The position numbers were made by a program, and so were the translations under genes. Below the pieces are notes generated by a model. The model was given only the letters and a program-made list of their open reading frames with translations. It searched no databases and was not told where the DNA came from. From Planctomycetota bacterium (GTDB taxonomy: Bacteria; Planctomycetota; Phycisphaerae; Sedimentisphaerales; Anaerobacaceae), in the NCBI GenBank assembly GCA_023135935.1, contig JAGLSU010000038.1, positions 1 through 35,417 on the forward strand: a stretch of DNA of 35,417 bases, read 5' to 3'. Positions 1-35,417 of this stretch are shown in pieces. How positions within the stretch are numbered: the stretch's first letter is position 1; each line of letters starts with the position of its first letter.

Positions 1-361
1 GCATCCCGCGATTCAAACTCATCGCATCCGCACCCGCAGCCAAATTACGATACGCCTCCTTAAACATCGCCTCAGTCAATACCGTCGCCGTCGTCGTTCC
101 GTCACCGGCTATCTTCGATGTCTTACTCGCCGCCTCTTTCACCAAACTTGCGCCGAGGTTCTCTGTCTTATCAATAAAATCTATCTCTTCTGCGACTGTC
201 ACGCCATCCTTCGTAACTGTCGGGCCGCCCCAACCCTTATCGATTATCGCGCATCTGCCGCGAGGACCAAGCGTCGACCGCACTGCCTCCGACAACTTCT
301 CTACCCCGCTCAATAACTTCGCCCGCGCTTCATTCTCGAATGTCAAATCCTTCACTGCCAT
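1..361 (-). CDS. groEL: Chaperonin GroEL, N-terminal part (truncated by window edge)
   Basis: This is the first 120 codons of a 60-kDa chaperonin, the ATP-driven folding cage subunit; the rest lies beyond base 1. The translation has the GroEL N-terminal order: an LxxGVxxLxxAVxxTLGPRGR segment (usual form GPKGR), then the [15 protein letters not shown] phosphate-binding loop, then [11 protein letters not shown] with the catalytic Asp. The ATG at 359-361 is preceded in the sense direction by an AGGAG about 7 nt away. Canonical GroEL has RNVVL after the GPKG motif where this protein has RCAII, so it is somewhat divergent and may be one of several paralogues, which planctomycetes often have. No groES lies upstream and no CIRCE-type inverted repeat is visible. 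Family assignment is certain; paralogue status is inferred. Confidence 0.95.
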
Positions 362-734
362 AATCGTCTCCTATTATCAAAAACTTCTATATCCGTTTTC
401 TCTATTCGTACATTACTCCACTTATCTCCTCATATAGAGCAAATACAATACCAGCCAACCGCATCAATTACCACTTTTTTAACCTTCCTTCCCTAATATG
501 CCGTCACATAACAACTTAACCATAAATCAATTCCAAACTTTTCGCCCCTGTTACCCCGTCCCGCACCTGCCAAATTCGCTTCAACACGCCAACTTGGCAG
601 ATAACGCCCATGTTCTGAGCGACTATGCTAAGTCGAAGGGACCATATTACTAATTGCAACCCCCGTCTAAGCCGATATAATTCCAAGTAGCGTTTAAGCA
701 CCGATTAATTAGCCGTTTATATTAGGAATCGAAT
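362..734. other. Intergenic region between divergent groEL and yihY-like genes
   Basis: No credible gene is present; a 61-codon minus-strand frame at 516-701 has no ribosome binding site and no recognisable composition. The stretch should hold divergent promoters for groEL and the YihY-like gene. At 612-640 it contains a TTCTGAGC...AGTCGAAGGG text that resembles a dispersed intergenic repeat common in many bacterial genomes (recalled from memory, not searched). Confidence 0.5.
654..681 (+). promoter_or_regulatory. Sigma70-like promoter of the YihY-like gene
   Basis: TTGCAA at 654-659 and a perfect TATAAT at 676-681 are separated by 16 bp, about 53 bp before the start codon at 735. The hexamers match 4/6 and 6/6 to the consensus. 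No operator-like repeat overlaps it. Confidence 0.55.
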
Positions 735-2063
735 ATGAACATGCTCAAAGAACTCATCCGCTTCATCAGAGCCGACATCTGGCGAATCCGCCTCAAAACA
801 TACCCCAAAAAAAAATCATTCTTCATAAAACAACTGCGAATCATCCTTCTCGCGATTCGCGGCTACAAAGAAGACAAATGTAAGTTCCGTGCCTCCGCGC
901 TCACATTCTACTCACTGCTGTCAATCGTTCCCGTCATAGCCATGATATTCGGAATCGCCAAAGGTTTCGGAATGGAAAAGCTTGTCGAAAAACAACTCCT
1001 CGAAAAAATGCAGGGTCAGGAAGAAGTCATCACGAAAATCATTAACTTCTCCCAGTCACTACTCGAAAATACTAAAGGCGGATTCATCGCCGGCATCGGC
1101 GTCATCATACTCTTCTGGTCCGTCATGAAAGTACTCGGCAACATCGAAACTGCTTTCAACGTCATCTGGGGTGTAAAACGTCCGCGCCATTTAGGAAGAA
1201 AATTCAGCGACTACCTCTCAATGGTACTCGTCTGCCCCATACTGCTCGTAGTCTCCGGCTCAATGACAGCCGTCTTCTCTTCCCAAATAAAAATCCTCAT
1301 ACACAAAATCCCGTTCTTCACCTCTGTACTCGGAGCAATCATACTGCCCTCACTGAAACTTCTTCCATATTGCAGCCTATGGATAATGTTCACTTTCATA
1401 TTCATCTTCATGCCGAACACAAAAGTTAAATTCAAATCCGGACTGCTCGCCGGAATCATTGCCGGCACAATCTTTCAGCTCGTCCAGTGGGGCTATATAA
1501 ACTTCCAAATCGGTGCAGCCAAGTATGGCGCAATCTACGGTTCTTTCGCTGCACTGCCACTGTTCCTAATGTGGCTGCAAATCAGTTGGCTTGTCGTCCT
1601 CTTCGGTGCCGAACTATCCTTCGCCCACCAAAACGTCGACACATACGAATTCGAACAGGACTGCCTCGCCATTAGTCACTCTCACAAAAAGCTGCTCTCA
1701 CTGCTCGTCACCCACTTGCTCATTAAAAACTTCTGTATAGGTGAAAAACCTTCCGATGCCGACCAAATCTCACACGCCCTCGAAATACCAATCCGCCTTG
1801 TAAGACAAATCCTCTTCGAACTAAACCGTGCCGGCATCGTCTCTCAAGCCGAAAAAGATGATAGCAAGGACCTTGCCTACCAACCCGCCCGCGACGTCGA
1901 TACCCTCACAGTTAAATCCGTCCTCGACTCCCTCGATAATGCAGGCCTAGCCGATATCCCAGTAACCGAATCCAACGAACTGAAAAAACTCTTGAGCTGC
2001 CTGAAATCCTTCAGCCAAACCCTACAAAAATCCCCGAACAATATCCTTTTGAAGAATATATAA
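735..2063 (+). CDS. YihY/BrkB-family inner-membrane protein with C-terminal winged-helix-like region
   Basis: A 442-residue polytopic membrane protein. Residues about 35-290 match the YihY/virulence factor BrkB pattern (formerly misnamed RNase BN): the conserved FRASALTFYSLLSIVPVIAMIFGIAKGFG at 51-79, an IETAFNVIWGVKRPRHLGRKFSDYLS segment at 137-162, and later hydrophobic helices ending in LPLFLMWLQISWLVVLFGAELSFAHQ. After the membrane part, about 150 soluble residues follow; the stretch near 320-390 (DQISHALEIPIRLVRQILFELNRAGIVS) looks like a winged helix-turn-helix, as seen in longer members of the family. Function in the family is unsettled. The ATG at 735 has an AGGA 7 nt upstream; a second ATG two codons later is also possible. 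It stands alone on its strand. Confidence 0.9.
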   Translation: MNMLKELIRFIRADIWRIRLKTYPKKKSFFIKQLRIILLAIRGYKEDKCKFRASALTFYSLLSIVPVIAMIFGIAKGFGMEKLVEKQLLEKMQGQEEVITKIINFSQSLLENTKGGFIAGIGVIILFWSVMKVLGNIETAFNVIWGVKRPRHLGRKFSDYLSMVLVCPILLVVSGSMTAVFSSQIKILIHKIPFFTSVLGAIILPSLKLLPYCSLWIMFTFIFIFMPNTKVKFKSGLLAGIIAGTIFQLVQWGYINFQIGAAKYGAIYGSFAALPLFLMWLQISWLVVLFGAELSFAHQNVDTYEFEQDCLAISHSHKKLLSLLVTHLLIKNFCIGEKPSDADQISHALEIPIRLVRQILFELNRAGIVSQAEKDDSKDLAYQPARDVDTLTVKSVLDSLDNAGLADIPVTESNELKKLLSCLKSFSQTLQKSPNNILLKNI

Positions 2064-2210
2064 TTATCCGTCATCCAAGTCCCCGCGTTTAACTTTGCAA
2101 AGCACAAATTCTTAATTCCTTCGAAGGAGCAGTCTAATTCCGAATTTGCCCGTTCTTCTCGGAAAGTTGTGGGAACCACAAAACATACTACTAAAAGATA
2201 TCTGACCTTT

Positions 2211-2243
2211 GCCTGCCTCGCCATAGCTTTAGCGACGGCGGGT
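2211..2243. repeat. REP-like palindromic intergenic element
   Basis: The text centred on TAGCTTTAGCGACGGCGGG can form a GC-rich hairpin pairing 2216-2222 with 2237-2242 with one bulged base. It closely resembles a TAGCTTTAGCGAAGGCGG palindrome that recurs between genes in many unrelated bacteria; that likeness is from memory. Only one copy is in this window. Confidence 0.4.
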
Positions 2244-2288
2244 CATTTCGACCGACTTGTGGTTACCGTTTCCGTTTTTTATGTTTAG

Positions 2289-2316
2289 CCCCCAGTTCTA
2301 TACTGGGGGTTGCTTT
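2289..2316 (+). terminator. Rho-independent terminator-like hairpin
   Basis: CCCCCAGT (2289-2296) pairs perfectly with ACTGGGGG (2302-2309) around a 5-nt loop, followed by TTGCTTTTG. It sits 226 bp after the YihY-like stop codon, so it may end that transcript or simply insulate the next gene. The T-run is interrupted, which lowers confidence. Confidence 0.5.
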
Positions 2317-2463
2317 TGATCTGGCCATCGAATGGTAACACCCACCAAATCCATTTTATTACCCCTTGCAATCACACACAATACAGCTATAATTTATCCA
2401 ACACCAACGGGGCCACAACCGGAGAAAGGGTATTGAAATAAAAAATAGTTTCGGGGATTAGCA

Positions 2464-3018
2464 ATGCAACGTGAAACCAAAAAGTTATTGAAAAGTATAG
2501 GTAACCTCATCGGTTGGAATTTAACCGATTTCGCCGTCGATACTTTCAACCTTCTTACTTTGAATATACCGAAGACAATGATGGAAAAACGTGTGCAGAG
2601 AGAAATAGCTGAGAGGTTGTACCCTAATTTGATGACAATGTCGCCAGAGATGCAGCTATGGGATTTGCTGCGGGTGGGCATGTCTGAAGAGGAAGCAGGT
2701 AGGTGGTTAGGGTTACCTGAGACGGTTGCGTTAGAAGATAGAGACAGTAACGAAATCACTTGGTGTTATAGCAGTAAGGGACTTCATTGTGGTGTAGTTA
2801 TCTTTGGTAACAAGAAAGTAACATATTTTGCATATCGCACAAATGATGGTCATACCGTAAAGAGCCATCCATATGTGGGTTCATCAGACAATAAAATCTT
2901 CCATCGGCATGACGAGGTTTGTGTTGATGAGATATCATCAGAGAATTTTGTTGGATATGAGACAAGGAAAGCCGCCATGGAAGATGGCTATAAACCGTGT
3001 GAAAAATGCAAACCATGA
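2464..3018 (+). CDS. Small protein with BamE/SmpA-like domain and Ada-like zinc-binding tail
   Basis: I do not recognise this 184-residue protein as a named family. Two parts can be seen. Residues about 67-124 (LLRVGMSEEEAGRWLGLPETV ... WCY ... VVIFGNKKVTYFAY) follow the SmpA/OmlA/BamE pattern: a short helix with G-M-x-x-x-E, then G-x-P, then strands with W-x-Y and a gK-V strand. Residues 137-184 (VGSSDNKIFHRHDEVC ... ENFVGYETRKAAMEDGYKPCEKCKP) resemble the Ada-type metal-binding module found at the ends of nucleases and lipoproteins, with H147, C153, C179 and C182 as likely zinc ligands. There is no signal peptide or lipobox, so a periplasmic BamE role is unlikely. The ATG at 2464 follows GGGGATTAGCA. 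It is monocistronic with a hairpin just downstream. Confidence 0.75.
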   Translation: MQRETKKLLKSIGNLIGWNLTDFAVDTFNLLTLNIPKTMMEKRVQREIAERLYPNLMTMSPEMQLWDLLRVGMSEEEAGRWLGLPETVALEDRDSNEITWCYSSKGLHCGVVIFGNKKVTYFAYRTNDGHTVKSHPYVGSSDNKIFHRHDEVCVDEISSENFVGYETRKAAMEDGYKPCEKCKP

Positions 3019-3061
3019 TGCTGCTCATTGTTCCATGTACGGTGATGGGAAGTCTTGTAGG

Positions 3062-3090
3062 ATGGGCAATTTTTGCCCATGCGGATTTTT
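3062..3090 (+). terminator. Hairpin terminator after the BamE/Ada-like gene
   Basis: ATGGGCAA (3062-3069) and TTGCCCAT (3073-3080) form a perfect 8-bp stem with a TTT loop, followed five bases later by a run of five T (3086-3090). It lies 44 bp after the stop codon at 3018. Confidence 0.5.
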
Positions 3091-3277
3091 ATGTCTTACG
3101 TCTTTGGTCTTATATCCTTTGTCTGTGGCCAACTCCTTCACTCCCTAAAAACCCTCTCTTCTCTTCCTCCACACACACTTCCTCACCCCCTCATCACGAA
3201 TCAAAAACGCGATACCTCGCATTAACAGGTACCTTGCATTCCGATGTAGTGGCAGATCTCTCCTTTGGTCTTACGTC

Positions 3278-3353
3278 TTTTGTGCTTTGGTAATTAGTAT
3301 TTGTTTAGAATTTAGGGTTTAGCATTTAGAGTTTCAGAACTACTCGCAACCCG
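3278..3353 (+). repeat. 76-bp direct repeat, copy 1
   Basis: Bases 3278-3353 match 5866-5941 at 73 of 76 positions; the differences are at 3316, 3342 and 3344. The unit is AT-rich with TTTAGAATTTAG/TTTAGCATTTAG-type internal repetition and ends in CGCAACCCG. Together with copy 2 it brackets the M1-like peptidase gene pair. Confidence 0.9.
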
Positions 3354-3387
3354 CAACTCGCAACCCGTAACCCGCAACCCGTTCCCC

Positions 3388-3708
3388 CTATTCCTCCAAC
3401 TCCTTGATAGTCAAAACAGTCAGCCATTTCTGTCCGTCTTTTTCCGCCACTGTCCCTTTCACCTCGACCTTCAAGTCGATATAGTCACTCAGTTCATCTC
3501 CCTTTTCGTCAAGCACAACCTCATAAGTTATATCTTCTGTCACAAGCGACACCCCTATGATATAATCGTTCGCATCTGTCTTGACATTAACTACACCCTG
3601 CACCGTAACCGTCCGAACTTCCCCTTCTTTCTGGGAAGCCGCACCCGAACAAAGCATCATCATTCCAACCAACACCAAAACGCCCGCCGCTTTTTTTATC
3701 GTTACCAT
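3388..3708 (-). CDS. Small exported protein of unknown function
   Basis: A 106-residue protein with a typical Sec signal: KK near the start, a hydrophobic core AAGVLVLVGMMMLC, and a probable cleavage after SGAAS. The Cys is not in a proper lipobox. The mature part of about 80 residues is predicted beta-rich (VRTVTVQGVVNVKTDANDYIIGVSLVTEDITYEVVLDEKG ... LKVEVKGTVAEKDGQKWLTVLTIKELEE), which looks like a small OB-like or beta-barrel module; this is an impression, not a match. It starts 30 bp after the M1-like peptidase stop on the same strand, so the two are probably cotranscribed. No function is assigned. Confidence 0.7.
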   Translation of the reverse strand: MVTIKKAAGVLVLVGMMMLCSGAASQKEGEVRTVTVQGVVNVKTDANDYIIGVSLVTEDITYEVVLDEKGDELSDYIDLKVEVKGTVAEKDGQKWLTVLTIKELEE

Positions 3709-3738
3709 ATTCGTGCCTTCTCTTCTTCATCCATATCG

Positions 3739-5742
3739 CTATTTACGCTCAAAAGGTTTTTTGATTCGTTCCTCTACCCACTCCCGGCTAATCACAATTC
3801 CGTATTGGTCGTGTCGTACCCAGTATCCCTCTTTCTTGTGTTTCAATGCGGTCTTGTACCTTAACAAAGCAATATTACGCCGACCAAGCAAATCCAGAAC
3901 ATGTCCCTCCCACACCATCGAAACAAAATAATCATTTGAACCTTTTTTTGACGCCCCTCGGGACCTTTGGAAAGCTTCCAATCCTTCTTTGTAGTAATTA
4001 CCGTCATACAAAATCATCCCTAATTTAAACCAGCTATTACGGTCTGACAATTTCCCTTCCGTGGCTTCTTTAAATAATTTCAAAGCGGCCTTCCCAACTT
4101 TCGTCCAGCCCGTCCGCTTAATTTTATCGATAGTCAACGTACTATTTGACGTAGGCCGAGGCGAACTCAACAATGGCAGAACCCCGTTAGGGTCCAATCG
4201 TACTTCTTTCAAAGCTGCTTTGCTTTCAAATTCTACAACGCTTACATCCAAAAGCCGCTCCGTAAACTTCTCCTGCATGCTGCCGTCTTCAAAATAAGCG
4301 GCTAATGGAACCGGCATCCTCAAATCGCCGATACGTTCCACCTCTACCTTACTCCTGTACCCCTCACCTTCCTTCTCGCAGCTTTTGGAAGAAATTTTGT
4401 ACGATAGGTATCGGTTACTGTTGACCCATTGTTCGAAAAACCATCCCAAATCTTGACCAGCTTCTTCTTCACAAATGGTTTGAAATTCAGAAACGCCTAA
4501 CCTTCGTCCGGCAAATTCCTTTAAACATCGCTGATAAACTCTGCTAAAGACTTCCTTTCCCAAAACACAATCCAAAGCACTGATAACACTGGAGCTCTTT
4601 CCGTGTTGAACAACATTGTTAAAATCGAATCTAATCTTCGAACGCTGCTCAGCAGTTATATTTATCGTGGTATCAAAACCGGCACGCACTCCTTTAATAT
4701 AACTATCTGCGAAACCCCGATGTTTCGTTGTGCCCGGATTCCTTGCTCGAGTATATTCTCTGTCTGCGTATATCCCCAGACCAAGCATCAGCCAATCAAA
4801 TGAATCTGCTGGGTCACTACTTAACATGTGCTCACCGCAATATTGATGACCGATTTCATGTGCCGTAATCCATCGCCAGTGACGCTCGTCTTTTTTCTCC
4901 ATCTGCTCCATCGCATGGATTGCCACGATACTCGTAGCCACCGGGTATCCGCCTGTTGTAGGAAAATCTGACCCGGGAATAATCGTTAGACTTGAATGAG
5001 GATAGAATCCGAAACGTTCACGATAGTAATTTACTACGTCAACTGCTGTACTCATAACCAGTTGCGCACATTTCTCTCCCTTAGGGCTATATAAACATCG
5101 AATAGTTACATCGCCCGCATTCGCTTCGAGGGATTTAAAATCTTTACCAATGAACAAACCGAAGGAACGAACTCCATTCGCGCGATAGTAACCTGTTCTT
5201 TTATCTAATACGCCGCTTGCACCTATCAGGTATTCGGGTGATGCTTTTACCTTGACCTCAAAATCATCATGCGTTTCAAAACCCCACCACAAACGTGGAT
5301 ACCAGCCGGTAATCGGCTCTCGATTTATATTTACAAGCGAGGTATTCTGAAAACTAAAACTTATCTCAAGAATTCCCTCGTCACCACACTCGACTTTTTC
5401 TGGCAACTCTATAACAAAACTTTCAATCCCAGAGTCTTCCTTGCCGCTGCCCAATACTGCTACGGCCTTGCCCTTACTTGTGATTTCCATACTCGCAGCC
5501 GAAGACCATAATATCGCTACACGACATATTGGCCGAGATGTCATATTCTTAAAACGAATTACCTCCTTACCTTCCGCACGACCCACAACGGTATCAATTG
5601 TATACTCAATCTTGTAATGTGCTTTTGGGGGATTCTTTGGCACCCAATAACTCCCTGTTGCCGTAGTTGCGTTACCTGTTCCCCACAACACCACAAAAAA
5701 TAAAGCTACCGAAAGAAATCTTGCGAATCTATGTCCCATCAT
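3739..5742 (-). CDS. Exported M1-like metallopeptidase with C-terminal TPR-like region; canonical third zinc ligand absent
   Basis: The 667-residue product starts best at the ATG ending at 5742, because AGGA lies 8 nt upstream; a GTG five codons earlier overlaps that site. A signal peptide covers residues 1 to about 25. The middle has the M1 (gluzincin) plan: a beta-rich N-domain, a GGYPVAT segment where GAMEN-like motifs sit, HEIGH at 295-299, and a helical stretch ending in DLGWFFEQWV. In M1 enzymes a Glu follows 18 residues after the second His within WLNEG; here the matching text is WLMLG and the position is Leu320. The usual YxKG tyrosine context is also altered (VVQHGKS). Residues about 570-635 look like two TPR units. 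It may be inactive, or bind metal differently. Confidence 0.85.
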   Translation of the reverse strand: MMGHRFARFLSVALFFVVLWGTGNATTATGSYWVPKNPPKAHYKIEYTIDTVVGRAEGKEVIRFKNMTSRPICRVAILWSSAASMEITSKGKAVAVLGSGKEDSGIESFVIELPEKVECGDEGILEISFSFQNTSLVNINREPITGWYPRLWWGFETHDDFEVKVKASPEYLIGASGVLDKRTGYYRANGVRSFGLFIGKDFKSLEANAGDVTIRCLYSPKGEKCAQLVMSTAVDVVNYYRERFGFYPHSSLTIIPGSDFPTTGGYPVATSIVAIHAMEQMEKKDERHWRWITAHEIGHQYCGEHMLSSDPADSFDWLMLGLGIYADREYTRARNPGTTKHRGFADSYIKGVRAGFDTTINITAEQRSKIRFDFNNVVQHGKSSSVISALDCVLGKEVFSRVYQRCLKEFAGRRLGVSEFQTICEEEAGQDLGWFFEQWVNSNRYLSYKISSKSCEKEGEGYRSKVEVERIGDLRMPVPLAAYFEDGSMQEKFTERLLDVSVVEFESKAALKEVRLDPNGVLPLLSSPRPTSNSTLTIDKIKRTGWTKVGKAALKLFKEATEGKLSDRNSWFKLGMILYDGNYYKEGLEAFQRSRGASKKGSNDYFVSMVWEGHVLDLLGRRNIALLRYKTALKHKKEGYWVRHDQYGIVISREWVEERIKKPFERK

Positions 5743-5787
5743 CTTTTTTGTCCTCACTGGAATAATAAAAGTCGACCTGCAGAACGC

Positions 5788-5816
5788 AAAATAACCAATA
5801 ACACAAAAAATGTCAA
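5788..5816 (-). promoter_or_regulatory. Sigma70-like promoter of the M1-like peptidase gene
   Basis: Read on the minus strand, a perfect TTGACA (plus-strand 5811-5816) is followed after 17 bp by TATTTT (5788-5793), about 45 bp upstream of the start codon at 5742. It lies inside the segment bounded by the two 76-bp repeats, so the gene pair carries its own promoter. Confidence 0.6.
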
Positions 5817-5865
5817 ATATCCGCCTTTAGCCGCATTTGCTTTTTTGCCTCTTATCTGTTTTGAA

Positions 5866-5941
5866 TTTTGTGCTTTGGTAATTAGTATTTGTTTAGAATT
5901 TAGAGTTTAGCATTTAGAGTTTCAGAACTCCCCGCAACCCG
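5866..5941 (+). repeat. 76-bp direct repeat, copy 2
   Basis: Second copy of the unit at 3278-3353, 73 of 76 bases identical. Its TTTGGTAATTAG (5874-5885) is also found inverted as CTAATTACCAAA at 5947-5958, which is the last codons and stop of the OsmC-family gene. Confidence 0.9.
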
Positions 5942-5946
5942 AACCA

Positions 5947-6342
5947 CTAATTACCAAACTCCATTGTTTTCTTAACATCATCACTTACCGAATTATGTAT
6001 CGGGCAATTTCCCGCTGCCTTACGCAATATCTCCATCTGCTCATCACTATATTTTTTCGGAAAAACTATCGTAGTATCAATTCCTCCCACCATCGGCTTA
6101 TCACGCATCACGAACTTCAGCGACACTTTCACTTCCGTCCCCGTAATATCGAATCCGTTTTTCTGCGCTGCCGCGTCCATCGTCATAGCCACACAACTGG
6201 CATACGAAGCGCCGAACAAATCCTTCGGACTAAAATTCTCACTGCTGCATTTCGGCGAGTCTATTACGATACTATTTTTACCTTCAATCTTCGCCTCCGC
6301 ATGCATCCCGCCTTTGTAACTAAGTACTAACTCGTCCGCCAT
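5947..6342 (-). CDS. OsmC-family peroxiredoxin-like protein
   Basis: A 131-residue OsmC/Ohr-family protein, thiol-dependent peroxidases that remove organic and inorganic hydroperoxides. It shows the family plan: an N-terminal beta region, a first Cys in GASYASCVAMTMDAAAQKNG (the peroxidatic position), and a second Cys in AAGNCPIHNSVS. The length is normal for the family. I chose the ATG at 6340-6342 over one 15 codons upstream (6387), because AAAGGG precedes it by 8 nt and the extra N-terminal residues are charged and atypical. It stands between the second 76-bp repeat and a phased repeat array that lies about 90-190 bp upstream of its start. Confidence 0.88.
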   Translation of the reverse strand: MADELVLSYKGGMHAEAKIEGKNSIVIDSPKCSSENFSPKDLFGASYASCVAMTMDAAAQKNGFDITGTEVKVSLKFVMRDKPMVGGIDTTIVFPKKYSDEQMEILRKAAGNCPIHNSVSDDVKKTMEFGN

Positions 6343-6652
6343 TTCATTTACCCTTTCTTTTTCTAAATTTTTTCTACTGCTTCCCATTTGAATTTTACGT
6401 TTCGAATCATTCGCGCAAGTACCTTTTTAAAAACTACCCCAAGGCGCCCGAAAGTGACCGCGTTTTGACCTTTTTTAACCCTAAATTGACCGAAAGCGCC
6501 CGCATTTTGACCGACTTTGACCGCACTTTTTCTAAAACTTGCGCGTTTTGTCTTACCTATCTTAATATTCCGGCGTCTATCCTGAACACTGAATGTTATT
6601 TTTAGTCTTTAATCTGTTTTAAATTTTGCACTGTGGTTTTAGCTTTTTACCT
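6343..6652. other. Intergenic region upstream of the OsmC-family gene
   Basis: No gene is present. It contains the phased 10-11 bp repeat array (6435-6528) and an AT-rich element at 6609-6663 that reaches into the tsaB stop region. No convincing sigma70 promoter pair was found for the OsmC-family gene; a TTGCGC on the minus strand has no well-spaced partner. Confidence 0.5.
6435..6528. repeat. Helically phased degenerate repeat with TGACC core
   Basis: Nine consecutive 10-11 bp units begin at 6435, 6445, 6455, 6466, 6476, 6487, 6497, 6508 and 6518, so the mean period is 10.4 bp, one helical turn. Five units begin with exact TGACC (6455, 6466, 6487, 6508, 6518), one with TAACC, two with CGCCC and one with TACCC. 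The filler is A- or T-rich. The array is upstream of the OsmC-family gene, which it could serve as a set of same-face protein sites or as a bend. Confidence 0.7.
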
Positions 6653-6663
6653 TTAACTTTTTC
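6609..6663 (+). repeat. AT-rich intergenic element, copy near tsaB 3' end
   Basis: The text from TGTGG at 6632 to 6663 aligns closely with 23471-23503 before pyrC (shared TGTGGTTTT, GTTTTT/CTTTTT and CTTTAACTTTTT/TTTTAACTTTTT blocks). The preceding CTGTTTTAAATTTTG also resembles CTGTTTTGAATTTTG next to the 76-bp repeat (5857-5870). It overlaps the last codons of tsaB. Confidence 0.5.
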
Positions 6664-7366
6664 GCTTTTTCCCCACTTCAACTCGACGCAAATACAACGG
6701 CTGCAAACTCAACGCGTCTTCGAATTCACCCCGCTGAGCCTTCTCCCAACCCAATAAATGCACATTTTTCGCACTCGGCCACCAATATTTCTCATCAAAA
6801 AACCCTATCCCCTCACATTTGAAATCCTTCTTATAATAAACCAATCCCTCACCTAACAGCTTTATATGCCGTTCCTTACAACCGAACCTCTCAACAAATT
6901 CAGCACTGTTCATCAAGCAGTCATCTAAAATTTTCACCAATTTCCCATCTCTATTTTCATACACTGCCGTAAAAAACTGACTCCGCTTCGCATCCAAAAT
7001 CACCCCTATCAGCTCAGCATCACCGTTTTCACCACCAAAACCATTGATATTTGCTGCTACAACATCCAGACTATCAACCGCCACTATCTTGCAATCACCC
7101 GCCAGCGACATAATTTTTCCCATAGTTACAGCTATTCGCAATCCCGTAAAACTTCCAGGACCAACCGAAACATAAACTTGTTTGACCTGCTCTGCTTTGT
7201 ATCCGAATTGACAAAGCAGCTCATTCGCAGCAGGAAAAATCTCCGCACTATGCCGCAATTTCCCCGAAAATAGCCTTTCAGTGAGGATTTTTGCACCCTC
7301 AGCCACAGCCACAGAACCAGTTCGGCCGGACGTTTCTACTGCCAATATCAATGTTTTTTCACTCAT
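6653..7366 (-). CDS. tsaB: tRNA N6-threonylcarbamoyladenosine biosynthesis protein TsaB
   Basis: A 237-residue TsaB (YeaZ) protein, the inactive ASKHA-fold partner that dimerises with TsaD in making t6A37 on ANN-decoding tRNAs. The N-terminus LILAVETSGRTGSVAVAEG and the later VYVSVGPGSFTGLRIAVTMGKIMSLA are diagnostic, and the length is typical. The C-terminus ends in a basic tail (GKKRKS) that overlaps an AT-rich repeat element, so the last residues may have been acquired with it. The ATG at 7364-7366 has no strong Shine-Dalgarno sequence. No other t6A gene is adjacent. Confidence 0.93.
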   Translation of the reverse strand: MSEKTLILAVETSGRTGSVAVAEGAKILTERLFSGKLRHSAEIFPAANELLCQFGYKAEQVKQVYVSVGPGSFTGLRIAVTMGKIMSLAGDCKIVAVDSLDVVAANINGFGGENGDAELIGVILDAKRSQFFTAVYENRDGKLVKILDDCLMNSAEFVERFGCKERHIKLLGEGLVYYKKDFKCEGIGFFDEKYWWPSAKNVHLLGWEKAQRGEFEDALSLQPLYLRRVEVGKKRKS

Positions 7367-7671
7367 TTGCTAAATTTCACTTTCACCATCTTTTTTTGCG
7401 CCAAAAAATTTTCTTCCATATTTACCACAGATTAGTTAAACTTTCCATCTTTTAACCAGTTGACTAGATTAAACTTAGATATTATCGGCCGAGCAGTCGA
7501 AATACGATTTTTCTCTTGCAAAAAAGACTGTTTTTTTATAGACTGAACTATCATAGGTTTAGGCCTATTTTAGTCCGGAGGTTGAGTAGTGTTGTTAAGT
7601 TGGGGAAGCTTTTAGCTTTGTAGTCTTCGGTTTTCGAAGAAGGTGTTTTTATAGTAAGGAGGTAGGTGATT
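7367..7671. other. Divergent intergenic region between tsaB and the secretin gene
   Basis: No gene is supported. It contains a CTGAACTATCATAGG block (7544-7558) followed by a TAGGCCTA palindrome and, near the end, AAGGAGG at 7656-7662. Similar blocks occur in the same order in the leader at 34838-35010. A TATCAT at 7549-7554 could be a -10 box, but no good -35 box is at the right distance. Confidence 0.45.
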
Positions 7672-10590
7672 TTGAACACGGTTGGATGTATCTCTAAATC
7701 TTTGCCTAAGAATACTATGTTGATACTTTTAGCATCGGTTATATTCTTAACGGCAATGTCGGGTTCAGTGTTAGCCAAAGCTGCTAACTCTGAAAAGCAA
7801 AAAGTAATTAGTGGCGTAGCTCAAAACTACATCAAAGCTGGTGTCAGACAATATGAGCGAGGCTACTATGCTGCCGCGGAACAATCATTCCTCAGAGCTT
7901 TGGATTACCAGGAATACTTGGCAGACCGTGAGAAGCTAAATAGTCTCTTAGCAAAAGCTCACGCTGCTGTAGTGGAAAGAAAACGTATCCTGGATAATAT
8001 CCGCTCGGCTAGCCAGGCGATTCAACAAAATGAATTAAGAAAAGCTAAGGGACATCTTCAAGCCATAGAAGGCAGCGGCCTTTTGACAGAGCAGGAGAAA
8101 AGTAAGGTCGCGCTGGGGCTTGCGAAAATAAACGAACAAATCAAGCTCTTACCGCCAGTCTCGCTGGAACCAGAAGAGGTCTCTGCAGCTATTTCTCTTG
8201 AAGAGGAACTGCTTGGCCTTATAGTTGAAAAGGCACAGGCAGTCCCACGGCAAACGGTTCATGTTTCGAACAAACCTGTAGCAATTGCACCCCAACCGGT
8301 AACTGAAGAACCTGGATATCTCAGAGAAGTTAATCGCAGAAGAAGCATACTGCAAAGTCATACCCGGGCAATTGTTGTCGATGCGACAAATAAAGCCCAG
8401 CAGTATCTGAGTCAGGATAAATTCAGCGAGGCCAAAAAAGCGGTTGAAACTGCTGAAGAAACCGTGAATAAAAACAGAACTGACCTCGGAGAAGAACTTT
8501 ACAAGCAATATACCAGCCAGTTAGCACAACTGACTGACACGATAGTTCAAAAACAAAATAGTAGAACTCAGCAGTTGCAGAAACAGAAACGTACAGAGGC
8601 GATAGAAACACAGCACCGCTACAGAGAGCAAATGGAAGCTGATAGAGGCAAGAGAATGGCTGAGTTGATGCAAAACGCAATCGCTTTCCAGAAGAAACAG
8701 CGATATGAAAATGCCCTTGGCCAGTTAGAAAGCTTGCTTGCGATAGATGCCCAGAGCCGGGATGCACTGGAGTTGAGAGAAGATGCGCTAATACTAAAAC
8801 AAACTTTGGAAGATACGATTAATTTCCGCAGGCAATTGGAAGTTCAAAGAGAGTCAGATAGGGAAAGGGTTGAAATTTTAATCAGAACAGATGAAACGGG
8901 CATCCCTTATGCTGATGAACTAAAGTATGCCAAGAATTGGCGTGAGATTATTGCAAGCCCGTTCCGTAAACCCGAAGGAGCAATTGGTCAGGACGCAGCT
9001 AGTCTGGCCGCCTATAAACAAATGGATGAAATCGTTGACCTTGCAGAGTTGACACCAGAGATGCCTCTGAGCGAAGCAATAGACGTGATGAAGAATTCTG
9101 TCGACCCGTCATTGAAGGTATTCGTTAATTGGCGTGATTTATATGACAATGCCGACATCGACCAGACTACACCTATAAATATGGATGAAATATCTTCGAT
9201 TCCACTTCGCGCAGCGCTAAAGCTTTTATTGGAAGCTGTTTCAGGTGGATTTGCGGAACTTGGCTATATTATTGAAGATGGCGTGATTACCATAGCTACG
9301 GTAGATTCACTTCCGAGCGAAATGCAAACATTGGTCTATGACGTTACAGATTTGATTGGCAAACCGGCAGATTTCTTTGAACAGAGTCCTACCGGTGGTG
9401 GTGGTGGTCAAAGTGGAGGTAGTGTCGGAGGTGGTTTCCAAAGTGATGGTGGAAGCCGACAAAGGACACCGGAACAACTCCTGGCCGAAGCACTTATTCG
9501 TGCTGAGAATCTGCTCTTACTTATCCAAGAGACCATTAATCCGGATAGCTGGTATGAAGCTGGCGGAGATGGTTCAATAACAATTTATGAAAATAAAAAG
9601 CTCGTAGTTCGTCAGAGCCGTGAGGTTCACGCTAAAATTGACGAATTGTTTAATGAAATGCGAAAGTCGCTTGGCCATCAGGTTTCTATAGAAGCCAGAT
9701 TCTTATTGGTGGGCGAAAATTTCCTTGAGGATATAGGACTTGACATAGATATCAGATATAATGTTGGTGGCAAGTTCGGTGTCATAGGGATAGAGCAAGG
9801 TTCCGCTGAAACTACCCTTATGAGACAAACATCTATTCCGGGTAGTCTGGGAGCCACTCCGGGTGCACTAGCAAACGAAGTGCTTTCGGCGATGAACATG
9901 AGTGGCACTTATGGAAACATGCTTCTTAATGACCTTCAGGTTGACTTTTTACTCAGAGCTACGGAGGCCCATTCTGATTCAACAGCTGTAACTGCACCGA
10001 AAGTCAGTGTCTTAAGTGGAGAATCGGCGGCATTGAGGGTACAGAAGATTTTCGGGTATCCCAGCGATATCCAGATTAATACAAGAGAAATTGGCGGCAC
10101 TGATAATACTAACACCTTCTTTACTATAAACTACCAGGAAAACTGGGTCACAACGGGTTCAATTCTTAATATTACTCCGACTATTATGCCGGATAAGAAG
10201 CATGTACTATTAAGTGTAGTTGCTGAATTGCAGGATTTCCTTGGCTTTAGGAGTCAAACTATTAATCTTGGTTTGTTTGGTGGTTCGGTTCCTGGAGCTG
10301 GCGCTAGTTTCAATGTAGATTTTCCTGAAACGGAAGTTTCAAGAGTTCAAACTCGCGTGTGTGTACCCGATGGCGGCACATTGTTGCTGGGTGGCCAGAA
10401 GATGACCATTGAGGTTGAAAAAGAATCTGGTGTTCCGGTATTGAGCAAACTGCCCATTATTGGGAGATTGTTTAGTAACCGCGGCAGGATTAGGGACCAC
10501 AGGGTATTGTTGATACTGGTTAAACCGACCATTATTTTGCAGGCAGAGGCAGAAGCTAAGGCGATTGCTTCAGTAGAGAATGATTTTTAA
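7672..10590 (+). CDS. Type II/IV-type secretin (GspD/PilQ-like) with TPR-like N-terminal region
   Basis: A protein of about 972 residues that should form an outer-membrane secretin ring. After a signal peptide (hydrophobic TMLILLASVIFLTAMSGSVLAKA), residues about 40-400 are helical with TPR-like and coiled-coil character (GVRQYERGYYAAAEQSFLRALDY). A Gly-rich linker TGGGGGQSGGSVGGG follows. The C-terminal secretin core shows VTAPKVSVLSGESAALRV and the terminal VPDGGTLLLGGQ ... GVPVLSKLPIIGRLFSNR ... HRVLLILVKPTII (about 920-955), which is diagnostic. AAGGAGG at 7656-7662 fits a TTG start at 7672 (9-nt spacing) better than the GTG at 7666 (3 nt). The next gene, 143 bp downstream, encodes a giant secreted protein, a candidate client. 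Whether it belongs to a type II or pilus system cannot be told here. Confidence 0.92.
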   Translation: MNTVGCISKSLPKNTMLILLASVIFLTAMSGSVLAKAANSEKQKVISGVAQNYIKAGVRQYERGYYAAAEQSFLRALDYQEYLADREKLNSLLAKAHAAVVERKRILDNIRSASQAIQQNELRKAKGHLQAIEGSGLLTEQEKSKVALGLAKINEQIKLLPPVSLEPEEVSAAISLEEELLGLIVEKAQAVPRQTVHVSNKPVAIAPQPVTEEPGYLREVNRRRSILQSHTRAIVVDATNKAQQYLSQDKFSEAKKAVETAEETVNKNRTDLGEELYKQYTSQLAQLTDTIVQKQNSRTQQLQKQKRTEAIETQHRYREQMEADRGKRMAELMQNAIAFQKKQRYENALGQLESLLAIDAQSRDALELREDALILKQTLEDTINFRRQLEVQRESDRERVEILIRTDETGIPYADELKYAKNWREIIASPFRKPEGAIGQDAASLAAYKQMDEIVDLAELTPEMPLSEAIDVMKNSVDPSLKVFVNWRDLYDNADIDQTTPINMDEISSIPLRAALKLLLEAVSGGFAELGYIIEDGVITIATVDSLPSEMQTLVYDVTDLIGKPADFFEQSPTGGGGGQSGGSVGGGFQSDGGSRQRTPEQLLAEALIRAENLLLLIQETINPDSWYEAGGDGSITIYENKKLVVRQSREVHAKIDELFNEMRKSLGHQVSIEARFLLVGENFLEDIGLDIDIRYNVGGKFGVIGIEQGSAETTLMRQTSIPGSLGATPGALANEVLSAMNMSGTYGNMLLNDLQVDFLLRATEAHSDSTAVTAPKVSVLSGESAALRVQKIFGYPSDIQINTREIGGTDNTNTFFTINYQENWVTTGSILNITPTIMPDKKHVLLSVVAELQDFLGFRSQTINLGLFGGSVPGAGASFNVDFPETEVSRVQTRVCVPDGGTLLLGGQKMTIEVEKESGVPVLSKLPIIGRLFSNRGRIRDHRVLLILVKPTIILQAEAEAKAIASVENDF

Positions 10591-10733
10591 GTAAAAAAGC
10601 GGGAAAAATATAAAATCAATGGAACAGGGATGTGTTTTTGCGCATCTTAAATAGTGGTCTTTGTAAGTGTCATTGCAACATGTGATGATTACGCGATAAG
10701 TTAAAAAAACGCTTTATTTCGGAGGAGCAGAAA

Positions 10734-13700
10734 GTGAAGCGGCAGTTTCTAAATAGTTTATTGATTTTGTTGTTCGTAGCTGGTCTTGCAAGTGCGGACG
10801 TGTATTATGTTCCGGATCATTATCCTACGATTCAAAGGGCTATCGACAACGTTGGTGACGGAAATGAGGTTGTAGTTAGAGACGGCATCTGGAGCGGTTC
10901 GGGTAACTTCAATCTGGACTTCAATGGAGTAAACGCAATTACTGTTCGCAGTGAAAACGGTCCAGCCAATTGTATAATCGACTGCAAAAGCTGGGGTCGT
11001 GCATTCTTCTTTTTCAACGGCGAGGGTAGCGATTTAGTTATAAAAGGTTTTACAATTAAAAACGGCTTAGCTAACGGTGGGGCTGCCAGCGAAACCCATG
11101 TAAATGGAGCCGGTGACCCTGTCACATTCTATAGAGATGGCGGCGCCATTTACTGTACGGCGGGTTCATCACCTACGATATCTAACTGTATAATACAGGA
11201 ATCAAGCGCTTTTTGGTATGGTGGTGGTTTGGCGTGTATGGATGGGGCTCAACCGGAGTTAATAAATTGTCTGTTTACGAATAATTATGCCGGAGATATG
11301 GGCGGTGCCATATACTGTGGTGACTCCGGTCCTAGTTTCGAATTATGTACAATCACTAATAATGGTGCGGGTATTAATTATTTGAACCCGGATGCAGGTT
11401 TATATGGACCAAGAAGCGGAATTGCCTGTGATGGTACTGACCCTGATATTAAAAACTCGATTATATGGGAGCCGCTTTTTTGGGATGCTGTTGCGAATCT
11501 CTGGCGCGATGGTGATGATTTGTATGGGGCCACTGCTACTTATTCCTGTATTGAAGACGGTATCGGCGGCGAGGCGACTAACACAGCCCTCGACCCGCTG
11601 TTTAGAGAAGGTGCGCATGGTATTTACTATCTGGCACAGACTCAGGCAGGAAACCCGGCAGATAGCCCTTGTATAGATACAGGCGACGGTACAATAAGAG
11701 GATATGACGGATATTTGTTGGGGCAGGTCACAACGAGTACATCACCCGTCTTTCAACCTGACTGGGCTGTTGTTGATATGGGATTCCACTACCCTGCATA
11801 TGACGGAGTTACACCGTTACCAACTTATTGGCTGTGGATTACGGTTATAGGTAATGGGACAATAAGCGCTACTCCGGGTGCTGTCAATCCCGGCGGTGGT
11901 TTTCTCTTGCCCCTCCCGACTCTTGGTACAAATGTCTCGCTGACTGCTGCACCTGCTACGGGCTATAGAGTTAAGAGTTGGACGGGTACTGATGATGACC
12001 CAAATACAACAAATAACAATAGCGCATTTATGGATACTAATAAAACGGTCACTGTCGAGTTTGAACTTGATTTGCCGAAAATTCTCTATGTTGGTGCTGA
12101 CGGTCAATATTCGACGATTCAGCATGCTATAGATGCTGCTCATGAAGGTGATACTATACAAATTGCCCCTGCCAATGAGCCATATATGACTTCTGAAGGT
12201 TTTTATATTAACAAAAATCTTATCATAACAAGTGCCAACCCCGATGACCCATGCTGTGTTGCCTCTACGATTATAGAAAAAGCACCCACTTGGGGAGGTA
12301 CAGCCTTTACATTTGATAATGTAAATCAAAATACTGTTTTAAGCGGTCTTACCATCAGGAAATTTTCAGGTACGGCAATAGATGGGCGTGACTCCAAAAT
12401 GCCTGAAAGGCCTAACGGAGAACCAGGAGGCAGTATCTTTGGTGGCGCGATACAATGCTTCGATGCATCGCCAATTATCCAAAACTGTGTAATCTATGAC
12501 TGCAATGTTATCGGTGGTGACGGTGGTCAAGGTGCCGGTGGTACCGCTGAACATCCGGATGGTTATGACGGCGGATGGCCAGGTTATGCCTATGGTGGTG
12601 CAATAGCTGTCTGGAGTGGCAGCAGTCCTACAATTATAAATACTACCTTTGATAATTGCATTGTTTTCGGTGGTAACGGTGGTGATGGCGGTGACGGTAA
12701 AGGTGACCCACAAAACGGTCATGGTGGACGAGCGGGTGGATGGACATATAACGAAAATAGTTACTGGTACTTGGTTGGCGGCGGATTTTGGGAATATGGC
12801 TATAGTGCAGAGGTAGGTTGCTGGAACGGTTACTATGACAATTATACCAAATACAGCGGTCTTGGCGGAGCGATATATGTCGGCCTGAATGCCTCTATTG
12901 ACATTAGGGATTCTAGTTTTATTAATTGTCAGACTATAGGTGGCCAAACCGGTATTGGCGGTCAGAATAAACCGTCCAATGCGATAGATGAACCAAGTCT
13001 TCGTTGGAGAATAGACAATTTCGGCGGTGCCATACATTTTGCCGGTAACAACACGGGAACAATTGAGAACTGTATGTTTATAAATAATACTGCCAACTCC
13101 GATACCGCTCCGGAAGGTTCCACTGACTCCTTTGTAGGTTATGGCGGTGCCATAGATTTTGAAGATAATGCGAATATTATTATAAAGAACTGTACGTTCA
13201 TGGGTAATGACTCTTCGATTGGTGGGGCGATACATGGTACATGGTCGGACCCGAATATTGTCGATTGTAACTTTATAGATAACTCAGCATATCACGGTGG
13301 CGGTGCACTTTTCGTTGGTGGCACTGTCGATATACAGCGCAGTAACTTCAGCGGTAATCAAGCTTATCTGGCGGCTGCACAAGGCGGCGGTATATGCAGC
13401 CTTGGTGCTAACGCTGTGATTCAAGATTGCAACGTCAGTAACAATAGTGCAACAGGTTCAGGTGGTGGAATATACATTTCCAGCAAAGACATTTTTGAGG
13501 AAACCATCGCTGCCGAAGGAGCTATGGTAATTAAAAACTGTCTGATAACCCAAAATGTCTCTGGTAGGGACGGCGGAGGTATTTCTGCCAATTGGTCTTC
13601 GGAACCGAATATTATCAATTGTACGATTGCAAACAATACCGTTACTGGAATAGGATTCGCAAACAATTATGGCGGTGGTCTATACGCTTCCTATGACAGC

Positions 13701-16700
13701 GATGTTAAGGTCATTGATACGATTATCTGGGGCAATATTGCCGCTATCGGTCCGCAGATTGGAGTCACCAGCGGTGACCCAATTGCTCCGCAACCTTCGG
13801 CGGTGGAAATTGCCTATAGTGACATTGGACCACGATATACGAATATTCTTCTGAGCTCAGCTGAGGGTGGTTCGCAACAAAGTAGTAGCCCAATGCTCGT
13901 CGATGGCCAAGCCATTTATGACCAGTTTGACGCTGGTCAGGACACAGTGAGAGTTATTGTCAGTCTACTCGAACCGGTTGAGATGAGAGAAGAGACTGAT
14001 TGGCAGTCGCCGGAATCGGTTGGTGCGCTAAGGGCAGAAATAGCCAGTCGCCAATCATCAGCTCTGTGTGGCCTTACGTCCGCTGAGTTTACTTTGCGGC
14101 ATCAGTATAAGAACCAGGCAGGTTTTTCTGGCGAGGTTACGATTGAAGGTCTTAACGAGCTGCTTAATAATTCTTCGGTGGCGTATATTGAACCTGTCAG
14201 GTATATGGAACCGATGCTGGCACAGGCGATTCCTTTAGCTAATGCATTAGATGTGCGTGATACTTATAGTGGCCAAGGCATAGCCGTTGCCATAGTTGAT
14301 ACTGGTGTTGACTATACCCATCCGAGGCTTGGTGGCGGTGGTTTTCCAAATGCCAAGGTTATTGGTGGTTACGATTTTGGCAATGGTGATGCCGACCCCA
14401 GACCGCCCACTTTTGGATTTTTGGCGGCTCACGGCACCGCTTGTGCCGGTATAGTCGCCGGAGATTTGGGTACAGTTGGCGATTACATCGGAGGCGTTGC
14501 CAATAGCGCAAAAATATACGCTCTAAAAGCTACTACTGATGATGATCCTCTGCAGCTTTTGGGCTCTGACGATACGCTTGCCGCATGGAACTGGTGTATA
14601 ACCCACCGTGACGACGACCCGGACAATCCGATAAAGATAATAAGTAACAGTTGGGGAGGGGATATTCCGTTCGCCGATCCAGCAGTAGCCGATGCCGTCT
14701 CTCCAGCACACACTGCTGCGGCTGAAACGGCTGTGGCACTTGGTATTACAATATTGGCTTCCTCAGGTAATGATGGATTTGCCGGAGATGGCATATCGTG
14801 GCCTGCTGCGATGTCGAACGTAATTTCCGTTGGAGCGGTGTATGATACAACTGACGCAGTAACGGAATATTCAAATACGGCTGATAACCTGGATATTCTG
14901 GCGCCTGCTGACCCGATGTACACTACCGATATCGTCGGCGCAGGTGGTTCCGACCCTGGTGATTATACTCCTGATTTCGGCGGGACATCTTCGGCCTGTC
15001 CTTTCGCGGCCGGTAGCGTCGCTAGTCTGCAGTCTGCGGCATTTGCCGAAACGGGAAGTTACCTTACCTCTGAGCAAGTCAGATTTTTGTTGACTGTCAG
15101 TGGTGACCCTGTTACCGACGCCAAAGTTGCTATAACCAAGCCGCGGGTTAACCTGGGTGCAGCAGTCAGCTATCTTACTGATAATTTTATTACTGCTGTT
15201 GGTCCAATCTATGTTGAAGAGGGTTCCACACTCATCGGATTTGATGCAAATGGCGATACCTGGGACCCCAGTATTAACAGCAATAATATCAGTGACGACC
15301 CGTTATTTAAAATAGGCCTTCTGGGCAGTTACTATTTGAGTCAAATCAGTGCCGGTCAGCTAATTAACAGCAACTGTGTTGATGCTGGCAGTAATTTGGC
15401 TCTTGCGCTCGGGTTTAGCAGCGAGTATACGACCCGTACCGATGAAAAGACTGATGAAGATATTATCGATATGGGATACCACTATCCGCTTAGCTATAAA
15501 TTAGAGTCTTGCAGTGTATGTGATTTGTTCGGAGATGGGAACATCGACTTTGGTGATATAGCGGAACTTTCATCCTACTGGCTCAGTGAGGATTGTTCGC
15601 CTGGCAATCAGTGGTGCGAAGGTGCCGACCTTAACTTTGATACCGAAGTTAGTTTCGGAGATTTTGCTATACTTTCGAATTGCTGGCGTGTCGAAGATAC
15701 AACTGCCCCAGCGTCTGACCCTGCTGAGTGGGAAGTGCAGCCTTATTCAACATCCGATACATCGATTAGTATGACTGCTAAGACAGTTGTTGATGGATGG
15801 GGGGATATTGTGTACTTCTTCGAATGTGTCTCTGGCGGTTGCAGTGACAGTGGATGGACATACGATAGGACTTATATCGATACCGGTCTTGCAACTGATG
15901 ACGAATATGGCTATAGAGTAAGGGCTTCTGACTTTAGTTATGATAACCTTACCGACCCCGGTAATCCGTTTGATGTTGATGACCCGAATGACACTGATAT
16001 CGGCAACAAGACCGGATGGTCCGAGACCAAATATGTAATAGCGGGCGGTCCTGTTCCAGATACCACGGCACCGACACCTAATCCGATGCAGTGGGCTACA
16101 GGCGGCGAACCTGGTTCTGACAGTCCAACATCGATTATTATGACAGCGGCTACGGCTACGGATGATTCCGGTGGAGCGGTGGAGTATTATTTCCAGTGTG
16201 TATCCGGTGGTGGTAACGATAGCGGCTGGATAACTGGTACGACTTATGCAGATGGAGGTCTTACAACCGGTGTTGAATATGGTTATAGGGTTAAAGCCAG
16301 AGATGATAGTTTCAATGAAACTGCTGTGTCTTCTACAGGTCTTGCTACTCCTAGACAGGCGTTTAATATTTCATCGGCTTTACAGTTGACCCTAACTATA
16401 GGAGGCGGAAAATTTAACTGGTATCATCGAATAACAGTAGATGCTTTACCTGATGATGGAAGCGGTATGCCGTTGTACTATCGATTTGTTGATGTGAGTT
16501 TTGGTACTTTCAGCAGCGCTTGGTCGATAGACCCGGTAGCGGCCGGTAGTGCTATAACATATGATGCACTGGTTAAACTTAACTCGTATACAGGCCAGGA
16601 ATGTACCTGGCGTGTGGATATTAGTCATAATGCAGACGGCAGTGATTCGACGAGTTCGACAACGGTGACAATATTGGAAAATCAAAATGACGGTACATAC

Positions 16701-16706
16701 CCGTAA
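10734..16706 (+). CDS. Giant secreted parallel beta-helix protein with a nested subtilisin (S8) domain, dockerin-like repeats and Fn3-like repeats
   Basis: A 1990-residue exported protein; the GTG start has GGAGGAG 6 nt upstream. Order: signal peptide (1-21); right-handed beta-helix 1 (22-355); divergent InlB/Flg_new_2-like domain (about 365-445, GYRVKSWTGT...TVTVEFE); beta-helix 2 (449 to about 1032, many GGAI and NC..F turns); an I9-like propeptide region (from about 1070, DTVRVIVSL); an S8 domain (about 1165-1482) with D1189 (VDTG), H1233 (AHGTACAG), SGN and nucleophile S1419 (GTSSACP), so the triad is complete; then GPIYVEEGSTL...DDPLF...CVDAG...DMGYHYP (1490-1585), the usual end of such a beta-helix; dockerin-like EF-hands (1597-1655); two Fn3-like repeats (from 1656 and 1776); and a C-terminal beta domain (1877-1990). 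Probably cell-surface or released. No sorting tail was recognised. It follows the secretin gene. Confidence 0.9.
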   Translation: MKRQFLNSLLILLFVAGLASADVYYVPDHYPTIQRAIDNVGDGNEVVVRDGIWSGSGNFNLDFNGVNAITVRSENGPANCIIDCKSWGRAFFFFNGEGSDLVIKGFTIKNGLANGGAASETHVNGAGDPVTFYRDGGAIYCTAGSSPTISNCIIQESSAFWYGGGLACMDGAQPELINCLFTNNYAGDMGGAIYCGDSGPSFELCTITNNGAGINYLNPDAGLYGPRSGIACDGTDPDIKNSIIWEPLFWDAVANLWRDGDDLYGATATYSCIEDGIGGEATNTALDPLFREGAHGIYYLAQTQAGNPADSPCIDTGDGTIRGYDGYLLGQVTTSTSPVFQPDWAVVDMGFHYPAYDGVTPLPTYWLWITVIGNGTISATPGAVNPGGGFLLPLPTLGTNVSLTAAPATGYRVKSWTGTDDDPNTTNNNSAFMDTNKTVTVEFELDLPKILYVGADGQYSTIQHAIDAAHEGDTIQIAPANEPYMTSEGFYINKNLIITSANPDDPCCVASTIIEKAPTWGGTAFTFDNVNQNTVLSGLTIRKFSGTAIDGRDSKMPERPNGEPGGSIFGGAIQCFDASPIIQNCVIYDCNVIGGDGGQGAGGTAEHPDGYDGGWPGYAYGGAIAVWSGSSPTIINTTFDNCIVFGGNGGDGGDGKGDPQNGHGGRAGGWTYNENSYWYLVGGGFWEYGYSAEVGCWNGYYDNYTKYSGLGGAIYVGLNASIDIRDSSFINCQTIGGQTGIGGQNKPSNAIDEPSLRWRIDNFGGAIHFAGNNTGTIENCMFINNTANSDTAPEGSTDSFVGYGGAIDFEDNANIIIKNCTFMGNDSSIGGAIHGTWSDPNIVDCNFIDNSAYHGGGALFVGGTVDIQRSNFSGNQAYLAAAQGGGICSLGANAVIQDCNVSNNSATGSGGGIYISSKDIFEETIAAEGAMVIKNCLITQNVSGRDGGGISANWSSEPNIINCTIANNTVTGIGFANNYGGGLYASYDSDVKVIDTIIWGNIAAIGPQIGVTSGDPIAPQPSAVEIAYSDIGPRYTNILLSSAEGGSQQSSSPMLVDGQAIYDQFDAGQDTVRVIVSLLEPVEMREETDWQSPESVGALRAEIASRQSSALCGLTSAEFTLRHQYKNQAGFSGEVTIEGLNELLNNSSVAYIEPVRYMEPMLAQAIPLANALDVRDTYSGQGIAVAIVDTGVDYTHPRLGGGGFPNAKVIGGYDFGNGDADPRPPTFGFLAAHGTACAGIVAGDLGTVGDYIGGVANSAKIYALKATTDDDPLQLLGSDDTLAAWNWCITHRDDDPDNPIKIISNSWGGDIPFADPAVADAVSPAHTAAAETAVALGITILASSGNDGFAGDGISWPAAMSNVISVGAVYDTTDAVTEYSNTADNLDILAPADPMYTTDIVGAGGSDPGDYTPDFGGTSSACPFAAGSVASLQSAAFAETGSYLTSEQVRFLLTVSGDPVTDAKVAITKPRVNLGAAVSYLTDNFITAVGPIYVEEGSTLIGFDANGDTWDPSINSNNISDDPLFKIGLLGSYYLSQISAGQLINSNCVDAGSNLALALGFSSEYTTRTDEKTDEDIIDMGYHYPLSYKLESCSVCDLFGDGNIDFGDIAELSSYWLSEDCSPGNQWCEGADLNFDTEVSFGDFAILSNCWRVEDTTAPASDPAEWEVQPYSTSDTSISMTAKTVVDGWGDIVYFFECVSGGCSDSGWTYDRTYIDTGLATDDEYGYRVRASDFSYDNLTDPGNPFDVDDPNDTDIGNKTGWSETKYVIAGGPVPDTTAPTPNPMQWATGGEPGSDSPTSIIMTAATATDDSGGAVEYYFQCVSGGGNDSGWITGTTYADGGLTTGVEYGYRVKARDDSFNETAVSSTGLATPRQAFNISSALQLTLTIGGGKFNWYHRITVDALPDDGSGMPLYYRFVDVSFGTFSSAWSIDPVAAGSAITYDALVKLNSYTGQECTWRVDISHNADGSDSTSSTTVTILENQNDGTYP

Positions 16707-16729
16707 TAAAAATAACGGCCCAGTAATTT

Positions 16730-16762
16730 AAGCCCCGGTTATTTTAACCGGGGCTTTTTTTT
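16730..16762 (+). terminator. Strong rho-independent terminator between convergent genes
   Basis: A 12-bp perfect stem (16730-16741 with 16745-16756, core GCCCCGGTTA/TAACCGGGGC) with a TTT loop runs into eight T ending at 16762. It lies 24 bp after the giant gene's stop and 2 bp from the chorismate synthase stop codon. For the minus strand the trailing bases are only weakly T-rich, so it mainly serves the plus-strand gene. Confidence 0.9.
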
Positions 16763-16764
16763 AT

Positions 16765-18087
16765 CTACTTGTCTTTAATCGCCTGGTAACCGTAATGAGC
16801 TATGAGGTGGTCGAGTATTACCATTGCGGTATAGTTTTCGGCAACGGGCCAAATGCGACCGGTAATCGTCGGGTCACGTCTGGTGATAGCTTCGAGGTCT
16901 TTGTTTTCCAGAGTATATTTATCAATCGTCTTCTGTGGTCTGTCAATTGTAGGTGTCGGCTTAACGGTCAGTCTGACAACGATTGGTTGACCGGTAGATA
17001 AACCGCCCGTAATTCCACCGGCATGGTTCGAATCGAAAACGACCTTGCCATTCTCGGAATGCATCTGGTCATTGGATTCGTAACCTGTCATATTCTTTAC
17101 AGCAAACCCTGCACCGACTTCTACGCCCTTGACCGCACCTATGCCGAGCATCCTGCCAAGTTCGGCATCGAGCTTATAGAACACCGGCTCGCCCAAACCT
17201 GCGGGAACACCGGTCACAACCACTTCGACTATGCCACCGGATGAATCACCTGTTTTAGTAATCTTGTTACAGGCTTCAACCATCGCGTCAGCTGCGTCGA
17301 TATCAGGACAATTCACTATCGGATGAACACCGTATTTATCCTTTATCTCTTCAGCGGAGGCCTTAGGTGCCTTGTCGCGAATAGCGTCGATTTCATTTTC
17401 GACCTCGGCAAGAACTTTAATTTTCTCCAGAAAACGCATATCCATATTGATACGGTTCTTTACATAAATTTCCTGATAAAACGGGTCGAGGTCATTACGC
17501 ATCTTTTTATAATCTTCGGTGTACTTAAGCGTTTTTTCATGATCGATATCGGGACAGCTTACACCGGCAATCTCTTTGATATATGAGAATACTTCGATGC
17601 CGCATTTTTTCAAAATCTTCTTGGCGACATATCCCGCAGCCACGATAGTGGAAGTATATCTTCCGCTGAATATTCCTGCACCGATGGCATCATCATCCGG
17701 GCCGTATTTCATAAAGGAAGCATAAGACGCGTGTCCCGGACGAGGTGTGCGGTTGGTGTCCTGATATTGCTTTATATGGATGAAGTGACGGTCCAGATTC
17801 GGAATTAAAATCGTCAGTGGCGTTCCGTTGGTATGGTTTTTGTTACCGGCGCCTTCGACAGTGTCAGCGGCATTGAGACCTGTGTAAATAATCGGCAGGT
17901 CCGGTTCTTTTCGCGGACTGGAAAGCTCATCGGCACCCGGCTTCCTGAGAAGCATATCGCCGTATATTTCCTGCTCGCTCAATAACATTCCCGGTGGATG
18001 ACCGTGTATGACAGCCGTTAAACCATCCTGATAAGAACCGCCCGCGACGGTTACCTGAAAAATACGTCCCATGTGACAACCAATCAT
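16765..18087 (-). CDS. aroC: Divergent chorismate synthase (AroC family), GESH motif altered
   Basis: A 440-residue member of the chorismate synthase family, the FMN-dependent enzyme that turns EPSP into chorismate. The family's second signature is intact (GxxSGRYTxxxVxxGYV) and the third nearly so (RRDPT...PVAEN). RPGHA, NHAGGITGGLSTGQPI and VKPTPTID are also present. The first signature, normally GESHG near residue 15, reads GGSYQ at 16-20, so the conserved histidine is Tyr19. The protein is also longer than the usual 350-400 residues. AGGAG lies 7 nt before the ATG at 18087. It follows the EPSP synthase gene by 58 bp on the same strand, so the pair encodes consecutive shikimate steps. It may be a working divergent AroC or a paralogue with changed chemistry; the sequence alone cannot decide. 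Confidence 0.88.
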   Translation of the reverse strand: MIGCHMGRIFQVTVAGGSYQDGLTAVIHGHPPGMLLSEQEIYGDMLLRKPGADELSSPRKEPDLPIIYTGLNAADTVEGAGNKNHTNGTPLTILIPNLDRHFIHIKQYQDTNRTPRPGHASYASFMKYGPDDDAIGAGIFSGRYTSTIVAAGYVAKKILKKCGIEVFSYIKEIAGVSCPDIDHEKTLKYTEDYKKMRNDLDPFYQEIYVKNRINMDMRFLEKIKVLAEVENEIDAIRDKAPKASAEEIKDKYGVHPIVNCPDIDAADAMVEACNKITKTGDSSGGIVEVVVTGVPAGLGEPVFYKLDAELGRMLGIGAVKGVEVGAGFAVKNMTGYESNDQMHSENGKVVFDSNHAGGITGGLSTGQPIVVRLTVKPTPTIDRPQKTIDKYTLENKDLEAITRRDPTITGRIWPVAENYTAMVILDHLIAHYGYQAIKDK

Positions 18088-18145
18088 TCAGTTTCTCCTA
18101 AAAATCTTAATGAGTTTTTGGTTATTGATATCTTTAAATATACAC

Positions 18146-19408
18146 TTATTTTGAAAAAACTTCAAACTTTTCCCAGAAGTCAGGAAAGGACTTTGCCACG
18201 CACATTTCATTTTCGATGTATTGGTTGCCTGTGACCAGTCCGGCTATGGCGAAACTCATCGCAATCCTATGGTCATTGTGGGGGTCTATGTTAGCACCGT
18301 GTATTTGTTTGCTGCCCTCTATGATAAGTGAATTTTCATCGCATTTAGCAGAAACGCCCATTTTCTTAAGTTGCGAAGCCATTACCGCCAGTCTGTCGCA
18401 TTCTTTGTGTCGCAGATGCCCTATGTTTGTGAGTTTGCTTGTACCTTCCGCAAATGCGGCGGCTATTGCCAGTGGTGGTACCAGGTCCGGCAGATTACTC
18501 ATGTCCTGTTCGATTGCGTGCATATTGCTTCCTTCAACACAGATTCGGTCATCTGCTTCGGAAACTTTGCAGCCCATCTTTTCAATGAGTGTCAAAAACC
18601 CCTTGTCTCCCTGTTTTGTGTTGGGATTTAGACCTTTCACAGTAACTTTGGTTTTGCAAATTGCAGCGGCCAGAAAAAAAAACGAAGCGCTGCTGTAGTC
18701 ACCTTCTATCTTTATTTCTCGTGCGGTATATTTTTCATCGTTTGGAATAATTATTTGTTTGTAATTATTGTTCACGGCCTTTACACCGAATTCAGCCATC
18801 ATTTGCAAACTGATATCAAAATAAGGTCTTTCTGTCATTGTGTCGATGCACGTTAAGGTCACTTTGTTATCTGCATAAGGTGAAGATGTAGTAATTGAGC
18901 TGAAATACTGAGATGTTTTCTGGCCTTTTATTTGTGCGTCACCACCTTTTATTCCACCGCCATAAACTTTGATTGGCGGGAAACCTTCCTGTTCGAGATA
19001 TTCTATTTTACAGCCTAATTGCCGCATGCCGTTTACTACTTCCGAAATAGGCCTTTCGGTAATTCTTTCGGCGCCGGTGATAATTACAGGTTTACAGGAC
19101 AGACACGCAGCCGAAGTCAGAAAATTCATACCAACACCGGATTCACCTACGTTTAGTTCTTCAGAGACGGGACTATATTTTCCGTCTGTACCGTACACAA
19201 CTATCTTGTTGTTATCGTGTTCGATTTTTACTCCGAGTCTTTTAAGGCATTCAATGACATTTAACTGGTCTTGTCCGAATAGCGGATTTTGAATAATACT
19301 TTTGCCTTCTGCTAAGGAACTTATAATCAAAGCGCGTAAGGTGTATGCTTTGGCCGGAGGAGCCTCAATTATGACGTCGGTATTGCAGATTTTGTCCACG
19401 GTTTTCAT
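18146..19408 (-). CDS. aroA: 3-phosphoshikimate 1-carboxyvinyltransferase (EPSP synthase)
   Basis: A 420-residue EPSP synthase, which joins shikimate-3-phosphate and PEP. Residues matching the known E. coli ligands are mostly kept: K20 and R25 (PPAKAYTLRAL), R115 (GAERITERP), S-Q in KTSQYF, D and the LRHKECDRL Glu and Arg, DHRIAMSFA, and the final AKSFPDFWEKF Lys. Two positions are unusual: Ala21 replaces the Ser of the usual KS pair, and the GNSGTxxR loop reads GESGVGMN, so Asn95 stands where Arg is normal. Together with the altered AroC next door, this suggests a diverged aroA-aroC lineage. A weak GAAGAGA precedes the start. The degenerate subtilase gene ends 119 bp upstream on the same strand. 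Confidence 0.93.
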   Translation of the reverse strand: MKTVDKICNTDVIIEAPPAKAYTLRALIISSLAEGKSIIQNPLFGQDQLNVIECLKRLGVKIEHDNNKIVVYGTDGKYSPVSEELNVGESGVGMNFLTSAACLSCKPVIITGAERITERPISEVVNGMRQLGCKIEYLEQEGFPPIKVYGGGIKGGDAQIKGQKTSQYFSSITTSSPYADNKVTLTCIDTMTERPYFDISLQMMAEFGVKAVNNNYKQIIIPNDEKYTAREIKIEGDYSSASFFFLAAAICKTKVTVKGLNPNTKQGDKGFLTLIEKMGCKVSEADDRICVEGSNMHAIEQDMSNLPDLVPPLAIAAAFAEGTSKLTNIGHLRHKECDRLAVMASQLKKMGVSAKCDENSLIIEGSKQIHGANIDPHNDHRIAMSFAIAGLVTGNQYIENEMCVAKSFPDFWEKFEVFSK

Positions 19409-19527
19409 ATATTCTCTTCGTTATCCGGAATTCATTGTTAGTGTCGTTCAATGCGCGCAATGTCATTTAAGATATGCCTTTTTACCAGAAATGGCGAAAA
19501 ATTGAAAGCAGTTTTTGAATTGTTGGA

Positions 19528-21267
19528 CTATTCGGAGATGTCTTCTTTGAGCCAATCAGCTGTTTGATTGTTGTAGCTCAAGAGGATTTGCAGGTCATTG
19601 ACGTCGATTGTACCGTTGGTGTTGATGTCACCAAGCAGGTAGCCGTCGGATGAGTTACTGCTGGACGTTAGATTCTTGAACATAATCTCGAAATCGAGTT
19701 CGTTGACAATGCCGTCTGCGTTAAGGTCGTACCAGCCGATATCCTTATCGTTCTGCTTTTCGCTGACGTTCCATGCCGCTGCATACGCCTGAGTCGCCAC
19801 CATTTTATTCGGGTCATCGGTATCACTGTAGACAACGGTAATTTCGTAATCAGTATAGTTCGGGTCAGCCTGACAATAAACATGCTCGACATTGTCAATA
19901 CTGCTGTCACTGTAATCGAGCAGATAATCATTGTTCGGGTCATTAGCATCGACTGCCCAAACTTCAAGTCGTAAATTGGCATCCTTTTCGGGTATCGCCT
20001 CGAATGGATAAACATTGCTATAGTGCTTGTTCCAAACAGTTGTAGCGATGATGAGTTTGTCTGCAGGATTTTGCAGAACAATCTTATAGGATTTTTCCAA
20101 TCCTTCATTTTTCTCCAGTTGGTTCAGGTTCCAGCCGGTTTGTGACATATCTGCTTGTTTGGCAATTAAATGTTTATAAGCACCAACCGCATTCAATGCT
20201 CCGGCCCCCTGAATATAATCGAGCGGCACCTGGTGGTCGTCGTCTTTCGATAATTTACCCTTGTGCCAGTAAGCAAGCTTTGTCGCTGAATTCATCAGGA
20301 TAGCTTTCATTACACAGTTACCGCTATTCGGGTCAACAGCCGCACTTAAATTGGGGTCTTGCTTTGCTTTCTGTCTCAGTAATCCGATTGTTCCTGCAAC
20401 TATCGGTGTTGAAAAGCTTGACCAGTTACCGGCTGGTTCATATTGATTGGGTTCATTAACATCGGCGGCGAGACAATTTCCGACTGTGACAATATCCGGT
20501 TTGCATCTGCCGTCTGCGGTCGGTCCGATACTTGAGTGTTCAGGATATGCCAACGAAAAATTCGCCAACGCAACTGTGAGGTCTTCCGTGTTTACAGAAT
20601 TGATAACACCGACACCGATGACGTTCGAACCTGCGCCCGGATAGAGAGTTGGGTCGTAGGTATTTGAGCCGTTGCCTATGCCAGCTACAATAACAAGACC
20701 GTGCTGTTCGGCAAGTGACTCAAAACCGCGAGTCCACCAATCCTCGAATTGATTACCGATACTTGTAGTAACAACATCTGCCTCAGGCGGCGTGTTGGAA
20801 AAAACGTTATTGATTAGGAAATGCCAGAATTCATAAATGTCAGCTTCGCCTTCGGCAGCGACACCTTGATAATTGAATTGACCCAACTGAGAATCGCTGG
20901 CGTTGGGGTCTTCACCGAGCAGTATCGAACAGATAGCTGTTGAGTGAGGTGAAACGCCTGCCGGTAGTTCACCCTGGTCATAAAAACTCAATTCTTTACC
21001 ATTGAAACAATTATGCTCAACGCTCGGCCGGTAATCGTTTTGTGGTTCACCGTCGGTGTAAGTGATGCTCCTGCAAATAACGGCGAATTTGACACCGGAA
21101 CCGGTCAGGGTTGGGTCTAACTGCTTTAAGGCGTAAATTCCGGCTTGATTCAGACCTTGCGGCTGCATCGTTAGCTCGGATTCCGCAGCAGCTATTGCCG
21201 GCGCATAAAGCGCCATCACCCAAGCCAGTATGCTGATACTAAGCATTTTGTTGGCATTATATGCCAT
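19528..21267 (-). CDS. Secreted subtilase-like (S8) protein with degenerate Asp site and dockerin-like tail
   Basis: A 579-residue exported protein; signal peptide about 1-28 (ILAWVMALYAPAIAAAES), with GGAG 8 nt before the ATG. The S8 fold can be followed: GSGVKFAVICRS at 57-67 aligns with the GVxVAVIDTG strand, so the catalytic Asp position is Cys65; SPHSTAICSILLG gives His108; VAGIGNGSN gives the oxyanion Asn199; WSSFSTPIVAGTIGLL gives Ser284. His, Asn and Ser remain, Asp does not, unless a nearby Asp (TDGEPQND) substitutes. The C-terminal 75 residues carry two dockerin-type calcium loops (DLNADGIVNELDFEIMFKN and GDINTNGTIDVNDLQILLSY). Probably a binding protein or an atypical protease on the cell surface. 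No cohesin gene is in the window. Confidence 0.85.
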   Translation of the reverse strand: MAYNANKMLSISILAWVMALYAPAIAAAESELTMQPQGLNQAGIYALKQLDPTLTGSGVKFAVICRSITYTDGEPQNDYRPSVEHNCFNGKELSFYDQGELPAGVSPHSTAICSILLGEDPNASDSQLGQFNYQGVAAEGEADIYEFWHFLINNVFSNTPPEADVVTTSIGNQFEDWWTRGFESLAEQHGLVIVAGIGNGSNTYDPTLYPGAGSNVIGVGVINSVNTEDLTVALANFSLAYPEHSSIGPTADGRCKPDIVTVGNCLAADVNEPNQYEPAGNWSSFSTPIVAGTIGLLRQKAKQDPNLSAAVDPNSGNCVMKAILMNSATKLAYWHKGKLSKDDDHQVPLDYIQGAGALNAVGAYKHLIAKQADMSQTGWNLNQLEKNEGLEKSYKIVLQNPADKLIIATTVWNKHYSNVYPFEAIPEKDANLRLEVWAVDANDPNNDYLLDYSDSSIDNVEHVYCQADPNYTDYEITVVYSDTDDPNKMVATQAYAAAWNVSEKQNDKDIGWYDLNADGIVNELDFEIMFKNLTSSSNSSDGYLLGDINTNGTIDVNDLQILLSYNNQTADWLKEDISE

Positions 21268-21481
21268 TCAGTTACTCCAGAAATGGCGGCAAAACCAAAA
21301 AAATCGAAAGATTTTCTCCCCTGACTATAAAAAAGCCTGATTTTAAGCCTGCCACCGCTAACTCCTTACAATATACTACCATAAAATGGCTTTGTTTTCA
21401 AGTTAAATTGCCCGCTTAATACCTCAAAAACCGCATTATCAGTAGAGAAAACCCTATTTTTGAAAACTTAATTTAGAAATC

Positions 21482-21510
21482 TTGCCTTTATCAACCGCGA
21501 ATGCTATACT
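21482..21510 (+). promoter_or_regulatory. Sigma70-like promoter of the pyr gene run
   Basis: TTGCCT (21482-21487) and TATACT (21505-21510) are 17 bp apart, and TGC directly before the -10 makes it an extended -10 promoter. It lies 46 bp before the pyrR start. The leader is too short for a classical PyrR-binding attenuator, and no terminator-antiterminator pair is visible. Confidence 0.6.
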
Positions 21511-21555
21511 CAGTCCGGTATTTCGGCTGTATTTGGCTAAGGGTTTGCCGTAATT

Positions 21556-22083
21556 ATGAAAGTAATTTTGGATTCCGGACAGATTGAGCAGGTTCTCGAC
21601 GAATTAGCTGGTCGTATTATTTCCGAAAATCCAGACCAATCAGAACTGGTAGTTATAGGCATTCGCAGCAGGGGGGAGATTCTCGCACAACGACTCTCAG
21701 AACAATTATCGAAAAAACTTGGCAAAGATGTTCTGTGCGGAACTTTGGACATTACACTTTACCGTGACGACCTCAATTCGCCGCAGGGCTCCGCTCAACC
21801 ACAGGTTAGAACCACTGAAATCGGTTTTGATGTAAGTGACAAAATAATCGTTCTGGTGGATGATGTTTTATATACCGGCCGCTCGGTACGTGCGGCATTG
21901 GATGCACTTATAGATTTAGGAAGACCAAAAGCGATTAAACTGGCGGTTCTCGTAGATAGAGCCGGTAGAGAGTTTCCGATACAAGCCGATTACGCAGGTT
22001 ACAAAACAGATGTCGCGCCGGGTGAGTTGGTGCAGGTTAACCTTATCGAATCGGATGGCAAGGATGAAGTGGTTATCGAGTAG
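21556..22083 (+). CDS. pyrR: PyrR bifunctional regulator / uracil phosphoribosyltransferase
   Basis: A 175-residue PyrR, a type I phosphoribosyltransferase-fold protein that in many bacteria binds pyr mRNA in response to UMP and also has uracil phosphoribosyltransferase activity. VVIGIRSRGEILAQRL (32-47), LDITLYRDDL (64-73) and the PRPP loop IVLVDDVLYTGRSVRAAL (98-115) are all diagnostic. The start ATG at 21556 has only a distant AAGGG. It heads a plus-strand run that includes pyrB and pyrC, which fits a role in pyrimidine control. No PyrR-type attenuator is evident in the short leader, so control could act by another route, or PyrR may mainly serve salvage. Confidence 0.95.
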   Translation: MKVILDSGQIEQVLDELAGRIISENPDQSELVVIGIRSRGEILAQRLSEQLSKKLGKDVLCGTLDITLYRDDLNSPQGSAQPQVRTTEIGFDVSDKIIVLVDDVLYTGRSVRAALDALIDLGRPKAIKLAVLVDRAGREFPIQADYAGYKTDVAPGELVQVNLIESDGKDEVVIE

Positions 22084-22109
22084 TAATTAATACTGCCAGA
22101 TAAACTGTT

Positions 22110-23075
22110 ATGGCGTCAAAAACAAAACAATTCGAATGGAATCACAAGCACTTGCTTGGCCTGCGTGATTTAAGTGCTGAAGAAATCACTTATATTCTTG
22201 ATACGGCGCAGGGCTTCGAACAAATAAGCAAACGTGCAGTCAAAAAAGCACCGGCTTTACGCGGCAAATTAGTGGTCAATATGTTCTTCGAAGATAGCAC
22301 GCGAACGCGCAACAGCTTTACCTTAGCCGCAAGCCGATTAAGCGCCGACCTCATAGAGTTCACCAAAAAATCCAGCTCAGTCAGCAAAGGTGAAACACTC
22401 TTAGATACTGCCAGAAATCTGGAGGCGATGGGAATCGATATAGTTGTGATTCGTCACGGTGCAGGTGGGGCACCAAAGCTTTTAAGCAAAAATATAAACG
22501 CATGTGTAATAAATGCCGGCGATGGGTTCTGTGAACATCCGACACAGGCGCTTTTAGATGTTTATACCATTCGCAAGGCAAAGGGGTCTCTCAAAGGTCT
22601 AAAGGTGGCAATCGTTGGTGACATAGCGCACTCTCGTGTTGCCCGCAGTAATATGTGGGCTATGACGAAACTCGGTGCCGAAGTTATTTTTGTCGGTCCG
22701 CCAACCCTTATGCCGGGCGAAGTGGACCGCCTTCCTGTTACTGTCAGCTACTCACTCGATGAAGTAATAGAAAAAGTAGATGTGGTAAATGTGCTTCGGA
22801 TTCAGTTCGAACGCCTCGGAGGAAATCCTTTCCCCTCGGTGCGGGAATATTCGCATTATTTCGGATTGACGGTAGAACGCATGAAAAAAGCCAAGCCCGA
22901 CATTCTCGTTATGCACCCCGGACCAATCAACAGAGGCCTGGAAATAGAAAGCGAAGTAGCCGATGGCCCGAACAGCGTTATCTTAGAGCAGGTTACTAAC
23001 GGTGTAGCGGTAAGAATGGCCGTGCTGTTCCTGGTAAATCAAGCCGCCGCCGCACAAAAAAACTTAAAACTTTAA
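22110..23075 (+). CDS. pyrB: Aspartate carbamoyltransferase catalytic subunit
   Basis: A 321-residue aspartate transcarbamoylase catalytic chain, which makes N-carbamoyl-L-aspartate in UMP synthesis. [12 protein letters not shown] at 59-70 is the carbamoyl phosphate signature (STRT). [29 protein letters not shown] and [13 protein letters not shown] are further ATCase hallmarks. The gene starts 26 bp after pyrR. No pyrI regulatory subunit gene is adjacent. The following gene, a four-helix-bundle protein, begins 7 bp after the stop codon and interrupts the pyrB-pyrC order. Confidence 0.97.
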
Positions 23076-23082
23076 ACGGGAA

Positions 23083-23454
23083 ATGCAAAACCAAAATTCA
23101 AAATTTAAAACCGAATTAAAACATAGGGCGTATCAATATTCTATTAAAATGATAGAGTTCTTAGATACTTTGCCAAAAGATATGTCTACGAACGTTATTG
23201 CAAAGCAACTATTGAGGTCGGCTACTTCTGTAGGAGCAAATGTTGTTGAAGCTAAAGGTGCTAGTTCTAAACGGGATTTTACCAACTTTTTTAGTTATTC
23301 TCTTAAATCTGCAAACGAAAGTTTGTACTGGCTTGGCTTGCTGAGGGACGCTAAAAAAATGAATAATGCTCAGTTACAGTATCTTTTGGATGAGACTAAA
23401 GAATTAGCAAATATTCTTGGTTCAAGTATTTTGACTCTCAAAGGGAAGAGATAA
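23083..23454 (+). CDS. Four-helix bundle protein (23S rRNA IVP / S23 family)
   Basis: A 123-residue protein of the four-helix bundle family first found in intervening sequences of 23S rRNA genes. The pattern HRAYQYSIKMIEFLDTLPKD...IAKQLLRSATSVGANVVEAKGASSKRDFTNFFSYSLKSANESLYWLGLLRD...LLDETKELANILGSSILTLKGK matches it from end to end. Its biochemical role is not established; relatives associate with nucleic acid, and Avd of diversity-generating retroelements has the same fold. It is AT-richer than pyrB and pyrC. Its 5' end contains CCAAAATTCAAAATTTAAAA (23091-23110), and an approximate inverted copy starts just after its stop (23456-23475). This suggests a cassette inserted into the pyr operon. 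Confidence 0.93.
   Translation: MQNQNSKFKTELKHRAYQYSIKMIEFLDTLPKDMSTNVIAKQLLRSATSVGANVVEAKGASSKRDFTNFFSYSLKSANESLYWLGLLRDAKKMNNAQLQYLLDETKELANILGSSILTLKGKR
23091..23110. repeat. Left arm of imperfect inverted repeat around the IVP gene
   Basis: Reverse-complemented, this 20-mer matches 23456-23475 at 15 of 20 positions. Both are AT-rich, so chance similarity is possible. It encodes the NQNSKF region of the IVP protein. Confidence 0.35.
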
Positions 23455-23455
23455 G

Positions 23456-23508
23456 CTTTGAATTTTAAAATGTGGTTTTTAGTTTTTGCTTTTAACTTTT
23501 TAGTTTGA
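23456..23508. repeat. AT-rich intergenic element between the IVP gene and pyrC
   Basis: Bases 23471-23503 align with 6632-6663 at the tsaB 3' end, and 23456-23475 is the right arm of the inverted repeat around the IVP gene. The element runs to within 3 bp of the pyrC ATG and seems to have replaced its Shine-Dalgarno sequence. Confidence 0.5.
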
Positions 23509-23510
23509 AT

Positions 23511-24797
23511 ATGGCTAAAGAACTTTTAATAAAAAACGGACATGTGATAGACCCAGCCAACGGCATCGACAAAAAGTGCGATGTACTTGTAGTCGATGGC
23601 CAAATAGCAGACCTTGGCAAGGTCGGTAAATCTGTCGCCGATACCATCGACGCTGCCGATAAACTGGTGGTCCCGGGCTTAATTGATATACATGTTCATT
23701 TTCGCGAACCAGGCGATGAAGAAGAAGAAACTATAGCCAGCGGTTCGGCAGCAGCGGTCGCCGCGGGTTTCACTTCGGTTGTGTGTATGCCGAATACCAC
23801 TCCGCCAATCGAAAATGAAACCGATGTCGAATACATTCACCGCAAAGGAAGGCAAGCAAGACAAACCCATGTATATACCATGGGTGCTATAACAAAAAAT
23901 AGAGAAGGTGTCGAACTTTCCGAGATGGGATTTATGGCCGAAGCCGGTGCCGTTGGTTTTACCGATGATGGTAACGGTGTCCAGGACCCCGCTGTTATGC
24001 TTCGCGCCATGAAGTATGCAACCATGCTTGATGTCGTCATATCTCAGCATTGTCAGGATAATAGTTTTGCCGGCAGCGGTGTGATGAATGCCAGCTACTA
24101 TTCGAGCATTCTTGGTCTGCCCGGAATAGACAAACTTGCCGAAGAGGCAATGTTGTGGCGCGATATCCAACTCGTCAAAAAGACGAACGCTCGTTATCAC
24201 GCTCAGCACATATCAACAGCCGAAGCCGTCGAACTGATAAGGACTGCGAAAAAGCAATCTCTTCCGATTACCTGCGAAGTAACACCGCATCATTTACTCT
24301 TGAACGAACAATGTTGTGCCGAATATGATACTAATTACAAAGTTAATCCCCCGTTGCGTACGGAAAAAGATATTGAAGCTTTAAAACAGGCAATTGCCGA
24401 TGGGCTCGTCGATGCCTTAGTGACCGACCATGCGCCGCACCTGCAAAGCGAAAAGGAACTCGAATTTTTGGCGGCTCCTTTCGGTATAGCCGGTTTGGAA
24501 TGCGCCTTGGGACTTTATGTTAAAGCCCTGATTGAACCGGGTATTTTAGACTGGGCCGGACTTATAAAATTAATGACAGAAAAACCAGCCAATATAATTG
24601 GTATTGATAAAGGTACACTGGGTAAAGGCAGACAGGCCGATATTACTATCATCGACCCGGACGCCGAGTACAAAATTGATATAAATAAATTCCGCTCAAA
24701 AAGCAAAAACTGTCCCTATCACGGCTGGACAGTAAAAGGCAAAGTCGAAAAGACTATTGTTGGCGGAGAAGTAAGGTTTTCGGCAGGTGGTGATTAG
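23511..24797 (+). CDS. pyrC: Dihydroorotase (class I)
   Basis: A 428-residue dihydroorotase, which closes carbamoyl aspartate to dihydroorotate using zinc. DIHVHFREPGDEEEETIASG at 59-78 carries the metal ligands H61 and H63. Later HCQD, HAQHISTAEAVELI, CEVTPHHLLL and VTDHAPH supply the remaining metal and catalytic residues, and the length fits class I enzymes. I prefer the ATG at 23511; a TTG two codons upstream is the only other nearby start. Neither has a Shine-Dalgarno sequence, because an AT-rich repeat element abuts the start. Four bases separate its stop from the next gene. Confidence 0.97.
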   Translation: MAKELLIKNGHVIDPANGIDKKCDVLVVDGQIADLGKVGKSVADTIDAADKLVVPGLIDIHVHFREPGDEEEETIASGSAAAVAAGFTSVVCMPNTTPPIENETDVEYIHRKGRQARQTHVYTMGAITKNREGVELSEMGFMAEAGAVGFTDDGNGVQDPAVMLRAMKYATMLDVVISQHCQDNSFAGSGVMNASYYSSILGLPGIDKLAEEAMLWRDIQLVKKTNARYHAQHISTAEAVELIRTAKKQSLPITCEVTPHHLLLNEQCCAEYDTNYKVNPPLRTEKDIEALKQAIADGLVDALVTDHAPHLQSEKELEFLAAPFGIAGLECALGLYVKALIEPGILDWAGLIKLMTEKPANIIGIDKGTLGKGRQADITIIDPDAEYKIDINKFRSKSKNCPYHGWTVKGKVEKTIVGGEVRFSAGGD

Positions 24798-24801
24798 GTA
24801 G

Positions 24802-25281
24802 ATGCCGGTTATAGTCGACGGTTATAATCTGCTAAGAGCAATTCAAAAGGCACACGAGCAGTTCGAATCAGTCAGTGACGTTCAATTATGCCGTATCTTA
24901 GGCAGATACCTAAAGTCAGTTGGCGAAAAGGGCGAAATTATATTTGATGGTATCGGTCCGCCTGATAAAACTGGATTCGATAATATCAGCAATTTAGAAG
25001 TGTTTTTTGTTGGCTTTAACACTGATGCTGATTCGGTCATTGAAGACAAGATAAAAGCCAATACCGCACCTAAGAGATTGGCAGTTGTAAGCAGCGACAG
25101 ACGCATTCGCAGCGCTGCCCAGAAAAGAAAAGCAACATCGTTAAAATCAGACGTTTTTTGGGATAGACTGCAAAAGCAGCTAAGTCGTAAAAGGACAATT
25201 AAGGAACCAAAAGCCAAAAGAGCAGGGCTAACCGAAAGCGAAACCGAACAATGGCTTAAGATTTTTGGTATCGAACAGTAA
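24802..25281 (+). CDS. NYN-domain protein (YacP/Rae1-like)
   Basis: A 159-residue NYN (PIN-like) domain protein. MPVIVDGYNLLRA at 1-13 is the YacP family start with D6 and N8; further acidic positions D49 (IIFDG), D75/D77 and D99 (VVSSDRRIR) are placed as in metal-dependent nucleases of this fold. B. subtilis YacP (Rae1) is a ribosome-associated mRNA endonuclease, so a ribonuclease role is plausible but not shown here. The C-terminal third is basic and helical. It starts 4 bp after pyrC and ends 17 bp before the histidine kinase gene, so it is almost surely in the same transcript. It has no obvious link to pyrimidine synthesis. Confidence 0.85.
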   Translation: MPVIVDGYNLLRAIQKAHEQFESVSDVQLCRILGRYLKSVGEKGEIIFDGIGPPDKTGFDNISNLEVFFVGFNTDADSVIEDKIKANTAPKRLAVVSSDRRIRSAAQKRKATSLKSDVFWDRLQKQLSRKRTIKEPKAKRAGLTESETEQWLKIFGIEQ

Positions 25282-25298
25282 AAAGCGAGATTGAAAAT

Positions 25299-28013
25299 AT
25301 GCGTGGTTCTAAAAGAACTGAAAAATCGTTCGTCAGGATTATAGCTTTTATAGCTGTCTGTCTTTTTATTGCGGGCACTGCTCATGCTGCTCGTAGGCAT
25401 AAAGTACTTATTCTTAATTCTTACCATAAAGGGCACCCTTGGGCTGATAACATTGTCGAGGCGATACAAACCGAGTTTAACAACTCAGAGTTAAACATCG
25501 AACCTGTCTATGAGTATATGGATATGAAACGATACCGCGCCAAAATTGTCTTCCCTCATCTTAGAACGTCGTACAAATTAAGATATCACAGAGGTGAGTT
25601 TGATGTGATTATCGTTTCAAACGGGGGTGCTATCGACTTTCTTTTTGAAAACTATTCATTTTTGTTCCCGAAGACACCAATTGTTTTTTGTGGTATTGAA
25701 AGGGGAAATGTTCCGACCATTTTGAAAAGGCTGAAGGGTACTAAGGGTATTACAGGTGTTGTCGAGGAGGTGGATGTAAAAGGCACCGCGGATTTAGCTT
25801 TGCGTTTGCACCCTCGAGCTAAGCGAATTGTCATAGTCGCTGACCATATAAACCCGAGCCATATACTTTTTGAACAATTACGAGAGTTAAAAAACCAGGT
25901 TAAAGTGCCTGTTGAGTTTGTTCAAACCGCCAATGTGGGTTCTTCCGCTAGGGTAAAAGAGATGCTCAGTAAGTTGCCCGGTGATTCCGTGATTCTTCTT
26001 TCATCTTCTTCTAATCTTCGATTTGGCATTTCAACGATAGCGGAAAATGTCGGCAGGATTACCGGAAACTGTGATTTGCCTGTCTATACGTTTTGGGATG
26101 ATAGAATCACCAACGGTGTAATAGGCGGTGTGGTGATAAGCGGGCAAATGCATGGCAAGACCGTTGCGCAAATGGCTTTGAGAATTATAAAAGGCGAATC
26201 AGCCAACTCCATCCCTGTTGTTACTAAAAGTCCAAATGCTATTATTGTAGATTATGACCAGATGAAGCGATTTGGAATTTCACGCTCATTGCTTCCCAAG
26301 GGGACTGTGATTCTTAATGAATCGCAATCTTTCTATTACCGATACAAGACACATATCTGGGTAGTGATAGTAATTATCACAGTTCTGGCGGTAATGAACA
26401 CGATTCTTGTAGTCAATATGATACGCCGCAAACGTGCCGAGGAAGCTTTGCAGGATGAACGCAATTTATTGCGCACTATAGTAGATGCCCTGCCGCATTA
26501 CGTCTATACCAAAGATACCAAAGGCAGATTTACCCTTTGTAATGTTGCACTTTTCCGCTCACTGGGAGCGAAAAAGATGGACGAGGTCATCGGACACACG
26601 GACTTCGATTTTTTCCCCGAGGAGCAAGCGAAACAGTATTGTGCGGATGAACAACAGGTTATCCAGTCAGGAGAACCTCTAATCAACAAAGAAGAACCTT
26701 ACCGGGAACAAGCGGGCGAGAAGAAATGGGGTTTGACTACCAAAGTTCCTTTGCGTGATAGCCATGGAGAGTTAGTTGGTATTGTGGGTGTTGGCCGGGA
26801 TATTACCGATCGCAAGCGGTCCGAGCAGAAATTAAAAGAGTCGGAGGCAAGATACAGGGCGCTATTTGAAAAAAGTGCGGAGGGTATAGTTGTTGCCGAC
26901 ATTGAGACCAGGGACTTTGTATATGTTAATCCGGCAATATGTGAAATGTTGGACTATACAGAAAAAGAATTATTGGAAAAGGGTTTGACGGGTATCCATC
27001 CGGAAGATGCTTTGGAGCACGTGTTTTCTGAATTTACGGCACAGGCGAAGGGAGAAAAAACTTTATCGGAAGATGTTCCATGTTTAAAAAAAGACGGAAC
27101 AGTAATATTTGTCAATGTCAATACAACCAGAATTGTAATAGATGGAAAAAAATGTAACGTCGGATTCTTCACAGATATTACCGAGCGTAAAAAAACCGAA
27201 GAGCAACTGCAAAAAGTCAGCGATGAACTGGAAGCAAGAGTTGAGCAGCGCACCGCCGACCTTGCCAAAGCGAATATAGATTTACGTAGCGAAATCAGCG
27301 AGCGTCAAAAAGTGGAAGAACAGCTTTTGGTGTATCAGGAACAGTTACGTTCATTGGCTTCGGAACTATCGTTATCTGAAGAACAACTGCGGCGAAAAAT
27401 GGCAATTAACATTCATGACAATATTAGTCAGAACCTTGCCATTTCCAAAATGAAGCTGGAATCATTGGCTAACTTCTCGTCTTCTTCCGAAGTTACTAAA
27501 ACTTTAAACGAAATTCACGACTTAATTGCACAGACAATCAACAGTACCCGTTCTTTAACATTCGAGCTAAGTCCTCCCGTGTTATATGAACTGGGTTTTG
27601 AAGCCGCTATGGAATGGCTCGTGCGGCAAATGAGAGAACGTCATGGCATTGCCGCAGAGTTTGAGGACGACGGCGAACCGAAAGAAATGAAAGATAATGT
27701 TCGTGTGCTTTTGTTCCAGGCGGTACGTGAATTATTGGTCAATGTTGCCAAGCACGCAAAAGCTAAAAAGGTGACAGTTTCATCCCGAAGTGTGAATGGG
27801 AATATAAAGGTTTGCATTGAGGATGACGGCGTCGGATTTGACCCGAGCAAGGTTGATTCTGAGCTTTATAAAACGAGAGGCGGATTTGGTTTGTTTAGCA
27901 TACGAGAGCGATTGGGTTATATGGGTGGCAATATCAATATTGAATCAAAGGAAGGCGAAGGCACCCGTATTACTCTTGAGATGCTGATTGGCCGTAAAAA
28001 CGGCGGAGTGTAG
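25299..28013 (+). CDS. Sensor histidine kinase: periplasmic ABC-substrate-binding-like domain, two PAS domains, HisKA_3 kinase
   Basis: A 904-residue membrane sensor. A signal peptide or first helix (about 9-28) leads to a periplasmic domain (33-335) of the ABC_sub_bind type (KVLILNSYHKGHPWADNIVEAI ... FPHLRTSYKLRYHRGEFDVIIVSNGGA), so it probably senses a small ligand outside the membrane. One helix follows (353-374, IWVVIVIITVLAVMNTILVV). PAS domain 1 spans about 388-505 and PAS 2 about 512-635, then a coiled coil to about 700. The NarX/DegS-type phosphoacceptor is H706 in RRKMAINIHDNISQNL. The ATPase has NVAKHA, DDGVGFDP and GGFGLFSIRERLGYMGG. The response regulator follows 5 bp later. The ligand is unknown. 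Confidence 0.93.
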   Translation: MRGSKRTEKSFVRIIAFIAVCLFIAGTAHAARRHKVLILNSYHKGHPWADNIVEAIQTEFNNSELNIEPVYEYMDMKRYRAKIVFPHLRTSYKLRYHRGEFDVIIVSNGGAIDFLFENYSFLFPKTPIVFCGIERGNVPTILKRLKGTKGITGVVEEVDVKGTADLALRLHPRAKRIVIVADHINPSHILFEQLRELKNQVKVPVEFVQTANVGSSARVKEMLSKLPGDSVILLSSSSNLRFGISTIAENVGRITGNCDLPVYTFWDDRITNGVIGGVVISGQMHGKTVAQMALRIIKGESANSIPVVTKSPNAIIVDYDQMKRFGISRSLLPKGTVILNESQSFYYRYKTHIWVVIVIITVLAVMNTILVVNMIRRKRAEEALQDERNLLRTIVDALPHYVYTKDTKGRFTLCNVALFRSLGAKKMDEVIGHTDFDFFPEEQAKQYCADEQQVIQSGEPLINKEEPYREQAGEKKWGLTTKVPLRDSHGELVGIVGVGRDITDRKRSEQKLKESEARYRALFEKSAEGIVVADIETRDFVYVNPAICEMLDYTEKELLEKGLTGIHPEDALEHVFSEFTAQAKGEKTLSEDVPCLKKDGTVIFVNVNTTRIVIDGKKCNVGFFTDITERKKTEEQLQKVSDELEARVEQRTADLAKANIDLRSEISERQKVEEQLLVYQEQLRSLASELSLSEEQLRRKMAINIHDNISQNLAISKMKLESLANFSSSSEVTKTLNEIHDLIAQTINSTRSLTFELSPPVLYELGFEAAMEWLVRQMRERHGIAAEFEDDGEPKEMKDNVRVLLFQAVRELLVNVAKHAKAKKVTVSSRSVNGNIKVCIEDDGVGFDPSKVDSELYKTRGGFGLFSIRERLGYMGGNINIESKEGEGTRITLEMLIGRKNGGV

Positions 28014-28018
28014 AGCAA

Positions 28019-28672
28019 ATGAAGATAAAAATTATATTAGTTGACGACCATAAAATAACCCGGCAGGGACTTCACTCGTTGCTTGACGAGCAAAAGAATA
28101 TGGAAGTTATAGCCGAAGCAGAAGATGGACGCGAAGCTGTATGTAAGGTACGCGAATTGTCTCCGGATGTGGTCGTTATGGATGTCAGCATGCCAGGCCT
28201 AAATGGCATGGAAGCGACTCGTCAAATTGTCAAAGAATTTCCTAATATCAAGGTTATCGCTCTTTCGATGCATTCCGATATGTTGTATGTATCAGAGATG
28301 CTCAAAAGCGGAGCCTCGGGGTATCTGCTGAAAGACTGTGCTTTTGACGAATTGGCACGGGCGATAAACACTGTCGCCGTCGGTAAAACTTACTTAAGTC
28401 CAGCAATATCCGGAGTTGTCGTTGATGACTATTTGCACCGTCTGACAAAAGCTGATATTGCAGATGCCGATGTCCTCACGGATAGAGAGCGCGAAGTTCT
28501 CCAGCTTATGGCAGAAGGGAAATCTACGAAGCAAATTGCCTTGCAGCTCCATATCAGCGTCAAGACCGTAGAAACACATCGCCGCCAGATAATGAACAAA
28601 CTGGACATTCACACAGTCGCGGAGCTTACTAAGTATGCTATCCGTAAAGGACTTACGTCTCTTGAACCATAG
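28019..28672 (+). CDS. NarL/FixJ-family response regulator
   Basis: A 217-residue DNA-binding response regulator. The receiver has the acidic pair at D9-D10, phosphoacceptor D55 (VVVMDVSMPGLNGMEA), Ser in ALSMHSD and Lys in YLLKDCAFDE. The LuxR-type helix-turn-helix is at about 152-215 (LTDREREVLQLMAEGKSTKQIALQLHISVKTVETHRRQIMNKLDIHT). It is the cognate partner of the adjacent HisKA_3 kinase. Its targets are unknown; a structured RNA-like region begins about 125 bp downstream. In gammaproteobacteria, regulators of this family (UvrY/GacA) control CsrA-sponge RNAs; extending that here is inference only. Confidence 0.95.
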   Translation: MKIKIILVDDHKITRQGLHSLLDEQKNMEVIAEAEDGREAVCKVRELSPDVVVMDVSMPGLNGMEATRQIVKEFPNIKVIALSMHSDMLYVSEMLKSGASGYLLKDCAFDELARAINTVAVGKTYLSPAISGVVVDDYLHRLTKADIADADVLTDREREVLQLMAEGKSTKQIALQLHISVKTVETHRRQIMNKLDIHTVAELTKYAIRKGLTSLEP

Positions 28673-28678
28673 TTCATA

Positions 28679-28709
28679 ATAGCGTTTTTTGTCGCTATAT
28701 GTGTTTTTT
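28679..28709 (+). terminator. Terminator-like hairpin after the two-component system
   Basis: ATAGCG (28679-28684) pairs with CGCTAT (28693-28698) around an 8-nt loop; five bases later a run of six T (28704-28709) follows. It lies 7 bp after the response regulator stop. Confidence 0.5.
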
Positions 28710-28797
28710 GCCTCTCAGGTTTTTCTACCCCCAAAATCAGGAATGTCCCGATTACATGTTCACGCCAATAATCTTAGAATAAGTATATTATATTAGC

Positions 28798-28978
28798 CTC
28801 CAGTGTGGAGAATTCCGGATTTAAGAGGGAGCTATCTTCCTAAAAAAATTGAATTTACGGAGGAGGATATTCTTCCTAACCGAAAAAAGGAGTAACAACG
28901 GAGTAGTACTCTATTAGCGTTATTGGGTGTGGATGTTGGTGGAGTGCTTTCAAAAGGGTTGCTCCTTTTTATTTTTTT
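28798..28978 (+). ncRNA. Candidate structured small RNA with four hairpins and many GGA motifs
   Basis: Four helices can be drawn: 28798-28810 (CTCCA/TGGAG), 28826-28841 (6 bp, one G-U), 28861-28877 (7 bp, one G-U), and a long closing stem pairing 28884-28896 with 28958-28970 (13 pairs, one G-U) that runs into a T-rich tail like an intrinsic terminator. Ten GGA trinucleotides occur between 28798 and 28970, four of them in AnGGA form (28826, 28857, 28887, 28898). Hairpins 2 and 3 share a TTCCTAA 3' side. TTCACG at 28759 and TATATT at 28784 are a weak promoter guess (19-bp spacer). It matches no RNA family I can name with certainty. Confidence 0.45.
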
Positions 28979-29040
28979 GTATTTTCAGCGAGTTATATTT
29001 TTCGCTTTTACTTTTAGTGTTACTATTGAATGAATGCATA

Positions 29041-29076
29041 AAAAAACAGGCAAGTCAAAAGACTTGCCTGTTTTGC
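29041..29076 (-). terminator. Bidirectional intrinsic terminator after the LamG gene
   Basis: A perfect 14-bp stem (29043-29056 with 29061-29074) has an AAAA loop. On the minus strand it is followed by six T and lies 34 bp after the LamG stop; on the plus strand TTTTGC follows, so it can also stop transcripts coming from the other side. Confidence 0.85.
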
Positions 29077-29107
29077 TAATAAGCAATTTACCTTAACCAG
29101 CCAGATA

Positions 29108-29869
29108 TTAATCTTTGGCTTTTTCATCTTCCTTTTTGGCTGGCTCTTCCTCTTTTTTCTCGGTTGTCTCTTCCTTTGCTTCTTCTACTTTCGCGGGAGT
29201 TGCCAGGGCTTTGATGTCTTCGGCTGTTTGAGCATCGTCGTATATGCGGACGTCATCGATAAGACCCTTGAAGAAACGTCTTGCGTCAGGGTCACTCGTT
29301 TTATAATGTGCACCAATGCAGACAACATTGGAACCGAAGTTCTGGATAAATCCTTTGCCGGGCATATTAGCATCCAATACACCATCTGTATACATCTTGT
29401 ATGTTTCTCCGTCATATGTAGCAGCTACATGGTGCCATTGACCGTCGCTCACATTCTTTGTGCCTGCGGCTTTACTTTCGGCTGGTTGAGTATTCATACA
29501 TTGAAATATAGCTGTATTGTCTGCTCCACCCATTAGTCTCCAGTTATAAGCTTTGGTTACGATAGAGTTATACTTGCCCAATGCCGTGGTCTTTATCCAC
29601 GCTGCTACTGTAATGCTGCGGGTGATGTAACCGGCATCGTCATTGCCAATGTAAACGTAATCGTCAACGCCGTCCAGACTCAGTACCTGTCCTCTGTTGG
29701 GGTCGGTAACTATCTTGGCGCCACCGGTAGGCGTGCCAACAGCAGTACCTGTTCCGCTGTTAGTAAAATCGTCCTCAAATTCGTAATGGGCCAACAGGTC
29801 TGCTGATGCGATGCCAACCAAACCCAATACTAAAATGGTGACGGTCAGGTAAGATAATTTTCTGTACAT
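29108..29869 (-). CDS. Exported LamG/concanavalin A-like domain protein with Lys/Glu-rich tail
   Basis: A 253-residue secreted protein. A signal peptide covers 1-23 (YLTVTILVLGLVGIASA). Residues about 25-220 form one LamG/laminin-G-like jellyroll: LLAHYEFEDDFTNSG, LSLDGVDDYVYIGN, SITVAAWIKTT, DGQWHHVAATYDGETYKMYTDGVL and FKGLIDDVRIYDDAQTAEDI are the usual strand motifs. Such domains bind glycans or proteins. The last 32 residues (from about 222) are almost only E, K, A, D and T, a low-complexity charged tail unlike the usual planctomycete sorting tails. GAGGAG lies 8 nt before the ATG. Single-gene unit with its own terminator. Confidence 0.9.
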   Translation of the reverse strand: MYRKLSYLTVTILVLGLVGIASADLLAHYEFEDDFTNSGTGTAVGTPTGGAKIVTDPNRGQVLSLDGVDDYVYIGNDDAGYITRSITVAAWIKTTALGKYNSIVTKAYNWRLMGGADNTAIFQCMNTQPAESKAAGTKNVSDGQWHHVAATYDGETYKMYTDGVLDANMPGKGFIQNFGSNVVCIGAHYKTSDPDARRFFKGLIDDVRIYDDAQTAEDIKALATPAKVEEAKEETTEKKEEEPAKKEDEKAKD

Positions 29870-29909
29870 GATATTTCTCCTCTACCAAAAAATTAGAACT
29901 ATAACTGCG

Positions 29910-29938
29910 ATTACTCTTTGCTTTGACCTATGCGTCAA
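29910..29938 (-). promoter_or_regulatory. Promoter of the LamG gene with overlapping palindrome
   Basis: On the minus strand TTGACG (plus 29933-29938) is followed after 17 bp by AGTAAT (29910-29915), 41 bp before the start codon. The -35 box is half of a perfect TTGAC-N6-GTCAA inverted repeat at 29923-29938, which could be an operator. Confidence 0.45.
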
Positions 29939-30250
29939 GGCGAAAGAACCACGTAAACCCCATTTATATCCGTTTATTTGTATTCATGTCAAGAAAAATC
30001 CACCTCCAATTTGAACCCGACCAACGAAAGAACCGCTTGGATTCTGCCAAATTTTGCATTGCTTATAGCGGCAAAAAGTTGTATAAATGAGCCTTCTAAT
30101 GTGCCGGATATCAAGGGTGACGGTGAAATAACGAACCTTTCGAAGATTGGGCGCATAGAATCTATAATGTTGTTTGGGGGCCTGCTGCAAAAAACAGGCC
30201 TGTAAGCTTAACTTGTTTTTGGTCTTTGAGTTATGGAAAGTGGAGAAAAT
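29939..30250. other. Divergent intergenic region upstream of the pyruvate:ferredoxin oxidoreductase gene
   Basis: No gene is supported; a 75-codon plus-strand frame (29978-30205) lacks a ribosome binding site and looks random. A perfect TATAAT at 30163-30168 is the best -10 box for the downstream gene, but its -35 is poor. A GGCCTG/CAGGCC hairpin (30179-30184 with 30195-30200) would lie at the 5' end of the transcript. Confidence 0.5.
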
Positions 30251-33200
30251 ATGAATCGCAAAATGGTCACAATTGACGGTAATACAGCTGCTGCACATGT
30301 TGCTCACGCTACGAACGAAGTTATTGCAATATATCCCATTACACCGAGTTCTGCTATGGGTGAAATCGCAGATGCAAAGTCCGCCAAAGGCGAAACGAAT
30401 ATCTGGGGAACAATTCCTTCGATTACGGAAATGCAGTCAGAAGCCGGTGCCGCAGGTGCCGTACATGGCGCATTGGCCACTGGTGCTTTAACGACAACCT
30501 TTACCGCTTCGCAGGGGCTTTTGTTGATGATTCCAAATATGTATAAAATAGCAGGAGAACTGCTGCCGACAGCTTTTAATGTTTCGGCACGTTCACTCGC
30601 TTGCCAGGCACTTTCGATTTTTGGTGACCACTCGGATGTTATGGCTTGTCGACAAACCGGTTTTGCTCTGCTTTGTTCGAGTAGCATTCAGGAAGTTATG
30701 GACTTGGGACTGATTGCGCAGCAATCGACACTGGCTTCGCGGGTGCCTTTCATCCATTTCTTTGACGGCTTCAGAACCAGCCACGAGGTACAAAAGGTTG
30801 AGGAACTGACCCAGGATGATATGCGTGCAGTTATTGACGATAAGCTCATCGCTCAAATTAAAGCCAGAGCATTGTCACCGGACAACCCAATGATTAGCGG
30901 TACCGCCCAGAACCCAGATGTCTATTTCCAGGGCAGAGAAACAGTCAATAAATACTATTTGGCTGCACCGAAAATTGTACAGGACACTATGGATAAATTT
31001 GCCAAACAGGTCGGACGAAGCTATCACTTGTTTGATTACGAAGGACCAGCCGATGCAGAAAAAATCATCATCATTATGGGCTCCGGTGCCGATACCGTTC
31101 ACGAAACAGCAGAATATCTGAATTCCAAGGGTGAAAAAGTCGGCGTTGTAAAAGTGCGACTCTTCCGTCCTTTCAGCACAAAACATTTCATAGAAGCATT
31201 ACCTAAGACTGTAAAGAAAATCGCCGTTCTCGATAGAACCAAAGAACCAGGTTCGCTGGGTGAGCCCTTATACCTTGATATCAGAACTTCCATTGGTGAA
31301 GCCATGGCTGAAGGGTTGGTAGCTTTCGATAAATATCCAGTTATTGTTGGCGGACGGTACGGATTGGGCTCAAAGGAATTCACGCCCGCTATGGTCAAAG
31401 CCGTTTTTGATAACCTCGATGCGGCAAAACCAAAAAATGGTTTTACCGTTGGAATAATTGACGATGTGACAAATACAAGCCTGGATGTCGACCAGACTTT
31501 CGAAGTTTCCGACGAAGGAATTTACTCTGCTATGTTCTATGGCCTCGGCTCTGATGGTACGGTTGGTGCAAACAAAAACTCCATTAAAATTATCGGCGAA
31601 CAAACCGACAATTATGCGCAGGGCTATTTCGTATACGATTCAAAAAAAGCCGGTGCCGTTACGATATCTCATCTGAGATTCGGAAAGCAAATTATCAGAA
31701 GACCTTACCTGATAGCCAAAGCCGATTTCGTCGCATGTCACAACCCAAGCTTCCTTGAAAAATTCGATATGCTCTCGTCGGCACGTGATGGCGCAACTTT
31801 CCTGCTCACCAGCAGTCACAGCAAAGACGAAGTCTGGGACACACTCCCGCAGGAAGTGCAAAAGCAGATGATTGAAAAGAAGCTGAAGTTCTATGCCATC
31901 GACGCGAATTCGATTGCTGAGGAACTTGGTCTGGGAGCAAGAATCAATGTAATTATGCAGACCGCCTTTTTCAAAATAAGCAATGTCATCCCGCCCGATA
32001 CAGCCGTCAAAGCAATAAAAGATGCTATCAAGAAAACTTACGGCAAAAAGGGTGAAAAAATTGTCGAAATGAACAACGCTGCTGTCGATGCCGCCCTCGA
32101 TAAAATTTACGAGGTACAAGTTGGCGACAAGGTGACCAGTACAATAAAAATGCCGCCGGTAGTCCCAGACGATGCACCTGATTTCGTAAAGCAAGTCACT
32201 GCGGAAATGATGGCACGTCGCGGCGATGAAATTCCCGTTAGCAAAATGCCGGACGACGGAAAATATCTCACCGGCACGACCCAGTTCGAAAAACGCAATA
32301 TCGGTGTCAGCATACCACAATGGGACCCCCAGGTTTGTATTCAGTGTGGCAGGTGTTCACTGGTTTGCCCGCACGCCACTATAAGAATCAAGGACTACAG
32401 CCCCGAAGTTCTTAAAAACGCTCCGGCCGCTTTCAAAAGCGCCGATGCAAAGGGTAAAGAATTTGAAGGCATGAAATTTACCGTTCAGGTAGCACCCGAA
32501 GACTGCACCGGCTGTGGAGCTTGCGTGCTTACTTGTCCCGCACTGGAAAAAGACGAGAATAAACAGCCGACAGGTCGAAAAGCAATCAATATGGTACATC
32601 AGGAACCAATTCGTGAGCAGGAACGCGAAAATTACAACTTCTTCCTCTCGATTCCTAATACCGACCGAAAACTTTTCAAAGCCGATACTGTAAAGGGAAG
32701 CCAGTTGATACAATCGTTGTTTGAATATTCCGGAGCCTGTGCTGGCTGTGGAGAAACAGCATGCGTAAAACTGCTTACTCAACTCTTCGGTGACAGGGCC
32801 TTTATCGGAAATGCTACCGGATGCTCATCCATTTATGGCGGCAACCTACCGACAACTCCGTATACGAAACGCGAAGACGGCAGGGGCCCGACATGGAGTA
32901 ACAGCCTGTTCGAAGACAATGCCGAATTCGCAATGGGAATGCGGCTGACAATTGATAAATCCAAAGAGTTTGCGACCGAATTACTGGACAAAGTCGCAAA
33001 AGCGGGCTGTGTCGATGCTAAGTTAGCCGAAGAAATCAAAACAGTGACAATTGCCAACGACCCTGCTCAGGAAACCATCGAACAACAAAGAACTCGAGTA
33101 GATAAACTCAAAGAACAATGCCAAAAGAGCAAGTGCTCCGATTGCGAGCAACTTCTAACAGTTGCGGATTATCTGGTTCGAAAATCCGTTTGGGCTCTTG

Positions 33201-33838
33201 GCGGTGACGGATGGGCATATGATATTGGTTATGGCGGACTTGACCATGTCCTCGCAAGCGGCGTTGACATCAATGTTCTTGTCCTCGATACGGAAGTCTA
33301 TTCCAATACAGGCGGACAGATGTCAAAGTCTACCCCCAGGGCTGCCGTTGCTAAGTTTGCCGCAGCGGGAAAACTAAGACCGAAAAAAGACCTCGGACTT
33401 TTAGCCATGACTTACGGCAATATTTATGTCGCGAAAGTTGCGATGGGTGCGAACCCCAATCAAATTGTAAAGGCATTCGTTGAAGCAGAAGCATATCCGG
33501 GACCTTCGCTTATAATTGCTTATACTCATTGCATCGCACACGGTATCAATATGACCGCTGGTTACGATGAACAAAAAAGAGCTGTCGATTGTGGACATTG
33601 GCCGCTGTACCGATTCGACCCGAGACTGAAAGAACAGGGCACCAATCCCTTACAGCTTGACTCCAAACCTCCGACACTTGACTTTGAAGAATATGCTTAT
33701 GGTGAAAATCGTTATCGTACACTAAAGCAATCGAAGCCTGAAGTCGCAAAAAAATTAATGAAGCTTGCAAGTGAAGATGTGGCACATAAGTTTGCTTTGA
33801 TGGAGCAACTCGCGAATTTGAAATGTGAAAAAGAATAA
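30251..33838 (+). CDS. nifJ: Pyruvate:ferredoxin (flavodoxin) oxidoreductase, one-chain
   Basis: A 1195-residue homodimer-type enzyme that oxidises pyruvate to acetyl-CoA and CO2 with TPP and passes electrons to ferredoxin, central to anaerobic metabolism. The start is the ATG at 30251 with GGAG 6 nt upstream, giving the normal MNRKMVTIDGNTAAAHVA beginning; an ATG six codons earlier (30233) is unlikely. Order: pyrimidine-binding domain (YPITPSSAMGEIAD), a domain with the GSGADTVHE/EPGSLGEPLYLD motifs, a gamma domain (GLGSDGTVGANKN), two 4Fe-4S clusters (CIQCGRCSLVCP from C696, CTGCGACVLTCP from C752), then the TPP domain with CAGCGE (C830), GNATGCSSIYG and VLDTEVYSNTGGQMSKSTP. All cluster and cofactor motifs are intact. 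A lipoprotein gene follows 24 bp later. Confidence 0.98.
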   Translation: MNRKMVTIDGNTAAAHVAHATNEVIAIYPITPSSAMGEIADAKSAKGETNIWGTIPSITEMQSEAGAAGAVHGALATGALTTTFTASQGLLLMIPNMYKIAGELLPTAFNVSARSLACQALSIFGDHSDVMACRQTGFALLCSSSIQEVMDLGLIAQQSTLASRVPFIHFFDGFRTSHEVQKVEELTQDDMRAVIDDKLIAQIKARALSPDNPMISGTAQNPDVYFQGRETVNKYYLAAPKIVQDTMDKFAKQVGRSYHLFDYEGPADAEKIIIIMGSGADTVHETAEYLNSKGEKVGVVKVRLFRPFSTKHFIEALPKTVKKIAVLDRTKEPGSLGEPLYLDIRTSIGEAMAEGLVAFDKYPVIVGGRYGLGSKEFTPAMVKAVFDNLDAAKPKNGFTVGIIDDVTNTSLDVDQTFEVSDEGIYSAMFYGLGSDGTVGANKNSIKIIGEQTDNYAQGYFVYDSKKAGAVTISHLRFGKQIIRRPYLIAKADFVACHNPSFLEKFDMLSSARDGATFLLTSSHSKDEVWDTLPQEVQKQMIEKKLKFYAIDANSIAEELGLGARINVIMQTAFFKISNVIPPDTAVKAIKDAIKKTYGKKGEKIVEMNNAAVDAALDKIYEVQVGDKVTSTIKMPPVVPDDAPDFVKQVTAEMMARRGDEIPVSKMPDDGKYLTGTTQFEKRNIGVSIPQWDPQVCIQCGRCSLVCPHATIRIKDYSPEVLKNAPAAFKSADAKGKEFEGMKFTVQVAPEDCTGCGACVLTCPALEKDENKQPTGRKAINMVHQEPIREQERENYNFFLSIPNTDRKLFKADTVKGSQLIQSLFEYSGACAGCGETACVKLLTQLFGDRAFIGNATGCSSIYGGNLPTTPYTKREDGRGPTWSNSLFEDNAEFAMGMRLTIDKSKEFATELLDKVAKAGCVDAKLAEEIKTVTIANDPAQETIEQQRTRVDKLKEQCQKSKCSDCEQLLTVADYLVRKSVWALGGDGWAYDIGYGGLDHVLASGVDINVLVLDTEVYSNTGGQMSKSTPRAAVAKFAAAGKLRPKKDLGLLAMTYGNIYVAKVAMGANPNQIVKAFVEAEAYPGPSLIIAYTHCIAHGINMTAGYDEQKRAVDCGHWPLYRFDPRLKEQGTNPLQLDSKPPTLDFEEYAYGENRYRTLKQSKPEVAKKLMKLASEDVAHKFALMEQLANLKCEKE

Positions 33839-33862
33839 TTGATTAACTTTTGGAAGACTAAA

Positions 33863-34681
33863 ATGATTAATCGTTTTTTTAGTGTAATATGTTGCTTGGC
33901 AATTGTGACCCTTTTTGTTATTACAGGTTGTCAACAGCAACATAAACCGGAGCCCGTGGTCTACGAACCGTTATTTGACCCAAATTTTATTGTACCGAAT
34001 TATGCATTCCGTGCGATGAAAGCAACCGGTGGTCTTCAGGCATGGGCAGATACCAAAGAAATAAAACTTGATTCCGTGGTTACTTTCTACAAACCGGACC
34101 GAAGTTTCTACCTGACAGAACATCATTACGAAATTCATCCTTGGCAAAATTCCATCCGCATTTTAAATATAGAACCGCAGGGCCAATTCCTTTGGCAGTT
34201 GTCCGATGGTAGCTTTACTGTATTTAAAGATGGCCGGCAAATCGATACGGGACCTGTTGTGCTCCGTGGCCAGAACTTTGCCGAGATGATGTTCAATATG
34301 ATAACAGCACCCATACGATTTTTAGATGACTCGGTTGAATTTACTCCCAGTTATACTCCCATCAGAATCGAAGGTCTATGGTACTATCCAATCGAGCGAA
34401 GCTATCGAATTATACAGCCGAGCCCCGATGATATCGATGTTGAACCAAAACCTATTGAGCCCCACTGGTCCGAAGTGATTTTCTATCAGAGCAAGCCGAA
34501 TTCCTTGGTCGATATGCTGTGGTTCGCGGGCATTGAAGGGGAGAAGTTTTTGACGGTTCGTGCCTATGACTATCACAAGCCTGAAGGCAAAGACATACTG
34601 GTCCCGGCAAAGGTGGAAATATTTAGAACGGATGACAAAGGGACTTTGCAGGAACTGATGGTCACCGTAGATTTCTATTAA
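33863..34681 (+). CDS. Putative lipoprotein of unknown function
   Basis: The 272-residue product begins best at the ATG at 33863, with GGAAG 6 nt upstream; a TTG directly after the previous stop (33839) is the alternative. A lipoprotein signal is clear: MINRFFSVICCLAIVTLFVITGC, lipobox ITGC, so it should be lipid-anchored. The mature protein is beta-rich with many aromatic residues (VVTFYKPDRSFYLTEHHYEIHPWQNSIRILN, QFLWQLSDGSFTVFKDGRQ, WYYPIERSYRI, VPAKVEIFRTDDKGTLQELMVTVDFY), which recalls the LolA/LppX-type lipid-carrier fold, but I do not recognise a named family. It may be cotranscribed with the oxidoreductase, 24 bp upstream, without an evident functional link. Confidence 0.8.
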   Translation: MINRFFSVICCLAIVTLFVITGCQQQHKPEPVVYEPLFDPNFIVPNYAFRAMKATGGLQAWADTKEIKLDSVVTFYKPDRSFYLTEHHYEIHPWQNSIRILNIEPQGQFLWQLSDGSFTVFKDGRQIDTGPVVLRGQNFAEMMFNMITAPIRFLDDSVEFTPSYTPIRIEGLWYYPIERSYRIIQPSPDDIDVEPKPIEPHWSEVIFYQSKPNSLVDMLWFAGIEGEKFLTVRAYDYHKPEGKDILVPAKVEIFRTDDKGTLQELMVTVDFY

Positions 34682-34780
34682 CGGATACTCGGTCTAATCC
34701 TCTACTTTGCGGACGTAGAATCAATATTTCCCCAAAAAAATCATTCCTATTAGAGTTTTATCTTACATAAAATCAAAAAT

Positions 34781-34809
34781 TTGACGCAGAAAGCAATATT
34801 TTCTGTAAT
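34781..34809 (+). promoter_or_regulatory. Sigma70-like promoter in the long leader
   Basis: TTGACG (34781-34786) and TGTAAT (34804-34809) each match the consensus at 5 of 6 bases and are 17 bp apart. Transcription would begin near 34816, about 500 nt before the next start codon. Confidence 0.6.
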
Positions 34810-34996
34810 AAAGTCGTAACTATTTTAAACACAATTAGTTAACTTAAATATGTATCCTGCCCACACCGCTAACACCGTAACTTTTACCTATACTGATAGT
34901 CTGACTATTATAGGGCCTAAATAGACAAACAGTTACGAACAAATGCCGGATTTGGACAGTATAGAAATCGTTGGGTTTTTTTGTAGGAGGCAAAAG

Positions 34997-35029
34997 GTGA
35001 TTTTAAACTGGGCGGATAGGCCTGATTAA
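34997..35029 (+). CDS. Possible 10-residue leader peptide
   Basis: GTG at 34997, 6 nt after AGGAGG, opens a frame encoding MILNWADRPD and a TAA stop. The ribosome binding site is among the strongest in the window, yet the frame is tiny. The region AGGAGG...GTGATTTT(A/G)AAC matches the start region of the secretin gene, so it may be a regulatory upstream ORF or the relic of a gene start. Coding status is uncertain. Confidence 0.25.
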   Translation: MILNWADRPD

Positions 35030-35317
35030 AGGTTGTAACTGACAGTCTTACATGCAGTTATGACATATAGGAAATTAGAAACATCTCTTGTTGCTTCAAT
35101 GCTTGCAAACTGCCAATCGTAAGATGACAGCGCCCTTTGGTGTATACCGGCAAATAGTATTTAATTTCTTTGTGATATTGGCTTTACCGTTGTTAAAAAA
35201 AGTTAAGCGAAGATAGTGTTAAACCGATAAAATTCATCAAGTAGAAAGGTAATTTAAGCGTTTTTCTTTATTTTTGGAAAAGTGTGAGGGGCGGCGCACT
35301 TATTGGGCTGTTTGCTT

Positions 35318-35417
35318 ATGGAGAAACTACGGACGGCAGCAATTGTGTGTATCTTGTCGGCTCTGACTGTCTGTCTGGCAGGTTGTGGCGATAAGTTTTT
35401 TGACCCAACGCAGGTAG
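35318..35417 (+). CDS. Lipoprotein N-terminus, possibly polysaccharide export protein (truncated by window edge)
   Basis: The first 33 codons encode a lipoprotein signal: KLR, a hydrophobic core (AAIVCILSALTVC) and the lipobox LAGC with Cys23. The mature start GCGDKFFDPTQV resembles the beginning of planctomycete Wza/KpsD-type polysaccharide export lipoproteins as I remember them; the rest is outside the window, so this is a guess. No good Shine-Dalgarno sequence precedes the ATG; a TTG at 35303, 12 nt after GAGGGG, could be the true start. Confidence 0.6.
   Translation, partial: MEKLRTAAIVCILSALTVCLAGCGDKFFDPTQV

Follow-up and report, generated by a model that had tools for sequence, protein, structure and literature searches.

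Introduction

Small RNAs (sRNAs) associated with two-component systems are a known kind of regulator, as illustrated by FasX (PMC12675982), the csRNAs (PMC3091779) and the Csr sRNAs. In Streptococcus pyogenes, the FasX gene lies at the end of a kinase/regulator locus and is transcribed separately, from its own promoter with an upstream regulator site (PMC12675982). The csRNAs of streptococci are driven by the two-component system CiaRH; a direct repeat and the -10 box are separated by a fixed distance, and several sibling RNAs have an unpaired element in common (PMC3091779). In the Csr system, the GGA motifs of high-affinity CsrA ligands are located in hairpin loops (PMC7652899). The binding site of UvrY is an 18-nt palindrome, TGTGAGAGATCTCTTACA, which lies far upstream of csrB (PMC4682653). 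Few descriptions of planctomycete regulatory RNAs seem to exist; within a limited literature search, none was found for this group.

Here, we describe a locus of an uncultured planctomycete from sediment, located in a 35,417-nt stretch of DNA that was analyzed as a whole (the window). Positions 28787-28975 probably encode a trans-acting sRNA of about 190 nt, which the adjacent two-component system would drive through a tandem TCAGG promoter. The sequences show a conserved covarying structure, an invariant loop, a promoter and a position that are both conserved, and no conserved ORF, whereas the transcription of the RNA, the binding of the response regulator (RR), the function of the loop and the targets are inferred. 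As judged from few literature searches, neither the RNA family nor its regulon motif seems to have been described before, and the same holds for its host group.

Layout of the Locus

The features of the locus are as follows.

25299..28013, plus strand: sensor histidine kinase gene (Pfam: ABC_sub_bind, PAS repeats, HisKA_3, HATPase_c)
28019..28672, plus strand: NarL/FixJ-type RR gene (Pfam: Response_reg and GerE)
28679..28698, plus strand: terminator-like hairpin, 3' of the RR gene and 5' of the RNA promoter (simple consensus scan)
28713..28781, plus strand: conserved promoter with TCAGG at 28715 and 28737 and the -10 box TAGAAT at 28775-28780 (alignment A3, profile R3, spacing test)
28736..28752, no strand assigned: near-palindrome ATCAGGAATGTCCCGAT, candidate site for an RR dimer (predicted binding), centered about 43 nt upstream of the predicted start
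28787..28879, plus strand: 5' domain of the RNA, variable, with six of its ten GGAs (start placed from the -10 box)
28880..28978, plus strand: conserved 3' domain of the RNA, with outer stem P1, inner hairpin and U-run (R1/R2 matches, P1 covariation)
28884-28896/28958-28970, plus strand: P1 outer stem (covariation)
28925..28932, plus strand: GGGUGUGG in the apical loop (identical in 14/14 orthologs, largely unpaired in most folds)

A previous reading of this DNA, made from the sequence alone, had listed a multi-hairpin RNA candidate under 28673-28978. The RNA gene itself spans approximately 28787-28975, whereas 28673-28786 comprises intergenic space and the promoter. The hairpins lie where that reading had placed them; in the last one, 28884-28896 pair with 28958-28970 to form an outer stem of 13 pairs, which runs into TTTTTATTTTTTT. 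The region 28790-28990 folds with -63.9 kcal/mol (z = -4.1), and 0 of 200 shuffles were equally stable. Further downstream, a convergent gene for a LamG-domain secreted protein (window 29108-29869) separates the RNA from a pyruvate:ferredoxin oxidoreductase gene; the oxidoreductase is located directly 3' of the RNA in the relatives G023, G093, G094, G001 and G079.

Conservation and Structure of the RNA

In a first DNA search against 60 relatives, the downstream region was matched in G023 and the upstream motif in several genomes; once the loci retrieved were read, the RNA was seen to follow the same RR gene in G019, G023 and G005. The relatives are Phycisphaerae/Sedimentisphaerales MAGs, many of them from one CSMAG series. 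A covariance model, R1, was then built from four 3' domains (28880-28978 in the window), and 89 genomes of the family were searched. Fourteen clear orthologs (E <= 1e-6, R1/R2) were obtained: G000 (the window's own genome), G001, G005, G010, G019, G023, G030, G076, G077, G078, G079, G092, G093 and G094. Strong matches of R2 (about E <= 1e-14) were confined to the family when 161 genomes of the order and 397 of the class were searched. The association with the adjacent NarL-type regulator, proposed from the sequence alone, is supported by the RNA lying directly 3' of an orthologous RR gene in 13/14 genomes. In these 13, the 3' domain is found 137-262 nt past the RR stop codon, and the RR orthologs that flank the RNA in the 12 genomes other than the window's are 69-81% identical. 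In G077, the RNA and its promoter repeats are on contig 81 and the RR gene is on contig 80.

The analysis confirmed the structured RNA and its conservation. A covariance search in relatives, suggested in the sequence-only reading, found it conserved and covarying in 14 genomes of the family. Seven of the 12 P1 pairs changed on both sides, with 96.4% of cells paired; 0 of 500 shuffles reached the covariation score, and slid controls were 42-66% paired. The P3 columns in alignment A2 are out of register between genera, and therefore only P1 was counted. Within P1, an inner hairpin presents the open apical loop UUNGGGUGUGG on the terminator-like hairpin. The GGGUGUGG portion of the loop does not differ among the 14 orthologs and is mainly single-stranded in most of the folds. 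No conserved ORF of at least 15 codons was found in the RNA. In Rfam, at gathering and relaxed thresholds, the window gave no family at cut-off and only unconvincing weak matches, among which no Csr/Rsm family (CsrB/CsrC/RsmY/RsmZ) occurred.

The position behind an operon and the U-run at the end would also suit a mere terminator of the RR operon lacking any regulatory function. Such an explanation is highly improbable in view of the separate promoter, the invariant loop, the covariation and the retention of the RNA away from the RR gene in G077. A second possibility is that the element controls the next gene in cis, as a leader or attenuator in which the 3' hairpin serves as a regulated terminator. 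Some weight stays with this reading, as in 9/14 genomes a gene on the same strand, POR in five and mltA-like in four, begins about 80-350 nt past the RNA; moreover, alternative folds involving the terminator are possible for distant relatives of the RNA (type B, see below). However, the next gene is convergent in the window, and in G030 and G092 no clear gene on the same strand immediately follows the RNA. The downstream gene also differs between genera while the RNA persists, and the RNA is equipped with a promoter of its own as well as a U-run. We consider a cis-acting role unlikely. By sequence, the traits of the element are those of an sRNA: its own promoter, a terminator-like end, structure and no conserved ORF.

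Promoter Motif and Putative Regulon

Eighteen promoters, 14 of RNA genes and four of protein genes, were compared. TCAGG repeats 22 bp apart are present in nearly all of them, the second repeat usually inside the palindrome ATCAGGAnnnTCCTGAT. The second repeat and the -10 box lie 37-39 nt apart in nearly all 18, where the script counted the spacing of G001 and G079 from a later TAAGG/TAGGG match and the alignment shows the same register. Matches to a -35 box are at chance level across the 18 promoters (3.06 vs 2.96 expected). We take this layout of the RNA promoter to be that of an activator-dependent promoter. The promoter had earlier been called weak; it is so by the sigma-70 consensus, but it carries a conserved activator-type signal.

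Against profile R3, the window's promoter scores E=1.5e-14, being itself part of the training set. Strong R3 sites (E < 1e-8) occur in 19/89 genomes. They were found in 17/19 genomes with an RR ortholog of at least 69% identity vs 2/70 others, a co-occurrence that is partly circular, as most of these genomes fed R3, and that a shared clade may account for. Sites outside the training set are located in G032, G095, G000:C82, G001, G079, G023, G093, G010 and G014. An RR tree of 17 sequences has weak inner forks and carries no claim.

Besides the RNA, rrf2-like genes carry the motif upstream in at least seven genomes, with a MazG-like ORF behind in several, and so does an isochorismatase-like gene (in G000: C82). 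The window's genome thus contains three sites: those of the RNA, of rrf2 (C47) and of the isochorismatase-like gene (C82). In another instance, the motif in G010 (L174, G010:C12:186767-186836, minus strand) stands ahead of a short hairpin, ACAGGGCTGGG...CCCAGCCCTGTTTT, whose loop is rich in C; this may be a second regulon RNA.

The repeats might belong to a different regulator, for example the Rrf2-type protein of the regulon, making the RR a mere neighbor. The sites upstream of rrf2-like genes are what autoregulation would produce. On the other hand, the motif is found behind RR genes with both types of RNA (see below) and tracks the RR orthologs (17/19), and we regard control by another protein as rather unlikely, though less so than a cis-acting leader.

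GGA Content and the Question of a CsrA Sponge

The sequence-only reading had proposed a CsrA-sequestering RNA of the CsrB/RsmZ kind. Such an RNA would titrate CsrA via many GGAs and be driven by a GacA/UvrY-like regulator. The underlying count is correct: the window's copy has ten GGAs, four of them as AnGGA, where dinucleotide shuffles give 4.9 and 1.5, and the fraction of shuffles reaching ten GGAs is 0.00 as printed (n=500). The genome does contain csrA (G000:C151, E=1.2e-25), the presence of which had been named as a check, and FliW was not found in it (84% complete). In G029, both promoter repeats, but only this part of the motif, stand upstream of csrA itself (L176, G029:C45:5736-5776, minus strand; weak, E=1.3e-5). 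Through these repeats, CsrA may be tied to the present RR in another way.

The enrichment is confined to the window's copy, since the 13 homologs carry 1-6 GGAs each, with no enrichment over chance. The concern, raised from the outset, that several GGAs lie in stems was well placed: none is fully unpaired in the window's minimum-energy fold, and the folds of all 14 RNAs include a single GGA in a hairpin loop. The GGA-rich 5' domain is unconserved, differing among the orthologs in both length and sequence, and it is almost gone in G077. The conserved loop holds no conserved GGA. Neither the loop-borne GGAs of high-affinity CsrA ligands nor a far-upstream UvrY palindrome was seen at the RNA locus, the promoter signal of which is unlike that palindrome. 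Because the GGA enrichment is private to one copy, a loop-borne GGA appears once in 14 folds and a UvrY-type site was not seen, a sponge is not the conserved function. GGA counts and structural context in the 14 orthologs rule it out in that role, and the CsrB/RsmZ-like reading is overall very improbable. An extra CsrA-sponge effect could still exist in the window's species alone.

Proposed Mode of Action

According to the favored reading, a trans-acting sRNA, the HisKA_3 kinase would phosphorylate the neighboring NarL-type RR, which would then bind both TCAGG repeats, centered near -43 and -64, thereby switching on a promoter devoid of a -35 box. The RNA's own terminator-like hairpin would end transcription and present the invariant loop UUNGGGUGUGG. 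This loop would be the active site, either pairing with C-rich stretches of target mRNAs or binding a protein. A search for exact loop complements returned 220 sites (at most one mismatch) vs 179 for the reversed control, RNA genes being counted in, and hence no clear enrichment. Hfq was not found in the window's genome (84% complete).

Sibling Loops and Related RNAs

The search for loop complements also brought up sibling hairpins. In the same genomes, the exact 12-mer TTTGGGTGTGGG occupies the loop of other terminator-like hairpins built on different stems, which are candidate sibling sRNAs (G023:C46:49455, C62:38791 and C84:8376; G094:C226:515; G005:C36:14007; G078:C22:78117; G076:C47:23823; G077:C63:262). 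With a gapped pattern of loop plus T-run, siblings were found mainly in genomes that have the main RNA, and matches elsewhere were chance matches. The window's genome additionally contains a paralog of the entire 3' domain (L101, G000:C126:2803-2888, E = 6.6e-7), about 130 nt upstream of a gene that by eye resembles an ECF sigma factor.

Weaker matches (E about 1e-10 to 1e-3 over various searches) define the type B relatives, which are probably homologous to the window's RNA. In these, an upstream strand is complementary to the RNA's own loop, and the two tested fold with z = -5.2 and -5.8. For the distant relatives, Rfam returned no convincing match at gathering or relaxed thresholds. Several type B loci lie beside chemotaxis operons with CheA, CheY- and CheW-like genes (L098 in G072, L104 in G017, L184 in G127, L183 in G140, L100 and L091 in G004), and tandem pairs occur in G072 and G004.

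A different RNA-like sequence of about 300 nt is found within 500 nt past the RR gene in genomes with more distant RR orthologs. In G003, G099, G098 and G083 (RR about 61-65% identical), the same palindrome is followed by an unrelated conserved sequence with an invariant TCGCCGAGG (L125, L126, L127 and L129, respectively); in G017 (L132) and G009 (L131), the sequence with TCGCCGAGG is present and the palindrome is degenerate. By eye, the palindrome in G098 is about one helical turn farther from a -10-like box. Four of these loci were run against Rfam and had no match, and RNAalifold on the six RNAs (type C) yielded no convincing consensus past one stem.

Discussion

Taken together, these results provide a planctomycete RNA with a gene structure, a covariance model and a two-component system that may control it through a precisely defined DNA motif. 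The putative regulon is small, comprising the sRNA, an Rrf2-type regulator with a MazG-like gene and an isochorismatase-like hydrolase. Each of these points is directly testable. Because the exact loop is common to unrelated terminators and the RNA is swapped behind the same regulator and palindrome, the sequences suggest that RNA output may be a general habit of this signaling branch. More tentatively, the loop UUUGGGUGUGGG might be a shared functional module, placed on terminator hairpins of several RNAs per genome in this planctomycete order, with some copies driven by the NarL-type system and type B copies beside chemotaxis operons and phage-like loci. It would then mark an undescribed RNA superfamily with one seed, or an undescribed RNA-binding protein; this is possible, although we would not expect it. 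If true, the UUUGGGUGUGGG superfamily would carry signaling output through one common seed or protein.

Comparison with Known Systems

With CsrB/RsmZ under BarA-UvrY or GacS-GacA, the locus shares a NarL-type regulator, an sRNA, a palindromic site and the presence of csrA. Here, however, the GGAs are unconserved and outside loops, and the palindrome is different; moreover, the site in the window is next to the -10 box, whereas the UvrY site is far upstream of csrB (PMC4682653). The resemblance to the CiaRH csRNAs includes the constant spacing between a direct repeat and the -10 box, an unpaired element common to several sibling RNAs and a putative two-component drive. In contrast, the csRNAs are scattered and CiaR is of the OmpR type, and their element is complementary to SD/AUG, while here a G-rich apical loop is found. 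FasA of the FasBCA-FasX system is a ComE-like regulator, unlike the NarL-type RR of the window, and the two RNAs are unrelated. Nevertheless, as in that system, an sRNA gene with its own promoter and a (here predicted) upstream regulator site lies at the end of a kinase/regulator locus, and this FasX-like adjacency to a two-component system is found in 13/14 orthologs.
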